Origin: Flavobacterium okayamense
GTDB lineage: Bacteria > Bacteroidota > Bacteroidia > Flavobacteriales > Flavobacteriaceae
Assembly: GCF_019702945.1 (NCBI RefSeq)
Contig: NZ_AP024749.1
Coordinates: 1,178,001 to 1,242,000 of the forward strand
Length of the DNA: 64,000 bases
Direction: 5' to 3'
Below, in pieces: positions 1 through 64,000 of the stretch. The notes below the pieces were generated by a model that saw only the letters and a program-made list of their open reading frames with translations, had not been told where the DNA came from and ran no database searches. The number at the start of each line of letters is the position of its first letter. The stretch's first letter is position 1. A program made the position numbers and the translations under genes.

Positions 1-1
1 A

Positions 2-2338
2 AAATATTTCAATAACGAACCTATCGCAGTCGTAGTTTCGGCAAGAGGAAATGCTACGGATGAATTGGTAATTTTACTAAAAAAAGCACAAGCCAACATC
101 AATTTTCAAGCGGACTTTGAGCAATTCAAAAAGTATCAATTGGAAGGTTTGAAAGAAAATATCTTCGAAGAAGAATTCTCGGTTTTACAGAAATTACTAG
201 AAGGCGTTTCGCTATTAGGAGATTACAGCGAAAAAATCAAAGATCAAGTTATTGCGTATGGCGAAATTTTATCTGCAAAATACGTGGCTTATGTTTTAAA
301 CGAAAACAGCATCAAAGCACAATTCACGGATTCTCGTCAATTAATAAAAACGGATACTAATTTTGGGAATGCCCAACCAATTGACGCTGTTTCAAAACGA
401 AATGTGTTAGATTATTTCGAAAAAAATACAGATAAAGTCAATATTGTAACGGGTTTTATTGGTTCAACGTTACATAATGAAACTACTACTTTGGGAAGAA
501 ATGGAAGTAATTACACCGCTTCCTTATTAGCGAATTATTTAAACGCCGAAGAATTTCAAAATTATACACACGTTGACGGAATTTTCACGGCTAATCCCGA
601 TTTAGTTGCCGATGCGAAAAAAATCGAGCGTTTGTCATTTAACGAAGCGAATGAGTTGGCAAACTTCGGAGCGCAAATTTTACATGCTAAAACGATTATT
701 CCTTTGGTAGAAAAAAATATTCCGTTACGTATTTTAAACACGTTCAATCCTGAAAATGATGGAACTTTAATCACTTCGGAACAAACCAATGAAGGAATCA
801 AATCACTTTCGGTTTTAACCAATGTGTCACTGATTAATTTAGAAGGAAGAGGTTTGTTAGGAAAAACAGGTGTTGATGCACGAATTTTCCGCGTAATGGC
901 TGAAAACGATATTAGCGTGAGCATTATTTCGCAAGGTTCTTCAGAAAGGGGAATTGGTTTAGTTGTGAGTTCTGACAAAGCTTCGAAAGCTTTAGTGGGT
1001 TTAGAAAAAGAATTTGAAACCGATTTTTACACGAAAGATGTCAATAAAATTTCGGTAAACGATAACATTGCAGTGATTTCGATTATTGGACAAGATTTAA
1101 CCAATTTCCACAAACCTTACACGGCTTTAATCCGAAATAAAATCACACCGATTTTGTTGAACAATACCGTTACGGGAAGAAACATCAGTTTGGTGATTAG
1201 TCAAGATGAATTCAAACGTGCTTTAAATGTAATTCACGGCGAAATTTTTGGAGTAGCTAAAAAAATCAACATCGCTATTTTCGGTCACGGAACGGTTGGC
1301 GGCACTTTGATTGCTCAAATTTTAGAATCGGCAAAAAGTATTGAAAATAGAAAAGGAATTAAGTTGAATGTCTTTGCAATTGCAAATTCTAAAAAAGTGT
1401 TGCTGAATAAATTTGGAATTAGCGAAAATTGGAAAGTAACTTTAGAAGATAAAGGTCAGGAATATAAAGTAGAAGATATTATCACTTTCGCTAAAGAGCA
1501 CCATTTGGAAAATTTAATCGCAATTGACAACACGGCAAGTTCGACTTTTATTGAAAATTACATTTCGTTAGCAGAAAATAGTTTCGATTTGATTTCGTCT
1601 AACAAAGTCGCGAATACTGTAAGTTTTGATTTCTATAAAAAGCTTCGAAAAGTCTTAAAGGATAATCAAAAAGAATATTTGTATGAAACCAATGTTGGTG
1701 CAGGTTTACCGTTAATTGATACGATAAAATTACTGCATTTATCAGGTGAAAACATCACCAAAATAAAAGGTGTTTTCTCTGGAACTTTGAGTTATTTATT
1801 CAATAACTTTTCGATACAAGACAAGAAATTTAGCGAAGTGTTGCAAGAAGCTATCGACAAAGGTTTTACCGAACCCGACCCAAGAGAAGATTTAAATGGA
1901 AATGATGTGGGTCGCAAATTATTAATCTTAGCACGAGAATTAGATTTACAAAACGAATTTGAAGAGATTGAAATTCAAAATTTAATTCCAGAAGCTTTAC
2001 GCGAAGGAAGCGCTTCAGATTTTCTAAAACGAATATTAGAATTGGACGGAATTTACCAAAACATCAAAGACGCTCAAGGTCCAAACGAAGTGTTGCGTTA
2101 CATCGGCGAATTATCTGGCGATTTACAACAAGACAAAGGAAAATTAGAAGTAAAATTGATTTCGGTTCCAGCCAATTCTGCTTTAGGTTCCTTAAAAGGT
2201 TCGGATTCCATTTTCGAAATTTATACCGAATCTTATGGCGAGCAACCTATCGTGATTCAAGGCGCTGGAGCAGGAGCATCTGTTACTGCAAGAGGTGTTT
2301 TTGGAGATATTTTACGTTTATCCGAAAAAAAAATATAA
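2..2338 (+). CDS. thrA: Bifunctional aspartokinase / homoserine dehydrogenase, 5'-truncated by the window
   Basis: The reading frame is open from base 2, so the gene begins upstream and roughly the first 35-40 residues (the kinase KFGGTS region) are missing. The aspartokinase part shows PIAVVVSARGNATDEL at the cut end and VDGIFTANPDLV near fragment residue 190. ACT-type regulatory repeats follow (about 270-420). The homoserine dehydrogenase part starts near residue 420 with the NAD(P)-binding loop GHGTVGG and contains SNKVANT and ETNVGAGLPLI. It phosphorylates aspartate and later reduces aspartate semialdehyde to homoserine, feeding threonine and methionine. The next gene uses activated homoserine, consistent with a methionine-directed cluster. 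The fused architecture is intact as far as visible. Confidence 0.95.
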   Translation, partial: KYFNNEPIAVVVSARGNATDELVILLKKAQANINFQADFEQFKKYQLEGLKENIFEEEFSVLQKLLEGVSLLGDYSEKIKDQVIAYGEILSAKYVAYVLNENSIKAQFTDSRQLIKTDTNFGNAQPIDAVSKRNVLDYFEKNTDKVNIVTGFIGSTLHNETTTLGRNGSNYTASLLANYLNAEEFQNYTHVDGIFTANPDLVADAKKIERLSFNEANELANFGAQILHAKTIIPLVEKNIPLRILNTFNPENDGTLITSEQTNEGIKSLSVLTNVSLINLEGRGLLGKTGVDARIFRVMAENDISVSIISQGSSERGIGLVVSSDKASKALVGLEKEFETDFYTKDVNKISVNDNIAVISIIGQDLTNFHKPYTALIRNKITPILLNNTVTGRNISLVISQDEFKRALNVIHGEIFGVAKKINIAIFGHGTVGGTLIAQILESAKSIENRKGIKLNVFAIANSKKVLLNKFGISENWKVTLEDKGQEYKVEDIITFAKEHHLENLIAIDNTASSTFIENYISLAENSFDLISSNKVANTVSFDFYKKLRKVLKDNQKEYLYETNVGAGLPLIDTIKLLHLSGENITKIKGVFSGTLSYLFNNFSIQDKKFSEVLQEAIDKGFTEPDPREDLNGNDVGRKLLILARELDLQNEFEEIEIQNLIPEALREGSASDFLKRILELDGIYQNIKDAQGPNEVLRYIGELSGDLQQDKGKLEVKLISVPANSALGSLKGSDSIFEIYTESYGEQPIVIQGAGAGASVTARGVFGDILRLSEKKI

Positions 2339-2343
2339 ACTCA

Positions 2344-2376
2344 ACCTGCAAGGTTTTCATAACCTTGTAGGTTTTT
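2344..2376. terminator. Inverted repeat with T-run after thrA, likely terminator and probable dispersed repeat
   Basis: Arms 2344-2355 (ACCTGCAAGGTT) and 2361-2372 (AACCTTGTAGGT) pair with one G-T position around a 5-base loop and run into five Ts. From memory, hairpins of this ACCTTGTAGGT type occur in many copies between genes in flavobacteria, so it may be a mobile intergenic repeat that also acts as a terminator. Confidence 0.6.
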
Positions 2377-2453
2377 AAACTTAAATCAACTTTAACTATT
2401 CTTCATAAGTCAAGTAAAACTTATATGACTTATATGTTTAAAAAAACAAAACC

Positions 2454-3710
2454 ATGAGCAATCAAAATTTAGGATTAGAAACCCAAGCCATCAGAACGCA
2501 ATTAGAACGCACACAATATTTAGAACATTCCGTTCCATTATATTTAACATCTAGTTTTATTTTTGAAAATGCTGAAGATATGCGCGCTTCATTTGCGGAA
2601 GAAATCCCAAACAATAAAATTAATTCCGCTGAAAATAAAAATGGGGTTCTTGGAATCCCTGGGCAAATAACTGAACTTTTTCCAAAAAAAGAACGTAATA
2701 TTTATAGCCGATTTTCCAATCCTAACACATCTGAATTTGTTGAGAAAATTTGTCAAATGGAAGGAGCAGAGGACGGCTACGCTTTCGCAACCGGAATGGC
2801 TGCTGTGTATTCAACTTTTGCCGCTTTGTTGAATTCGGGAGATCATATTGTTTCGGCAAGTAGTGTTTTTGGTTCGACACATACGTTGTTTACCAAATAT
2901 TTTCCAAAATGGAACATCACGACTTCCTATTTCGATGTCAATAAACCGGAAACGATTGAAAATTATATCAACCCAAATACAAAAATTCTTTACGCAGAAT
3001 CACCAACGAATCCAGCAGTTGATATTTTAGATTTAGAATTGTTGGGGCAAATTGCAAAAAAACACAACTTAATTTTAATCATTGATAACTGTTTTGCAAC
3101 GCCATACATTCAAAACCCAATTCAATTCGGTGCCGATTTAGTGATTCATTCTGCCACCAAATTAATCGATGGTCAAGGGCGTGTTTTAGGTGGAGTAACC
3201 GTTGGTCGTTCGGATTTAATTCGTGAGATTTATTTATTTTCCCGAAACACTGGACCCGCTTTATCGCCCTTCAATGCTTGGGTGTTGTCCAAAAGTTTAG
3301 AAACCTTGCCGGTTCGTATCGAAAAACATTGTGAAAACGCTCTAAAAGTAGCTGAGTTTTTAGAAAATAATCCGAATGTAGCTTCTGTGAAATATCCATT
3401 TTTGAAATCACATCCGCAATATGATGTCGCAAAAAAGCAAATGAAATTAGGTGGAAACATCGTAGCTTTCGAAATCAAAGGCGGAATTGAATCGGGAAGA
3501 AAGTTTTTGGATAAAATCAAATTGTGTTCGTTGTCTGCTAATTTAGGTGACACACGTTCGATTGTAACGCATCCAGCTTCCACAACTCATAGTAAATTGA
3601 CAGAAGGAGAACGATTAGCGGTTAGTATTACTGATGGTTTGGTGCGTGTTTCTGTAGGTTTGGAAACGGTTCAAGATGTAATTAACGACTTAAAACAAGC
3701 GTTAGAATAA
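2454..3710 (+). CDS. metZ: O-succinyl/acetyl-homoserine sulfhydrylase family (trans-sulfuration, PLP-dependent)
   Basis: This 418-residue protein belongs to the Cys/Met metabolism PLP enzyme family. YSRFSNPNT (84-92), the ATGMAA cofactor loop (112-117) and the PLP lysine K236 in HSATKLIDGQG are visible. Such enzymes join activated homoserine with sulfide (MetZ/MetY) or cysteine (MetB). I favour MetZ because of the neighbouring homoserine-forming gene, but substrate choice cannot be read from sequence alone. Residues about 51-79 form an extra Asn/Lys/Gly-rich segment between RASFAEE and RNIYSR where relatives, as I recall them, have only a few residues. It is translated in frame and probably forms a surface loop. 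It lies 115 bases after thrA, behind a hairpin. Confidence 0.85.
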   Translation: MSNQNLGLETQAIRTQLERTQYLEHSVPLYLTSSFIFENAEDMRASFAEEIPNNKINSAENKNGVLGIPGQITELFPKKERNIYSRFSNPNTSEFVEKICQMEGAEDGYAFATGMAAVYSTFAALLNSGDHIVSASSVFGSTHTLFTKYFPKWNITTSYFDVNKPETIENYINPNTKILYAESPTNPAVDILDLELLGQIAKKHNLILIIDNCFATPYIQNPIQFGADLVIHSATKLIDGQGRVLGGVTVGRSDLIREIYLFSRNTGPALSPFNAWVLSKSLETLPVRIEKHCENALKVAEFLENNPNVASVKYPFLKSHPQYDVAKKQMKLGGNIVAFEIKGGIESGRKFLDKIKLCSLSANLGDTRSIVTHPASTTHSKLTEGERLAVSITDGLVRVSVGLETVQDVINDLKQALE

Positions 3711-3728
3711 AAGTTTTTAAATTATTTT

Positions 3729-3776
3729 ATAGATTTATATTCTTTTTTTAAGTATTAATTTGGAATATAAATCTAT
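3729..3776. terminator. Perfect 14-bp AT-rich inverted repeat downstream of metZ
   Basis: Arms 3729-3742 (ATAGATTTATATTC) and 3763-3776 (GAATATAAATCTAT) are perfectly complementary around a 20-base loop, and an A/T-rich tract with seven or eight Ts follows near 3783. The position suggests a weak intrinsic terminator for metZ. It could also be an RNA-stability hairpin. Confidence 0.5.
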
Positions 3777-3863
3777 AAATATTATTTTTTTAATGAAATT
3801 TTAGAAAATATTTCATTATTTAAATTTTGTCACTACATTTGAAGTGTTTATAATTATAGTGTT

Positions 3864-3968
3864 TGTTATCACGAAAGCTGGAGGGAATAGACCCTGTGAA
3901 AGCTTAGCAACCCTACACTTGTAGAAGGTGCTACATTCTATTCCGATTTTATCGGAAGCAGATAACGT
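3864..3968 (+). ncRNA. SAM-I (S-box) riboswitch upstream of the methionine synthase operon
   Basis: The hallmarks of the SAM-I aptamer appear in order: P1 strand GTTATC (3865-3870), the AGGGA...ACCCTGTGAAA block (3882-3901), GCAACC (3907-3912), a P3 hairpin CTACACTTGTAG, AAGGTGC, a P4 hairpin TTCCGATTTTATCGGAA and the closing GATAAC (3961-3966) that pairs with the first strand. It is expected to sense S-adenosylmethionine and shut down metH and metF expression. The downstream segment 3979-3999 is complementary to 3864-3883 and may be the switching element. The whole gap 3711-4050 is filled by the inverted repeat, the aptamer and this leader. Confidence 0.93.
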
Positions 3969-4050
3969 TAGAATTGCTCTCCAACTTTCTACGATAACAA
4001 ATTAAGTTAATCAAGAAAAATTAGGCAATTGGCCTTTGCGAGAGAATACA

Positions 4051-5049
4051 ATGTCAAAAATTCAAGAAGAAATCAAAAAACGAATTCTCGTGCTCGATGG
4101 AGCTATGGGAACGATGTTGCAACGTTATAAATTTGAAGAGGAAGATTTTAGAGGCGAACGTTTCAAAGATTTTCCACATCCATTAAAAGGAAATAACGAT
4201 TTACTTTCCATTACCCAACCCGAAGCTGTAAAATCTGTCCATCGCGCTTATTTTGAAGCCGGTGCCGATATTGTAGAAACCAATACTTTTTCAGGAACGA
4301 CAATAGGAATGGCGGATTATCACATGGAAGATTTAGTCTATGAGTTGAATTTTCAATCGGCGAAAATAGCTAGAGAAGTTGCAGATGAATTTACAGCCAA
4401 AAACACTGAGCGGCCAAGATTTGTAGCAGGTTCAATCGGACCAACCAACAGAACAGCCTCAATGTCTCCCGATGTAAACGACCCAGGATTTCGCGCCGTG
4501 AATTTCGACGACTTAAAAATTGCTTATAAACAACAAGTCGAAGCTTTAATTGATGGTGGAAGTGATTTACTTTTGGTAGAAACGATTTTCGATACGTTAA
4601 ATGCAAAAGCCGCTTTGTTTGCCATTGAAGAAGTGAAAGAAGAGCGTAATATCAATATTCCAGTAATGGTTTCAGGTACAATCACCGATGCTTCTGGAAG
4701 AACACTTTCGGGACAAACCGTGGAAGCTTTTTTGATTTCGATTTCACATATTCCTTTGTTGAGTGTTGGATTTAATTGTGCTTTAGGAGCAGACCAATTG
4801 AAACCGTATTTAAAACGTTTAGGCAATAATACCTCATTAAATATTTCTGCGCATCCCAATGCAGGTTTACCAAACGCTTTTGGACAATACGACCAAACAC
4901 CAGAAGAAATGCAACAGTTAATTCGCGAATATTTACAAGAAAATTTAGTGAATATAATCGGTGGATGTTGCGGAACGACTCCTGAACATATTAAATTAAT
5001 TGCTGAGGTAGCAAAAGAATTCAAGCCAAGAGAAAGTGTTTTGGTTTAA
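4051..5049 (+). CDS. metH: Methionine synthase, homocysteine-binding half (split MetH)
   Basis: This 332-residue protein is the N-terminal homocysteine S-methyltransferase domain of cobalamin-dependent methionine synthase, as a separate gene. It starts RILVLDGAMGTMLQ, and the zinc/thiol-binding cysteines are in GFNCALGA (about 241) and GGCCGTTP (about 306-307). I chose the ATG at 4051; an upstream TTG at 4036 would add only five residues and lacks support. It binds homocysteine, which is methylated by methylcobalamin carried on the protein encoded next. The SAM-I riboswitch directly upstream predicts repression when S-adenosylmethionine is plentiful. The pterin, B12 and reactivation modules are in the gene at 5193. 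Confidence 0.93.
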   Translation: MSKIQEEIKKRILVLDGAMGTMLQRYKFEEEDFRGERFKDFPHPLKGNNDLLSITQPEAVKSVHRAYFEAGADIVETNTFSGTTIGMADYHMEDLVYELNFQSAKIAREVADEFTAKNTERPRFVAGSIGPTNRTASMSPDVNDPGFRAVNFDDLKIAYKQQVEALIDGGSDLLLVETIFDTLNAKAALFAIEEVKEERNINIPVMVSGTITDASGRTLSGQTVEAFLISISHIPLLSVGFNCALGADQLKPYLKRLGNNTSLNISAHPNAGLPNAFGQYDQTPEEMQQLIREYLQENLVNIIGGCCGTTPEHIKLIAEVAKEFKPRESVLV

Positions 5050-5062
5050 GCAAAGAATTACA

Positions 5063-5203
5063 ATGAAAAACAATACCATAAAAATACAATTCGAAACATT
5101 TTTACAGTCGCAACGATGTTGGGTTTGCCAATACGTAAGCAACAGTAAATCCTTTTGGAAGGATGTTGCGAAACATTATAAAAGAATAAATAATGAGTTA
5201 TAA
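5063..5203 (+). CDS. Candidate 46-residue protein between the two metH genes
   Basis: An ATG at 5063 opens a 46-codon frame that ends at 5203, overlapping the start of the next gene by 11 bases. The product is basic and aromatic-rich, contains a Cys-x-x-Cys pair (RCWVCQY) and ends [10 protein letters not shown]. No signal peptide or membrane segment is visible and I do not recognise a family. Support comes from its ATG start, the head-to-tail overlap with metH2 and the way it fills the gap between two genes that must be co-transcribed. It could still be a chance frame. Confidence 0.4.
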
Positions 5204-7865
5204 TTCCGATAAATATTTAAAATTATCAGGTTTAGAACCTTTGATTGTAACTCCAGAAACCAATTTTGTAAACGTTGGAGAACGAACAAACGTAACCGGT
5301 TCTAGAAAATTTCTTCGATTAATCAAAGAAGAAAAATACGATGAAGCTTTAGAAATTGCGCGTGCTCAAGTTGAAGGTGGCGCGCAAATCATCGATGTTA
5401 ATATGGACGAAGGAATGTTGGATGGTGTTTATGCGATGACCAAATTCCTAAATCTAATCGCAGCCGAACCCGATATTGCCAGAGTTCCAGTAATGATTGA
5501 TTCTTCCAAATGGGAAATAATCGAAGCGGGTTTAAAGGTAATTCAAGGAAAAGGTGTGGTGAATTCGATTTCTTTAAAAGAAGGAGAAGCAACTTTTATT
5601 CATCATGCCAAATTAATCAAGCGATACGGAGCTGCAGTAATTGTAATGGCTTTTGATGAAAACGGTCAAGCGGATACTTACGAAAGACGTATTGAAATCT
5701 GTGAAAGAAGTTACAATATTTTGGTTAACCAAGTTGGTTTTCCTGCAGAAGATATCATTTTTGACCCTAATATTTTTCCAGTCGCAACCGGAATGGAAGA
5801 GCACAAACTAAATGCTTTAGATTTTTTCCGAGCTACCAAATGGATTCGAGAAAATCTTCCTTATGCACATATTTCGGGCGGAGTTAGTAATGTTTCTTTT
5901 TCCTTCCGTGGAAACGATAAAGTGCGTGAAGCGATGCATTCAGCGTTCTTGTACCATGCGATTCAAAACGGAATGACGTTGGGAATTGTAAATCCAGAAA
6001 TGTTGGAGATTTACGATGAAATTGATCCTATTTTGTTGGAACATGTGGAAGACGTTTTGCTGAACAGAAGAGAAGATGCTACAGAACGTTTGTTGGATTT
6101 AGCCGAAAGTTTTAAAGATGATGTAAAATCAAATGAAAAAGCAGTTCAAGAATGGAGAAACGCTTCTGTTCAAGAAAGATTAACACATTCTTTAGTTAAA
6201 GGGATTGATGAATTTATCGAAATTGATGTAGAAGAAGCGCGTCAGTTAGTTGAAAAACCCATCGAAGTTATCGAAATCAACTTGATGGCTGGAATGAATG
6301 TGGTTGGCGATTTATTCGGAAGTGGAAAAATGTTCTTGCCTCAAGTGGTAAAATCGGCTCGCGTAATGAAAAAAGCAGTGGCATATTTACTTCCTTATAT
6401 TGAAGCTTCAAAAGATGGAAAATCTTCATCGGCAGGAAAAGTGTTGATGGCAACTGTAAAAGGCGATGTTCACGATATTGGTAAAAACATTGTTTCAGTT
6501 GTTTTAGCTTGTAATAATTTTGAAATCATCGATTTAGGAGTGATGGTTCCGCCTGAAAAAATCATTGAAACTGCGGTTAAAGAAAATGTAGATATTATCG
6601 GTTTGAGTGGTTTGATTACGCCTTCGTTGGACGAAATGGTGTATTTGGCTAAAGAAATGGATAAATTGAATATCAAAATTCCAATAATGATTGGTGGCGC
6701 CACAACTTCACGAGCGCATACTGCTGTGAAAATTGCACCAGAATATAAGGAAACGGTAGTTCATGTGAACGATGCTTCTCGTGCGGTAACGGTTGCAACT
6801 AATTTATTACAACCCGATACAAAAATTACTTATGCAAAATCGCTTCGTGAAGAATACGATTCACTTCGAGAAGGATATCTAAACAGAAGTCGTGAGAAAA
6901 ACTTTTTATCAATAGAAGAAGCTCGGAAAAATAAATTCAAAATCGATTGGGATAATTACGAACCTGTAAAACCTAATTTCATCGGAACTAAAACTGTTGA
7001 AGTCGAACTCTCTGAATTACTAGATTTTATCGATTGGACACCGTTTTTTCAATCATGGGAATTGCACGGGAAATTTCCAGCTATTTTAACTGATGAAATT
7101 GTAGGCGAACAAGCAACTAATCTTTTTGAAGATGCACAAAAAATGTTATCACAAATTGTTTCGGAAAAGTGGTTCACGGCAAAAGGAATTTTAGGAATTT
7201 TTCCTGCTAACACCATAAATCACGATGATATTGAGCTTGTGACTTCAAGTGGAGTTGAGAAGTTTCTAAGTTTGAGGCAGCAATCACAAAAAACAGCAGG
7301 AGCTCCAAACATTGCTTTAGCGGATTTCATCGCCCCCAAAGAAACTGGTAAACAAGATTTCATTGGATGTTTTTGTGTTACCACAGGTTTTGGAGTTGAT
7401 GAAAAAGCTTCAGAATTCGAAAAACAATTAGATGATTATAATTCCATTTTAGTTAAAGCCTTAGGCGATAGATTAGCAGAGGCTTTTGCAGAGTATCTGC
7501 ATTTAAGAGTCCGAAAAGAAATTTGGGGTTACGCTTCTGAAGAGATTTTGTCAAATGAGGAATTAATTAAAGAAAAATATAAAGGAATTCGCCCTGCTCC
7601 AGGTTATCCTGCTTGTCCAGACCATTTAGAAAAAGTCACATTGTGGCAGTTATTAGATGTAGAGAACCAAATAGGTGTTAAGTTAACTGAAAGTATTGCA
7701 ATGTGGCCAGCAGCTTCAGTTTCCGGATATTATTTTGCCAATCCAGAAAGTAAATATTTTGGCTTAGGAAAAATAAAAAAAGACCAATTAGAAGATTACG
7801 CCAAAAGAAGAAATATAAGTGTAGAATTAGCCGAAAAATGGCTATCACCCAATTTAGCAGATTAA
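5193..7865 (+). CDS. metH: Methionine synthase, pterin-, B12-binding and reactivation half (split MetH)
   Basis: This 890-residue protein carries the remaining MetH modules. The methyltetrahydrofolate-binding domain starts with [17 protein letters not shown] (about 25-300). Next come the B12 cap and the B12 domain with the cobalt-ligand motif DVHDIGKN (His about 426) and SGLITPS. The C-terminal S-adenosylmethionine reactivation domain has [12 protein letters not shown] and [10 protein letters not shown] (about 800-865). With the upstream homocysteine half it makes a complete enzyme. The organism therefore needs cobalamin for this route. It ends one base before the metF start, so methyl-donor production and use are coupled. 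Confidence 0.95.
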
Positions 7866-7866
7866 A

Positions 7867-8823
7867 ATGAAAGTAACTGAACATATACAAAACGCTAAAG
7901 GAAAACCTTTGTTCTCCTTCGAAATTTTACCTCCTTTAAAAGGACAAAATATTCAATCAATATTTGATAATATAGATCCTTTAATGGAATTTAAACCTCC
8001 TTTTATTGATGTTACTTATCATAGGGAGGAATATGAATATAAAGAAAGGGAAAATGGGCTACTTGAAAAGAAAATTGTTAAAAAAAGGCCAGGAACTGTT
8101 GGTATCTGTGCAGCTATTCAAAATAAATTTAAAGTAGATGCCATTCCACATATTTTATGTGGAGGTTTTACAAAAGAAGACACTGAGAATTTTTTGATTG
8201 ATTTAGATTTTCTTGGAATTGAGAATGTTGTAGCTTTAAGAGGAGATGCTGTTAAAAATGAGATTTATTTTAAACCAGAAAGAGAAGGACATCGATATGC
8301 ATCTGAGTTAGTTAAACAAATATCAAGTTTAAATAATGCAATTTATCTTGATGATGAATTGCAAAATTCCACAGCAACGAATTTTTGTATAGGAGTTGCA
8401 GGTTATCCAGAAAAGCATATGGAAGCACCAAGTTTAGACAGTGATATTCATTTTTTGAAACAAAAAATTGCAAATGGAGCAAATTATATAATAACCCAAA
8501 TGTTTTTTGATAATCAAAAATATTTTGATTTTGTTGAAAAATGTAGAGAGGAAGGTATAACGGTACCAATAATTCCTGGATTAAAACCTATTGCAACAAA
8601 AAATCAATTAAATTTAATTCCACATCGTTTTAAAGTAGATTTACCAGATTGTTTAATTATGGATATTGTTAAAGCAAAAGACAATGAAGCGGTAAGCCAA
8701 ATTGGAATTGAATGGTGCATAAAGCAAAGTGAAGAATTAATTAAAAATGGAGTCCCTGTTTTACATTACTATTCAATGGGAAAATCTAATAATATATATA
8801 AGATTGCTCAAAGTTTATTTTAG
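7867..8823 (+). CDS. metF: 5,10-methylenetetrahydrofolate reductase
   Basis: A 318-residue FAD-dependent TIM-barrel protein that makes 5-methyltetrahydrofolate, the methyl donor for MetH. Family motifs include FSFEILPP near the N-terminus, TYHREEYEY, HILCGGFTKEDTEN, ALRGD, CIGVAGYPEKH and IITQMFFDNQKYFDFV; length is normal for bacterial MetF. It begins two bases after the metH2 stop codon and is the last gene of the riboswitch-controlled unit. A strong hairpin terminator follows. Confidence 0.95.
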   Translation: MKVTEHIQNAKGKPLFSFEILPPLKGQNIQSIFDNIDPLMEFKPPFIDVTYHREEYEYKERENGLLEKKIVKKRPGTVGICAAIQNKFKVDAIPHILCGGFTKEDTENFLIDLDFLGIENVVALRGDAVKNEIYFKPEREGHRYASELVKQISSLNNAIYLDDELQNSTATNFCIGVAGYPEKHMEAPSLDSDIHFLKQKIANGANYIITQMFFDNQKYFDFVEKCREEGITVPIIPGLKPIATKNQLNLIPHRFKVDLPDCLIMDIVKAKDNEAVSQIGIEWCIKQSEELIKNGVPVLHYYSMGKSNNIYKIAQSLF

Positions 8824-8847
8824 GTAAATAAATTGTTTTTTACGATT

Positions 8848-8883
8848 AAATGCACTTTTTTCAGATGAAGTGCATTTTTTTTG
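8848..8883 (+). terminator. Intrinsic terminator of the metH-metF operon
   Basis: Stem AAATGCACTT (8848-8857) pairs with AAGTGCATTT (8868-8877) and is followed by a T-run. From here to 9083 I see only very AT-rich sequence without a convincing gene or full promoter. Confidence 0.85.
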
Positions 8884-9083
8884 ATTATTTAAAAAGATGC
8901 TTAAAATGACTAATTATATTTAATTATTTCTTGAATAAAATTCAATTTATTGTAAATTAAATAAAAAAAATGTTAAAAAATTAAATGAATATATAATATA
9001 TGAAAAAATAATTGATAAAAAAATTTTTTTAAAAGGAATTAATGAGTTAACTTTAGAATGTTAAACTTTTAAATCAATCTGCC

Positions 9084-9473
9084 ATGAAGAAAATTATACT
9101 TACACTAGTTTTTGTAATGGTTGCACAGTTAAACTTTGCAAGCGTAAATGATTCAATACTTTCTCAAGCTAGAAAATATTTTGAAGAAGGAAATTATACA
9201 GAAGCAATTAAAACGTATAGGCAGTTTATAAAGACTTCTACAGATTCTGATTTAAAAAGCGTTTACATTGAGTTAGCTAACTCATACTATAAAAGTAATG
9301 ACAAGAAAAATGCTGTAGGCGCTATTAAAGAGGCTATAACGAAATATGGTTTCAATGAGGCTGATTTTATTTACAATCAAACAATATTACCTAAATTATC
9401 AGATTATGCTTTATCAGTATTGTATGATGATTTAGATGGATTGCACAGGAAGTATCTTGCAACCTTAGATTAA
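9084..9473 (+). CDS. Small exported TPR-like protein
   Basis: A 129-residue protein with an N-terminal signal peptide (basic MKK, hydrophobic LTLVFVMVAQLNFA, probable cleavage after FAS about residue 20). Two tetratricopeptide-like helix pairs follow: ARKYFEEGNYTEAIKTYRQF (about 29-48) and a second around YIELANSYYKSNDKKNAV (about 60-80). It is predicted periplasmic and probably mediates protein contacts, perhaps as a truncated TPR module. It is a single-gene unit, with the AT-rich gap before it and a strong bidirectional terminator after it. Its specific role is unknown. Confidence 0.75.
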   Translation: MKKIILTLVFVMVAQLNFASVNDSILSQARKYFEEGNYTEAIKTYRQFIKTSTDSDLKSVYIELANSYYKSNDKKNAVGAIKEAITKYGFNEADFIYNQTILPKLSDYALSVLYDDLDGLHRKYLATLD

Positions 9474-9480
9474 ATAAAAA

Positions 9481-9500
9481 AAGCGCCCTCAAGGCGCTTT
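9481..9500. terminator. Bidirectional terminator between the TPR gene and gldA
   Basis: AAGCGCC (9481-9487) and GGCGCTT (9493-9499) pair around a 5-base loop, flanked by an A-run and a T-run, so it can serve both convergent genes. Confidence 0.9.
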
Positions 9501-9510
9501 TTTAATGTTA

Positions 9511-10407
9511 TTAATTTGTCTTCTCTCTAAAGATGTCTTCCAATTTCTTACTCTTTTTAGACATTTGTAAAATCTTTAAGTTGTTTGATTGAGCAAAATC
9601 AAATACTTTAGGTCTCATATCATCTGTAGATTCAAAAGTTAATTCCCAGCTAATATTATCCTTGGTTTGTATATTTATAAGGTTTTCAAATTCAATCTTA
9701 GCTTCATCAATGATAATATCAAATTCAACTTGAATAATTTGATGTTCAATTTCATTTTTAGTTAGAGATTGAAGAGATTTATCTTCAACTAGTTCACCTT
9801 TATTAATAATTATAATTCGATCGCAAATAGCTTCAACTTCTTGCATAATATGAGTCGAAAGAAAAACGGTTTTATTTTTTCCAACATTTTTAATTAATTC
9901 TCTGATTTCAACCAATTGATTTGGATCTAATCCTGTTGTAGGTTCATCTAAAATTAAAACTTCTGGATCATGTAACAAAGCACATGCTAAACCTACTCTT
10001 TGTCTATATCCTTTTGAGAGTTGACTAATTTTCTTATGACTTTCAGGAGTTAGTCCAGTTAATGCAATTACTTCATCAATTCTTGAAGATGAAACTTTAT
10101 AAACATCTGCATTAAAAGCTAAGTATTCTCTAATGTATAAATCTAAATATAATGGATTGTGTTCAGGTAAATAACCAACTGATTTTTGAACATCTTTTGA
10201 TTGAGTCAAAACATCAAAGCCATTAACTTCTGCTTTTCCTTCGTCGGGAGTTAAATAAGTAGTCAAAATTTTCATAAGGGTCGATTTTCCAGCTCCATTT
10301 GGCCCAAGAAAACCAACGATTTCTCCTTTTTTAACAGAAAAACTTACTGAATTAAGGGCTTTTTGTTCACCATAAAACTTGGAAATATTTTCAACTACTA
10401 TCGACAT
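9511..10407 (-). CDS. gldA: Gliding-motility ABC transporter ATP-binding subunit GldA
   Basis: A 298-residue ABC ATPase with Walker A GPNGAGKST (about 35-43), signature LSKGYRQRVGLA (about 134-145), Walker B VLILDEPTTGLDP and the switch histidine in LSTHIMQEVEA. The C-terminal 80 residues form the extra domain typical of GldA/Nos-type ATPases. GldA is thought to work with GldF and GldG in gliding of flavobacteria; those partners are not in this window. A TAnnTTTG element (TACATTTG, complement of 10424-10431) lies just upstream. The gene is transcribed away from the TetR-headed operon at 10526. Confidence 0.88.
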   Translation of the reverse strand: MSIVVENISKFYGEQKALNSVSFSVKKGEIVGFLGPNGAGKSTLMKILTTYLTPDEGKAEVNGFDVLTQSKDVQKSVGYLPEHNPLYLDLYIREYLAFNADVYKVSSSRIDEVIALTGLTPESHKKISQLSKGYRQRVGLACALLHDPEVLILDEPTTGLDPNQLVEIRELIKNVGKNKTVFLSTHIMQEVEAICDRIIIINKGELVEDKSLQSLTKNEIEHQIIQVEFDIIIDEAKIEFENLINIQTKDNISWELTFESTDDMRPKVFDFAQSNNLKILQMSKKSKKLEDIFREKTN

Positions 10408-10423
10408 ATAGGTTTCTTTTTAG

Positions 10424-10431
10424 CAAATGTA
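10424..10431 (-). promoter_or_regulatory. -7 box of gldA promoter
   Basis: Read on the minus strand this is TACATTTG, a match to Bacteroidota TAnnTTTG, 17-24 bases before the gldA ATG. I do not see a clear -33 TTG at the usual distance. Confidence 0.55.
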
Positions 10432-10480
10432 AAAAAATAACTAACATATCTAGAATATTAAACTATGTTAAAAAATCTAT

Positions 10481-10515
10481 TTTGTTTAATAAAAATACTA
10501 AATTTGTTAAACAAA
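10481..10515 (+). promoter_or_regulatory. Two tandem operator-like palindromes overlapping the promoter of the photolyase operon
   Basis: Two 13-base dyads, TTTGTTTAATAAA (10481-10493) and TTTGTTAAACAAA (10503-10515), match at 11 of 13 positions with centres 22 bases apart. The second is perfectly palindromic around its centre. The second also overlaps a -7 box TAAATTTG (10499-10506), and the first overlaps a TTTG that could be the -33 element, although its 14-base spacing is short. The arrangement is what autorepression by the TetR-like protein starting at 10526 would need. Confidence 0.65.
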
Positions 10516-10525
10516 ATCATTTATC

Positions 10526-11182
10526 ATGGCAACAAAAAAGAAAAAATTGACAGCAGAAACAATTTCAGATAGTTATATAGAATTTGTTTTATTAAATGGA
10601 AAAATGCCAAATTCTGTATACGAGTTTTCAAAAAGTAATGGTTTCGAAGAAGCTGAATTTTATCAGTTTTTCACTTCTTTCGAACAAATTGAACAAGATT
10701 TTTTCAAGCAAATGTTTGATTATACTTTATCAATGATTCATAAATCAGACAACTATGAAACGTATGATGCAAAACAGAAATTATCAGTCTTCTACTTTAC
10801 GTTTTTTGAAGTTGCAACTGCTAATAGAAGTTTTGCAAACTATTTATTGGTTCAAGAAAAGAATAAATTAAAATCATTATCTAAACTGAAATCACTTCGA
10901 AATTCCTATTTAGAATTTGTTAAAGCGATTCTTGAAAATCCAATTAAATCTGATATTGAAAAATTCAATAAAGTTCAAAGTAAGGTTTTAGTTGAAGGGG
11001 CTTGGGCACAGTTTTTATCTATTTTAAAATATTGGCTAGATGATACTTCTCCAAATTTTGAAAAAACTGATGTTTTCATTGAAAAATCAATTAAAGCAAG
11101 TTTTGATGTTTTGTATAGTGTCCCTTTTGAAAGCGTTTTAGACTTTGGAAAATTTCTTTGGAAAGAGAAAATGAATATGTAA
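10526..11182 (+). CDS. TetR-family transcriptional regulator heading the photolyase operon
   Basis: A 218-residue all-helical protein. A basic start (ATKKKKLTAETISDSYIEF) leads into a helix-turn-helix region around NSVYEFSKSNGFEEAEFYQFFTS (about 30-55), as in TetR regulators, followed by a ligand/dimer region. The DNA-binding helix is divergent from classical TetR. It starts 10 bases after a pair of palindromes that cover its own promoter, so it most likely represses itself and the seven genes that follow. The ABC1 kinase gene begins 10 bases downstream. The inducing signal is unknown; given the neighbours it may relate to light, oxidised pterins/flavins or reactive oxygen. Confidence 0.75.
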   Translation: MATKKKKLTAETISDSYIEFVLLNGKMPNSVYEFSKSNGFEEAEFYQFFTSFEQIEQDFFKQMFDYTLSMIHKSDNYETYDAKQKLSVFYFTFFEVATANRSFANYLLVQEKNKLKSLSKLKSLRNSYLEFVKAILENPIKSDIEKFNKVQSKVLVEGAWAQFLSILKYWLDDTSPNFEKTDVFIEKSIKASFDVLYSVPFESVLDFGKFLWKEKMNM

Positions 11183-11192
11183 TTAGTAACAA

Positions 11193-12500
11193 ATGAAAAA
11201 AATTGATTCCATTCCAACCAATAAAATTGAGCGTGTTGCTAAATTAGTTACAACAGGTGCAAAAGTTGGTGGAAATTACCTAAAATATTATGGCGAAAAA
11301 GTCATAAACCCCTCGTTAACCAAAGATAAACTGCACGAAGAAAACGCAACTGACATTTACGATGGATTAAAAGAACTCAAAGGAAGTGCGCTGAAAGTTG
11401 CTCAAATGCTAAGCATGGAAAAAAACCTTTTGCCCAAATCGTATGTAGAAAAATTTTCATTATCGCAATTTTCGGTGCCTCCTTTATCAGCGCCCTTAGT
11501 TCGTAAAACATTTAAAAATTACTTCAAACAGTATCCTGAGGATTTATTTGATTCGTTTTCACCAGATTCTATCAATGCTGCAAGTATTGGTCAAGTTCAC
11601 CAAGCGGAGATGGACGGGAAAAAGTTAGCGGTTAAAATTCAATATCCAGGAGTTCGAGACAGTATTAAAACGGATATTGCTTTGGTAAAACCAGTAGCAG
11701 TTAGAATGTTTAATTTACAAGGAACTTCTGATGAATATTTTCAAGAAGTAGAAGATAAATTAACAGAAGAAACCGATTATCAGTTAGAATTGTTTCAAAG
11801 TGAACAAACGAGAAAAGATTGTTCAGTTATTGAAAATTTAAAGTTTCCTAAATATTATCCTGAATATTCTTGCGAAAGAATTATTACCATGGATTGGATG
11901 AAAGGTGTGCATCTTTCTGAATTTTGTGAAAAGGAAACTTCGCAAGAAAAAAGAGATAAAATAGGACAAACATTATGGAATTTTTACATGTACCAAATTC
12001 ATAAATTGAAAAAATTTCATGCCGACCCGCATCCTGGAAACTTTTTAGTTGATGAAGAAGCCAATTTAATCGCGATTGATTTTGGTTGTATGAAAGAAAT
12101 TCCAGATTCGTTTTACAAACCCTATTTTGAAGTAGCTACTCCAGAAGCGCTTGCGGATAAAGATTATTTCGAAGCAAAATTATATGAATTAGAAATTTTA
12201 AAAGAAACCGATTCAGTTAAAGAGAAGGAGTTTTTCTCTAAAATGTTTCATGAATTATTATCGGTTTTTACGCAACCCGTCCAAGCGGAAGAATTTGATT
12301 TTTCAAACCCAACATTTTTTGCTCAAATCGCAGCATTAAGTGAGAAGTTTTCAAATGATAAAACACTCCGAAAAATGAATGGAAGTAGAGGTTCGAAACA
12401 CTTTATATATGTAAACCGAACATTTTTTGGTTTGTACAACCTAATGTTTGATATAAAAGCAAAAATAAAAGTAAACGATTTTGAAAGATACCTTTCATAA
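11193..12500 (+). CDS. ABC1/AarF/UbiB-family atypical kinase
   Basis: A 435-residue protein-kinase-like ATPase. Family hallmarks are the extension motif [14 protein letters not shown] (about 62-77, the KxGQ-like region), the AAS-type loop [12 protein letters not shown], the lysine in [10 protein letters not shown], the catalytic segment [11 protein letters not shown] and the metal-binding [10 protein letters not shown]. UbiB proteins support ubiquinone synthesis elsewhere, but Bacteroidota use menaquinone, so a ubiquinone role is unlikely. A role in lipid or quinone handling under stress is inference. The gene is locked into the regulator-photolyase operon, and its last 20 bases overlap the next small gene. 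Confidence 0.85.
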
Positions 12501-12630
12501 AGGCAATAAATCCTATTTGCCGACAAAGGTTTGTTTAGCTTGTAAGCAACCTTTTTCATGGCGAAAAAAATGGGCGAAGAATTGGGAGGAAGTCAAATAT
12601 TGTAGCGATGCATGTAGAAAAAGGAAATAA
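12481..12630 (+). CDS. DUF2256 family zinc-ribbon protein, 49 residues
   Basis: Reading from TTG at 12481 gives 49 residues with the DUF2256 pattern: a Cys-x-x-Cys pair ([19 protein letters not shown]) followed by [10 protein letters not shown], four cysteines suited to one zinc ion. The start must be TTG (or the ATT at 12478), since an in-frame stop lies at 12472. It overlaps the kinase gene by 20 bases and the cryptochrome gene by 23 bases, in different frames, which indicates tight translational coupling. DUF2256 genes often sit beside photolyase/cryptochrome genes; biochemical function unknown. Confidence 0.85.
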
Positions 12631-13921
12631 AAAAATACTTTGGTTTCGAAATAATCTTCGAACACACGATGCTTCTTATTGGAAATATATGGCTCCAAAT
12701 GATGAAGTAATTGCGGTGTATTGCATTGAACCAAATTGGTTTGAAGTAACTAACCATGGTTGGAAGAAAATGGAAGTTTTTCGAGCCAAATTTTTATTGG
12801 AATCACTACAAGTTTTACAACAAAATCTTTCCAAATTTGGTATTCAACTGTATGTTTTTCAGAAATCAGCATCAGAAGCCTTTCAAGATATTTATAGTGA
12901 ATTTCCATTCGATACAATTATTTCTCAAAATGAATGGAATTCTGAAGAATTTTTAATTGAAAATGCAATAAAGACAACATTTCCAAATGTAAAATGGAAT
13001 ACATTTTATGATCAATTTCTAATTCATCCTGAAGATTTACTTTTTTCAATACAAGATTTGCCAAATGTTTTCACAGCTTATCGTAAAAAAGTGGAGCAAA
13101 ATTGGGATGTTAAAAATTGTGTTGAACTTCCAAATGAAAAATTTACTTCAGTCGAGTTATCTTTTTCAAAAGAAATACTAACATTAGAAGATTTAGGTTA
13201 TGAATCGATGTCAATAGATCATCGTTCTGCATTTCCTTTTGAGGGAGGAGAAAATGCGGCTTTAAAACATTTGAAAGAATATATTTGGGATTACCAACAA
13301 ATAAAAACGTATAAAGAAACTCGCAACGAATTAGTAGGAGTAAATTATAGTACAAAATTTTCGGCTTGGTTAGCAAATGGTTCGCTTTCTCCTAGAATAA
13401 TTTATCAGGAAATCAGAAAATTTGAACAAGAAGTTATAGCAAACGAATCAACCTATTGGGTTTTGTTTGAATTATTGTGGCGCGATTTTTTCAAATGTGT
13501 AAGTTTAAAATTTGGCGATGCATTGTTTTACCAAAGTGGGATTTTAAATAGAAAGTATCATTGGAAGCAAAATCCGACCGTTATTCAAAATTGGATTGAT
13601 GGTAAAACCGAATATGATTTCGTAAATGCTAATATGCTCGAATTGAAATTAACGGGTTGGATGAGTAATCGTGGCCGACAAAATGTAGCGAGCTATTTTG
13701 CTAAAGAAAAAGAACAAGATTGGCGCATCGGTGCGAGTTATTTTGAAGCTTTTTTAATTGATTATGATGTGCATTCTAATTATGGCAATTGGAATTATTT
13801 AGCAGGTGTAGGAAACGATCCTCGAGATAGAAAATTCAATATCGAGTTGCAAGCAAAAAATTATGATGCGTTTCACGTTTTTCGCAATTTATGGTTAACT
13901 AAAAATAAAGTAGAAGTATGA
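12608..13921 (+). CDS. CRY-DASH cryptochrome / photolyase
   Basis: A 437-residue flavoprotein of the photolyase superfamily. The N-terminal antenna-binding alpha/beta domain starts [14 protein letters not shown]. The C-terminal FAD domain has [13 protein letters not shown], the DNA-facing helix [15 protein letters not shown] and the flavin loop [22 protein letters not shown], a DASH-type signature. DASH proteins bind FAD plus a folate antenna (methenyltetrahydrofolate) and repair cyclobutane dimers in single-stranded DNA and/or signal blue light. The folE gene in the same operon could supply the pterin precursor. Its stop codon overlaps the next start by four bases (ATGA). Confidence 0.88.
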
Positions 13922-15444
13922 TTTTACGAGTTATTTTAGGTGACCAACTCAATCCAAATCACTCTTGGTTTAAAGAAAAAAATCAAGAAAATTATCTATA
14001 TGTGATGATGGAAATGTATTCGGAAACGAATTATGTAATGCATCATCACAAGAAAATGGTGGCGTTTTTCGATGCGATGCGAAATTTTCACCATTGGTTA
14101 CAAAATCAAAAACTAAACACAGTTTATTATAAGCTCACTGATAAGGAAAATAAACAAACTTTTACTGAAAACATTCCGTTTATAATTGAAAAATACAATA
14201 TTCAAGAAGTTCATTTTCAATTTCCAGATGAAAAACGTTTGTATGATGAATTCAAAAAATTAAAAAAAGAACTTTCTATTCCTGTAAAAGCTTTTGATAG
14301 CGAACATTTTTATTGTTCATTACAAGAGCTTGCAGAATTGGGAAAAGAAAAGAAATACGAATTGCTTGAAAATTTTTATCGTCATGTAAGAAAAAAGCAT
14401 CATGTTTTGCTTGAAAATGAAAAGCCTTTGGGTGGAAAATGGAATTATGATGCCGAAAACCGCAACAAATGGAAAGAAGAATTTTCGGTTCCAAAAGTGT
14501 TGACTTTTGATAATTTAGTTGATGAAATTATTTCCGATTTAGAGGCAACAAAAATTAAAACGTTCGGACAAAATGCTAAAGTTTCTCAGTTTCCTAATTC
14601 AAGAGAGCAAGCTTTAGCGCAATTTGATTATTTTTTAAAACAATTATTGCCGCATTTTGGAACGTATCAAGATGCTATGCATACGAATGAAGTGATGCTT
14701 TTTCATTCCAATTTATCTTTTGCTTTGAATGTAAAAATGATAAGTCCAAAAGAAATCGTTGATAAAACCGAAGCTTATTTTTATGATAATCAAGATACAA
14801 TTGAATTAGCACAAGTAGAAGGTTTTATTCGTCAAATCATAGGTTGGCGCGAATATGTACGAATGATGTATTGGAATCATTTCGATACAATGAAAAAAGG
14901 GAACTTCTTCCATCATAAACGTTCACTTTCGGAAGTGTTTTGGACAGGGAAATCAAAAATGAATTGTGTAGCATATTGTGCGCAAAACTCTTTAGATAAT
15001 GCCTATGCGCATCATATTCAACGATTAATGGTTTTAGGAAACTTTGCTTTACTAATGGAAACTCATCCTGATGAGGTTGATGCATGGTATTTAGGGGTTT
15101 ATGCTGATGCAATTGAATGGGTACAATTACCGAACACGCGTGGCATGAGTCAGTTTGCCGATGGTGGAAAAATAGCAACAAAACCTTATGTTTCTTCTGG
15201 AAATTATATTGACAAAATGAGTAATTATTGCTCGGATTGTAGTTATGATAAAAAAAAGAAGTATGAAGAAAATAGTTGTCCGTTTAATAGTTTATACTGG
15301 AATTTTTTAGATAGAAACAGAGAAAAATTAGAAGATAACAGAAGAATGAAAATGATGTATGCCTTGTTGAATAAAATGGATAAAACGGAATTATCAAAAA
15401 CCTTAAATCGAGCAAACCATTTATTAGAAACTAGAAATTTTTAA
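13918..15444 (+). CDS. FeS-type bacterial cryptochrome / (6-4) photolyase (PhrB-like)
   Basis: A 508-residue member of the FeS-BCP branch. It begins LRVILGDQLNPNHSWF, characteristic of this group. Cysteines at residues 350, 438, 441 and 454 (in NCVAYC, YCSDC and ENSCPFN) fall at the same numbers I recall for the [4Fe-4S] ligands of Agrobacterium PhrB. The family binds FAD and 6,7-dimethyl-8-ribityllumazine and repairs (6-4) photoproducts. Together with CRY-DASH, the operon covers two lesion or signalling types. Coupling to the upstream gene by a four-base ATGA overlap is visible. Confidence 0.9.
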   Translation: MILRVILGDQLNPNHSWFKEKNQENYLYVMMEMYSETNYVMHHHKKMVAFFDAMRNFHHWLQNQKLNTVYYKLTDKENKQTFTENIPFIIEKYNIQEVHFQFPDEKRLYDEFKKLKKELSIPVKAFDSEHFYCSLQELAELGKEKKYELLENFYRHVRKKHHVLLENEKPLGGKWNYDAENRNKWKEEFSVPKVLTFDNLVDEIISDLEATKIKTFGQNAKVSQFPNSREQALAQFDYFLKQLLPHFGTYQDAMHTNEVMLFHSNLSFALNVKMISPKEIVDKTEAYFYDNQDTIELAQVEGFIRQIIGWREYVRMMYWNHFDTMKKGNFFHHKRSLSEVFWTGKSKMNCVAYCAQNSLDNAYAHHIQRLMVLGNFALLMETHPDEVDAWYLGVYADAIEWVQLPNTRGMSQFADGGKIATKPYVSSGNYIDKMSNYCSDCSYDKKKKYEENSCPFNSLYWNFLDRNREKLEDNRRMKMMYALLNKMDKTELSKTLNRANHLLETRNF

Positions 15445-15448
15445 GATT

Positions 15449-15724
15449 TTGGAACTAAATATTGAGCAAATAGATAGAATTATTGAAATGGCTTGGGAAG
15501 ATAGAACACCTTTTGAAGCTATCGAATTTCAGTTTGGATTACCTGAAAAGGAAGTCATTAAATTAATGCGTACAGAATTGAAACGATCTTCTTTCAATCG
15601 TTGGCGCAAAAGAGTAAATTCTGGAGTAAGTCAAAAGCATTTACACAAACGCAATCCAGAAATTAATCGATTCAAATGTGCCTTACAAAGACAAATAACA
15701 GGAAATAAAATAAGCAAAAGATGA
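15449..15724 (+). CDS. DUF2805 / TIGR03643 family protein
   Basis: A 91-residue basic protein. It begins NIEQIDRIIEMAWEDRTPFE, contains a helix-turn-helix-like stretch (FQFGLPEKEVIKLMRTEL, about 28-45) and a basic tail (RWRKRVNSGVSQKHLHKR). This matches the TIGR03643 family, which repeatedly occurs with FeS-BCP photolyases. The start is TTG, four bases after the photolyase stop; no ATG exists before the conserved region. The fold suggests nucleic-acid contact, but function is undetermined. It overlaps the SDR gene by four bases. Confidence 0.8.
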   Translation: MELNIEQIDRIIEMAWEDRTPFEAIEFQFGLPEKEVIKLMRTELKRSSFNRWRKRVNSGVSQKHLHKRNPEINRFKCALQRQITGNKISKR

Positions 15725-16404
15725 AAACTTATTTAATAATTGGCGGAAGCAAAGGAATTACAAAAGAAGTAGTAAAACTACTTTCAGCAAATGGTGACTT
15801 TTGCTACATGATTTCGCAAACTAAACCCGATTTTGATTACAACGGCGAACATTTTTCTTTAAATGTATTACAAGATGAATTACCGCAATTGCCTCAATTA
15901 GACGGAATCGTTTATGGAGTTGGTACTATTAATTTAAAACCATTTAACAGATTGACGAATGAAGATTACAAGCTCGATATGGAAGTCAATTTTTTTGGCG
16001 CAGTAAAAGTTATCCAAAATTATTTGCCTAATATAAAAGCTTCTGAAAGCGCAAGTTTAGTTTTATTTAGTTCTGTAGCAGCTCAACGAGGAATGCCTTT
16101 TCATGCAAGTATTGCTGCTGCAAAAGGAGCAGTAGAAGGTTTTACAAAAAGTTTAGCAGCCGAATTAGCGCCAAAAATTAGAGTAAATGCCATTGCGCCA
16201 TCTTTAGTAAATACGCCTTTAGCTTCGGGAATTTTACGAAATGAAAAAATAGTAGAAAACATGGAAGTAAAACATCCTTTAAAAAGAATTTTACAACCCG
16301 AAGACGTTGCGCAAACTGTTAAGTTTCTATTAGGAGATAATTCAAAAGGAATAACAGGGCAAATATTCATTCAAGATAACGGATTAATTTCTCTGAGTTA
16401 TTGA
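15721..16404 (+). CDS. Short-chain dehydrogenase/reductase in the photolyase operon
   Basis: A 227-residue NAD(P)-dependent SDR. The glycine loop IIGGSKGITKE is at residues 6-16, and the catalytic serine is in VLFSSVAAQ. The usual Y-x-x-x-K catalytic pair appears as HASIAAAKGAVEG, so the tyrosine is replaced by serine or isoleucine and only the lysine is clear. The C-terminal GITGQIFIQDNG matches the SDR end. Loss of the tyrosine questions classical activity, but it is typical of the small SDRs seen next to FeS photolyases as I recall them. Possible roles include pterin reduction. It is coupled to the DUF2805 gene by ATGA and lies 28 bases from folE. Confidence 0.82.
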   Translation: MKTYLIIGGSKGITKEVVKLLSANGDFCYMISQTKPDFDYNGEHFSLNVLQDELPQLPQLDGIVYGVGTINLKPFNRLTNEDYKLDMEVNFFGAVKVIQNYLPNIKASESASLVLFSSVAAQRGMPFHASIAAAKGAVEGFTKSLAAELAPKIRVNAIAPSLVNTPLASGILRNEKIVENMEVKHPLKRILQPEDVAQTVKFLLGDNSKGITGQIFIQDNGLISLSY

Positions 16405-16432
16405 TCTTTTAGTAATCCAAAAAACAAATGCT

Positions 16433-17119
16433 ATGACAAAGAATCCGAATACCAAAAATCTGAATTTAGTTCAATTTTCATCAGATGAAATTGGAGACAA
16501 TCACATGTTCACATCTGTTGAAACACCTTTAAAAAAAGATGCGTTTTTAATGTCTGATGAAGAAAAGAAACAAAAAATTTCTTTTCACTTTAGAGAGATA
16601 ATGGAAGTTTTAGGCCTCGATTTAACCGATGATTCCTTAAAAGGAACTCCAGATAGAGTAGCTAAAATGTATGTAGAAGAAATCTTCTCGGGCTTAAAAC
16701 CAGATAATAAACCTAAGGTTGCTCTTTTTGAAAATAAATACCAATACAATCAAATGTTGGTTGAAAAAGACATCACGTTTTATTCAAATTGTGAACATCA
16801 TTTTGTGCCTATTTATGGTAAAGTACACGTGGCTTATATTTCAAATGGAACTGTAATCGGATTATCAAAAATTAATAGAATTGTGCAGTATTTTGCGAAA
16901 CGACCACAGGTTCAAGAGCGCTTAACTATGCAAATTGCAAACGAATTAAAATTTATTTTAGGAACCGAAGATATAGCAGTAATAATTGATGCAAAACACC
17001 TCTGTGTTTCTTCAAGAGGAATTCAAGATGACACTTCCGCAACGGTAACCAATTATTTTGGAGGCGCATTTGAAGAACCACACAAAGTGGAAACATTATT
17101 AAAATTTATAAAAAAATAG
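16433..17119 (+). CDS. folE: GTP cyclohydrolase I
   Basis: A 228-residue enzyme making 7,8-dihydroneopterin triphosphate from GTP, the first step to folates and pterins. Zinc/active-site motifs are present: SNCEHHFVPIYG (about 120), GLSKINRIVQYFAKRPQVQERLT and DAKHLCVSSRGI (about 185). The first 45 residues form a variable extension. The placement after two photolyase genes suggests supply of pterin cofactor (folate antenna for CRY-DASH, or reduced pterin handled by the SDR). It may be a second folE copy dedicated to this operon. No strong terminator follows; the pheA promoter starts within the next 30 bases. Confidence 0.93.
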   Translation: MTKNPNTKNLNLVQFSSDEIGDNHMFTSVETPLKKDAFLMSDEEKKQKISFHFREIMEVLGLDLTDDSLKGTPDRVAKMYVEEIFSGLKPDNKPKVALFENKYQYNQMLVEKDITFYSNCEHHFVPIYGKVHVAYISNGTVIGLSKINRIVQYFAKRPQVQERLTMQIANELKFILGTEDIAVIIDAKHLCVSSRGIQDDTSATVTNYFGGAFEEPHKVETLLKFIKK

Positions 17120-17121
17120 AT

Positions 17122-17149
17122 TTGAAATTCAATTTAATTTCTATATTTG
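17122..17149 (+). promoter_or_regulatory. Promoter of the pheA-aroG leader
   Basis: TTG (17122-17124) and TATATTTG (17142-17149) are spaced by 17 bases, a good Bacteroidota match. It lies 20 bases before the leader peptide ATG. Confidence 0.7.
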
Positions 17150-17168
17150 CTGCTACTGAAAATAACAG

Positions 17169-17258
17169 ATGAAAAATTTCGTAACATATTTTAACAACTT
17201 ATATTATTTCTTTTTCTGGAACGAAAAGGGATTGTTGTTATGTTATGTAAAAAAGTAA
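17169..17258 (+). CDS. pheL-like: Aromatic-amino-acid leader peptide (attenuation), 29 residues
   Basis: An ATG 20 bases after a promoter opens a 29-codon frame ending TAA at 17258. Nine of its first 17 residues are aromatic: F4, Y7, F8 and the unbroken run YYFFFW at 12-17 (17202-17219). Immediately after come the antiterminator strand and a rho-independent terminator before pheA. This is the layout of an amino-acid leader peptide at which a ribosome short of charged tRNA-Phe, tRNA-Tyr or tRNA-Trp stalls. It has no homology-based support; the call rests on composition and architecture. Confidence 0.88.
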   Translation: MKNFVTYFNNLYYFFFWNEKGLLLCYVKK

Positions 17259-17323
17259 AAGATTTAAATTTATATAATTAGATATACAACAATCCCGGAG
17301 TTTAGACTTCGGGATTTTTTTTT
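17228..17323 (+). promoter_or_regulatory. Transcription attenuator before pheA (antiterminator and terminator)
   Basis: Terminator: AATCCCGGAG (17291-17300) pairs with CTTCGGGATT (17307-17316), leading into nine Ts (17315-17323). Antiterminator: GGGATTGTTGT (17228-17238) is perfectly complementary over 11 bases to ACAACAATCCC (17286-17296), which includes the terminator's 5' arm, so the two structures exclude each other. Strand 17228-17238 lies inside the leader peptide codons just after the aromatic run, as expected for ribosome-controlled switching. Confidence 0.88.
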
Positions 17324-17329
17324 GAATGT

Positions 17330-18160
17330 ATGGTAAGTAAAATTGCAATTCAAGGGATTAAAGGATCATTTCACCACCAAGTGGCAACAGAATATTTTCA
17401 AAATAATGATATTGTTATTGAGTGTAGTTCTTTTAAAAAGGTGATGGAAACATTACGTTTAGGTTTAGCAAAATATGGAGTTATTGCATTAGAAAATTCT
17501 ATTGCTGGTACTATTTTACCTAATTATGCATTAATGGACAAATACAATACATTTATTGTTGGCGAACATTATGTAAATATCAATATGAATTTATTGGCCT
17601 TAAAGGGTCAAAAAATAGAAGATTTAAAAGAAGTTCATTCGCATCCCATTGCGCTTTTACAATGTGCCGATTTTTTTGATCAATATCCAAATATTAAATT
17701 AGTGGAAAGTAGCGATACAGCTAATGCTGCAAAAAAAATTCAAGAAAATCAATTAAACGGAATTGGTGCTTTGGCTGGAGACATTGCAGCCGAATTGTAT
17801 AAATTAGAAATTTTAAAACCAAGTGTTCATACGGTTAAAAGTAATAAAACACGATTTGTAGTTTTAGAAGCAAGTAATACTCGAAAAATAGAAAAGAAGA
17901 TTAACAAAGCTTCATTAAAATTTGAACTAGATGATACACCTGGAAATTTAGCTACGGTATTAAATGTTATTAATAATTGCAAATTGAACTTAACAAAAAT
18001 TCAATCCTTACCGATTATAGAAAAACCTTTTAGTTATTCGTTTTTTATAGATGTGGTTTTTGAAAAAAGGAAACATTACGAAAAAGCGAAATCACTTTTA
18101 GATATAATGACTTTAGATTTTAAAGTGTTAGGAGAATATCAATCAGGAAATCAAAATTAA
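17330..18160 (+). CDS. pheA: Prephenate dehydratase
   Basis: A 276-residue monofunctional prephenate dehydratase. The N-terminal catalytic region begins KIAIQGIKGSFHHQVA and contains ALENSIAGTI and the catalytic-type segment SNKTRFVVLE (about 182-191). A C-terminal ACT domain (KASLKFELDDTPGNLATVL, from about 200) should bind phenylalanine for feedback inhibition. It converts prephenate to phenylpyruvate. The ATG at 17330 is used; an ATG four bases earlier stops after four codons. The attenuator directly upstream gives a second control layer. Confidence 0.94.
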   Translation: MVSKIAIQGIKGSFHHQVATEYFQNNDIVIECSSFKKVMETLRLGLAKYGVIALENSIAGTILPNYALMDKYNTFIVGEHYVNINMNLLALKGQKIEDLKEVHSHPIALLQCADFFDQYPNIKLVESSDTANAAKKIQENQLNGIGALAGDIAAELYKLEILKPSVHTVKSNKTRFVVLEASNTRKIEKKINKASLKFELDDTPGNLATVLNVINNCKLNLTKIQSLPIIEKPFSYSFFIDVVFEKRKHYEKAKSLLDIMTLDFKVLGEYQSGNQN

Positions 18161-18188
18161 TAGTAATTTTACAATATATTTTTTTAAA

Positions 18189-19271
18189 ATGGAGAACAGA
18201 AAAGACATCCGAAAATGGTTAGACGATTTTAATTTATCTCATCCACTAGTAATTGCTGGTCCATGTAGTGCAGAAACAGAAGAACAAGTTTTAAAAATAG
18301 CTCATGAATTAAAAGATTCAGATGTTTCTATTTTCAGAGCAGGAATATGGAAACCAAGAACAAGACCAGGAGGTTTTGAAGGCGTAGGCGCAATCGGTTT
18401 AAAATGGTTGCAAAAAGCTAAAGCAGAAACAGGAATGTTAATGGCAACAGAAGTTGCTACGGCTGCACATGTGCAACTAGCTTTAGAACACGATATTGAT
18501 GTTTTATGGATAGGAGCGCGTACAACTGTAAATCCATTTGCGGTGCAAGAAGTTGCAGATGCGTTGAAAGGAACTGATAAGATTGTTCTATTGAAAAATC
18601 CAGTAAACCCAGATTTATCTCTATGGTTAGGCGGATTAGAACGCTTGTACAATGCCGATATTAAAAAATTAGGGGTTATTCATAGAGGTTTCTCTACCTA
18701 TGAAAAAACGAAATATCGTAACAATCCGGAATGGCAAATTGCCATTGAATTACAAAGTCGTTTCCCAGATTTACCTCTTATTTGTGATCCTTCACATATT
18801 ACAGGTAAAAGAGATATGATTAAAGATGTTTCGCAACAAGCGTTAGATTTAAACTTTGATGGATTAATTATTGAAACACATATAGATCCTGATAATGCTT
18901 GGAGTGATGCTGCACAGCAAGTAACTCCTGCTGCTTTAAAGCAAATGTTTATTGATTTAAAAGTCAGAAAAGAAACGGATGAAGCAGACGATTACAATTT
19001 AAGATTAGCTAAATTGAGAACGCAAATTGATGAGTATGACGAAAAAATCTTAGAGATTTTGGGAGGAAGAATGAAAATTGCAGATCAAATTGGGGTGTTA
19101 AAAAAAGAGAAAAACGTAGCCATTTTGCAAAATAAACGTTGGAACGAAATATTAGGAAAAATGATTTTAGATGGTGAAAAAAAAGGACTTAGTGAAGAAT
19201 TTGTACTTCAACTATTTAAAGCCATACATCAAGAAAGTATAAATCACCAAGAAAAAGTTTATAAAAAATAA
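18189..19271 (+). CDS. aroG: Bifunctional DAHP synthase / chorismate mutase
   Basis: A 360-residue fusion. Residues about 1-265 are a class Iβ DAHP synthase (VIAGPCSAETEEQ, FRAGIWKPRTRPGGFEG, CDPSHITGKRD, IIETHIDPD). Residues about 275-355 form a chorismate mutase of the AroQ type (KLRTQIDEYDEKILEILGGR ... ILGKMILDGEKKGL). It joins the first shikimate step with the chorismate-to-prephenate step, matching the pheA gene 28 bases upstream. In many flavobacteria, as I recall, an aminotransferase and prephenate dehydrogenase lie between these two genes; they are absent here. A strong terminator closes the operon. Confidence 0.94.
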   Translation: MENRKDIRKWLDDFNLSHPLVIAGPCSAETEEQVLKIAHELKDSDVSIFRAGIWKPRTRPGGFEGVGAIGLKWLQKAKAETGMLMATEVATAAHVQLALEHDIDVLWIGARTTVNPFAVQEVADALKGTDKIVLLKNPVNPDLSLWLGGLERLYNADIKKLGVIHRGFSTYEKTKYRNNPEWQIAIELQSRFPDLPLICDPSHITGKRDMIKDVSQQALDLNFDGLIIETHIDPDNAWSDAAQQVTPAALKQMFIDLKVRKETDEADDYNLRLAKLRTQIDEYDEKILEILGGRMKIADQIGVLKKEKNVAILQNKRWNEILGKMILDGEKKGLSEEFVLQLFKAIHQESINHQEKVYKK

Positions 19272-19296
19272 AAAAAAGCCCAAATGGGCTTTTTTT
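19271..19296. terminator. Bidirectional terminator after aroG
   Basis: AAAAGCCC and GGGCTTTT arms (stem about 19274-19281 / 19286-19293) surround the loop AAAT, with an A-run before and a T-run after. It serves both the aroG operon and the convergent gene at 19295. Confidence 0.9.
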
Positions 19297-19750
19297 ATTG
19301 TTTAATTCTTTTAAAAATATATCGAGTAATAAAAATTCCGTTTCCATCTCCTTTTCCAGCTTCACTCTCAACTGCACTTGTTACAAAGGCTAAATCCCAA
19401 CCTTCTTCAATCATAGTGTTGATTTTTGATGTAATCACAGCATCGTTAGCTGCAATATTTTGAAAACGAATACCTCCAATATTATAGAAGTTTAATAATT
19501 TCGTTTCATCAAAGTTTTTTACTCTGATTTCACCTCTATCACTTTTATTCCTTTCGTCGTCGTCTTCAGATCGTGTTGAGGTAAATTCCTTATAATTTCT
19601 TTCTTCATTAGCAGAAATTAATCTTGATCTACCTAGACCGTTTGGAACAATCGATTCGACACTAGTAATTACTTTGTACTCAAAAACTTGAGCTTCTCCC
19701 GATAAAAATCCTAAAAACGCAATTAGGATGAATAAAAATTTTTTCTTCAT
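19295..19750 (-). CDS. Secreted protein of unknown function
   Basis: A 151-residue protein with a clear signal peptide (MKKKFLFILIAFLGFLSGEAQ, cleavage probably after EAQ). The mature part starts FEYKVITSVES, has a highly charged middle (TRSEDDDERNKSDRGE) and a C-terminal MIEEGWDLAFVTSAVES...FITRYIFKR. The EYKVI...GWDL...FKR skeleton resembles DUF4177-like proteins, but that assignment is tentative. It is an isolated gene, convergent to aroG and divergent from rsgA. Predicted location is the periplasm or outer surface. Confidence 0.7.
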   Translation of the reverse strand: MKKKFLFILIAFLGFLSGEAQVFEYKVITSVESIVPNGLGRSRLISANEERNYKEFTSTRSEDDDERNKSDRGEIRVKNFDETKLLNFYNIGGIRFQNIAANDAVITSKINTMIEEGWDLAFVTSAVESEAGKGDGNGIFITRYIFKRIKQ

Positions 19751-19834
19751 ATTTAAAATGGTTTGTTTTCAAACTTAAAAAAAAATATAAAAAATAAGAA
19801 GCTAATTGATAAAAAAAAGAAATCTAAAATGATT

Positions 19835-19842
19835 TATATTTG
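19835..19842 (+). promoter_or_regulatory. -7 box upstream of rsgA
   Basis: TATATTTG matches the Bacteroidota -7 consensus 51 bases before the rsgA ATG. A TTG at 19806-19808 is 26 bases upstream, slightly farther than usual. Confidence 0.55.
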
Positions 19843-19892
19843 CAAATAGAGGAGGTAAGAATGTCCTCAAAATAATTTGAGTTAATTTATTA

Positions 19893-20849
19893 ATGACAGG
19901 AATAGTTTACAAATCTACGGGTAGTTGGTACTTGGTAAAAGACAAAAACGGTGTTTTTTTTAACTGCCGCATTAAAGGGAAATTTCGTATTCAAGGAATT
20001 AAGAGTACAAATCCAATTGCTGTTGGTGATTTGGTTGATTTTTCAATTGATAAAAATGGAGATGAAGAAATTGGTGTAATAAATACAATACATGAAAGAA
20101 AGAATTATATAATTCGTAAATCTGTTAATTTATCGAAACAAACCCACATTATCGCCTCAAATATCGATGTAGTTTTTTTGTTGGTAACCATAAACAACCC
20201 TATAACTACTACTAGTTTTATTGATCGTTTTTTAGTTACAGCTGAGGCTTATGGGATAGAAGCAATTCTTGTCTTCAATAAAATTGATACTCTAGATGAA
20301 ACTTCGATGGAAGAACAGCTTTACTTACAAGCTATTTATTCAGAAATTGGTTACCAATGTTTACGTGTTTCCGCAAAAGAAGGAAAAGGAATTGAAACCT
20401 TAAAAGATTTGATGCGAAATCGAGTTTCTATGTTTTCTGGACATTCCGGTGTTGGGAAATCAACATTAGTTAATGCATTAGATTCAAATTTAAATTTAAA
20501 AACAGCCGAAATTTCAGAGCAACATCAGCAAGGTCAACACACTACTACGTTTGCCGAAATGTTCGATTTAGAGTTCGGGGCAAAAATAATTGATACACCT
20601 GGAATTAGAGGTTTTGGAATTGTTGATATGGAGCCTGAAGAAATTGGCGATTATTTTCCTGAATTTTTTGCTTTAAAAGACCAGTGTAAATTTAATAATT
20701 GTTTGCATAAAGAAGAACCAAAATGTGCAGTAAAAGAAGCTTTAGATAATGATGAAATTCCTTGGTCAAGATATCAAAGCTATTTACAAATTTTAGAAGG
20801 AGACGAAGAAACCTATCGAAATGATATACATAAAAAAGAAGATTTATAA
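19893..20849 (+). CDS. rsgA: Ribosome small-subunit-dependent GTPase RsgA
   Basis: A 318-residue circularly permuted GTPase. The N-terminal OB domain (GIVYKSTGSWYLVKDKNG) is followed by the permuted G domain with the G4-like VFNKID, P-loop GHSGVGKSTLVN (about 188-199), and DTPGIRGFG. The C-terminal zinc finger carries CKFNNCLHKEEPKC. RsgA matures the 30S subunit. It is first in a run rsgA-dtd-mazG-SMR-aroA with zero to one base between genes, so these are almost certainly co-transcribed. Confidence 0.95.
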   Translation: MTGIVYKSTGSWYLVKDKNGVFFNCRIKGKFRIQGIKSTNPIAVGDLVDFSIDKNGDEEIGVINTIHERKNYIIRKSVNLSKQTHIIASNIDVVFLLVTINNPITTTSFIDRFLVTAEAYGIEAILVFNKIDTLDETSMEEQLYLQAIYSEIGYQCLRVSAKEGKGIETLKDLMRNRVSMFSGHSGVGKSTLVNALDSNLNLKTAEISEQHQQGQHTTTFAEMFDLEFGAKIIDTPGIRGFGIVDMEPEEIGDYFPEFFALKDQCKFNNCLHKEEPKCAVKEALDNDEIPWSRYQSYLQILEGDEETYRNDIHKKEDL

Positions 20850-21302
20850 ATGAGAGTCGTTATTCAAAGAGTTTTAGAAGCTTCTGTTACTATTTCTAAA
20901 GAAAAAGTTGCCGAAATTAGAAAAGGACTTTTAATTTTAATTGGAATTGAAGACTCAGATACAAGTGAAGATATAAATTGGTTAGTCGGAAAAATTTCTA
21001 ATTTGAGAATCTTTCCAGATGAAAATGATGTAATGAATTTATCGATAAAAGATATCAATGGAGAGATAATTTTAGTTAGTCAATTTACCTTACACGCTTC
21101 AACTAAAAAAGGAAACCGACCAAGTTATATAAAAGCGGCAAAACCTGATTTTGCCATTCCAATGTATGAAAAATTTGTTTCTCACCTTGAAATAGAATTA
21201 GGAAAGAAAATACAAACCGGACAATTCGGCGCTGATATGAAAGTGGCTTTAGTGAATGATGGTCCGGTTACTATAATTATTGATACAAAAAACAAAGACT
21301 AA
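20850..21302 (+). CDS. dtd: D-aminoacyl-tRNA deacylase
   Basis: A 150-residue enzyme that removes D-amino acids wrongly charged onto tRNA. Motifs include MRVVIQRVLEASVT, LVSQFTLHASTKKGNRPSY and the C-terminal GPVTIIIDT, the conserved Gly-cisPro-type end. It begins directly after the rsgA stop codon. Confidence 0.95.
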   Translation: MRVVIQRVLEASVTISKEKVAEIRKGLLILIGIEDSDTSEDINWLVGKISNLRIFPDENDVMNLSIKDINGEIILVSQFTLHASTKKGNRPSYIKAAKPDFAIPMYEKFVSHLEIELGKKIQTGQFGADMKVALVNDGPVTIIIDTKNKD

Positions 21303-21629
21303 ATGAATATCAAAAACGCTCAACTAGACGTAGATAATTGGATTAAAGAACACGGCGTTCGTTATTTTAATGAATTAACCAATATGGCGCAATTAACTGA
21401 AGAAGTTGGTGAAGTTGCCCGAATTATCGCGCGTCGTTATGGTGAACAATCTGAAAAAGAAAGCGACAAAAACAAAGATTTAGGAGAAGAACTTGCCGAT
21501 GTTGTCTTTGTAGTTTTATGTTTGGCCAATCAAACAGGTGTTGACTTACAAGCGGCTTTTGATAAGAAAATGGATTTGAAAACTAAACGTGATCATGATC
21601 GTCATCACAATAATGAAAAATTAAAATAA
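21303..21629 (+). CDS. MazG-family nucleotide pyrophosphohydrolase
   Basis: A 108-residue single-domain MazG-like enzyme. The E-x-x-E...E-x-x-D metal-binding pattern is visible as LTEEVGEVARII and DLGEELADVVFVVL. Such proteins hydrolyse (d)NTPs, often abnormal ones, to monophosphates. It starts right at the dtd stop codon and is followed after one base by the SMR transporter. The exact substrate is not predictable. Confidence 0.88.
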   Translation: MNIKNAQLDVDNWIKEHGVRYFNELTNMAQLTEEVGEVARIIARRYGEQSEKESDKNKDLGEELADVVFVVLCLANQTGVDLQAAFDKKMDLKTKRDHDRHHNNEKLK

Positions 21630-21630
21630 A

Positions 21631-21957
21631 TTGAATTGGATTTTACTAGTCGTAGCTGGGATTTTTGAAGTTGCTTTTGCTAGTTGTTTAGGGAAAGCTA
21701 AAGAATCTTCAGGTCAAACCATGTGGTTTTGGTATGTTGGCTTTTTAATTTGTCTAACTATCAGCATGGTATTATTAGTAAAAGTAACCAAAGACATTCC
21801 AATAGGGACAGCATATGCCGTTTGGACAGGAATCGGAGCCGTAGGAAGTGTTTTCGTAGGGATTTTTATTTTTCATGAACCAGCAACTTTCTGGCGAATG
21901 TTCTTTTTGATGACATTAATTGCTTCAATTGTTGGATTAAAATACGTATCTGAATAA
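21631..21957 (+). CDS. Small multidrug resistance (SMR) family transporter, SugE/Gdx type
   Basis: A 108-residue protein with four transmembrane helices. The conserved membrane glutamate is in AGIFEVAFASCLGKAKES (Glu about 13), and the second helix region carries the GTAYAVWTGIGAVG motif. The FEVAFASCLGKAKE form points to the Gdx/SugE branch that exports guanidinium or quaternary ammonium ions. The start codon is TTG; the sequence M-N-W-I-L-L fits the family N-terminus and no ATG is nearby. Its stop codon shares one base with the aroA start. Confidence 0.88.
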   Translation: MNWILLVVAGIFEVAFASCLGKAKESSGQTMWFWYVGFLICLTISMVLLVKVTKDIPIGTAYAVWTGIGAVGSVFVGIFIFHEPATFWRMFFLMTLIASIVGLKYVSE

Positions 21958-23222
21958 TGAATTTGCAAATACAAAAATCGAAAGTCAAAAATCAAGAGTT
22001 ACAAGTTACAATAACAGGAAGTAAATCTGAAACTAATAGATTATTGCTTCTACAAGCGTTGTATCCTAATTTGACTATAGATAATATATCCAATTCAGAT
22101 GATTCAGAAGTGATGCAAAAAGCGTTGAATGAATTGTCAGTTCGAGCGGAGTCGAGAACAGTCGACGTACATCACGCAGGAACCGCTATGCGTTTTCTTA
22201 CGGCTTTTTTTGCAATTCAAGAAATTAAGGAAGTAGTTTTGACAGGTTCTTCACGAATGAAAGAACGTCCGATAAAAATTTTGGTTGAAGCCTTACAACA
22301 ATTAGGTGCTGAGATTTCATATATCGAAAATGAAGGTTTTCCTCCAATTCGAATCAAAGGGAAAAAACTAACACAGAATAAAGTTTCTTTACCCGCAAAT
22401 GTAAGTAGCCAATACATTTCCGCTTTGCTGTTAATTGCACCAAAATTAGAAAATGGTTTAGAATTAACTCTCGAAGGTGAAATTACTTCGGTTCCATATA
22501 TCAAAATGACGTTGGCTTTGCTTAATGAAATTGGTGTAAAAACTTCTTTCGAAAATAACAAAATAACAGTTTGTCATGCTAAACTTGTAGAAGCAAATCT
22601 ATTAACTGTAGAATCTGATTGGAGCTCTGCATCGTATTGGTATTCTATTGTAGCTTTATCCGAAATTGGAACGCAAATAACTTTATCGAGTTACAAGAAA
22701 AACAGTTTACAAGGCGATGCTGCTTTAGCTGAAATTTATCAAGATTTTGGAGTTGAAACTGTATTCAATGAAAACAATACAATCACAATTTCCAAAACTA
22801 AGAATTGTCACTCGAACAATAGTGAACAGGTGAAGCAATTATCAATTGTCAATTATCAATTAAACAATTGTCCCGACATTGCCCAAACTATTGCAGTTAC
22901 CTGTTTTGGTTTAGGAATTGGATGTGATTTATTTGGATTACACACTTTAAAAATTAAAGAAACCGATCGTTTGGAAGCGTTAAAAACTGAGTTGACCAAA
23001 TTAGGAGCAGCTATTTCAGTTACAAACGAATCATTGCATTTAAAACCCTCGAATTCAATCAACGAAAATATCGTGATTAAAACCTATCAGGATCACAGAA
23101 TGGCAATGGCTTTTGGGCCATTAGCGCTTCGTGTTCCAATTAATATTGAAGAGGCTGAAGTAGTTTCAAAATCGTATCCTGATTTTTGGAATGACTTAAA
23201 AACAGTAGGTTTTCAATTTTAA
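21957..23222 (+). CDS. aroA: EPSP synthase (3-phosphoshikimate 1-carboxyvinyltransferase) with in-frame repeat insertions
   Basis: A 421-residue shikimate-pathway enzyme. Substrate-binding motifs are intact: TGSKSETNR (about 20-28), HAGTAMRFLTAFFA (about 73), SSQYISALLL, DWSSASYWY, KETDRLEAL and TYQDHRMAMAFGPLAL. Four stretches look like intergenic repeat sequence carried in the reading frame. These are the N-terminal KSKVKNQELQ, residues 62-68 from the DNA GTTCGAGCGGAGTCGAGAAC (22140-22159), residues 206-213 CHAKLVEA (22572-22595), and residues about 282-305 from (CAATTATCAATTGT)-like DNA (22800-22872). All preserve frame, so the enzyme is probably functional with enlarged loops. No gap follows the SMR gene. 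Confidence 0.93.
   Translation: MNLQIQKSKVKNQELQVTITGSKSETNRLLLLQALYPNLTIDNISNSDDSEVMQKALNELSVRAESRTVDVHHAGTAMRFLTAFFAIQEIKEVVLTGSSRMKERPIKILVEALQQLGAEISYIENEGFPPIRIKGKKLTQNKVSLPANVSSQYISALLLIAPKLENGLELTLEGEITSVPYIKMTLALLNEIGVKTSFENNKITVCHAKLVEANLLTVESDWSSASYWYSIVALSEIGTQITLSSYKKNSLQGDAALAEIYQDFGVETVFNENNTITISKTKNCHSNNSEQVKQLSIVNYQLNNCPDIAQTIAVTCFGLGIGCDLFGLHTLKIKETDRLEALKTELTKLGAAISVTNESLHLKPSNSINENIVIKTYQDHRMAMAFGPLALRVPINIEEAEVVSKSYPDFWNDLKTVGFQF
22140..22159 (+). repeat. Repeat-like 20-mer inside aroA
   Basis: GTTCGAGCGGAGTCGAGAAC resembles, from memory, a repeat common between genes in flavobacteria. Here it encodes residues about 62-68 of AroA without breaking the frame. Confidence 0.6.
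22572..22595 (+). repeat. Repeat-like CATGCTAAACTTG element inside aroA
   Basis: TGTCATGCTAAACTTG and the following bases resemble the GTCATGCTGAACTTGTTTCA repeat that I recall as abundant in Bacteroidota genomes. It encodes CHAKLVEA in AroA. Confidence 0.55.
22837..22872 (+). repeat. Short-period CAATTATCAATTGT tract inside aroA
   Basis: Degenerate repetition of TCAATTATCAATTG units spans 22837-22872 and encodes QLSIVNYQLNN. Such tracts are otherwise seen in intergenic DNA. Confidence 0.65.
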
Positions 23223-23266
23223 AATTGGGATTCATCATTAATCTAGAAAAATAATTCGAGTTTTAC

Positions 23267-23298
23267 TTGACAACCCCTATTTGCAGATTGTATATTTG
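23267..23298 (+). promoter_or_regulatory. Promoter of queA
   Basis: TTG (23267-23269, in CTTGACAA) and TATATTTG (23291-23298) are spaced 21 bases apart, 59 bases before the queA ATG. Confidence 0.7.
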
Positions 23299-23356
23299 CA
23301 GCCGTTTCGATTTCAGAAAAAGTCTGATTTCTAAATTCTAATTTCAAAATTTAACT

Positions 23357-24406
23357 ATGAAGTTATCTAATTTTAATTTTAATCTTCCAGCTGAATTATT
23401 GGCTGAATTCCCTGCTGAAAACAGAGATGAGTCAAGATTAATGGTTGTTCATCGCAAAACAGGTGAAATTGAGCATAAAATGTTTAAAGATATTATCGAC
23501 TATTTCGACGATGGTGATGTAATGGTTTTAAACAATACAAAAGTTTTTCCTGCTCGTTTATATGGTAACAAAGAAAAAACAGGAGCTCGTATTGAAGTTT
23601 TCTTATTAAGAGAATTAAACGCGGAACAACGTTTGTGGGATGTATTAGTAGATCCTGCTCGTAAAATTAGAATTGGAAACAAGTTATACTTTGGTGATGA
23701 CGATTCTTTAGTTGCTGAAGTTATCGATAATACAACATCTAGAGGTAGAACATTACGTTTTCTATATGATGGTTCTTATGAAGAATTTCGTCAAAAATTA
23801 GTTGAGTTAGGGGAAACCCCAATTCCTAAATACATAAATAGAGAAGTAACACCTGAAGATGCAGAACGTTACCAAACGATTTATGCTAAAGAAGAAGGAG
23901 CTGTAGCGGCTCCAACCGCTGGTTTACACTTTTCTAAACACTTAATGAAACGTTTGGAAATTAAAGGAATTAACTTTGCAGAAGTTACATTACATGTTGG
24001 TTTAGGTACTTTTAATCCAGTTGAGGTTGAAGATTTATCAAAACACAAAATGGATTCTGAAGAAATGGTTGTAACGCAAGAAGCTTGTGATGTAGTAAAT
24101 AACGCTAAAGCAAACAAGAAAAAAGTTTGTTGTATTGGTACAACTTCTATGCGTGCAATGGAAAGTTCAGTTTCTTCTATGAAAACGTTAAACCCATATA
24201 CGGGTTGGACAAATAAGTTTATTTATCCACCTTACGATTTCAGTATTGCTGATTGTATGGTAACAAATTTCCATACGCCAAAATCAACTTTGTTAATGAT
24301 GATTTCAGCATTTTGCGGTCATGATTTAATGAAAAAAGCCTATGAAGAAGCTGTTAAAGAAAAATATAAGTTTTATTCTTACGGTGATGCAATGTTAATA
24401 ATATAA
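23357..24406 (+). CDS. queA: S-adenosylmethionine:tRNA ribosyltransferase-isomerase
   Basis: A 349-residue enzyme that transfers and isomerises the ribosyl part of S-adenosylmethionine onto preQ1 at the wobble base, making epoxyqueuosine. Family motifs: [20 protein letters not shown] at the start, [23 protein letters not shown] and [15 protein letters not shown]; the end [11 protein letters not shown] is typical. It has its own promoter and terminator. queE, an earlier step of the same pathway, is at 33723 in this window. Confidence 0.95.
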
Positions 24407-24429
24407 CGAATTTTGTTTGAAAATTTATA

Positions 24430-24458
24430 AAAAAGCTGTCTTTTTTGACAGCTTTTTT
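24430..24458 (+). terminator. Intrinsic terminator of queA
   Basis: AAAAAGCTGTC (24430-24440) pairs with GACAGCTTTTT (24447-24457), followed by T-rich sequence. Confidence 0.9.
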
Positions 24459-24515
24459 GATTATATTGTATTTCTTTGGTTAAATTTATAGAATTAAAAC
24501 AATTATTTAAGGTTT

Positions 24516-25808
24516 ATGAACTTTAAAAACACACGTGAGTTTTCTCAAGAACTTGATAAAGAAGACAATTTAGCGAAATATAGAGATGAGTTTATTTTTC
24601 CAAAAGTAAATGGCAGAGAAGTAATTTACTTTGTTGGAAATTCTTTGGGATTACAACCTAAAAGGGCTCGTAAATACGTTGATGAAGTAATGGATGACTG
24701 GGCTAATTTAGCTGTGGAAGGTCATTTTTATGCAGAAAAACCATGGTGGGATTACCACGAACGATTTTGTCAACCATTAAGTGAAATTGTTGGAGCAAAA
24801 CCTACAGAAGTTGGTGTGATGAACACATTAACAGTGAATCTTCATTTATTAATGGTTTCTTTTTATCAACCTACTCAGAAGAAATTCAAGATTATTTGCG
24901 AGGAAAAGGCATTTCCATCCGATCAATATTTAATTAGAAGTCAAGTTGAATTTCATTCGAAATCAGTTGGTTTTGATGTAAATGAAGCAGTAGTAGAAAT
25001 TAATAGAAGAGAAGGTGAAGCTAATATTAGAATTGAAGATGTTTTGTCAAAAATTGAAGAAGTTGGAGATGAATTAGCATTGGTTTTAATTGGTGGGGTT
25101 AATTATTATACAGGTCAAGTTTTTGATATGGAAACAATCACAAAAGCCGGACAAAAAGTTGGTGCTTATGTGGGTTGGGATTTAGCACATGCAGCAGGGA
25201 ATATTGAATTGAAACTAAATGAGTGGGGTGCAGATTTTGCGGCTTGGTGTAGTTATAAATATATGAATTCAGGTCCCGGAAATGTTTCAGGTTATTTTGT
25301 GCATGAAAAACATCATAATGATAAAGAATTGAGCCGTTTTGCAGGGTGGTATGGTCATAATAAAGAAAGACGTTTTTTAATGGAGCCTAAATTTGATCCT
25401 GTTCATGGTGCAAATGGTTGGCAAATCAGTAATTTACCTATTCTATCAATGGCGCCTTACTTAGCATCAATCGAGTTGTTTTCAGAAGTGGGTATGTCCA
25501 ATTTAATTGCTAAAAGGAATTTGTTAACTGCATATTTGGAATTTGTTTTACATGAAATTGATAAAGAAACTCCAAATGCTCAGTTTGAAATAATAACTCC
25601 TGAAAATCAAAAAGAAAGAGGAGCTCAGTTGTCGGTATATTTACATGGACAAGGAAAAGAACTTTTCCATTATTTAATGAAAAATGGTGTTATAACAGAT
25701 TGGAGAGAGCCAAATGTTATTCGATTAGCTCCAGTTCCATTATATTGTTCTTTTGAGGATATGTATGAATTTGGACAAATTTTAAAATCAGGTATTCTAG
25801 GAAAATAG
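24516..25808 (+). CDS. kynU: Kynureninase
   Basis: A 430-residue PLP enzyme cleaving kynurenine or 3-hydroxykynurenine to (3-hydroxy)anthranilate and alanine. Motifs: YFVGNSLGLQP, NTLTVNLHLLM, FPSDQYLI, GVNYYTGQVFD, GWDLAHAAGN and the PLP lysine in WCSYKYMNSGPGN (about 243). Together with kmo at 29944 it gives two steps of tryptophan breakdown or de novo NAD synthesis. It is followed by unrelated genes, so the pathway genes are clustered but interrupted. Confidence 0.95.
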   Translation: MNFKNTREFSQELDKEDNLAKYRDEFIFPKVNGREVIYFVGNSLGLQPKRARKYVDEVMDDWANLAVEGHFYAEKPWWDYHERFCQPLSEIVGAKPTEVGVMNTLTVNLHLLMVSFYQPTQKKFKIICEEKAFPSDQYLIRSQVEFHSKSVGFDVNEAVVEINRREGEANIRIEDVLSKIEEVGDELALVLIGGVNYYTGQVFDMETITKAGQKVGAYVGWDLAHAAGNIELKLNEWGADFAAWCSYKYMNSGPGNVSGYFVHEKHHNDKELSRFAGWYGHNKERRFLMEPKFDPVHGANGWQISNLPILSMAPYLASIELFSEVGMSNLIAKRNLLTAYLEFVLHEIDKETPNAQFEIITPENQKERGAQLSVYLHGQGKELFHYLMKNGVITDWREPNVIRLAPVPLYCSFEDMYEFGQILKSGILGK

Positions 25809-25850
25809 AGATTTATAAAAAAAATCGCATATTTTGTTATAAAAAAATTT

Positions 25851-25890
25851 TAGTTTGGGTTATTTTTCTATTTTTACGTAACCTAAACTA
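25851..25890. repeat. Inverted repeat in the leader of the T9SS metalloprotease
   Basis: TAGTTTGGGTTA (25851-25862) and TAACCTAAACTA (25879-25890) pair at 11 of 12 positions plus one G-T, loop 16 bases, ending six bases before the ATG at 25897. It could be an operator or a 5' mRNA hairpin. Confidence 0.6.
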
Positions 25891-25896
25891 AAAATT

Positions 25897-27999
25897 ATGA
25901 AACTTAAAACTACTTTAATCCCATTTTTACTACTTGGTTTTAGTTCTTTAATAAAGGCTCAAGAAAGTAAAAATGAACAAAATGCTTTAAATTATATAAA
26001 AGAGCATTCTAAAGAATTTAATTTAATTCAAGATCATTCTTTAAAACTACGATTTGTTAGAAATGGTTTAGCTGGTGAAACGTTACGTTTTCAGCATACA
26101 ATTAATAATGTGCCAGTTTATAATTCGGAAATTGTAGTTAATTTTAATAAAAAAAATGAAGTAGCTTTTACTTCGACTAGTTATAAAAATAACATTTCAA
26201 CAGTTTCAACTATTCCATCGATTACTGTAGAAAATGCTATAGATTTAGCGGATTCAAAATTAAATTATCAAGGTGTTGTAACTTTTCAAGAATCTAAACT
26301 TTATATAGTTGATTTCCAAAATACAACAAAATTAGTTTACAGAGTTGTTACAAGTGCTGAAGATTTAGCTGGAAGTTGGGAAGTCTTAGTTGATGCAAAT
26401 ACTTCAGAAATTCTAAGTGTAAAAGATATTGCAATTTACTGTGGTGCTGAGTGTAGTGAAGGTCACAACCATTTAAATCAAAATACACCATTTGTAAAGT
26501 CAAATAAGAAGTTTGCTAAAACTGAATCAAATACAGCTCTAGCTTATGAGCCTGGTTCTGCCATGGTGTTTTTATCAGATCCACTTTCAAGTGCTCAAGC
26601 AACTTATGGAGATACTGGATTTACTGATGGTAACGGACAAGGCGATACCGATACTGCCCAATTAAATGCACAGCGTGTTTCTGTTGTTTTACCTCAAATT
26701 GAAAATACAGGCGGTACTTATAAGCTTAAAAGTCCTTATGTAGAAATTAAAAACATTGAAAATCCAAATAAGGGTTTATTTACTCAAGCAACAACAAATT
26801 TCGATTTCACGAGAAACGCTGATGGATTTGAAGCTGCTAACGTTTTTTATCATACAGATAATAGTTTGCGATATATAAATGAAACTTTAGGGGTAAATTG
26901 TGTGCAAAATGTGAATGGTTCACATGCTGGAGTTTTATGGTATGACCCTTCTGGTTTAAATGGTGCTGACAATTCATATTATTCAAACGGAGCTTTAGTT
27001 TTTGGAGAAGGATGTGTTGATGATGGTGAGGACGGAGATGTTATTTGGCATGAGTTAGGTCATGGTTTACATGATTGGTTAACAGGAGGTTCATTATCTC
27101 AAGTAAATGGTTTGAGTGAAGGAAGTGGAGATTATTGGGCACAATCACATAGTAGAGCATTAAATCAATGGCCTTCTAGTGCACCACAATATCACTGGAT
27201 GTTTAGTTGGGATGGACACAATGTATGTTGGGGAGGTAGAACTACAAATTATGGGGCAACTTATCCAGGTGGTTTAGTTGGGCAAATTCATACAGATGGT
27301 CAAATTTGGGCTACTGTAAATATGAAAATTTGGGATATTATTGGAAGAGAAAAAACTGATAGAGCTTTTTTAGAAGGATTAGCTCTTACCAATAGTTCAA
27401 CAAATCAACAAAATGCTGCAATTGCTGTTCGTCAAGCTGCAATAAATATGAATTATAGTTGTGCAGACATTAAAGTAATGACAGATAAATATACAGCGGC
27501 AGGTTATATTTTACCTGCAATTCCTTTAACAATTAATTGCCCAGGAGACCAAACAGCTATAGCAGATGGTGCAGGAAACTATTCTTTACCTGACTTTTCA
27601 AGTTTAGCAAATGCGATCAATGGGAATTGTGATGCAGTTGTAACTCAGAGTCCTGCAATAGGTTCGGTTGTTGGAGTAGGTGATCATACGATAACGATGT
27701 TTGCAAATGGTTCTGTTTCGTGTAACTTTACTTTAACAGTAGAACAAAATTTAAGTGCTGAAGATTTTTCAACTACAGTTGTTTCTTTATATCCTAATCC
27801 AACAAATGGACTTTTAACAATAAAAGGACAATTCGACAATTTAGAAAAATATACTATTCACAATTTACTTGGACAATCTGTGCAAAACGGTATAATTACT
27901 GGAAATGAAACAAGTATTAATGTTTCTGATTTGTCAAATGGAGTTTATTTTATTGAAATTGGAAACTCAAGTAAAACATATAAGTTTATAAAGGAGTAA
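25897..27999 (+). CDS. Secreted zinc metalloprotease with FTP propeptide and T9SS sorting domain
   Basis: A 700-residue exported protein. It has a signal peptide (LIPFLLLGFSSLIKAQ), then an FTP/PepSY-type propeptide (about 35-180; RFQHTINNVPVYNSEIVV). The gluzincin catalytic domain has HELGHGLHDWL (His about 384 and 388) with the second glutamate in SEGSGDYWA. A short HYR/Ig-like region (NCPGDQTAIADG, about 548-625) precedes the C-terminal Por secretion domain (LYPNPTNGLLTIKG ... YKFIKE, about 630-700). It should pass the outer membrane through the type IX system, some of whose parts (porU, porV) are at the end of this window. A cysteine-rich patch CGAECSEGHNH lies at the propeptide border. 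Confidence 0.88.
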   Translation: MKLKTTLIPFLLLGFSSLIKAQESKNEQNALNYIKEHSKEFNLIQDHSLKLRFVRNGLAGETLRFQHTINNVPVYNSEIVVNFNKKNEVAFTSTSYKNNISTVSTIPSITVENAIDLADSKLNYQGVVTFQESKLYIVDFQNTTKLVYRVVTSAEDLAGSWEVLVDANTSEILSVKDIAIYCGAECSEGHNHLNQNTPFVKSNKKFAKTESNTALAYEPGSAMVFLSDPLSSAQATYGDTGFTDGNGQGDTDTAQLNAQRVSVVLPQIENTGGTYKLKSPYVEIKNIENPNKGLFTQATTNFDFTRNADGFEAANVFYHTDNSLRYINETLGVNCVQNVNGSHAGVLWYDPSGLNGADNSYYSNGALVFGEGCVDDGEDGDVIWHELGHGLHDWLTGGSLSQVNGLSEGSGDYWAQSHSRALNQWPSSAPQYHWMFSWDGHNVCWGGRTTNYGATYPGGLVGQIHTDGQIWATVNMKIWDIIGREKTDRAFLEGLALTNSSTNQQNAAIAVRQAAINMNYSCADIKVMTDKYTAAGYILPAIPLTINCPGDQTAIADGAGNYSLPDFSSLANAINGNCDAVVTQSPAIGSVVGVGDHTITMFANGSVSCNFTLTVEQNLSAEDFSTTVVSLYPNPTNGLLTIKGQFDNLEKYTIHNLLGQSVQNGIITGNETSINVSDLSNGVYFIEIGNSSKTYKFIKE

Positions 28000-28020
28000 T
28001 TCATATTTTACAATATTTTA

Positions 28021-28051
28021 AAAGGATAAAAAGTTTTTCTTTTTATCCTTT
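28021..28051 (+). terminator. Terminator of the metalloprotease gene
   Basis: AAAGGATAAAAAG (28021-28033) pairs with CTTTTTATCCTTT (28039-28051) and runs into T-rich sequence. Confidence 0.85.
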
Positions 28052-28095
28052 TTCTTTTTTGTAATTTTATACTGTTTATTTTTAACAATTTGAAA

Positions 28096-29172
28096 ATGTC
28101 AAAAGAAGAGATTTTAAAGGATTTTGATCCAAGTCAACCAGGTTTAGAAGATGGAACTGTTTTCGGTTTACCTTTTAGTGCAGATGATAGTGAAATTATT
28201 GTAATTCCTGTACCTTGGGAAGTTACAGTGAGTTATGGTTCAGGTGCTTCTAAAGGTCCTGACGCAATTCTAGAGGCATCCTATCAAATTGATTTACTTC
28301 ATCAAGATTTTCCTGATTTATGGAAATTAGGAATTTACATGGATGAAGCTCCTAAAAAACTCAAAAAGTATTCAAAAAAATATAAAAAACTTGCAAAGCC
28401 TATCATTGAAGCTTTAGAAAAAGGAAAAGTAATAGACCATCATCCATCATTACAAAGTGATTTAGATAAGATAAATTACGCATGTTCTGACATGGTCGAA
28501 GCGGTTAAGCAACAAACTTTACATTGGATTGAAAAGGGTAAAAAAGTTGTTTTGTTAGGGGGAGATCATAGTACACCACTTGGTTATTATCAGGCCCTTG
28601 CAGAAAAACACAAAAAATTTGGTTTGTTACATCTTGATGCACATATGGATTTACGTATTGCATATGAAGGGTTTACCTATTCGCATGCTTCAGTAATGTA
28701 CAATACTTTACAAATTCCAAATATTTCAAAAATTGTACAAGTAGGAATTCGTGATTTTTGTCAACAAGAATTAGATGTTGTTAAAAACGAAAAGGGTAGA
28801 GTTATTGTTCATACCGATATGGATATGAAAAAAGATGCTTTTGAAGGAAAAACTTGGCAACAGAAATGTGACGAGATAATAGAACAATTACCTGATAAGG
28901 TTTGTATTTCCTTTGATATTGATGGAATGTATCCTTGGTATTGTCCAAATACAGGTACGCCAGTTCCTGGTGGATTTTCTTTTGAGCAAGCTACATATTT
29001 ATTCAATAAATTAGCCGAAACGAATAAAGAAATTATAGGTTTTGACCTTGTAGAAGTTGCTCCGGGTAAAGATGATTGGGATGGAAATGTTGGAGCAAGA
29101 ATGTTATTTCACATGTGTGGTGTATTTGCAAAATCTCAAAAACTTCCTGTTGGTAGTAAGATTGTTTTTTAG
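28096..29172 (+). CDS. Arginase/agmatinase-family ureohydrolase
   Basis: A 358-residue member of the Mn-dependent arginase fold. Metal ligands are present in LLGGDHSTPLG, LHLDAHMDLR and SFDIDGMYPWYCPNTGTPVPGG. The usual FDIDGLDP is altered to FDIDGMYP. I chose ATG at 28096; a TTG six bases earlier adds two residues. Substrate candidates are agmatine, formimidoylglutamate, guanidino compounds or another amide. It sits between kynU and kmo, so an amide-hydrolysing step in that pathway (N-formylkynurenine) is imaginable, but this is only inference. An insert (KKLKKYSKKYKKLAK) is very lysine-rich. Confidence 0.88.
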   Translation: MSKEEILKDFDPSQPGLEDGTVFGLPFSADDSEIIVIPVPWEVTVSYGSGASKGPDAILEASYQIDLLHQDFPDLWKLGIYMDEAPKKLKKYSKKYKKLAKPIIEALEKGKVIDHHPSLQSDLDKINYACSDMVEAVKQQTLHWIEKGKKVVLLGGDHSTPLGYYQALAEKHKKFGLLHLDAHMDLRIAYEGFTYSHASVMYNTLQIPNISKIVQVGIRDFCQQELDVVKNEKGRVIVHTDMDMKKDAFEGKTWQQKCDEIIEQLPDKVCISFDIDGMYPWYCPNTGTPVPGGFSFEQATYLFNKLAETNKEIIGFDLVEVAPGKDDWDGNVGARMLFHMCGVFAKSQKLPVGSKIVF

Positions 29173-29232
29173 TTTAGAAAAAAAGTGTACCTTTACACCT
29201 AACTAGCTGAATGTTAACCAATTTTTTACACA

Positions 29233-29847
29233 ATGAAACACTTTTTAAAAGAAGAGTGGAGAGAGTTTGTGCCGCCATTTGAAGCAAATAAAAAGTATTT
29301 TGTTTCTAATCATGGTAATATTAAGACTAGAAGAACCAATAAGGAAGGTAAGATAATCGAAAAAGAACTTAAAGGGAGTTTAATTGATGGCTATCGTTAT
29401 CTTGGTTTCTCTAGAATTGTAGATGGTAATAAAACAAACTATCACTATTCTTTTCACTATCTTGTAGGGCTCTTGTTTTTAGAACACGACCCAAAAAAAC
29501 ATACACATGTAATACATCTTGATTATAAAAGAAGTAATAACATTGTATCAAATTTGCAATGGGCAACAAAAGAAGAAATGTTAGCACACGCAAAAAGAAG
29601 TCCTTATGTAATTCAGGCTAAAAAGAACTTAGTAGAGTTCAATAAAAAGCGAGACGGACATAAACTTACAGTAAACGATGTTATTCGTTTAAAGAAAAAA
29701 CTTCTAGATCCAAATAAAAAGACTAGAAACAAAATCTTAGCTAAGCAATTTAATATTTCTGAAATGCAATTGTACCGAATTAAATCGGGTGAGAATTGGG
29801 GACATATTAAAGTTGAATTTAATGCAAACGAACAAGAAGCTGATTAA
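29233..29847 (+). CDS. NUMOD4/HNH stand-alone endonuclease-like protein
   Basis: A 204-residue protein. The N-terminal NUMOD4-type motif (EEWREFVPPFEANKKYFVSN) is followed by NHGNIKTRRTN. The HNH core VIHLDYKRSNN...SNLQWAT (about 97-115) has its histidine and both asparagines in place. A C-terminal helix-turn-helix region has KLTVNDVIRLKKKL...LAKQFNISEMQLYRIKSGENW. This is the make-up of intron- or phage-linked homing nucleases, but here no intron, inverted repeats or phage genes surround it. It lies between an arginase-like gene and kmo with its own terminator. It may be a free-standing homing endonuclease or a domesticated regulator. Confidence 0.8.
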   Translation: MKHFLKEEWREFVPPFEANKKYFVSNHGNIKTRRTNKEGKIIEKELKGSLIDGYRYLGFSRIVDGNKTNYHYSFHYLVGLLFLEHDPKKHTHVIHLDYKRSNNIVSNLQWATKEEMLAHAKRSPYVIQAKKNLVEFNKKRDGHKLTVNDVIRLKKKLLDPNKKTRNKILAKQFNISEMQLYRIKSGENWGHIKVEFNANEQEAD

Positions 29848-29860
29848 TTTCAGCTTTTTT
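29837..29860 (+). terminator. Terminator overlapping the end of the HNH gene
   Basis: AAGCTGA (29837-29843) and TCAGCTT (29850-29856) form a stem that includes the last codons and stop, followed by a T-run. Confidence 0.75.
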
Positions 29861-29911
29861 TATTTTCATTATATTTATTGATTAAAAACCTAATTCCTTC
29901 TAAATATTCAG

Positions 29912-29919
29912 TATTTTTG
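29912..29919 (+). promoter_or_regulatory. -7 box of kmo
   Basis: TATTTTTG matches TAnnTTTG 24 bases before the kmo ATG; no -33 element is clear at the normal distance. Confidence 0.5.
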
Positions 29920-29943
29920 TAATTCAAATTTAGAACTACATTC

Positions 29944-31284
29944 ATGCAAAGCCAAAAAAAAATTGCTGTAGTAGGAGCCGGATTAGTAGGTTCATTATTG
30001 GCAATTTATTTAAAAAGAGCTGGACATAGAGTTGATGTTTACGATAGAAGTCCAGATATTAGAACTGTTGAATTTTCAGGACGTTCCATCAATTTAGTTA
30101 TGTCTGATAGAGGTTGGAAAGCCCTTGAAAATCTTGGATTAGAACAAGAGATAAAAAAGATTGGGATTCCAGTAGATAAAAGAGCAATTCACTTGGGTAG
30201 TGAATCTTTAAATTACCAATATTATGGTAAAGAAGGCGAAGCTATTTTTTCACTTTCACGAGGGATTTTAAACCGAAAAATGATTGATTTGGCTGAAGCT
30301 GAAGGTGTAAAATTTATTTTCGAAAGTAAGATTTGGGATGTTACTTTATCAACAGCTACTTTACATGAAGGAGAAACAGAAAGAGGAGAGTGGCACGATT
30401 TGGATTATGATATTGTTTTTGGTGCCGATGGCGCTTTTTCAAGAGTTCGTCATAGAATGCAACGCCAGAGTATGTTTGATTACTCGCAAGATTTCTTAAA
30501 AATTGGCTACAAAGAACTTCATATTCCTGCAAATGCAGATGGAACTCATAAATTAGATAAAAACTCCTTACATATATGGCCAAGAGGCGAGTTTATGTTG
30601 ATGGCTTTAGCTAATCTAAATGGTAGTTTTACTTGTACTTTATTTATGCCACATGAAGGCTTAAATTCTTTTGAACAATTAAAAGATCAGGAAACTTTAG
30701 AAGCCTTTTTCGCAAAACATTTTCCCGATACGAAAGAAGTTATTCCAAATTTAGTTCAAGATTTCTTCAAAAACCCAACGAGTTATTTAGTAACTATGCG
30801 TTGTTATCCGTGGGCATTTAAAGATAAAGTTGCTTTAATTGGTGATGCTTGTCATGCGATTGTTCCTTTTTACGGACATGGAATGAATGCAGGTTTTGAA
30901 GATATTACTGTTTTGGTTGAAATGATGGAAAAATATGGTGACGATTGGGAAACTATTTTCGATGAATACCAAAAATCACGTAAACCAAATGCTGATGCAA
31001 TTGCAGAGCTTTCGTATCGCAATTTTATGGAAATGAGTTCTAAAACTGCTGATGAAAAATTTCATTTACAGAAGAAAATTGAAAAGTGGTTTGCGGCGAA
31101 ACATCCTGAAAAATGGAAACCATTATATAGTAGAGTAACGTTTAGTCATCAACCTTATTCAGAAGCATTAGCTGAAGGCGATAAACAAAATGCGATTATG
31201 CAAGAAATTTTAGCAATTGATAATATTGAACAAATTTGGGACACAGAACCAATCGAACATAGAATTTTAGAATTATTAAAATAA
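29944..31284 (+). CDS. kmo: Kynurenine 3-monooxygenase
   Basis: A 446-residue FAD-dependent hydroxylase. The N-terminal dinucleotide loop VVGAGLVGSLLA is at residues 9-20, then SGRSINLVMSDRG, the DG motif FGADGAFSRVR (about 159-169) and the FAD GD motif ALIGDACHAIVPFYGHGMNAG (about 296-316). It hydroxylates kynurenine, giving the substrate for KynU (24516). Together they lead to 3-hydroxyanthranilate; the first enzyme (tryptophan dioxygenase) and 3-hydroxyanthranilate dioxygenase are not in the window. It ends at a strong terminator. Confidence 0.95.
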   Translation: MQSQKKIAVVGAGLVGSLLAIYLKRAGHRVDVYDRSPDIRTVEFSGRSINLVMSDRGWKALENLGLEQEIKKIGIPVDKRAIHLGSESLNYQYYGKEGEAIFSLSRGILNRKMIDLAEAEGVKFIFESKIWDVTLSTATLHEGETERGEWHDLDYDIVFGADGAFSRVRHRMQRQSMFDYSQDFLKIGYKELHIPANADGTHKLDKNSLHIWPRGEFMLMALANLNGSFTCTLFMPHEGLNSFEQLKDQETLEAFFAKHFPDTKEVIPNLVQDFFKNPTSYLVTMRCYPWAFKDKVALIGDACHAIVPFYGHGMNAGFEDITVLVEMMEKYGDDWETIFDEYQKSRKPNADAIAELSYRNFMEMSSKTADEKFHLQKKIEKWFAAKHPEKWKPLYSRVTFSHQPYSEALAEGDKQNAIMQEILAIDNIEQIWDTEPIEHRILELLK

Positions 31285-31306
31285 AAAGAGGCAATTGCCT
31301 CTTTTT
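31283..31306. terminator. Bidirectional terminator between kmo and the cupin gene
   Basis: AAAAAGAGGC (31283-31292) and GCCTCTTTTT (31297-31306) pair perfectly around AATT. Confidence 0.92.
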
Positions 31307-31665
31307 TATTCTTCTCTATTTACAGTTTCCATACTAAAAGCAGGTTTACAAATTGCGAGGTATTCGCAAGGTTCATCAAATGGATTAGAATATTGAACTC
31401 GAGTGTTTTTTTCTATTTTTATCGATTGGCCTGCTTCAAGAACTACAATATCATTCTCTATGATAAATTGTTTTTTACCTTTTATGATGTAAGTATATTC
31501 ATCAAATTCTGGAGTTTGAAAAGGTTCGCTCCATTTTGGAGGAGCAACCATATGTGCAATTGAAATTTCCGAATTACTTGTAGTTAGTCCGTGATGTTCT
31601 TCAATTAATTTCCCATCTGTTGTTGGAACGACAAAAGGTGATTTTTGTATAAAATATTTTTTCAT
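31306..31665 (-). CDS. Small cupin-fold protein
   Basis: A 119-residue single cupin. The strand pattern and motif FDEYTYIIKGKKQFIIEND...VLEAGQSIKIEKNTRVQYSNPFDEPCEYLAIC fit a cupin-2 barrel. The metal-binding histidines of classical cupins are mostly missing (AHMVAPPKWSEPFQTPEFDE instead of a G(X)5HxH core), so it may bind a small molecule without metal. It overlaps the upstream gene by four bases (ATGA) and forms a unit with the membrane protein and the HerA-like ATPase. It is too short for 3-hydroxyanthranilate dioxygenase despite the nearby kynurenine genes. Confidence 0.75.
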   Translation of the reverse strand: MKKYFIQKSPFVVPTTDGKLIEEHHGLTTSNSEISIAHMVAPPKWSEPFQTPEFDEYTYIIKGKKQFIIENDIVVLEAGQSIKIEKNTRVQYSNPFDEPCEYLAICKPAFSMETVNREE

Positions 31666-32057
31666 TTTTTTAATATTAAAAGTAAGTAGTTCAAATCATC
31701 AGGATTAATATCTTTAGTGGAAAACTCTTTTATAGAACCATTTTTTAAATCTAAAAATAGTTTATCATTATTAATTTCTACTTCTTTAATAGTGTCAAAT
31801 TGAAATGAGTATGATTTAGAGTTTAATTTCATACTTCCACCTCTTTTGTTCCAAAAGATATAATTTTTGTAAAAAAAGTTTTTAAATTGAGGATAAAGAA
31901 CAAGAGTTGTTGAAAGACCAGCTAAACCAGATAGTTTTTGGTTTAAAAAACCAAAAACGGCAATAAGACCAATTACTAAAAAGATTAACCCAACACATAC
32001 AACTAAAGTGTCTAAATTTTTCTTAAATCCTAATTCTGTAAATTTTATTCTTTTCAT
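31662..32057 (-). CDS. Small membrane protein with two transmembrane helices
   Basis: A 131-residue protein. Two hydrophobic segments (TLVVCVGLIFLVIGLIAVFGF, about 17-37, and LAGLSTTLVLYPQF, about 45-58) are followed by a beta-rich cytoplasmic tail with KLNSKSYSFQFDTIKEVEINNDKLFL, reminiscent of bacterial PH-like domains. I do not recognise a named family. It starts one base from the end of the ATPase gene and overlaps the cupin gene, so the three are one operon. Confidence 0.7.
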   Translation of the reverse strand: MKRIKFTELGFKKNLDTLVVCVGLIFLVIGLIAVFGFLNQKLSGLAGLSTTLVLYPQFKNFFYKNYIFWNKRGGSMKLNSKSYSFQFDTIKEVEINNDKLFLDLKNGSIKEFSTKDINPDDLNYLLLILKK

Positions 32058-32058
32058 T

Positions 32059-33591
32059 TTACTTTTTCATCATTTTTAATAATAATCCCATAGCACCACG
32101 AATAAATGTAGCACTTGTCAACATTTTTACAATTCCTTTTGTTACCGTATTGGAAGTTGAACTTGAGGTTCTCGTATTTTTTTTAGCTTCTTTTTCTTTT
32201 TGTTTCTTTTCTTCTTCTTTGGTAGCAATAACTTGTGCTTGCTCAATTTTTTTGGTTAAAATTTCATAAGCACTTTCTCTGTCAATCACTTCATTGTATT
32301 TTTTAGCCAATTTCGATTTAGATATGCTTTCCGAAATTTCTGCTGGATTTAAAATATCCATTCGGCTCATTGGAGCTCTAAGCATAGTAGCAACCAATGG
32401 TGTTGGAATTCCTTTTTCATTTAAAACGGTAACAAATGCTTCACCAATTCCTAACGAAGTTAAAACTTCATCAGTTTTATAATATTCTGAAATTGGATAA
32501 TTTTCAGCACTCATCTTTATAGCTTTTCTATCGTTTGCAGTAAAAGCACGTAATGCATGTTGAATTTTTAAACCTAATTGCGCTAAAACACTACTAGGAA
32601 CATCCATGGGGTTTTGTGTAATAAAAAAAACGCCAATTCCTTTTGAACGAATTAATTTTACAATGGTTTCAATTTGATCTAATAAAGCTTTACTCGCTTG
32701 GTCAAAAATTAAATGAGCCTCATCAATAAAGATTACTAATTCAGGTTGTTCGGCATCGCCTTTTTCAGGCATCGTATTATAGATTTCGGCTAATAAACTC
32801 AACATAAAAGTTGAAAATAACTTTGGCTTATCTTGAAGATCGGTTAAGCGTATTACATTTACGTAACCATTTCCGTTTTCGTCAAAACGCATTAAATCAT
32901 CAATTTCAAATGATTTTTCGCCAAAAAACAAATCGCCACCTTGCTGTTCTAATTCAATAACTTTTCTAAAAATTGCTCCAGTTGAAGCGGTTGAAATTCT
33001 TCCATAATCGGAAGTAAATTCTGCTTTACCTTCTTCGGTAATATATTGTAGTACCTTTTTGAAGTCTTTAATATCCAAAAGCGGAATGCTATTGTCATCA
33101 CAATATTTAAAAACAACCGAAACAACGCCCGATTGTGTATCGTTTAAATCTAAAATTCTTGAAAAAAAAACCGGACCAAATTCTGAAATAGTAGCACGAA
33201 GACGAACTCCATTTTGTTCTGAAATCGTCATTAATTCAACAGGGAAACCTTTAGTTTGGTATTCTAAACCAATTTTCTGATGACGCTCTGTAATAAACGA
33301 TTTTTCTTCTCCAGGTTGTGCAATTCCAGAAAAATCACCTTTAATGTCCATCATTAAAACCGGAATTCCTTTTAAAGAAAGCTGTTCCGATAACACTTGA
33401 ATTGTCTTTGTTTTTCCCGTTCCTGTTGCTCCAGCAATTAAGCCGTGTCGGTTTAAAGTTTTTAAAGGAATATTTACATATGTGTTTGGCAAAACTTCGT
33501 TATCTAAAATTGCACCACCAATTGTTATAAAATCTCCTTTAAAAGTATAACCTTCATTTATTTGATTTGAAAAGTCTTCTTTTCTATTCAT
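32059..33591 (-). CDS. HerA-like ATPase (DUF853 family)
   Basis: A 510-residue P-loop ATPase. Walker A GATGTGKTKTIQ lies at about 50-61 (counted from the chosen start), Walker B is ELVIFIDEAHLIF, and a sensor region FFITQNPMDVP and an arginine-containing LRAFTANDRKAI follow. After the core comes a charged coiled-coil-like stretch (KKIEQAQVIATKEEEKKQKE) and a hydrophobic C-terminus. The family is linked to DNA translocation or export ATPases; function is undefined. I place the start at ATG 33591, because a TAnnTTTG -7 box (complement of 33610-33617) overlaps the more upstream TTG at 33612. Confidence 0.85.
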   Translation of the reverse strand: MNRKEDFSNQINEGYTFKGDFITIGGAILDNEVLPNTYVNIPLKTLNRHGLIAGATGTGKTKTIQVLSEQLSLKGIPVLMMDIKGDFSGIAQPGEEKSFITERHQKIGLEYQTKGFPVELMTISEQNGVRLRATISEFGPVFFSRILDLNDTQSGVVSVVFKYCDDNSIPLLDIKDFKKVLQYITEEGKAEFTSDYGRISTASTGAIFRKVIELEQQGGDLFFGEKSFEIDDLMRFDENGNGYVNVIRLTDLQDKPKLFSTFMLSLLAEIYNTMPEKGDAEQPELVIFIDEAHLIFDQASKALLDQIETIVKLIRSKGIGVFFITQNPMDVPSSVLAQLGLKIQHALRAFTANDRKAIKMSAENYPISEYYKTDEVLTSLGIGEAFVTVLNEKGIPTPLVATMLRAPMSRMDILNPAEISESISKSKLAKKYNEVIDRESAYEILTKKIEQAQVIATKEEEKKQKEKEAKKNTRTSSSTSNTVTKGIVKMLTSATFIRGAMGLLLKMMKK

Positions 33592-33609
33592 TTTTCCAAT
33601 ATTAAAACT

Positions 33610-33617
33610 CAAAAGTA
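33610..33617 (-). promoter_or_regulatory. -7 box of the HerA-like ATPase operon
   Basis: On the minus strand this reads TACTTTTG, 19-26 bases before the ATG at 33591. It decides against the TTG start inside the box. Confidence 0.6.
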
Positions 33618-33696
33618 ACTAAATTCAAGAGTAATGTCAATTATGTCCAATTGAATATTTCTGAAATCTAAACTCTAAATTCTAAATTCAATGTTG

Positions 33697-33704
33697 TAAC
33701 TTTG
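33697..33704 (+). promoter_or_regulatory. -7 box of queE
   Basis: TAACTTTG matches TAnnTTTG and ends 18 bases before the ATG at 33723. It overlaps a TTG at 33702 that would otherwise look like a start codon. Confidence 0.6.
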
Positions 33705-33722
33705 CCCACTATTACAAAGAGA

Positions 33723-34355
33723 ATGCTTACAAAAGAAATTCAATTAGCGGTCGATAAAGGTGAAATGCTACCTTTAATGGAAGAGTTTTATACTATTCAG
33801 GGTGAAGGATATCACACTGGAACTGCTGCTTATTTTATCAGAATTGGAGGTTGCGATGTGGGTTGCCATTGGTGTGACGTTAAAGAAAGCTGGAATGCCG
33901 ATTTACATCCGCCTACAGAAACCGATATTATTGTTTCCAATGCTAAAAAATATGCGGAAACAGTTGTTGTAACTGGAGGAGAGCCATTAACTTGGGATAT
34001 GTCGATTTTGACTTCAAAATTAAAAGCAGAAGGGTTACGTGTTCATATTGAAACTTCTGGAGCTTACAAAGTTTCTGGAGATTGGGATTGGTTTTGTTTA
34101 TCACCCAAAAAAGTAAAACTACCTGTTCAAAGCGCTTATGATATTGCAGATGAATTAAAAGTAATTATTTACAATAAGCACGATTTTCAATTTGCTGAAG
34201 AACAAGCTGCTAAAGTAAACCCAAATGCCATTCTTTTTTTACAACCCGAATGGAGTAAGAAAGAAGAAATGACACCGTTAATTATAGATTATGTAATGAA
34301 TAATCCAAAATGGCGTATATCTTTACAAACGCATAAATATTTAAACATCCCTTAA
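33723..34355 (+). CDS. queE: 7-carboxy-7-deazaguanine synthase
   Basis: A 210-residue radical SAM enzyme of queuosine biosynthesis. The substrate loop EEFYTIQGEGYHTGTAAYFIR precedes the [4Fe-4S] motif CDVGCHWC (C-x3-C-x2-C) and the TGGEPL motif. The C-terminal part has FLQPEWS and RISLQTHKYLNIP. It makes CDG from CPH4, the ring-contraction step; queA in this window acts later. The ATG at 33723 is preferred over TTG 33702 because the promoter -7 box occupies the latter. It lies nine bases before the next gene. Confidence 0.95.
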   Translation: MLTKEIQLAVDKGEMLPLMEEFYTIQGEGYHTGTAAYFIRIGGCDVGCHWCDVKESWNADLHPPTETDIIVSNAKKYAETVVVTGGEPLTWDMSILTSKLKAEGLRVHIETSGAYKVSGDWDWFCLSPKKVKLPVQSAYDIADELKVIIYNKHDFQFAEEQAAKVNPNAILFLQPEWSKKEEMTPLIIDYVMNNPKWRISLQTHKYLNIP

Positions 34356-34364
34356 TTTTTAAAA

Positions 34365-34745
34365 ATGACTTTTAGAGTTTTATTGTTTCTCTTATTTACA
34401 AATCTGGGTTTTTCCCAAATTGGAGGTAGTGATGAAGTATATTTAGGTGGAGATTTTATTGATCCGACTTTCAATTATGGAGGATTAAAAGAGTTTTATA
34501 GTTATTTTTACGATAATTTCGATACAAGTAAGGTTGAAAAGGAAGGGCAAATTATAGTTTCCTTTACCATAGATGTTGATGGAAAAATGAAGAACATCAG
34601 AATTGTTCAGGATTTAGGAAGTCCATCTGTTATTGAAACCATAAGAGTTTTTAAAAAAGCCCCAAACTGGGAACCTGCAAAACGAGGAGGAAAACCAGTG
34701 AGTGTCTCATTAAAAGTTCCTTTTACTTTTGAATTTAAAAAATAA
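34365..34745 (+). CDS. Small exported TonB C-terminal-domain protein
   Basis: A 126-residue protein with a signal peptide (MTFRVLLFLLFTNLGFSQ). After a short linker comes a TonB C-terminal-like domain (EKEGQIIVSFTIDVDGKMKNIRIVQDLG ... NWEPAKRGGKPVSVSLKVPF). It lacks a membrane anchor and the proline-rich spacer of true TonB, so it is more likely a periplasmic protein with this fold than an energy transducer. It follows queE by nine bases but is functionally unlinked. Confidence 0.8.
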   Translation: MTFRVLLFLLFTNLGFSQIGGSDEVYLGGDFIDPTFNYGGLKEFYSYFYDNFDTSKVEKEGQIIVSFTIDVDGKMKNIRIVQDLGSPSVIETIRVFKKAPNWEPAKRGGKPVSVSLKVPFTFEFKK

Positions 34746-34770
34746 ACTATTCAATATTAAATTATAAATT

Positions 34771-35172
34771 ATGAAAAAATTGTTATTCGTTTTTGCTTTT
34801 GCATTAGTAAGTCAGTTAGGTTTTTCACAAGAAGACTTTAAAGCAGATGTAATGAAAGTAATTGAAATGTCAGGTTCAAATGCTACAATGGATGCTGCAA
34901 AAGCTCAAGTTTTAGCTATGGTTCCATCTGATAAACAAGCTGAATTTATTAAAGAATTTGATGTAATTATTAATTCTATTACTGAACAACAAGCTAAAAA
35001 CTTTATGGAAGTGTATACACACGATGATATTAAAGCAATGATGAAGTTTTATGAGTCACCTGTTGGAAAAAAAATGCAAGAAAAAGCACCAATCTTAGCG
35101 GAGAAAGCAATAGCTATGCAACAAGCAAACATGATGCAAATACAAGGCTTAGTAATGAAGTATATGCAATAA
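34771..35172 (+). CDS. DUF2059 secreted protein
   Basis: A 133-residue protein with a signal peptide (KKLLFVFAFALVSQLGFSQ) and the helical DUF2059 pattern, including VYTHDDIKAMMKFYESPVGKKMQEK (about 89-113). DUF2059 proteins are periplasmic and of unknown function. It is 25 bases after the TonB-domain gene and ends at a bidirectional terminator. Confidence 0.85.
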   Translation: MKKLLFVFAFALVSQLGFSQEDFKADVMKVIEMSGSNATMDAAKAQVLAMVPSDKQAEFIKEFDVIINSITEQQAKNFMEVYTHDDIKAMMKFYESPVGKKMQEKAPILAEKAIAMQQANMMQIQGLVMKYMQ

Positions 35173-35189
35173 GAAATTGTATTTAAAAA

Positions 35190-35220
35190 TAAAAAAACCG
35201 ACTCATAAGTCGGTTTTTTT
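35190..35220. terminator. Bidirectional terminator between DUF2059 and the T9SS surface protein
   Basis: ACCGACT (35197-35203) and AGTCGGT (35208-35214) pair around CATA, with A-run before and T-run after. Confidence 0.92.
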
Positions 35221-36928
35221 ATTCCTTAATAATCTTAAAGTATTTTACTGAGTTTTCAGAGTTAATTAATTTAATATAATATGTGTTATTAATTAAATGG
35301 CTTAAGTCAAGCTCTATGTTCTTTTCATTTAAAATACGTTTAATAAGTTTTAGCTTTCCTGAACTATCATATATTTCAACTTTTTCTAAATCAAAAGCAT
35401 CTATGTTAATTATAGAAGAAAAAGGATTTGGGTATATTTTTCTTTCAGATAAATTAAAAGATGTATTAGTTAACAAAGTTAAAGAGTACTTTGAAATGAA
35501 TGAATCATAGCTGCTAAGTGGATTTAAAGTACTTGAACCTCCTAATAAATCAAAATTTGTTTCTCCATTATAAGCGCCTGTAATGTAAAGTTTTTCATTT
35601 TTTAAAGAAACACCACCGAAAATTTCATTTCCATTTCCACTTATTTTTTTAGCATTTAAAAAATTCAAATTAAGGTCAAGATTTAAAATGTAAATATCTT
35701 CTTGACCTGAAGATGTTAGTGAATAATTATTTGTTGAGTTATCAAAATCTACAGTGTTTGAAAATTTACCGCAAAATATAATCTGATTTTGACTTAAAAA
35801 GCCTTTTAAGCAAGGTGTGGAAGTTCCATTTGGCCCAATTCTTATTGCATCTTGAAAAATACCATTAAAATTTAATTTTAAAATAAATCCGCAATTAGAG
35901 CCACTTGATAAATAAAATGTATCTGATGGATCATCATTGAAATCAACAGAATTTGAATATTTACCATTTACATAAATATTGCTATTATTATTATCAACAA
36001 TAATATTACCATAAGAATAATCATTATTAAAAGAACCATAACTTTTAGCCCAGATCAAGTTTCCAAAATCATTAGTTTTAAGTATTAATATATCGTCTGA
36101 ACCAAAATATTGGACACTTGTTGTCCCATCTATAAGTGTTGAACCAGTACCATAACCTCTAATATATCCATTTAAATATATGTTGTTATCAGAATCAAAA
36201 TTTATGCCCCATAATGTCTCACCAACAGTTGTGCCACCATACTTTTTAGCCCAAATGAAGTCCCCATTTAGACTGTATTTTGCTAAAAAACCATCAGTTT
36301 GTGTACTATTGGAGCTTAGAATGAAGTTGTTTGAAGAAAAATCAAAATCAGAATTCCCATAAAAACTGCCAACTAAATATATATGATTATTATAATATTT
36401 AACTGAACGTCCAATTGATGAAGCGCTACTAACTATATGCTTAGCCCATATAAAATTACCATTGTAGTCTAATTTTAATAGATACGCATGGGGAGAACCA
36501 TTAACTATAATATTATAGGAAGCGCTTGGAGATGGATTAAAATCAACATTTTGACTAAAATACCCAGTCATATATAAATTGTTATTCGTGTCAATATCAA
36601 TGCTAAGTCCAAAATCAGCTACTCCTGTTCCTATCAGTTGTTTTGCCCAAATTAAAGTTCCGTCATTACTATACTTAGCTATGAAAATGTCATTGTTGTT
36701 ATTATAGGTACTACTTGGGCTTGTAAGTATATAGTCGTTTGCACTTGGGTCAAAATCAACTGATCCAATAAAATATCCAGTTATATAAATGTTTTCATTT
36801 GAATCAACAACATGCTCGCTTATAATTACATCTGAATTTCCATTAAGAGGATTAGCCCACTCTAAATTGTAGTCTTGAGACAGAAGATTTGCTGAAAAAA
36901 AAAGCAAAAATAGTTTAATTACTTTCAT
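35219..36928 (-). CDS. T9SS-exported surface protein with SBBP-type beta-propeller repeats
   Basis: A 569-residue protein with signal peptide (VIKLFLLFFSANLLSQ). About eight repeats follow, each with an NIYITGYF-type segment, a VDFDPS-like segment and an IWAKxxG-type segment (for example NLYMTGYFSQNVDFNPSPS, LIWAKSYGSFNNDYSYGN). This is the SBBP (beta-propeller) pattern. The final 75 residues form a Por secretion sorting domain (KIYPNPFSSIINIDAFD ... YFKIIKE). It should be secreted or attached at the cell surface through the type IX system. Ligand and role are unknown. Confidence 0.85.
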   Translation of the reverse strand: MKVIKLFLLFFSANLLSQDYNLEWANPLNGNSDVIISEHVVDSNENIYITGYFIGSVDFDPSANDYILTSPSSTYNNNNDIFIAKYSNDGTLIWAKQLIGTGVADFGLSIDIDTNNNLYMTGYFSQNVDFNPSPSASYNIIVNGSPHAYLLKLDYNGNFIWAKHIVSSASSIGRSVKYYNNHIYLVGSFYGNSDFDFSSNNFILSSNSTQTDGFLAKYSLNGDFIWAKKYGGTTVGETLWGINFDSDNNIYLNGYIRGYGTGSTLIDGTTSVQYFGSDDILILKTNDFGNLIWAKSYGSFNNDYSYGNIIVDNNNSNIYVNGKYSNSVDFNDDPSDTFYLSSGSNCGFILKLNFNGIFQDAIRIGPNGTSTPCLKGFLSQNQIIFCGKFSNTVDFDNSTNNYSLTSSGQEDIYILNLDLNLNFLNAKKISGNGNEIFGGVSLKNEKLYITGAYNGETNFDLLGGSSTLNPLSSYDSFISKYSLTLLTNTSFNLSERKIYPNPFSSIINIDAFDLEKVEIYDSSGKLKLIKRILNEKNIELDLSHLINNTYYIKLINSENSVKYFKIIKE

Positions 36929-36935
36929 AAAATTT

Positions 36936-37652
36936 TTAAAATGTAAATGTAATTAATTTTGCTAAATAATCGTAATGTTCACCTTCTAGAACTAGTTCAC
37001 ATTTTAATCCATTTGCAATTGCCGCATTTTGAAGTGTATTGTAGTCGATATACATCCAATCAAAAGGTTCTTCTTTTTCACCTTTATAAGAAATATCAAA
37101 AACTACTTCGCCATAATAATCAACGTCAGTTGGAATCCATTTTCCGCCGTCTTCATCTTCGTCAAACATATAGATTATATCAGATGAATCGACTAAAATT
37201 TGTCCGCCATCATTTAATAATGATTTTAATTGTATTAGGAATTTTGAAACATTTTTCAGTTTGCCACACATTCCAGCGCCATTCATTAATAACAATATAG
37301 TGTCGAAAGTTTCATTTTCCAACTTCATTACATCTTGAACAAAAGCTTTTTTCATACCGCGAAGTTTACAAGCTTCAATCGCATTTGCTGAAATATCAAT
37401 AGAAGTAACATCAAGATTTCGTTCGTTTTGTAAATACAAACTATGACTTCCAGCACCACAACCTACATCAAGTACTTTTCCTTTTGCCAATTGTAACGCT
37501 TTTTGTTCCATTTTTGGCATTTCATTATAATCACGAAACAAATAAGCGACACTCATTTCATCGGCTTCACTAATAGAAGTTTCTGTAATTAAATCTTCAG
37601 GATTATTATGGGTTTGGAAATCTAAAATGGCTTTTCCGAATAAATCTTTCAT
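36936..37652 (-). CDS. Class I SAM-dependent methyltransferase
   Basis: A 238-residue Rossmann methyltransferase. Motif I is KVLDVGCGAGSHSLYL (about 64-79), motif II DVTSIDISANAIEACK, and DTILLLMNGAGMCG marks the region after strand 4. The N-terminal helix region is VAYLFRDYNEMPKMEQKAL. Substrate is not evident. It ends seven bases from the T9SS protein start, and the divergent YkgJ-like gene starts 70 bases upstream. Confidence 0.88.
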   Translation of the reverse strand: MKDLFGKAILDFQTHNNPEDLITETSISEADEMSVAYLFRDYNEMPKMEQKALQLAKGKVLDVGCGAGSHSLYLQNERNLDVTSIDISANAIEACKLRGMKKAFVQDVMKLENETFDTILLLMNGAGMCGKLKNVSKFLIQLKSLLNDGGQILVDSSDIIYMFDEDEDGGKWIPTDVDYYGEVVFDISYKGEKEEPFDWMYIDYNTLQNAAIANGLKCELVLEGEHYDYLAKLITFTF

Positions 37653-37721
37653 TTCAAGTTTATGTGTTTATGTGGTAATTTATTAAGACGTTTTTTTAAT
37701 TTTACATTTAAATAAAACAAA

Positions 37722-38219
37722 TTGACAAATCCACGAATTGACATATTACAAAAGTTAGCCAAAGATAAGCATAACGAAAACAAAAAGTATTTTACAAAGC
37801 TAAAAAAGAAGCCACCAAAGAATCTCGATTATGTAATGCAAGATTTACATGAAGCGGAATTCAAAAGAACCGATTGTTTAGATTGCGCAAATTGTTGTAA
37901 AACTACCGGTCCGCTTTTTACTTCGGCAGATATTGAGCGAATTGCAAAACATTTGCGAATGAAACAGCAACAATTTATCGATCAATACCTTCGCATAGAT
38001 GAAGATAAAGATTATGTGTTGCAAAGTGTGCCTTGTGCTTTTCTAGATAGTGATAATAAATGTTTTATTTATGATGTTCGACCAAAAGCTTGCCGCGAAT
38101 TTCCTCATACCGACAAAAAAAAGTTCCAACAAATTTCAAATTTAACGTTGAAGAATGTCGCTATTTGTCCAGCTGCATTCAATATAGTTGAAGAAATGAA
38201 AAAGAAATTGCCTTTGTAG
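37722..38219 (+). CDS. YkgJ-family cysteine-cluster protein
   Basis: A 165-residue protein with the zinc/iron-chelating CxxCxxCC-type cluster (DCLDCANCCKTTGPLFT, about 52-68), CAFLDSDNKCFIYDVRPKACREFPH and VAICPAA. Such cysteines probably bind an Fe-S cluster or metals; function is unknown. The start is a TTG, since the next in-frame ATG (residue 38) would cut the conserved region. It is followed after one base by a PH-domain membrane protein. Confidence 0.85.
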   Translation: MTNPRIDILQKLAKDKHNENKKYFTKLKKKPPKNLDYVMQDLHEAEFKRTDCLDCANCCKTTGPLFTSADIERIAKHLRMKQQQFIDQYLRIDEDKDYVLQSVPCAFLDSDNKCFIYDVRPKACREFPHTDKKKFQQISNLTLKNVAICPAAFNIVEEMKKKLPL

Positions 38220-38220
38220 A

Positions 38221-38631
38221 ATGAAAAAAGTATTTCCATCAAAAGTTGATAAGTTTATACCAATTTTATTTTGGGTAACTTCAATCCCGCCAATTGTTAT
38301 AGGTTTTAGAGAAAAAGATTGGGTAATTTTTGCCATTATGATTATTGTTTTTGCATTAATCATGTATTTGTTATACGATACAAACTATATAATTACAAAA
38401 GGAAGTTTGAAAGTGCATTCTGGATTTATAGTGAATAAAAACATTCCAATTACTGAGATAAGATTAATAAAGAAAACCGATAGTATTTTAAGCGCACCTG
38501 CTGCTTCACTAACCGATAGAATTGAAGTTTTTTACGGCAATTCAAAATCTATAGTCATTTCACCAAAAGAGAAACAAGGTTTTGTAGATGAATTGTTGCA
38601 ACAGAATTCAGGGATAAAAGTTGAAATATAG
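38221..38631 (+). CDS. Membrane protein with bacterial PH domain
   Basis: A 136-residue protein with two transmembrane segments (FIPILFWVTSIPPIVIGF, about 12-29, and WVIFAIMIIVFALIMYLLY, about 34-52). A bPH-type domain follows (YIITKGSLKVHSGFIVNKNIPITEIRLIKKTDSIL ... IVISPKEKQGFVDELL), resembling the DUF1200/bPH_6 family. Role unknown; possibly a membrane-surface adaptor. It is co-transcribed with the YkgJ-like gene. Confidence 0.8.
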   Translation: MKKVFPSKVDKFIPILFWVTSIPPIVIGFREKDWVIFAIMIIVFALIMYLLYDTNYIITKGSLKVHSGFIVNKNIPITEIRLIKKTDSILSAPAASLTDRIEVFYGNSKSIVISPKEKQGFVDELLQQNSGIKVEI

Positions 38632-38633
38632 AA

Positions 38634-38700
38634 AGTGTTCAGCATACAGTTAATAGTATTCAGCTTTTTCTGCCAACTGAAAACTGTTTACTGATTACTC
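38634..38700. repeat. Low-complexity degenerate tract (TTCAGT/ACTGAA-type)
   Basis: The gap between the bPH gene and the namZ-like gene is mostly CAG/ACTG-rich words such as TTCAGCATACAGTTAATAG and AACTGAAAACTGTTTACTG. It is one of several repeat classes seen between genes in this window and has no coding potential. Confidence 0.5.
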
Positions 38701-38707
38701 AAAATGA

Positions 38708-39973
38708 CTAATCGTAGATTAGGTATTTTTTTCTCATTTCCTTAAACTTATCCAAACCTTCTTGCCAAGAAGCTCTAATATCATCTTCAAAAGCGCCACT
38801 TTCAATTTGTTGTTGTAATTTTTTGGTTCCAGCCAATTTGGTAAAAAACGAATTAAAGAATTTCGATTTATTTTCTGTGTGGTCGTATGCAATAATTAAC
38901 CAAAACAATTCAAGATGTTTTGTTTTTCTAAAATTAGATAAATCATGACCATAACAAGTAATTCCATTATATAATGGGTCTTTAGCGCCTTCATTTGGTT
39001 TAGGTGTGAATTCAAATAATTCTGAACCATCTTTACCCATTTGAAGGTATCCTATGTTTTTTAAATAAGGCGAACCATAAACTTGAAATTGTTTTTCCGT
39101 ACCTCGGCCAACACTTACATTCGTGCCTTCAAAAAAGCATAAACTTGCGTATAGATTTATCGCTTGGTCGTTTGGTAAATTAGGTGAAGGTTTCACAGGT
39201 AAACTATAACTCATATTTCGAGTATAATTTTCACAAGGAATTACAGTTAATTTACATTGAATTCCTTTATCTAGCCATTTTTCACCATTAATCATTTTAG
39301 CATATTCACCTATTGTCATTCCGTGTAAAACTGGAATTTGATGCATGCCCACAAAACTTTTAAATTCTTCCTCAAGAATGGGTCCGTCAACAATATCAAT
39401 ATTAGGATTTGGTCGGTCTAAAACTAATAAAGGAATATTTTGCTCGGCACAAGCTTCCATTACATAATGTAGTGTAGATATATAAGTGTAGAATCTCGCA
39501 CCAACATCTTGAATGTCGAAAATCATTACATCAATTCCTACTAATTGTTCAGGTTTTGGTTTTTTATTGTTTCCGTAAAGCGAAATAATAGGCAAGCCAG
39601 TTTTGCTGTCTTTTCCATTCGCAACATGTTCACCAGCATCGGCAGTTCCTCTAAAACCATGTTCTGGAGCGAAGATTTTAGTGACTTCAACTTTTTGTTC
39701 CAATAAAAAGTCAACTAAATGTGTTCCATTTGAAAGAATTCCAGTTTGATTGGTAACAACTCCAATTTTTTTATTTTTTAGAAAGGGTAAATATTTTACA
39801 GAATTATCAGCGCCTAAAATTATTTTTTTCTCAGATTTTATAGAGTCAAGAACTTTTCCCTTTTCCCTTTTCCCTTCTCCCTTTACCTTAGAAACTGAAT
39901 TTCCACAAGAAAAAACAAGCAAAACAAATAATAAAAATGTATTTTTGAACAATAATTTCGGAATCATAACCAT
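38708..39973 (-). CDS. NamZ-like DUF1343 lipoprotein (exo-beta-N-acetylmuramidase family)
   Basis: A 421-residue predicted lipoprotein. Its signal sequence ends in VLLVFSC (lipobox, Cys23), and the DUF1343 domain follows (KIGVVTNQTGIL, IFAPEHGFRG, IFDIQDVGARFYTYISTL, GRGTEKQFQVYGSP). The related Bacillus NamZ releases terminal N-acetylmuramic acid from peptidoglycan fragments, so cell-wall recycling is likely. The linker after the lipid anchor (residues 29-41, KVKGEGKREKGKV) is encoded by a GGGAAAA-type repeat. Its start codon shares one base with the divergent permease gene, leaving no intergenic promoter space. Confidence 0.87.
   Translation of the reverse strand: MVMIPKLLFKNTFLLFVLLVFSCGNSVSKVKGEGKREKGKVLDSIKSEKKIILGADNSVKYLPFLKNKKIGVVTNQTGILSNGTHLVDFLLEQKVEVTKIFAPEHGFRGTADAGEHVANGKDSKTGLPIISLYGNNKKPKPEQLVGIDVMIFDIQDVGARFYTYISTLHYVMEACAEQNIPLLVLDRPNPNIDIVDGPILEEEFKSFVGMHQIPVLHGMTIGEYAKMINGEKWLDKGIQCKLTVIPCENYTRNMSYSLPVKPSPNLPNDQAINLYASLCFFEGTNVSVGRGTEKQFQVYGSPYLKNIGYLQMGKDGSELFEFTPKPNEGAKDPLYNGITCYGHDLSNFRKTKHLELFWLIIAYDHTENKSKFFNSFFTKLAGTKKLQQQIESGAFEDDIRASWQEGLDKFKEMRKKYLIYD
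39853..39887. repeat. Short-period TTTTCCC tract inside the namZ-like gene
   Basis: About five units of TTTTCCC or close variants (AAGGGAAAA on the coding strand). They are translated as a Lys/Gly/Glu linker just after the lipobox. Confidence 0.75.
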
Positions 39974-41208
39974 TGAATTTAGAATATTTCATAGCCAAAC
40001 GACTAACCGCTGCTAAGAACCATAAAAGTAGTGTTTCTTCTCCAATAATTAAAATTGCTACGGTTGCTATTGCATTAAGTATTTTAATGATGGTAATTTC
40101 TGTGGCAACAGGAATTGGCTTACAAAAGAAGATTCGCGAAAAAGTATCAGCGTTTAATGGACAAGTTATAATTTCTAACTTTGATGATAACCAATCACAA
40201 GTTAACACGGTTCCAATTTCTACCAATCAAGATTTTTATCCAAAATTTACTTCAGTCGAAGGAATAAAGCATATTCAAGCTGTTGCAAATAAAGCTGGAT
40301 TGATTCGAACGGAAGAAACAGTTGAAGGTGTTGTTTTTAAAGGTGTGGGTAAAGATTATGACTGGAATAATATTAAAGAATATTTATCTGAAGGTAATTT
40401 ACCCGATTTAAGTAAGTCAAATTATACTGATGATATTTTAATTTCTCAATATTTAGTCGATAGATTACATTTAAAGTTAGGAGATGTTTGCAGAACGTAT
40501 TTTTTGAAAGAAGGAGGAAAAGGATATAATATTCGAAGTTTTAAAATTGTTGGAATATTTAATTCAGGTTTTCAAGAATTTGATGCCAACTATATAATAG
40601 GAGATATTCGTCATATTCAAAAAATCAATAAATGGAAAAATGATGAAGTTGGTCAGTTTGAAGTTTTTCTTAATGATTTTGACGAAATGGATGCAAAAGG
40701 AAAGGAAATCTATAAGCAAACGCCTTCTAATTATAATGTAATAACAATTTCAGAAAAGTATTATAGTATTTTCGAGTGGTTAAAACTTTTCGACTTTAAT
40801 ATTGTTATCATTCTTTCCATTATGATTTGGGTAGCAGTAATTAATATGATAGTTGCGCTTTTGGTTTTAATATTAGAACGAACACAAATGATAGGTATTC
40901 TAAAATCTTTAGGTGCAACCAATTGGAACATTCGTAAAATCTTTTTGTATAACGCATTTTATTTAATTGCAAAAGGATTGATTTGGGGAAATGGAATTGC
41001 CTTGTTATTATTGTTTATACAAAAGTATTTCGGAATCATTTCTTTAAACCCACAAAATTATTATGTTAACCAAGCTCCAGTAGATATTAATTTTCTATTT
41101 ATTCTGCTTATTAATATAGGAGTAATCATAATTTGTCTATTAGTTTTATTAATTCCTTCTTATATAATTACCAAAATTTCTCCAGTTAAAGCCATTCGTT
41201 TTAATTAG
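39973..41208 (+). CDS. ABC transporter permease, FtsX/LolC-LolE type
   Basis: A 411-residue membrane protein. It has an N-terminal transmembrane helix (IIKIATVAIALSILMMVISVATG, about 25-47), a large periplasmic MacB-like domain, and three C-terminal helices (IVIILSIMIWVAVINMIVALLVL, the FYLIAKGLIWGNGIALLLLF region and FLFILLINIGVIIICLLVLLI). The motif GILKSLGATNWNIRKIF is the FtsX-family cytoplasmic loop. LolC/E-like permeases extract lipoproteins for delivery to the outer membrane, fitting the lipoprotein-rich surface of this organism. The start is TTG; the N-terminus M-N-L-E-Y-F-I-A-K-R fits relatives. Confidence 0.87.
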   Translation: MNLEYFIAKRLTAAKNHKSSVSSPIIKIATVAIALSILMMVISVATGIGLQKKIREKVSAFNGQVIISNFDDNQSQVNTVPISTNQDFYPKFTSVEGIKHIQAVANKAGLIRTEETVEGVVFKGVGKDYDWNNIKEYLSEGNLPDLSKSNYTDDILISQYLVDRLHLKLGDVCRTYFLKEGGKGYNIRSFKIVGIFNSGFQEFDANYIIGDIRHIQKINKWKNDEVGQFEVFLNDFDEMDAKGKEIYKQTPSNYNVITISEKYYSIFEWLKLFDFNIVIILSIMIWVAVINMIVALLVLILERTQMIGILKSLGATNWNIRKIFLYNAFYLIAKGLIWGNGIALLLLFIQKYFGIISLNPQNYYVNQAPVDINFLFILLINIGVIIICLLVLLIPSYIITKISPVKAIRFN

Positions 41209-41232
41209 TAGCACTACATTTTCAATTCAGTT

Positions 41233-41301
41233 CGCTAATATTCCCGCTGTCCACTATATCTTTTTTTCAAAAAGGATGTTGTTACCATCGGGGCTATTCA
41301 A
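41233..41301. repeat. Dispersed intergenic repeat upstream of the rRNA operon
   Basis: The stretch with CCCGCTGTCCACTATATC, a T-run/A-run hairpin and ATCGGGGCTA matches, from memory, a repeat scattered in flavobacterial genomes. It is not part of the rRNA promoters. The 638-base gap 41209-41846 holds this repeat, an ATTCGTAATT tract (41321-41350), three promoters and the rRNA leader. Confidence 0.5.
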
Positions 41302-41320
41302 GGCGTTTTGTTGTTAACGA

Positions 41321-41350
41321 TTCGTAATTCGTAATTTTTAATTCGTAATT
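41321..41350. repeat. ATTCGTAATT short-period tract
   Basis: Three near-copies of ATTCGTAATT in 30 bases. The same word type recurs between tRNA-Ile and tRNA-Ala (43561-43606). Confidence 0.6.
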
Positions 41351-41416
41351 GATTAATTGTAACTAATTGATATTTAGGTTTAAGAAAAAAACTTTATAAA
41401 AAAGGGTAAAAAAAGT

Positions 41417-41446
41417 TTGGAAGTTGAGAAAAGAGTTCTACTTTTG
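41417..41446 (+). promoter_or_regulatory. rRNA promoter P1
   Basis: TTG (41417-41419), 19-base spacer and TACTTTTG (41439-41446), followed by CACCCGC, a start block shared with P3 and the tRNA-Val promoter. Confidence 0.8.
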
Positions 41447-41530
41447 CACCCGCTTTGATAAGGCAAGTTCATTGGATTTATAGAGAAGTTTGAATAAATA
41501 AAAAAGTTTTAAAAAAACTTAAAAATTTAT

Positions 41531-41562
41531 TTGGATTGTAAGAAATAAAGATAGTATCTTTG
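41531..41562 (+). promoter_or_regulatory. rRNA promoter P2
   Basis: TTG (41531-41533), 21-base spacer and TATCTTTG (41555-41562), followed by CCGTCCC. Confidence 0.75.
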
Positions 41563-41657
41563 CCGTCCCTAAATAAGGGAAGAGTGAGTAAGAGTTCTTA
41601 ATTTTTTTAGTGTTTGGTAAGGTTTTAAAATTTTTTCAAAAAAAGTTTCAAAAACAT

Positions 41658-41687
41658 TTGCGAGATAAAAAAAAGGTTGTACTTTTG
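41658..41687 (+). promoter_or_regulatory. rRNA promoter P3
   Basis: TTG (41658-41660), 19-base spacer and TACTTTTG (41680-41687), followed by CACCCGC as in P1. Confidence 0.78.
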
Positions 41688-41728
41688 CACCCGCTAATCG
41701 AGAGAGAGGCGAAAAGAATAGAAGACAC

Positions 41729-41744
41729 GTTCATAGACATATTG
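41729..41744 (+). promoter_or_regulatory. BoxA-like element in the 16S leader
   Basis: GTTCATAGACATATTG is matched at 15 of 16 positions by 43704-43719 before 23S. The core resembles boxA antitermination sites (TTCTTTgACA). Confidence 0.5.
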
Positions 41745-41846
41745 GATTGACAGCACGACTTACAGAGATGTAAGTTGTAAAAATTAAGAGAGTAAGGCGA
41801 ATTGAAATTAAATAAACCTAGCACTTATCGTACAATATTTAAAAAC

Positions 41847-43364
<1,518 letters not shown>

Positions 43365-43450
43365 TAGAGAAATGATAAGATGGTTTGTTTGGAGATGAGT
43401 TTTACTCTCGCTGTTAGTTCAAAAATTTAATGAAAAAGCTAAAAATACAG

Positions 43451-43524
43451 AGTCTCGTAGCTCAGCTGGTTAGAGTACTACACTGATAATGTAGGGGTCG
43501 GCAGTTCGAGTCTGCCCGGGACTA
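43451..43524 (+). tRNA. trnI: tRNA-Ile (GAT anticodon)
   Basis: Acceptor strands AGTCTCG and CGGGACT pair, anticodon loop CTGATAA carries GAT, and the T-loop is GTTCGAGTC. Discriminator A at 43524; CCA is not encoded. Usual position in the 16S-23S spacer. Confidence 0.95.
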
Positions 43525-43560
43525 CTATTTTTGAGTTTTTTTTAAGGAAATTCTGGAAGT

Positions 43561-43606
43561 TGAGAATTCAAAATTCGTAATTCTGAATTCATAATTCTGA
43601 ATTTAA
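43561..43606. repeat. AATTC/GAATT low-complexity tract between the two spacer tRNAs
   Basis: A run of GAATTC, ATTCGTAATTCTGAATTC and ATAATTCTGAATTT variants; same family of words as 41321-41350. Confidence 0.6.
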
Positions 43607-43610
43607 GAAT

Positions 43611-43684
43611 GGGGGATTAGCTCAGCTGGCTAGAGCGCCTGCCTTGCACGCAGGAGGTCATCGGTTCGACTCCGATATTCTCCA
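43611..43684 (+). tRNA. trnA: tRNA-Ala (TGC anticodon)
   Basis: Acceptor GGGGGAT pairs with ATTCTCC (two G-T pairs), anticodon loop CTTGCAC carries TGC, T-loop GTTCGACTC, discriminator A at 43684. Confidence 0.95.
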
Positions 43685-43703
43685 CATATCCGAAAGGATA
43701 ACC

Positions 43704-43719
43704 GTTCATTGACATATTG
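43704..43719 (+). promoter_or_regulatory. BoxA-like element in the 23S leader
   Basis: GTTCATTGACATATTG repeats the motif at 41729-41744 with one difference. Its 3' half (from 43713) is also one arm of the 23S processing stem. Confidence 0.5.
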
Positions 43720-43728
43720 AGAAAAGAA
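43713..43728 (+). other. 5' arm of the 23S precursor processing stem (partner 46714-46729)
   Basis: CATATTGAGAAAAGAA (43713-43728) pairs with TTCTTTTCTCAGTATG (46714-46729) at 15 of 16 positions plus one G-T, looping out the whole 23S gene, as RNase III substrates do. Confidence 0.7.
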
Positions 43729-43791
43729 AAAATATAATAAGTAGAATAGAAAGCACAGTTTTGCATTTTATAATGTAAAGCTAAATAAGTA

Positions 43792-46662
<2,871 letters not shown>

Positions 46663-46668
46663 ACGCGT

Positions 46669-46690
46669 CTCCCCGCTTTAGGGCGGGGAC
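46669..46690 (+). other. Hairpin just after 23S
   Basis: TCCCCGC and GCGGGGA arms with a TTTAGG loop. No T-run follows directly and 5S lies downstream, so it is more likely a processing hairpin than a terminator. Confidence 0.6.
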
Positions 46691-46754
46691 ACTTTCTTTC
46701 TGAATCAAATAGATTCTTTTCTCAGTATGTTAAGATATTGGCAACCATGGTTGC

Positions 46755-46833
46755 AGTCAAAAGTCGAAAGACAAAAGTCCAAAGTAAGATATACTTTTTG
46801 ACTTGTAACTTTTAACTTTAGACTTAAAACTTA
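46755..46833. repeat. AAAGTC/GACTTT low-complexity tract between 23S and 5S
   Basis: Words AGTCAAAAGTCGAAAGAC and later TTTTTGACTTGTAACTTTTA can pair with each other, so the tract may fold into a weak stem between 23S and 5S. Confidence 0.55.
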
Positions 46834-46938
<105 letters not shown>

Positions 46939-46946
46939 TTCTTTTG

Positions 46947-46978
46947 AAAATCCTCATCAGTAATGATGGGGATTTTTT
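46947..46978 (+). terminator. Terminator of the rRNA operon
   Basis: AAAATCCTCATC (46947-46958) pairs with GATGGGGATTTT (46965-46976), followed by Ts. Confidence 0.9.
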
Positions 46979-47011
46979 GTTTTTAGAAGGTTTTGAATAA
47001 CTAAACAAGTG

Positions 47012-47397
47012 TTATTTAATTTTACATTTACTACATTTTACAATTTCAACATAATCAAATCCTTGATTAATAATATATTTTCTTCTAAATAAATTGTTTA
47101 AGCTAAAACGCATTTTTTCAATTTCAAGAAAATATATTTCAGTTGGATTTATATAAAACTCTAAGCATTTATTTCTAAATCTAGCAATCATCTTTAGTTC
47201 TCTTTCAGAATTATATTCAAAATATAGCCTAGAATTAGTTAATTTTAATGTATCAATTTTATTTTTTGATATTTTATAAAAAACAACTTCATTATTTTTA
47301 ATGTTATTATTCAGAAAAGTAACATCTACTTCTTTTTTTGTGCAAAAATGAAATTAGCTAGTAATAAAGGAATAATATATAATGATTTCAGAGACAT
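47012..47397 (-). pseudogene. Frameshifted small secreted-protein gene (one base missing in an A7 tract)
   Basis: On the minus strand an ATG at 47397 starts a signal peptide (SLKSLYIIPLLLANFIFAQ) that ends at a stop right after a run of seven As (complement of 47333-47339). With eight As the frame would run on as QKKEVDVTFLNNN to the stop at 47014-47012, giving 128 residues. The downstream half is an uninterrupted, well-formed coding stretch with a C-terminal Cys-x-x-Cys (VKCSKCKIK). I know no family for it. It may be a recent pseudogene, a phase-variable gene, a slippage site or a sequencing error. It fills most of the gap 46980-47490. Confidence 0.75.
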
Positions 47398-47439
47398 TTT
47401 TTATTTTATAAAATTTAATGTTGTTAAAAGTATAAAAAA

Positions 47440-47465
47440 AAGAGTCCAACTTTCGTTGAACTCTT
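47440..47465 (-). terminator. Terminator of the acyl-CoA dehydrogenase gene
   Basis: AAGAGTCCAAC (47440-47450) and GTTGAACTCTT (47455-47465) pair with one mismatch; the adjacent A-run on the plus strand is a T-run for the minus-strand transcript. Confidence 0.8.
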
Positions 47466-47490
47466 AAATTATATGTTTTTGAAAAAAAAA

Positions 47491-48630
47491 TTATTTTACT
47501 AATCCTCTCGAAATTACAATACGTTGAATTTCTGAAGTACCTTCGTAAATCTGTGTAATTTTAGAATCACGCATCATACGTTCTACATGATATTCGGCAA
47601 CGTAACCATTTCCACCGTGAATTTGAACAGCATCATTAGCTACTTCTAAAGCTACTTCTGAGGCATATAATTTAGCCATAGCTCCAGAATGTGCTATATC
47701 TAAGCCTTGATCTTTTTCAGAAGCTGCTTTATGCACTAATAATCTCGCTGCAGTAGTTTTTACATGCATATCAGCTAATTTGAAAGCAATTGCTTGATGT
47801 TGGAAGATTGGTTTACCGAAAGCAACTCTTTCTTGAGCATATTTTAAAGCTAATTCATAAGAACCTTGAGCAATCCCTAATGCTTGAGAAGCAATTCCAA
47901 TTCGTCCTCCATTCAATGTTGACATTGCAAACGCGAAACCAAATCCGTCAGCACCGATTCTATTTTCTTTTGGAACTTTTACATCGTTGAATAATAACGT
48001 ATGTGTATCAGAACCACGAATTCCCATTTTCTTTTCTTTTGGACCTACTTCAAAACCAGGCATTCCTTTTTCTACAATAAGAACATTAATTCCTTTGTGT
48101 CCTTTTGAAGCATCTGTTTGCGCGATTACTAAATAAGTAGAAGCTGTTCCTCCGTTTGTAATCCAGTTTTTTGTACCATTTAATAAATAATGGTCACCCA
48201 TGTCTATTGCAGTAGTTCGCTGAGAAGTAGCGTCTGAACCTGCTTCAGGCTCTGATAAACAGAAAGCACCTATAACTTCACCTTTAGCAAGTGGCGTTAA
48301 ATATTTTACTTTTTGTTCTTCAGAACCATATTTTTCTAAACCAGCACAAACCAAAGAGTTGTTAACCGACATAATTACAGCAGCTGAAGCATCTACTTTT
48401 GCAATTTCTTCCATTGCTAAAACATAAGATAAACTATCTAATCCTGCACCACCATATTTTGGATCAACCATCATTCCTAAAAATCCTAGCTCCGCCATTT
48501 TTTTAACTTGCTCAGCTGGGAATATTGAATGTTCATCTCTTTCGATAACTCCAGGTAATAATTCAGTTTGAGCGAAGTCTCTCGCTGCTTGTTGAATCAT
48601 TAAATGTTCTTCGCTTAATTTAAAATCCAT
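47491..48630 (-). CDS. Short-chain-type acyl-CoA dehydrogenase
   Basis: A 379-residue FAD flavoenzyme that introduces the alpha-beta double bond into acyl-CoA. Motifs: GAFCLSEPEAGSDA (about 123-136), YLLNGTKNWITNGG, the GRIGIASQALGIAQGSYE helix and the catalytic glutamate in ITQIYEGTSEIQRIVISR (Glu about 364). It resembles butyryl/short-chain enzymes of branched amino-acid or fatty-acid breakdown. It is divergent from anmK with a 96-base gap and has its own terminator. Confidence 0.93.
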   Translation of the reverse strand: MDFKLSEEHLMIQQAARDFAQTELLPGVIERDEHSIFPAEQVKKMAELGFLGMMVDPKYGGAGLDSLSYVLAMEEIAKVDASAAVIMSVNNSLVCAGLEKYGSEEQKVKYLTPLAKGEVIGAFCLSEPEAGSDATSQRTTAIDMGDHYLLNGTKNWITNGGTASTYLVIAQTDASKGHKGINVLIVEKGMPGFEVGPKEKKMGIRGSDTHTLLFNDVKVPKENRIGADGFGFAFAMSTLNGGRIGIASQALGIAQGSYELALKYAQERVAFGKPIFQHQAIAFKLADMHVKTTAARLLVHKAASEKDQGLDIAHSGAMAKLYASEVALEVANDAVQIHGGNGYVAEYHVERMMRDSKITQIYEGTSEIQRIVISRGLVK

Positions 48631-48726
48631 AGTATTTGAATAAAAATTTTGTGTTATGTTTAAAAATAGTTCCCAAATGTAGTCATTTACTATTAAATTT
48701 TCAATACGAATTTGTAATTTTAACCC

Positions 48727-49794
48727 ATGTTAAACAACAATTTTAAGGTTATTGGTGTCATGTCTGGAACTTCTCTAGACGGACTTGATTTTGCTTATAT
48801 TCACTTTCATAGAAAAAATGAGTCGTGGGATTTTAAAATTCTTAAAGCTGAAACTTTTGGATACGATGATAAATGGAGATCAAAACTTAACAATGCTTTT
48901 CTTTTTAACAAAGAAGAATTAGATGTTTTAAATAAAGAATACACTTCATTTTTAGCTACACAAATCAAACTTTTTATTGCAAAAAATGAAATCCAAGATA
49001 TTGATGCTATTTGTAGTCATGGTCATACAATTTTACATGAGCCAGAAGAGGGTTTTACATTACAAATAGGAAATTTACCTGAAATAGCATTATTGCTTAA
49101 GGAAACAGTTGTTTGTGATTTTAGAGTACAAGATGTTCAATTAGGGGGGCAAGGCGCACCTTTGGTTCCTATTGGTGATGAATTGTTGTTTTCTAATTAT
49201 AGTTACTGTTTGAATTTGGGAGGATTTTCGAATATCTCATTTAATGAAAAAGGAAAACGTATTGCTTTTGATATTTCACCAGTTAATATAGTGCTGAATC
49301 ATTACACTGAAAGTGTTGGTTATCACTATGACGACAAAGGAAAATTTGCAAAATCAGGAGTTGTAAATAAGCAATTATTAGAAGAACTAAATGCTTTAGA
49401 TTTTTATAAGAAATCGTTTCCTAAATCGTTGGGAAAAGAGTTTATACAAAAAGAGATTTTACCTTTAATAAGTAAATATGAAATATCGGTTAATGATATT
49501 TTAAGGACTTTTGTTGAACATATAGCCATTCAAATTACAAATGTTGTAACCTCTAATACGAGTGTGTTGGTTACAGGAGGTGGAGCTTACAATGTTTTCT
49601 TAATTGAACGATTAAGGTTTTTTAAATCAAATGTTGATTGGGTAATTCCAAATGATGATTTAATACAATTTAAAGAAGCTTTACTATTTGGTTTTTTAGG
49701 AATTCTTCGTTTAAGAAATGAAGTTAATGTATTAAGCTCAGTAACAGGTGCTTCTAAAAATCATTCTTCGGGAATAGTTTATAACTATCCTTAA
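48727..49794 (+). CDS. anmK: Anhydro-N-acetylmuramic acid kinase
   Basis: A 355-residue sugar kinase of the ASKHA fold. VIGVMSGTSLDGLDFAYI begins the P1 loop (about 8-25), QIGNLPEIALLL and DFRVQDVQLGGQGAPLVPIGDELLF are AnmK hallmarks, and VLVTGGGAYNVFLIERL is the second ATP site. It opens and phosphorylates 1,6-anhydro-MurNAc to MurNAc-6-phosphate in cell-wall recycling. The NamZ-like muramidase at 38708 could be part of the same recycling capacity, though not co-transcribed. Confidence 0.94.
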   Translation: MLNNNFKVIGVMSGTSLDGLDFAYIHFHRKNESWDFKILKAETFGYDDKWRSKLNNAFLFNKEELDVLNKEYTSFLATQIKLFIAKNEIQDIDAICSHGHTILHEPEEGFTLQIGNLPEIALLLKETVVCDFRVQDVQLGGQGAPLVPIGDELLFSNYSYCLNLGGFSNISFNEKGKRIAFDISPVNIVLNHYTESVGYHYDDKGKFAKSGVVNKQLLEELNALDFYKKSFPKSLGKEFIQKEILPLISKYEISVNDILRTFVEHIAIQITNVVTSNTSVLVTGGGAYNVFLIERLRFFKSNVDWVIPNDDLIQFKEALLFGFLGILRLRNEVNVLSSVTGASKNHSSGIVYNYP

Positions 49795-49855
49795 AAAGAT
49801 TGTTAGGAAATAGGTAAATTTCCATTTTTCAATTACTAGAACAATATAGAATATG

Positions 49856-49863
49856 TATATTTG
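49856..49863 (+). promoter_or_regulatory. -7 box before the amino-acid dehydrogenase gene
   Basis: TATATTTG lies 25 bases before the ATG at 49888; no -33 TTG at a normal distance. Confidence 0.5.
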
Positions 49864-49887
49864 TGAAACTAAAATTTAACCAATCTA

Positions 49888-51114
49888 ATGAAAGATTTAC
49901 TTAATAAATTTGAAAATAAAGAACCAGAAATTGTATTTAATTGGAAAGACCCTGAAACTGAAGCCGAAGGATGGACAGTAATTAACTCTTTAAGAGGCGG
50001 AGCTGCAGGTGGAGGAACTCGTATGCGTAAAGGATTGGATATGAATGAAGTATTGTCTTTAGCTAAGACTATGGAAGTTAAATTTTCGGTATCTGGACCG
50101 GCTATTGGTGGTGCTAAATCAGGTATTAATTTTGATCCAAATGACCCTCGTAAAAAAGGCGTTTTAGAAAGATGGTACAAAGCAGTTTCTCCTCTTTTGA
50201 AAAATTATTATGGAACTGGTGGTGATTTAAATGTTGATGAAATTCATGAAGTTATCCCTATTACTGAAGATTGTGGTGTTTGGCATCCGCAAGAAGGTGT
50301 TTTTAATGGACATTTCAAACCAACTGAAGCTGATAAAATAAATAGAATAGGACAGTTACGTCAAGGTGTTATAAAAGTAATTGAAAACCCAACTTTTTCT
50401 CCTGATGTAAATAGAAAATATACTGTAGCTGATATGATTACAGGTTATGGAGTTGCTGAAGCTGTTCGTCATTATTATGATATTTTTGGTGGAGAAGTTA
50501 AAGATAAAAAAGCAATCGTTCAAGGTTTTGGAAATGTAGGTTCTGCTGCAGCTTACTATTTAGCACAAATGGGAGCTAAAGTTGTTGGAATAATTGACAG
50601 AGACGGTGGTTTGATAAATGAAAACGGATTTACATTCGAAGACATTAAAGAATTATTTTTAAATAAAGATGGAAATAAGTTAGTGGCTGCTAACATGATT
50701 TCATTTGAAGAAATCAACCAAAAAATTTGGTCTATTGAAGCTCAAATTTTTGCACCTTGTGCGGCTTCACGTTTAGTGACTAAAGAGCAAGTTGATCAAA
50801 TGATTGCATCTGGTTTAGAAGTAATTTCAAGTGGAGCAAATGTTCCTTTTGCAGACAAAGAAATTTTCTTTGGGCCTATTATGGAAGCAACTGATAAGAA
50901 AGTAAGTTTAGTGCCAGATTTTATTGCAAACTGTGGTATGGCACGTGTGTTTGCTTACTTTATGGAGAAAAAAGTTCAAATGACTGACGAGGCTATTTTC
51001 TCAGATACCTCAAATACTATTAAAAAAGCAATAGAAAAAGTACACCAATTAAATTCTGATAAGAAAAACATTAGTGCAACTGCTTTCGAAATTGCTTTAA
51101 AACAATTAATCTAA
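49888..51114 (+). CDS. Glu/Leu/Phe/Val dehydrogenase
   Basis: A 408-residue NAD(P)-dependent amino-acid dehydrogenase. The substrate lysine region GPAIGGAKSGINFDPND (about 71-87) and YGTGGDLNVDEIHEV come first, then the Rossmann fold with the nucleotide loop VQGFGNVGSAAAYYL (about 211-225). The C-terminal FIANCGMARVFAYFMEKK is typical of leucine or mixed-substrate enzymes rather than hexameric glutamate dehydrogenase. It may deaminate branched amino acids, fitting the acyl-CoA dehydrogenase nearby. nhaD follows after seven bases. Confidence 0.9.
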   Translation: MKDLLNKFENKEPEIVFNWKDPETEAEGWTVINSLRGGAAGGGTRMRKGLDMNEVLSLAKTMEVKFSVSGPAIGGAKSGINFDPNDPRKKGVLERWYKAVSPLLKNYYGTGGDLNVDEIHEVIPITEDCGVWHPQEGVFNGHFKPTEADKINRIGQLRQGVIKVIENPTFSPDVNRKYTVADMITGYGVAEAVRHYYDIFGGEVKDKKAIVQGFGNVGSAAAYYLAQMGAKVVGIIDRDGGLINENGFTFEDIKELFLNKDGNKLVAANMISFEEINQKIWSIEAQIFAPCAASRLVTKEQVDQMIASGLEVISSGANVPFADKEIFFGPIMEATDKKVSLVPDFIANCGMARVFAYFMEKKVQMTDEAIFSDTSNTIKKAIEKVHQLNSDKKNISATAFEIALKQLI

Positions 51115-51121
51115 ATTTTTA

Positions 51122-52483
51122 ATGGAAACTGTATTAATCGTAATTTTTATTCTAGGATACTTAGGTATTGCTATGGAGCATACCTTCAAAATAGATAAAT
51201 TAATTCCTGCTTTAGGTATGATGGCTATTTTATGGGCTATTATTGCTGTAAATCACATGCAGGTTTATGAAATTTTACCAGGAGTTGGTAAAGAAGCGCA
51301 TCATGTAGAAGGTGTGTTGTTACATCATTTGGGTAAAACAGCTGAAATTTTGTTTTTCTTAATGGGAGCAATGACAATTGTAGAAATTGTTGACTATTTT
51401 GATGGTTTTTCAACTATCAAGTCGTTTATTAAAACGAAAAGCAAATCAAAATTACTTTGGTTGTTTACAACTTTAGCTTTTGTTTTATCAGCAATTATTG
51501 ATAATCTTACTGCAACGATCGTGTTAATTACGATTTTACAAAAAATCATTAAAGACAAAGAAGTAAGGCTTTGGTTTGCAGGTTTAATTGTTATTGCTGC
51601 TAATGCTGGTGGTGCTTGGTCTCCAATAGGTGATGTTACTACCACAATGCTTTGGATTGCAAATAAAGTTTCAGCTGCTTCTTTAATTGAACACGTATTA
51701 ATTCCTTCAATTCTTTGTTATGCAGTTCCTGTAGTAATTGCTTCACGTATGGCAATTTTTAAAGGTAAAGTAGAGGAAGATACAACTGAAGAAGAAGAAA
51801 GTTCGTCAAAATATAGTTCAGTAATGTTTTACCTTGGATTAGGCGCAATTATGTTCGTTCCTATCTTTAAAACAATTACACATTTACCGCCATATGTTGG
51901 TATGATGTTGTCATTAGCTATTGTTGCTGCTATTGCAGAATTTTTGAGTAACCGTGAATTTAGTATGGGTGGAGCAACAGCTGGTGAAGGTTCTCATAAT
52001 CATAGTCCAGTTCATAAGTCACTTTCTAAAATTGAGATGCCAAGTATTTTATTTTTCCTAGGTATTTTAATGGCAGTTGCTGCTTTAGAATCTTTAGGAA
52101 TGTTATTTGATTTTGCTGGAATTTTAGAAGCAAATGTGCCTAATTTAGGAACAGAGCACCATTCTACAAAGATTTCTGATTTAGTTGTATTGTTATTAGG
52201 TGCTGGTTCAGCAGTTATTGATAACGTGCCTTTAGTTGCAGCAAGTATTGGAATGTTTCAAATTGGAATGGATGAGCCAGCATGGCATTTTATCGCGTAT
52301 GCAGCAGGTACAGGAGGAAGTATTTTGATTATTGGTTCTGCAGCAGGAGTTGTAGCAATGGGTATGGAAAAAATTGACTTCTTTTGGTATTTGAAAAAAA
52401 TTGGTTGGCTAGCCTTAATTGGATTTTTAGCAGGATCAGCTGGTTTTATTGTAATTAGAGATTTAATTCTAAATGCAGCTTAA
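51122..52483 (+). CDS. nhaD: Na+/H+ antiporter NhaD
   Basis: A 453-residue polytopic membrane protein of the NhaD/ion-transporter superfamily. The conserved motif SAIIDNLTATIVLITIL (about 121-137) with its aspartate, NAGGAWSPIGDVTTTMLW (about 160-177) and the second SAVIDNVPLVAASIGM are present, with roughly 12 hydrophobic helices. A histidine-containing loop (GEGSHNHSPVHKS, about 290) is a possible pH or metal sensor. It exports Na+ in exchange for protons. It starts seven bases after the amino-acid dehydrogenase gene. Confidence 0.93.
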   Translation: METVLIVIFILGYLGIAMEHTFKIDKLIPALGMMAILWAIIAVNHMQVYEILPGVGKEAHHVEGVLLHHLGKTAEILFFLMGAMTIVEIVDYFDGFSTIKSFIKTKSKSKLLWLFTTLAFVLSAIIDNLTATIVLITILQKIIKDKEVRLWFAGLIVIAANAGGAWSPIGDVTTTMLWIANKVSAASLIEHVLIPSILCYAVPVVIASRMAIFKGKVEEDTTEEEESSSKYSSVMFYLGLGAIMFVPIFKTITHLPPYVGMMLSLAIVAAIAEFLSNREFSMGGATAGEGSHNHSPVHKSLSKIEMPSILFFLGILMAVAALESLGMLFDFAGILEANVPNLGTEHHSTKISDLVVLLLGAGSAVIDNVPLVAASIGMFQIGMDEPAWHFIAYAAGTGGSILIIGSAAGVVAMGMEKIDFFWYLKKIGWLALIGFLAGSAGFIVIRDLILNAA

Positions 52484-52532
52484 GAATATAATTTTTTAAA
52501 AGAATTTTCGTTACTATATAAAAAATAAAAGT

Positions 52533-53237
52533 ATGAGTTTATTTCTTCAAGCGGATAGTTTAGCAGTTGCTAACGAAGTTTTAACAGAAGATCAACCAGT
52601 AGAAAAAACCTTATCAATTTGGGAGCTTTTAACTAGTGGAGGAATTGGTGGGCAAGCCATTATTTTAGTGCTTTTTATCTTGATGTTTTTTGCTTTGTTC
52701 TTGTATTTCGAACGCTTAATGGCAATTAATAAAGCAAGTAAAATTGATGCAAATTTCATGAATAATATTAAAATGAATATTATGTCAGGAAAAATTGATA
52801 GCGCTAAAATGTTGTGTGCGCAAACAAATTCACCAGTGGCTCGTTTAATTGAGAAAGGGATTTCAAGAATTGGTAAACCTCTTGAAGATATAAACACAGC
52901 TATTGAGAATGCTGGAAATCTTGAATTATATAAACTAGAGAAAAATACCAGTATGTTAGCAACAATATCGGGAGCTGGACCAATGATTGGTTTCCTTGGA
53001 ACGGTTTTAGGTATGATTCTTGCATTTCATAAAATGGCAAGTGGTGGCGGACAAATTGAAGTTGGTGCTCTTGCTGAAGGTATTTATACTGCAATGACAA
53101 CTACTGTCGTAGGATTAATTGTTGGTATTGTGGCATATATTGGATACAATCACTTAGTTGTTAAAACAAATAAAGTGGTAAACCAAATGGAAGCAAACGC
53201 TGTAGAGTTTCTAGATTTATTAAACGAGCCAGTATAA
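52533..53237 (+). CDS. exbB: ExbB-like MotA/TolQ/ExbB proton channel
   Basis: A 234-residue protein with three membrane helices: AIILVLFILMFFALFLYF (about 42-59), MLATISGAGPMIGFLGTVLGMILAF (about 140-165) and AMTTTVVGLIVGIVAYIGYNHL (about 190-211). The GPMIGFLGTVLGM and TTTVVGLIVGI motifs are family signatures. Together with the ExbD and TonB genes directly after (one base between each), it energises outer-membrane transport. Confidence 0.92.
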   Translation: MSLFLQADSLAVANEVLTEDQPVEKTLSIWELLTSGGIGGQAIILVLFILMFFALFLYFERLMAINKASKIDANFMNNIKMNIMSGKIDSAKMLCAQTNSPVARLIEKGISRIGKPLEDINTAIENAGNLELYKLEKNTSMLATISGAGPMIGFLGTVLGMILAFHKMASGGGQIEVGALAEGIYTAMTTTVVGLIVGIVAYIGYNHLVVKTNKVVNQMEANAVEFLDLLNEPV

Positions 53238-53238
53238 T

Positions 53239-53643
53239 ATGCGAATAGGTAAGAATAAAAATAAAGTATCTACGGAGTTCAATATGTCTTCAATGACAGA
53301 TATTGTATTCTTATTATTGATATTTTTCATGCTTACTTCAACTATGGTTACGACCAATGCCTTAGATTTAGTTTTACCAAAAGGCAAAGGGAAAACGGAT
53401 AGTAATAAGAGCACTGCGGTAAATATTACTAATGAATTAAAGTTTTACATTGATAAGACTGAAGTTTCTAAAGAAGATTTAGAAAAGAGATTGTTAGAAA
53501 TTTTGCCCGAAGACGAAAATGATAAAGGTAGAGCAATTGTATTAAGAGCCGAAGAAGATGTGCCATACAAAGAAGTCGTTTTTGTAATGGATGTTGCAAA
53601 TAGAAATAGAATTAAAACAGTAGCTGCTGTTAATCCAAAATAA
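53239..53643 (+). CDS. exbD: ExbD/TolR-type biopolymer transport protein
   Basis: A 134-residue protein with one N-terminal helix (FNMSSMTDIVFLLLIFFMLTSTMVTTNALDL, about 13-43), including the conserved aspartate in MTDIVF. The periplasmic domain is short (LVLPKGKGK ... RAEEDVPYKEVVFVMDVANRNRI). It starts one base after exbB and is followed after one base by tonB. Confidence 0.93.
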   Translation: MRIGKNKNKVSTEFNMSSMTDIVFLLLIFFMLTSTMVTTNALDLVLPKGKGKTDSNKSTAVNITNELKFYIDKTEVSKEDLEKRLLEILPEDENDKGRAIVLRAEEDVPYKEVVFVMDVANRNRIKTVAAVNPK

Positions 53644-53644
53644 A

Positions 53645-54448
53645 ATGAAGTTTTTAGAGACAAAAGAGGAAAAAGATTCTTTTATTATCACAAGTGGAAT
53701 ATTTGTGTTAATATTTCTTTTATGCTTTTTTGTTTTTGGTTTGACTGAATTTGATCCGCCACCTGAAAATGGTATTGCCATCAATTTTGGTACGAGTGAT
53801 GTTGGGCAAGGAGAAATTCAACCAACTGAACCTATAAAAAGTGCGCCAACACCATCAGTTAGTGAGCCAGTTTCTTCGCAAGAGGAAAATACGTTAACAC
53901 AAGATGAAGATTCGCCAGTTGTTGTTACGCCTAAAAACGAAACAAAGCCTAAGACGAATACGCCAAAAGAAACACCTAAACCAAAAACAGAAACTCCAAA
54001 ACCATCTACAAATACAACAAATGCATTAGATGCTTTAATTAATGGACCTAAATCTGATGGGCAAACAACAGGAGGTCATGGCGATGATGGTTTACCAGGG
54101 GATAAAGGAGATCCAAACGGTAGTATTTATGCTAACAGTTTTTATGGTAGTGGCAGTGGTAATGGTTCTGGAAACGGGACTGGTTGGGGTTTAGCTGGAC
54201 GTAAATTAGCAAGTAATAGTAAAAAGGTTCAAGATTGTAACGAAGAAGGTAGAGTTGTTGTCAAAGTTTGGGTAAATAGAAATGGGAATGTAATTAAAGC
54301 GGAGAGAACACAAGGTACTACTAATACAAATCCATGTTTAGTGAATCCAGCTATTGAGACAGCTAAAAGTTTTAAATGGCAAGCTGATAGTAAAGCGCCA
54401 GAAACTCAAATTGGGTTTGTGGTTGTGAATTTTAAATTAGGAGAATAA
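53645..54448 (+). CDS. tonB: Energy transducer TonB
   Basis: A 267-residue transducer. It has a cytoplasmic start, a membrane helix (FIITSGIFVLIFLLCFFVFGL, about 15-35) and a long Pro/Thr/Lys-rich spacer (KNETKPKTNTPKETPKPKTE, about 98-120). A Gly/Ser-rich region (SFYGSGSGNGSGNGTGWGLA) follows, then the TonB C-terminal domain (DCNEEGRVVVKVWVNRNGNV ... FVVVNFKLGE). It couples proton motive force from ExbB/ExbD to TonB-dependent receptors. The operon ends at a palindromic terminator. Confidence 0.92.
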   Translation: MKFLETKEEKDSFIITSGIFVLIFLLCFFVFGLTEFDPPPENGIAINFGTSDVGQGEIQPTEPIKSAPTPSVSEPVSSQEENTLTQDEDSPVVVTPKNETKPKTNTPKETPKPKTETPKPSTNTTNALDALINGPKSDGQTTGGHGDDGLPGDKGDPNGSIYANSFYGSGSGNGSGNGTGWGLAGRKLASNSKKVQDCNEEGRVVVKVWVNRNGNVIKAERTQGTTNTNPCLVNPAIETAKSFKWQADSKAPETQIGFVVVNFKLGE

Positions 54449-54454
54449 TATTTT

Positions 54455-54482
54455 AAGCAACCTAATTAGGTTGCTTTTTTTT
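54455..54482 (+). terminator. Terminator of the exbB-exbD-tonB operon
   Basis: AAGCAACCTAATTAGGTTGC is a near-perfect palindrome (54455-54476), followed by a T-run. Confidence 0.92.
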
Positions 54483-54528
54483 GCTCTTTTTATTAATTTT
54501 AGATAATAAGTTTAATTAATTCGCTATA

Positions 54529-55743
54529 ATGAATTATAAAGAAACTACAGAATGGATGTTTGGTCAACTTCCAATGTACCAAAATCAAGGAGCAAAAGCA
54601 TATAAAGCTGACTTAACCAATACTCTTGCGCTTGTAAATCATTTAAATAATCCCCAAAAATATTTTAAATCGGTTCATGTTGCAGGAACCAACGGGAAAG
54701 GTTCTGTAAGTTCAATGTTGGCATCAATTCTGCAAGAGGCTGGATATAAAGTGGGTTTGTTTACTTCGCCACACTTTAAAGATTTTCGTGAAAGAATTAA
54801 GATAAATGGTAATGAAATCAAAGAACAATTTGTTGTTGATTTTGTTGAAAAAAACAAGGATTTTTTCGATGCGAATAGCCTTAGTTTTTTTGAAATGACA
54901 ACTGGTATGGCTTTTTCTTATTTCGCGAAAGAGAAAGTTGATGTTGCAATTATTGAAGTTGGTTTAGGAGGAAGATTAGATTCTACAAATGTTATTGATC
55001 CTTTAGTTTCAGTAATTACAAATATTGGTTTTGATCATAAACAATTTTTGGGAAATACTTTAGGAAGAATTGCTTATGAAAAAGCGGGAATTATAAAGCA
55101 TAGAACACCTGTTGTAGTAGGTGAAACCATTGAAGAAACGAAAACTGTGTTTCGTACTATTGCAAAATTAAATAGCTCTGAATTGCATATTGCTGAAAAT
55201 ATTAATTTCCCAGATTATAAATGTGAATTAAAAGGCGATTATCAAAAAAAGAATTTAAAGACTGTTTTGACGGTTGTTTCTTTGTTGCAAGTTCATTTTT
55301 CAATTAGTAAAAAAGATGTTGAAAGAGGCTTGTTAAATGTCTCTAAAAACACAGGTTTAAAAGGAAGATGGCAGGTTTTAAATGAAAAACCTTTTGTGGT
55401 TTGTGATACAGCTCATAATGAACACGGATTAAGGTTGGTTTTAGAACAACTTGTCGGTTTAAAATATAATACGCTTCATATTGTTCTTGGTGTAGTAAAT
55501 GATAAAGATTTAGATGAAATTTTACCACTATTTCCTAAAGTTGCTAAATATTATTTTTGCTCACCAAATTTATCTAGAGGATTAGATGAAGAAGTTTTAG
55601 AAAAAAAAGCTGAAGTATTTGGTCTTAAAGGAAAAAAATTTAATTCAGTTAGGAAAGCTTATGAAAATGCATTGCAAAATGCTGGCAATGAAGATGTTGT
55701 TTTTATAGGTGGAAGTACATTCACAGTAGCTGAAGTTGTATAG
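54529..55743 (+). CDS. folC: Folylpolyglutamate synthase / dihydrofolate synthase
   Basis: A 404-residue Mur-ligase-type enzyme. The P-loop VAGTNGKGSVSSML is at about 50-63, then GLFTSPHFKDFRERI, VGLGGRLDSTN, ITNIGFDHKQFLGNTL and the C-terminal VVCDTAHNEHGLR and VLGVVNDKDL. It adds glutamate to (dihydro)pteroate and folates, which are the methyl carriers used by MetF/MetH and the CRY-DASH antenna. It is a single gene upstream of tRNA-Val. Confidence 0.94.
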   Translation: MNYKETTEWMFGQLPMYQNQGAKAYKADLTNTLALVNHLNNPQKYFKSVHVAGTNGKGSVSSMLASILQEAGYKVGLFTSPHFKDFRERIKINGNEIKEQFVVDFVEKNKDFFDANSLSFFEMTTGMAFSYFAKEKVDVAIIEVGLGGRLDSTNVIDPLVSVITNIGFDHKQFLGNTLGRIAYEKAGIIKHRTPVVVGETIEETKTVFRTIAKLNSSELHIAENINFPDYKCELKGDYQKKNLKTVLTVVSLLQVHFSISKKDVERGLLNVSKNTGLKGRWQVLNEKPFVVCDTAHNEHGLRLVLEQLVGLKYNTLHIVLGVVNDKDLDEILPLFPKVAKYYFCSPNLSRGLDEEVLEKKAEVFGLKGKKFNSVRKAYENALQNAGNEDVVFIGGSTFTVAEVV

Positions 55744-55787
55744 GTTTTACGATGTATTTAAAAAGTAAAATTTATTTTTAAAATCGT

Positions 55788-55817
55788 TTGGAATAATAAA
55801 AAACTGTATTATATTTG
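55788..55817 (+). promoter_or_regulatory. Promoter of tRNA-Val
   Basis: TTG (55788-55790), 19-base spacer, TATATTTG (55810-55817), then CACCCGC, the same start block as rRNA P1 and P3. Confidence 0.8.
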
Positions 55818-55853
55818 CACCCGCATTACAGTAGTAGTGCAGTTGAAATTTTA

Positions 55854-55928
55854 GGGCAATTAGCTCAGTTGGTTCAGAGCACCTCGTTTACACCGAGGGG
55901 GTCAGGGGTTCGAATCCCTTATTGCCCA
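55854..55928 (+). tRNA. trnV: tRNA-Val (TAC anticodon)
   Basis: Acceptor GGGCAAT pairs with ATTGCCC, anticodon loop TTTACAC carries TAC, T-loop GTTCGAATC, discriminator A at 55928; 75 nt, no encoded CCA. Confidence 0.96.
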
Positions 55929-55940
55929 CGAATAAATTGA

Positions 55941-55971
55941 AAAGCAAGCTTATAAGGCTTGCTTTTTTTGT
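55941..55971. terminator. Bidirectional terminator of tRNA-Val and murF
   Basis: AAAGCAAGC (55941-55949) and GCTTGCTTT (55957-55965) pair and are followed by a T-run. Confidence 0.9.
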
Positions 55972-57258
55972 TTATAGAATTTCTAAGGTTCTTTCCAAGC
56001 TCATTCCTCTTGAGCCTTTAATTAAAAGTAAACTATCCTTTGGCAAATTATTTTGCAATGAATTTTTAAAGTTATCAAAGTCTTCAAAAAAGGCAATATT
56101 GTTTTTTGCTAGATTTTTGCAGCCATAAAAATGTTTTCCGATAAAGTAAAATTGTATTTCGGACTGATTTAAGCAAGTTTTTACCAGATTTTCATGTTCT
56201 CTATGGCTTTCTTTTCCAAGTTCAAACATATCGCCTAATATTGCCATTTTAGGGCTTTCTGATAATTGAAAGAAATTGGTTAGAGCTGCATTCATACTAC
56301 TTGGGTTAGCATTATAAGCATCTAAAATTATCTTATTAGAATTTTTTTCAACAATTTGAGATCGATTATTGTTAGGGAAATATTCTTCAATAGCATTCTT
56401 TATTGCTTCGTTAGGGATCTTAAAATATTTACCAAGAGCAATTGCAGCATTTATGTTGTTTGCATTATAAAGACCAATTAAATTTGATTGAATGGATGTA
56501 TTATCAAACGTAATCTTCACCATTGGATTGGCTTCAATGGAATGTATTTTAACATCACAATTTCCATCAGTACAAAATGTAAATCGTTCAATGTTTTTTG
56601 TTTTTTCAACTTGAATATTATCTTGTAGATTTACGATTGCAACTTTTGAATTTAAATCAAGATATTGATACATCTCGCTTTTGCCTTTTATTATTCCCTC
56701 AACACCTCCAAAACCTTCTAAATGTGCTTTACCAAAATTTGTTATATAACCAAAATCTGGTTCTGCTATAGAACATAAAAATTCTATTTCTTTTTGATGA
56801 TTGGCTCCCATTTCAACAATTCCAATCTCAGTTTCATTATCAAAGGATAGTAATGTTAAAGGTACACCAATATGGTTGTTTAGGTTTCCAGTTGTTGCTT
56901 TAGTGTTAAATTTTTTTGATAATACTACATTAAAAAGTTCTTTTGTGGTTGTCTTACCATTACTGCCTGTAAGACCAATAACTTTTATATTTAAAAGATG
57001 TTTTCTATGATAATTAGCAAGTTCTTGCAGCGTTGTTAGAGAATCTTCTACTAGAATAGTTTTACCTTCTATATAATATTTTGGATTATCAATTATAGCA
57101 TATTTTGATCCTTTTTCTAAAGCTTCCTTAGCAAATTCGTTTGCGTCAAAACGTTCTCCTTTTAAAGCTATAAATAAACTATTTTGAGAAATGTTTCTTG
57201 TGTCGGTTGTAACTTTAGTACACTCTAAGAATTTTTTATGTAGTTGGTCTATTTTCAT
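55972..57258 (-). CDS. murF: UDP-N-acetylmuramoyl-tripeptide--D-alanyl-D-alanine ligase
   Basis: A 428-residue Mur ligase from the preferred ATG at 57258 (an upstream start at 57288 would add ten residues and reach into the gldJ terminator). Motifs: TDTRNISQNSLFIALKGERFD near the start, P-loop GLTGSNGKTTTKEL (about 98-111), VEMGANHQKEIEFLCSIAEPD and LDAYNANPSSMNAAL. It adds D-Ala-D-Ala to complete the peptidoglycan precursor. It lies downstream of gldJ on the same strand, separated by a hairpin. Confidence 0.94.
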   Translation of the reverse strand: MKIDQLHKKFLECTKVTTDTRNISQNSLFIALKGERFDANEFAKEALEKGSKYAIIDNPKYYIEGKTILVEDSLTTLQELANYHRKHLLNIKVIGLTGSNGKTTTKELFNVVLSKKFNTKATTGNLNNHIGVPLTLLSFDNETEIGIVEMGANHQKEIEFLCSIAEPDFGYITNFGKAHLEGFGGVEGIIKGKSEMYQYLDLNSKVAIVNLQDNIQVEKTKNIERFTFCTDGNCDVKIHSIEANPMVKITFDNTSIQSNLIGLYNANNINAAIALGKYFKIPNEAIKNAIEEYFPNNNRSQIVEKNSNKIILDAYNANPSSMNAALTNFFQLSESPKMAILGDMFELGKESHREHENLVKTCLNQSEIQFYFIGKHFYGCKNLAKNNIAFFEDFDNFKNSLQNNLPKDSLLLIKGSRGMSLERTLEIL

Positions 57259-57271
57259 AAAACGAATATAT

Positions 57272-57306
57272 AAAAAAAGCCCTTTCAAACGAAAGGACTT
57301 TTTTAT
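57272..57306 (-). terminator. Terminator between gldJ and murF
   Basis: AAAGCCCTTTC and GAAAGGACTTT arms (57277-57287 / 57292-57302) pair with one mismatch and are flanked by A- and T-runs. Confidence 0.8.
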
Positions 57307-57323
57307 AAAGTATGAAACTAAAT

Positions 57324-59063
57324 TTATTGTTTTGGATTTCCTCTAGGAGATTTCTTGTTAGATTTTGGTCCAACTTTAGACATTGCACATCTAAATCCGA
57401 TGTAATCAGTTGCCATATCTTGTGGGAAATATCTTCTTTGAGCTGGATCTAACCAATAAGCTCTATCTCTCCAAGAACCACCTTTGTAAACTCTTACGTT
57501 GTCATCTACTAAACTTGTTCTTGTATCAGATTTATCATATTCTTTAACAAATTTCTCTTCACCAATTGGATTACCTAAGCTATCTTGCTCTTGAGTCATT
57601 CCAATTTTGTGTTGAGGAGCATCATACATGATGTATTTGTTTTCACCTTCACCTTCTTCACCTTCTTCTTCATCAGAACCACCAAAACGGAAGTAACGAG
57701 TTGAAGGCATATCACCATCTCTGTAATTTCTATTATCAGAAGTAGAGAATTGAGTTCTTAAGTAAGTCTCATTTTCATCAACTGGAATTTGAGCAATTTG
57801 ACCAGGGAAATTTCTAGCCATAATCTTACCATTACTTAAAGTGTCGTAAGTGATATTATCTGCAGTAACGATTTCAGTTGTTCCATCGTCACCAATTTTG
57901 TTTTTCATGTAAACGTTACCTCTGAAGTAGTTGAAATCATTAACTTCGTCGTCAACCATTGGTCTGTATACGTCAGCAACCCATTCAGCAACGTTACCAG
58001 CCATGTCATATAAACCAAAGTCATTTGGAGGATAAGATTTTACTTTGTTTGTAATGTCAGCTCCGTCATCAGACCATCCTGCTACTCCGCCGTAATCACC
58101 TTTTCCTTGTTTAAAGTTTGCTAATTGGTCACCTCTGTAAGCTCTTTTTCCAGAACGAGTATATTGACCACTCCAAGGATATTTCTTTTGTCCTTTGTAG
58201 ATGTTATATTCTCTGTTTCCTACTAAAGCAGTTGCAGCATATTCCCATTCAGCTTCTGTTGGTAAACGGAATTCTGGTAAAATTAATCCAGAACTTCTTT
58301 GAGCATAAACGTTTTTCTCTTCTTCAGATGCTTCACCTTTACGACCATTTGTTCCTTTTCTTAAAACTACCTCTTCTTTACCACCATAAGTTTGTTTTGG
58401 AGTTGCTAAATAGGTTTCAGTGCTAAATGTAGACTCAGCAGTTACATCTTCACCAAAATTAATTTTAGCATCTTCTTTTAAATATCCATTTTTTTCTAAG
58501 ATATTTTCATTTACACGGTCAGTTCTCCATTTGCTGAATTCAACGGCTTGAATCCAGTTAACACCTACTACTGGATACTCAGCATAAGCAGGGTGTCTTA
58601 AGTAGTTGTTAGTCATAGTTTCGTTGTAACCTAAACGGTTTCTCCAAACTAACGTATCAGGAATAGCTCCTGTATAAATATTTTTATAGTTATCTTCAGT
58701 TGGAGGGAATACAGTTTTTAACCAAAATAAGTACTCAGTGTACATTAAGTTAGTTACCTCTGTTTCATCCATAAAGAAAGATTGTACGTGTTGTTGAGAA
58801 GGAGTATTGTTCCAATCGTGCATTGGATCATCTGCAACCTTACCCATAGTGAATGTACCACCTTCAACAGGTACCATTCCTGGAGGAGTTTCTTGTTTTT
58901 TGTACTTGGTGTTGTACTGAAACCCACCATTCTTATCATTGATTTTCCATCCCGTTGCTCTTGAGCCTCCTTTTGAGCTTGAGCCTTTACTACAGCTTGA
59001 AAGACCTATTGCTACTGCAAATGCAAGTAACAAATTTAAAGCCATCATTTTCTTAATTTTCAT
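57324..59063 (-). CDS. gldJ: Gliding-motility lipoprotein GldJ
   Basis: A 579-residue lipoprotein. Its signal peptide ends in the lipobox GLSSC (Cys24). The body is a formylglycine-generating-enzyme-like (sulfatase-modifying-factor) domain (PVEGGTFTMGKVADDPMHDW ... LPTEAEWEYAAT ... YDMAGNVAEWVADVYRPM ... VYKGGSWRDRAYWLDPAQRRYFP). An acidic insert (GSDEEEGEEGEGENK) lies near 490. GldJ is needed for gliding and for stability of type IX secretion parts in Flavobacterium. It is divergent from porU with a 210-base gap, and separated from murF by a terminator. Confidence 0.93.
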   Translation of the reverse strand: MKIKKMMALNLLLAFAVAIGLSSCSKGSSSKGGSRATGWKINDKNGGFQYNTKYKKQETPPGMVPVEGGTFTMGKVADDPMHDWNNTPSQQHVQSFFMDETEVTNLMYTEYLFWLKTVFPPTEDNYKNIYTGAIPDTLVWRNRLGYNETMTNNYLRHPAYAEYPVVGVNWIQAVEFSKWRTDRVNENILEKNGYLKEDAKINFGEDVTAESTFSTETYLATPKQTYGGKEEVVLRKGTNGRKGEASEEEKNVYAQRSSGLILPEFRLPTEAEWEYAATALVGNREYNIYKGQKKYPWSGQYTRSGKRAYRGDQLANFKQGKGDYGGVAGWSDDGADITNKVKSYPPNDFGLYDMAGNVAEWVADVYRPMVDDEVNDFNYFRGNVYMKNKIGDDGTTEIVTADNITYDTLSNGKIMARNFPGQIAQIPVDENETYLRTQFSTSDNRNYRDGDMPSTRYFRFGGSDEEEGEEGEGENKYIMYDAPQHKIGMTQEQDSLGNPIGEEKFVKEYDKSDTRTSLVDDNVRVYKGGSWRDRAYWLDPAQRRYFPQDMATDYIGFRCAMSKVGPKSNKKSPRGNPKQ

Positions 59064-59273
59064 ACTTTAGTAGGTAATAAATTTAGTGTCGCAAGATAAT
59101 AATTCTCTACTAAAATGCAACATGTTTTTCAAAAAATAAAAAAAAAATTAAATTTTTGTTAAAATATACTGTCTTAACGGCTTAAAGATGTTTTTATTGT
59201 GTTTGATTTAGCTAAAGTGAAAATATTTTTTTCTATTTGTAATATTAAAACGAAAAAAACGTTTACTAAATTG

Positions 59274-62200
59274 ATGAAAAAGCTTTTTTATTTATTTTTA
59301 TTATTTGCCAGTACATTGGTTTATTCACAATTTGAAAGGGAAGTTGTGCTAAATTGGGAGGGTTCTTCTGATGCAAAAACCTCTGAAGTAGAGGTCTTTA
59401 AGTTTCCTTTTTTTAGTAATAAAGAACTAGATGTTGATATAGCGAATAGGGTTTTACTCTATAGTGAGGTTTTTAATACAGTAAATTTTGTTAATCCGTC
59501 GAGTTTAATTACTAATGTTGAGTATCAATCAATTACTGAATCTGAATTGTATGGTCTAAATAAAAATTTAATACCATCATCGATTAGTGCTAATATTAAA
59601 TCTGTAAATGCGAGAGATAAAATAATTTCAGTATTTACTTTTTCTCCAATAATTAAAGATGGTGTAGGTTATAAAAAAGTAATAAAAATTAACTATTCAT
59701 TTGGTTTTGATTTATTAAATAAGAATACGAATAGTAGTTTTTCAGTTAATGCTATTCAAAATTCTGTTTTAGCGACTGGTAATTGGTATCGATTCTATGT
59801 TGAAAAATCTGGTGTTTACAGAATCTCAAAATCTTTTTTACAAAGTTTGGGACTTAACACAAATGTTGATCCTCGTACTATAAAGATATATGGTAATGGC
59901 GGAAGAATGTTGCCATTGCAAAATCAGCCAACATTTTCTATAGATTTAGAGGAAAATGCCATACAGTTTATTGGTGAAAATGATGGTGTGTTCGATGATA
60001 GTGATTATATATTGTTTTATGCTGAAGGAGTTGATACTTGGAATAACGAGAGTTTAACGAGTGTTAATTTATTTGCAGATAAATCGTATTATTATGTTAC
60101 TTCAGGTGCTGGCAATGGAAAACGTATTCAAGATGCTGTTGAGCCAACTAATTCACCTAATTTAACTTTTACAAATTACGATGCTGTAAAAATTTATGAA
60201 AAGGATTTGGTTAATGTTGCAAAACTAGGGAGAAGATGGTTTGGGGAACAATTTAATGTTGATAATAGTCAAACTTTTCAAATTTCATTTTCAAATTTAG
60301 ACACTTCAGTTCCGTTGGAATTGAAAATTAATTTGGCTTCAAAATCTCCTAATCCATCATCTTTTTCAATTTCTGCAAATAACCAAAATTTAGGAACAAT
60401 AAATTTTGTAGGTGTTCCTAATGGTGCAACTTTTGAAGCTTTTGAAAATACCTTAAATACAAACTTTACTTCTACAAATGATAATATTACATTTCAGATT
60501 GATTACGATAATGGCGGAGTTCCGTTTTCCAATGGATATCTCGATTTTATTCGTGTAAAAGGAAAATGTAATTTGGAAGCAAACGGTCAGCAGTTTTTCT
60601 TTTTTAATGATCAACAAGCTACTAATATTGGAATCGGTCAGTATGCATTGTCGAACGCAAATTCAATAGAGCAAGTTTGGGACGTTACCGATATTTTAAA
60701 TGTAGAAAGGTTTGTTAATACATCTGGAGGAAATTTTGCCTTTAAAGTAAATTTAGGGCAAGAAAGAAAATATTTAGTAGTAGATCCGTCAAATTATTTT
60801 GCACCGTTAAAAGAATCAAATTCTGTAGTTCAAAATCAAAATTTAAAAGGAACAATATTTTTAAATAATTCAGGTGCTTTTGAGGATGTTGATTACCTTA
60901 TAATAACGCCTAATTTTTTAAGAAATCAAGCGGAAAATTTAGCTAATTTTCATAGACAATACTCAGGATTAAATGTAAAAGTTGTGACTACTGAATCAAT
61001 TTATCATGAATTTGGTTCTGGTAAACAAGATGTGGCGGCTATTCGAAATTTTATTAGATATGTTTATCTAAATGGTTCTAGTCTAAGTGAAAGAGTTAAT
61101 TATGTAAATCTCTTCGGTGATGCATCTTATGATTATAAAAATAGAGTTGCTAACAACTCTAATATTGTACCCATTTTTCATGGATTTAATCCTGGGACTT
61201 CTGAGGTTAATAATACTTCAAATATGTCCTTAGTTTCGACTTTTATGTCGGATGATTTTTATGGGTTAATGGATGATGGAGAGGGCAGAATGTTGCCAGC
61301 CGAACCAGATGGTATTGATATAGCAGTTGGAAGGATGCTGGTTAATAATGTTCAGGAAGCTAACGAAATGGTTAATAAAGTTATTGAATATCATGCTGAA
61401 GATTCATATGGTAGATGGAGAAATACTTACACAATATATTCTGATGATGCAGATACTACGGGTGATGCTCAATTACAAGTATACATTAATGATATTGCCG
61501 ATGTTTTAGTTAATGAGAAACCTTTTGTGAATGTAAAAAAGATCCATAGTGATGCTTATATTCAAGAAGTAACAGCAGGTGGTGAAAAATATCCAGAAGC
61601 GAAAAATGACTTTTTAAATGTTATAGAACTTGGAAGTTTGGTTATAAATTATTTTGGCCACGGTAATGAAGAATTTTTAGCAAATGAAAGACTTTTTGAA
61701 AGGTTGGATGCGCAAACTTTAAACAATCGGTACCGTTATCCTTTGTTTATTACAATTACTTGTGACTTTACCAGATTTGATGACCCGAACAGATTAACTG
61801 GTGGTGAATTTATGTATTGGAACACGGATGGTGGTGCAATAGCGCTTGTGGCAACCACACGAGAGATTTTTGTTAATACAGGTGTTACAATGAATAGTTA
61901 TTTAACTGAGTTTCTTTATGCTTATGGATCTTATGATTATCCGACAATTGGTGAAGCTGTAAGATTAACTAAGATTCAATCGGGGTCTAATAATAGAAGG
62001 GTAGTTTCTTTTATTGGGGATCCAGCAATGTATTTAGCGATTCCAAAACCAAAAGTGGTTTTAACTGAGGTTAATGATATTCCTGTAAGCCAACCTTTGC
62101 CTATTTTTCAAGCTTTAAGCCCTATGAAAATTGAAGGAGAAATTGTAGATGAAGGGAATGCTTTGCTTGCTAATTATATTGGAGATGTTGCTATTCAAAT

Positions 62201-63155
62201 TTTTGATAAACCGATAAATAGAAGTACATTAGGAAATAATGGTGTTACAAATGGTACGGGACAATTAATCACAATGAACTTTGTTACCCTCGGGGAAACG
62301 ATTGTTAGAGGTAATGCATCAGTTACTGATGGTAAGTTTGAGTTTAATTTTGTAGTACCTCAGGACATAAGGATTCCTTTAGGTAATGGTAAAATTAGTT
62401 TTTATGCGAAACGTAATAGTCCACAACTTGAAGATCAAACAGGTTATAATTTAGATATTCAGGTAGGAGGCGTTAATACTTCAGCTGGAGCAGATACAAC
62501 TCCACCATCAGTTCAATTGTTTATGAATGATGAGAGTTTTGTTTCTGGTGGTATAACAAATTGTTCTCCTATTTTAATAGCAAAATTACAGGACGAAAAT
62601 GGTATTAATACAGCTAGTGGTATTGGTCACGATATTGTTGCAATTTTAGATGGTGATGAATCAAATCCGTATGTGTTAAATGATTACTATGAAACAGCAT
62701 TAGATGATTTTACTAATGGGATTGTAAGATTTCCATTCAGGGATTTGGAACCTGGAATGCATACTATTTTATTCAAAGCTTGGGATGTTTATAATAACTT
62801 AATAACTATGGAGATTCAGTTTAATGCTATCTGTTCAGATGAAGGTTTAAAAATTGATAAAGTATTAAATTATCCTAATCCATTCTCAACATATACTGAA
62901 TTTTGGTTCACGCATAACTCACCTTTTGAAGCTTTAGATGTACAGGTTCAAATCTTTACAATTACAGGTAAGGTTGTGAAAACAATTAATCAACAAGTAG
63001 TAACAGATGGATTTCTTTGCAGAGAAGTAAAATGGGATGGAAGAGATGATTTTGGAGATCGAATTGGAAAAGGAGTGTATGTTTATAAATTAACCGTTAA
63101 ATCGGCGAGAACTGGTAATCAAACAGAAAAACACGAGAAACTTGTAATACTATAA
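59274..63155 (+). CDS. porU: Type IX secretion system sortase PorU
   Basis: A 1293-residue protein from ATG 59274, which gives a proper signal peptide (MKKLFYLFLLFASTLVYSQ); the GTG at 59199 is less likely. The gingipain-like C25 peptidase domain lies in the middle (DYLIITPNFLRNQAENLANF, VGRMLVNNVQEANEMVNK). The catalytic histidine is in VINYFGHGNEEF (about 796) and the catalytic cysteine in FITITCDFTRFD (about 828). The C-terminus has the Por domain-like NYPNPFSTYTEFWF ... KHEKLVIL. PorU removes sorting domains from cargo and attaches it to the surface. porV follows. Confidence 0.93.
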   Translation: MKKLFYLFLLFASTLVYSQFEREVVLNWEGSSDAKTSEVEVFKFPFFSNKELDVDIANRVLLYSEVFNTVNFVNPSSLITNVEYQSITESELYGLNKNLIPSSISANIKSVNARDKIISVFTFSPIIKDGVGYKKVIKINYSFGFDLLNKNTNSSFSVNAIQNSVLATGNWYRFYVEKSGVYRISKSFLQSLGLNTNVDPRTIKIYGNGGRMLPLQNQPTFSIDLEENAIQFIGENDGVFDDSDYILFYAEGVDTWNNESLTSVNLFADKSYYYVTSGAGNGKRIQDAVEPTNSPNLTFTNYDAVKIYEKDLVNVAKLGRRWFGEQFNVDNSQTFQISFSNLDTSVPLELKINLASKSPNPSSFSISANNQNLGTINFVGVPNGATFEAFENTLNTNFTSTNDNITFQIDYDNGGVPFSNGYLDFIRVKGKCNLEANGQQFFFFNDQQATNIGIGQYALSNANSIEQVWDVTDILNVERFVNTSGGNFAFKVNLGQERKYLVVDPSNYFAPLKESNSVVQNQNLKGTIFLNNSGAFEDVDYLIITPNFLRNQAENLANFHRQYSGLNVKVVTTESIYHEFGSGKQDVAAIRNFIRYVYLNGSSLSERVNYVNLFGDASYDYKNRVANNSNIVPIFHGFNPGTSEVNNTSNMSLVSTFMSDDFYGLMDDGEGRMLPAEPDGIDIAVGRMLVNNVQEANEMVNKVIEYHAEDSYGRWRNTYTIYSDDADTTGDAQLQVYINDIADVLVNEKPFVNVKKIHSDAYIQEVTAGGEKYPEAKNDFLNVIELGSLVINYFGHGNEEFLANERLFERLDAQTLNNRYRYPLFITITCDFTRFDDPNRLTGGEFMYWNTDGGAIALVATTREIFVNTGVTMNSYLTEFLYAYGSYDYPTIGEAVRLTKIQSGSNNRRVVSFIGDPAMYLAIPKPKVVLTEVNDIPVSQPLPIFQALSPMKIEGEIVDEGNALLANYIGDVAIQIFDKPINRSTLGNNGVTNGTGQLITMNFVTLGETIVRGNASVTDGKFEFNFVVPQDIRIPLGNGKISFYAKRNSPQLEDQTGYNLDIQVGGVNTSAGADTTPPSVQLFMNDESFVSGGITNCSPILIAKLQDENGINTASGIGHDIVAILDGDESNPYVLNDYYETALDDFTNGIVRFPFRDLEPGMHTILFKAWDVYNNLITMEIQFNAICSDEGLKIDKVLNYPNPFSTYTEFWFTHNSPFEALDVQVQIFTITGKVVKTINQQVVTDGFLCREVKWDGRDDFGDRIGKGVYVYKLTVKSARTGNQTEKHEKLVIL

Positions 63156-63195
63156 TAAAATAGTATATTTGTCAACTTAAATTTTTTTAAATGCT

Positions 63196-64000
63196 ATGAA
63201 AAAAATTGCAGTTTTATTTTTAATAGTACTAATCAATCAATCAATAAAAGCGCAGGAAAGAGTTGTAACGACTGGAGTTCCCTTTTTATTAATTGCTGCT
63301 GATGCAAGATCTGCAGGAATGGGAGATATGGGTGTTGCTTCATCTGCTGATGCTTTTTCACAACAATTCAACCCGGCGAAATATGCCTTTTCATTACAGA
63401 AACAAGGTTTTTCTGTTAGTTATACACCTTATTTAAGTAGTATAGCAAATGATATTTCTTTGGCACAATTAACGTATTACAATAGAATAAACGAAAGAAG
63501 TGCTTTTGCAGGTTCTTTTCGTTATTTCGGTCTTGGCGATATTCAGTTAACAAATGATATTGGAGAAGAACAAGCTGTAGTAAGTCCAAATGAATTTGCT
63601 ATTGATGGTTCATATTCCTTAAAATTAAGTGAGCAATTCTCAATGGCTGTTGCAGGTAGATATATTCGTTCAAATTTAAGAATTCCAAGTTCTGATGGAG
63701 ATGCATCTTCGGCTTCAAGTTTTGCAGTTGATATTGCAGGATTTTATCAGTCTGAAGAAATTGCTTTTAGTGATTTTAATGGACGTTGGAGAGCAGGTTT
63801 CAATTTGCAAAATATGGGGCCAAAAATCAACTATAATAATGACAATATTGATGAAAATGCTAACTTTTTACCAGCTAACCTTCGTTTAGGTGGTGGTTTT
63901 GATTTTATTTTAGATGATTATAATAAAGTAAGTGTTTTAGGAGAAGTAACTAAGTTAATGGTTCCAACACCACCAGCTAGAATTACAGAAGTTGATGAAG
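63196..64000 (+). CDS. porV: Type IX secretion outer-membrane protein PorV, cut by the window end
   Basis: The frame from ATG 63196 stays open to the end (268 codons visible). It begins with a signal peptide (KKIAVLFLIVLINQSIKAQ) and continues ERVVTTGVPFLLIAADARSAGMGDMGVASS, then strand-rich segments such as FSVSYTPYLSSIANDISLAQ. This is the PorV/LptO beta-barrel, a FadL-like protein that carries T9SS cargo from the translocon to PorU. Its position 40 bases after porU fits the known porU-porV pair. The 3' part (roughly a third) is missing. Confidence 0.93.
   Translation, partial: MKKIAVLFLIVLINQSIKAQERVVTTGVPFLLIAADARSAGMGDMGVASSADAFSQQFNPAKYAFSLQKQGFSVSYTPYLSSIANDISLAQLTYYNRINERSAFAGSFRYFGLGDIQLTNDIGEEQAVVSPNEFAIDGSYSLKLSEQFSMAVAGRYIRSNLRIPSSDGDASSASSFAVDIAGFYQSEEIAFSDFNGRWRAGFNLQNMGPKINYNNDNIDENANFLPANLRLGGGFDFILDDYNKVSVLGEVTKLMVPTPPARITEVDE

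Follow-up and report, generated by a model that had tools for sequence, protein, structure and literature searches.

A predicted ribosome-mediated attenuator with phenylalanine and tyrosine codons upstream of pheA in Flavobacterium okayamense

The pheA leader region

The window analysed here is a stretch of 64,000 nucleotides from the genome of Flavobacterium okayamense, and the features described in this section all lie on its plus strand. The gene pheA (17330..18160) encodes a prephenate dehydratase (PF00800, E 1.4e-52) whose ACT domain is weak, with PF01842 at 20.2 bits, below the Pfam cut-off of 27. It is followed by a gene for DAHP synthase fused to chorismate mutase (18189..19271; PF00793 and PF01817), and these two are the genes which the leader described below would regulate. 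Upstream is folE, which ends at 17119.

Between folE and pheA lie a promoter, a short open reading frame and a terminator. A TTG at 17123..17125, weak taken alone, is a possible -33 promoter element, presumably matching the consensus at that distance. The -7 box, TATATTTG at 17142..17149, fits the flavobacterial consensus TAnnTTTG (PMC9723704), and its end is 19 nt ahead of the start codon of the leader. A scan for E. coli-type promoters gave none at the site of this box. The leader open reading frame (17169..17258, stop included) has 29 codons and a TAA, and begins without a Shine-Dalgarno sequence. Its product is MKNFVTYFNNLYYFFFWNEKGLLLCYVKK, which is aromatic at nine of its first 17 residues and contains the putative control-codon run, Tyr-Tyr-Phe-Phe-Phe-Trp (17202..17219).

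Segment 2, the 5' strand of the antiterminator, is GGGATTGTTGT (17228..17238), and it makes a perfect 11-bp helix with segment 3, the 3' strand, ACAACAATCCC (17286..17296); both were identified from the fold and from covariation. At this locus the leader stop codon comes 17 nt beyond segment 2. The final six bases of segment 3 are also the beginning of the 5' strand of the intrinsic terminator hairpin (segments 3:4, 17291..17316), which was found by a terminator scan and has conserved pairs, and which runs into nine Ts (17315..17323), the first two shared with the stem. A possible 1:2 (protector) hairpin at 17208..17231, pairing the Phe codons at 17208-17216 with 17223-17231, is present in the minimum-energy fold of the window's sequence and is only weakly above shuffles across relatives. 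The parts and their spacing can be read directly from the window, and the promoter box, 29-codon leader, nine aromatics, 11-bp antiterminator and nine-T terminator of the preliminary description were confirmed base for base.

The terminator is the sole terminator-like site in 16900-17400, where shuffles expect 0.1. The fold of the antiterminator region has a z of -6.2, equalled by 0 of 200 shuffles, and the fold of the whole leader a z of -2.9, equalled by 1 of 200. Short ATG open reading frames that are comparably rich in aromatics number 10 of 949 (8-45 aa, both strands, whole window); two of these ten are followed by a terminator-like hairpin, and the one after the pheA leader is the stronger of the two.

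Conservation and covariation in relatives

Regions upstream of pheA were searched, within 400 nt, for a terminator preceded by a short open reading frame in which 14 residues include at least seven aromatics. pheA was detected in 103 of 150 same-genus genomes, 138 of 149 genomes drawn from the family and 172 of 198 drawn from the phylum. All 103 upstream regions and eight same-genus regions from the phylum draw (one a duplicate) form the genus set, 97 regions represent other genera of the family, and the beyond-family set of 24 has 23 regions from the 24 matches that lay in the class but in other orders, together with a single region from beyond the class. Not included were two matches belonging to the same order but to a different family, as well as the other matches beyond the class; L001, whose pheA is 92% identical, and L002 were excluded from every count.

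The leader and terminator were found in 218 of the 232 upstream regions: 105/111 in the genus, 93/97 in the rest of the family and 20/24 beyond it, where the matches represent five families of the class and one lies outside the class. The same search returned nothing in 928 dinucleotide shuffles or in 232 reverse complements. L140 was dropped because it is the same place as L053, leaving 217 rows for the later counts. A TAnnTTnG box lies at most 70 nt upstream of 202 of the 217 leaders, compared with 14% of shuffled upstream regions, and Shine-Dalgarno-like 4-mers precede one of them.

Fourteen upstream regions failed the search. Two of these (L058, L095) are truncated at contig ends, two others (L098, L180) have a leader under a threshold, with L098 at an aromatic score of 6 for a threshold of 7, and the other ten have no leader within 400 nt. 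Among these ten, L233 has the terminator and lacks the leader. In L187, also one of the ten, a family-type terminator precedes the called start of pheA by 544 nt, beyond the 400-nt range, and here the leader may have moved or the start may have been miscalled. In three same-genus loci (L102, L103, L104) pheA is a distant one (40-44% identical); it lacks an aromatic leader, and genes typical of the operon were not found downstream of it. Another three (L153, L154, L160), from one other genus of the class (code g161), have pheA without a recognised leader.

The terminator and the antiterminator share a strand and are mutually exclusive, and both stems covary. The covariation was measured in 96 distinct same-genus rows, using eight core pairs per stem. 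The antiterminator core pairs are formed in 97.7% of cells, with a covariation score of 0.192 as against at most 0.078 when the partner is slid by 1-3 columns; the terminator core pairs are formed in 100% of cells, with a score of 0.154 as against at most 0.068. Not every measure exceeds the shuffles: as many pairs changed on both sides arose in 97 of 500 shuffles for the antiterminator and 52 of 500 for the terminator, and as many additional pair types in 28 of 500 and in 500 of 500 respectively. The signal comes mostly from one position, which reads G-C-G across segments 2, 3 and 4 in 48 of 103 rows and A-T-A in 45; intermediates that keep G-U pairs account for seven more (G-T-A in six and A-T-G in one), and the position is undefined on one strand in three. 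On a quick tree of the pheA protein its letters change at least 8, 6 and 7 times in segments 2, 3 and 4.

Across the class the core of segment 3 varies (ATCCC, ATCCT, GTCTC, GTCCC and others). The exact complement of a row's own core, sought 6-24 nt after the last aromatic codon, was recovered in 154 of 209 rows, where permutation gave a mean of 39.5 and a maximum of 57, and in 63 of 106 rows outside the genus, where it gave a mean of 23.3 and a maximum of 37; 8 of the 217 rows were excluded for having other cores. These permutations, like the shuffles, take no account of shared ancestry. A strand-swap test run on the entire leader told own from swapped strands only moderately well (own mean 18.6, swapped 14.1, shuffled 12.2), because the cores resemble each other between classes. 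In the family alignment segment 2 sits one column off between GGGAC-type and GAGA-type rows, so the class table and the permutation were used in place of pair counts. Three same-genus loci (L034, L076, L100) have an intact terminator and a weak antiterminator, with GGGAATGG replacing GGGATTG, and are possibly decaying switches.

The preliminary description had called for an alignment of this kind, and its outcome, the leader in 218 of 232 regions with Phe and Tyr in all 217 rows and both stems covarying in the genus, bears on two readings that do without a stalled ribosome. By one of them the hairpin is merely the terminator of folE and the short open reading frame a chance frame. The hairpin does sit between folE and pheA and could block read-through from folE, but the leader recurs with it in relatives and never in the 928 shuffles, segment 2 covaries with segment 3 from inside the leader, and a promoter box stands between folE and the leader as it does before most of the others; on leader conservation, this covariation and the promoter box, an upstream-gene terminator alone was rejected, and we consider it extremely improbable. 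By the other, this is a riboswitch, a T-box or a protein-bound leader, which is very improbable: competing terminators are used in such systems too, but what is conserved here is codons and two competing stems. A T-box or riboswitch was rejected because Rfam has no family at gathering score in 17100-17340, where 11 sub-threshold matches are far below their cut-offs. Ribosome-mediated attenuation of pheA and DAHP synthase, which had been proposed for this locus from the start, is strongly supported by conservation and covariation.

Control codons and the supply of tyrosine

Every one of the 217 leaders contains both Phe and Tyr codons, and 107 contain Trp codons. Counting back from the last aromatic codon, positions -3 to 0 are 99-100% aromatic in the 104 genus rows. 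With segment 2 defined as the best-matching complement in an 18-nt interval downstream of the run, the gap between it and the last aromatic codon is 10-11 nt in 119 of 217 leaders and 7-11 nt in 193. A ribosome extends about 10 nt past the codon in its A site, so the run ends about where a stall would still free segment 2. In a folding model of the window's leader the terminator still forms with the RNA masked as far as the Trp codon, and is lost from the best fold with a mask that ends two codons before Trp. By this spacing and modelling, the control codons are placed so that a stalled ribosome would leave segment 2 free. The stop codon follows segment 2 in 175 of 217 leaders and comes before its end in 42. 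Leaders switch between a short form, whose stop falls no more than 12 nt beyond the last aromatic codon, and a long form at least seven times on the genus tree, which indicates that the RNA is conserved rather than the C-terminus of the peptide.

The usual operon order in the genus is pheA, aminotransferase, tyrA, DAHP synthase. In 13 of 103 genus loci, that of F. okayamense among them, no tyrA stands between pheA and DAHP synthase; a further ten (L011, L013, L023-L025, L027, L029, L032, L101, L105) have insufficient downstream sequence for a call. No match to PF02153 (tyrA) was found in any of the 13 genomes, F. okayamense included. All 13 have a member of the PF00351 hydroxylase family, as against 11 of 17 hand-picked tyrA-bearing genomes (Fisher p 0.024, uncorrected for ancestry); G073, with no pheA match, is outside these counts. 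The tyrA state changes at least four times on the tree, from which 17 rows without a full downstream reading were dropped. The PF00351 gene at G000:C1:1411108-1411911 lies in an open frame whose 614 codons are close to double the 331 positions of the family model, and its match is in two pieces. Since tyrA was not found and a phenylalanine-hydroxylase family gene was, F. okayamense probably makes Tyr from Phe, with PheA feeding both amino acids; if Tyr derives from Phe in species that lack tyrA, control of PheA is control of both.

Which amino acids the leader would sense was weighed on these rows. The preliminary description had suggested a response to general aromatic starvation, in which Phe, Tyr and Trp codons would all count, and this proved too wide. 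Trp is absent from 110 of the 217 leaders and was gained or lost at least 15 times on a quick genus tree, trpE has a WWW leader of its own, and the modelled terminator persists with the mask extended to Trp. A sensor of all three would agree with the Trp that closes the run here, as it does in 38 of 104 genus rows, with a DAHP synthase that supplies all three aromatics, and with a higher number of Trp codons in genus leaders that have lost tyrA (mean 0.77, n=13, vs 0.31, n=74; p 0.002, uncorrected for ancestry). We find it quite unlikely, and it was rejected as the main reading on the missing Trp codons and the separate trpE leader. Alternatively the leader would sense only Phe, and its Tyr codons, which differ from Phe codons by a single base, would be passengers. 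This seems unlikely given that every leader has Tyr, that position -3 is Tyr in 88/104 genus and 65/93 family rows and position -9 in 82/104 genus rows, and that the Tyr count is no lower after loss of tyrA (mean 2.85 in 13 leaders vs 2.65 in 74 with tyrA; p 0.60). In its favour are the last two control positions, mostly Phe (101/104 and 62/104 genus rows), and the rows outside the family, of which only 9 of 20 have Tyr at position -3. Judged by the codons, a sensor of Phe and Tyr fits better than a general aromatic one, because both are in all 217 leaders and Trp in only 107. This makes Phe and Tyr the likely signals and leaves Trp doubtful.

Proposed mechanism and relation to known systems

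The pheA leader is very probably a classical ribosome-mediated transcription attenuator, which by its sequence features would sense charged tRNA-Phe and tRNA-Tyr. Transcription would start about 15 nt before the leader ATG. With sufficient Phe-tRNA and Tyr-tRNA, the ribosome would pass the aromatic codons and cover segment 2, segment 3 would then pair with segment 4, and RNA polymerase would stop at the T run. When Phe or Tyr is short, the ribosome would stall at the aromatic codons, its leading edge touching segment 2 or falling just short of it; segments 2 and 3 would pair, no terminator would form, and pheA and the DAHP synthase gene would be transcribed. The stalling, its coupling to RNA polymerase, the dependence on tRNA and the role of the Tyr codons are what we infer from these parts.

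A broader reading, which we put forward tentatively and would not yet favour, is that a Phe-plus-Tyr attenuator with a non-Shine-Dalgarno start, using its Tyr codons as a second sensor, is found across much of the class Bacteroidia. If this is true, one leader reads both the product of PheA and a product made from it, and in lineages that lost tyrA the Tyr codons report Tyr made by the hydroxylase. Attenuation requires that the first ribosome be tightly coupled to RNA polymerase and that translation of a very short leader start efficiently, and leaders without Shine-Dalgarno sequences that are conserved over many genera would be a natural reporter of ribosome loading and coupling in Bacteroidota. 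The layout of the leader also supplies an annotation rule for the regulation of pheA.

Other leaders and RNA elements were seen in the same genome. hisG is preceded by a His-run leader, MFLNQLHHHHHFFHAQAM (L238:1169-1225), with a terminator at 1260 and a candidate antiterminator pairing of 9 bp. trpE is preceded by a Trp-run (WWW) leader, MQNILNNTWWWINLRRTS (L239:1309-1365), with a terminator at 1406; its candidate antiterminator of 7 bp pairs with the hairpin loop and the upper 3' side, not with the 5' strand. His, Trp and pheA leaders in one genome suggest that attenuation is routine control there. The window also holds a SAM riboswitch (Rfam RF00162) at 3863-3968 and, on the minus strand at 41236-41299, a Flavo-1 RNA (RF01705) about 550 bases before a 16S rRNA gene.

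A comparative study of 2004 reportedly predicted attenuators in Bacteroidetes/Chlorobi. Short leader genes have been counted across many phyla (PMC4833913), a candidate pheA motif is described in Actinobacteria (PMC2864571), short open reading frames reminiscent of leader peptides are reported in Bacteroides (PMC7366714), and Shine-Dalgarno sequences are generally absent in Bacteroidetes (PMC3155529). The closest report is on F. psychrophilum, with clues for leader-peptide attenuation upstream of amino-acid biosynthesis operons and with pheA and hisG among the structured 5' elements found also in other genera of Flavobacteriaceae without Rfam hits (PMC9723704). The pheA leader concerns the same gene in the same family and is very probably the same element. 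The earlier remark that such leaders are little described in Bacteroidota does not hold for these attenuation clues and this pheA 5' element; it stands for the detail, as the passage on it in PMC9723704 reports neither the sequence, codons or stems of a leader nor an occurrence outside the family. Among the matches listed in the open-licence literature, supplements excluded, there was no description of the codons or stems of this pheA leader. With attenuation in Flavobacterium and the pheA 5' element already published, the leader appears, from its sequence, to be a well-supported addition to a known type.

The attenuators of enterobacterial pheA and trp consist of a short leader open reading frame with control codons for the end product, competing 2:3 and 3:4 stems and a T run, and the F. 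okayamense leader has all of these. It differs from them in mixing Phe and Tyr codons rather than using those of one amino acid, in lacking a Shine-Dalgarno sequence, in the stop codon that follows segment 2 in most of its relatives, and in an operon with DAHP synthase/chorismate mutase, to which many same-genus relatives add an aminotransferase and tyrA. Mixed control codons are known from the ilv/leu and thr leaders, where they are branched-chain or Thr/Ile codons. The pheA leader resembles these in that it is proposed to sense more than one amino acid, and differs from them in that its control codons are aromatic.
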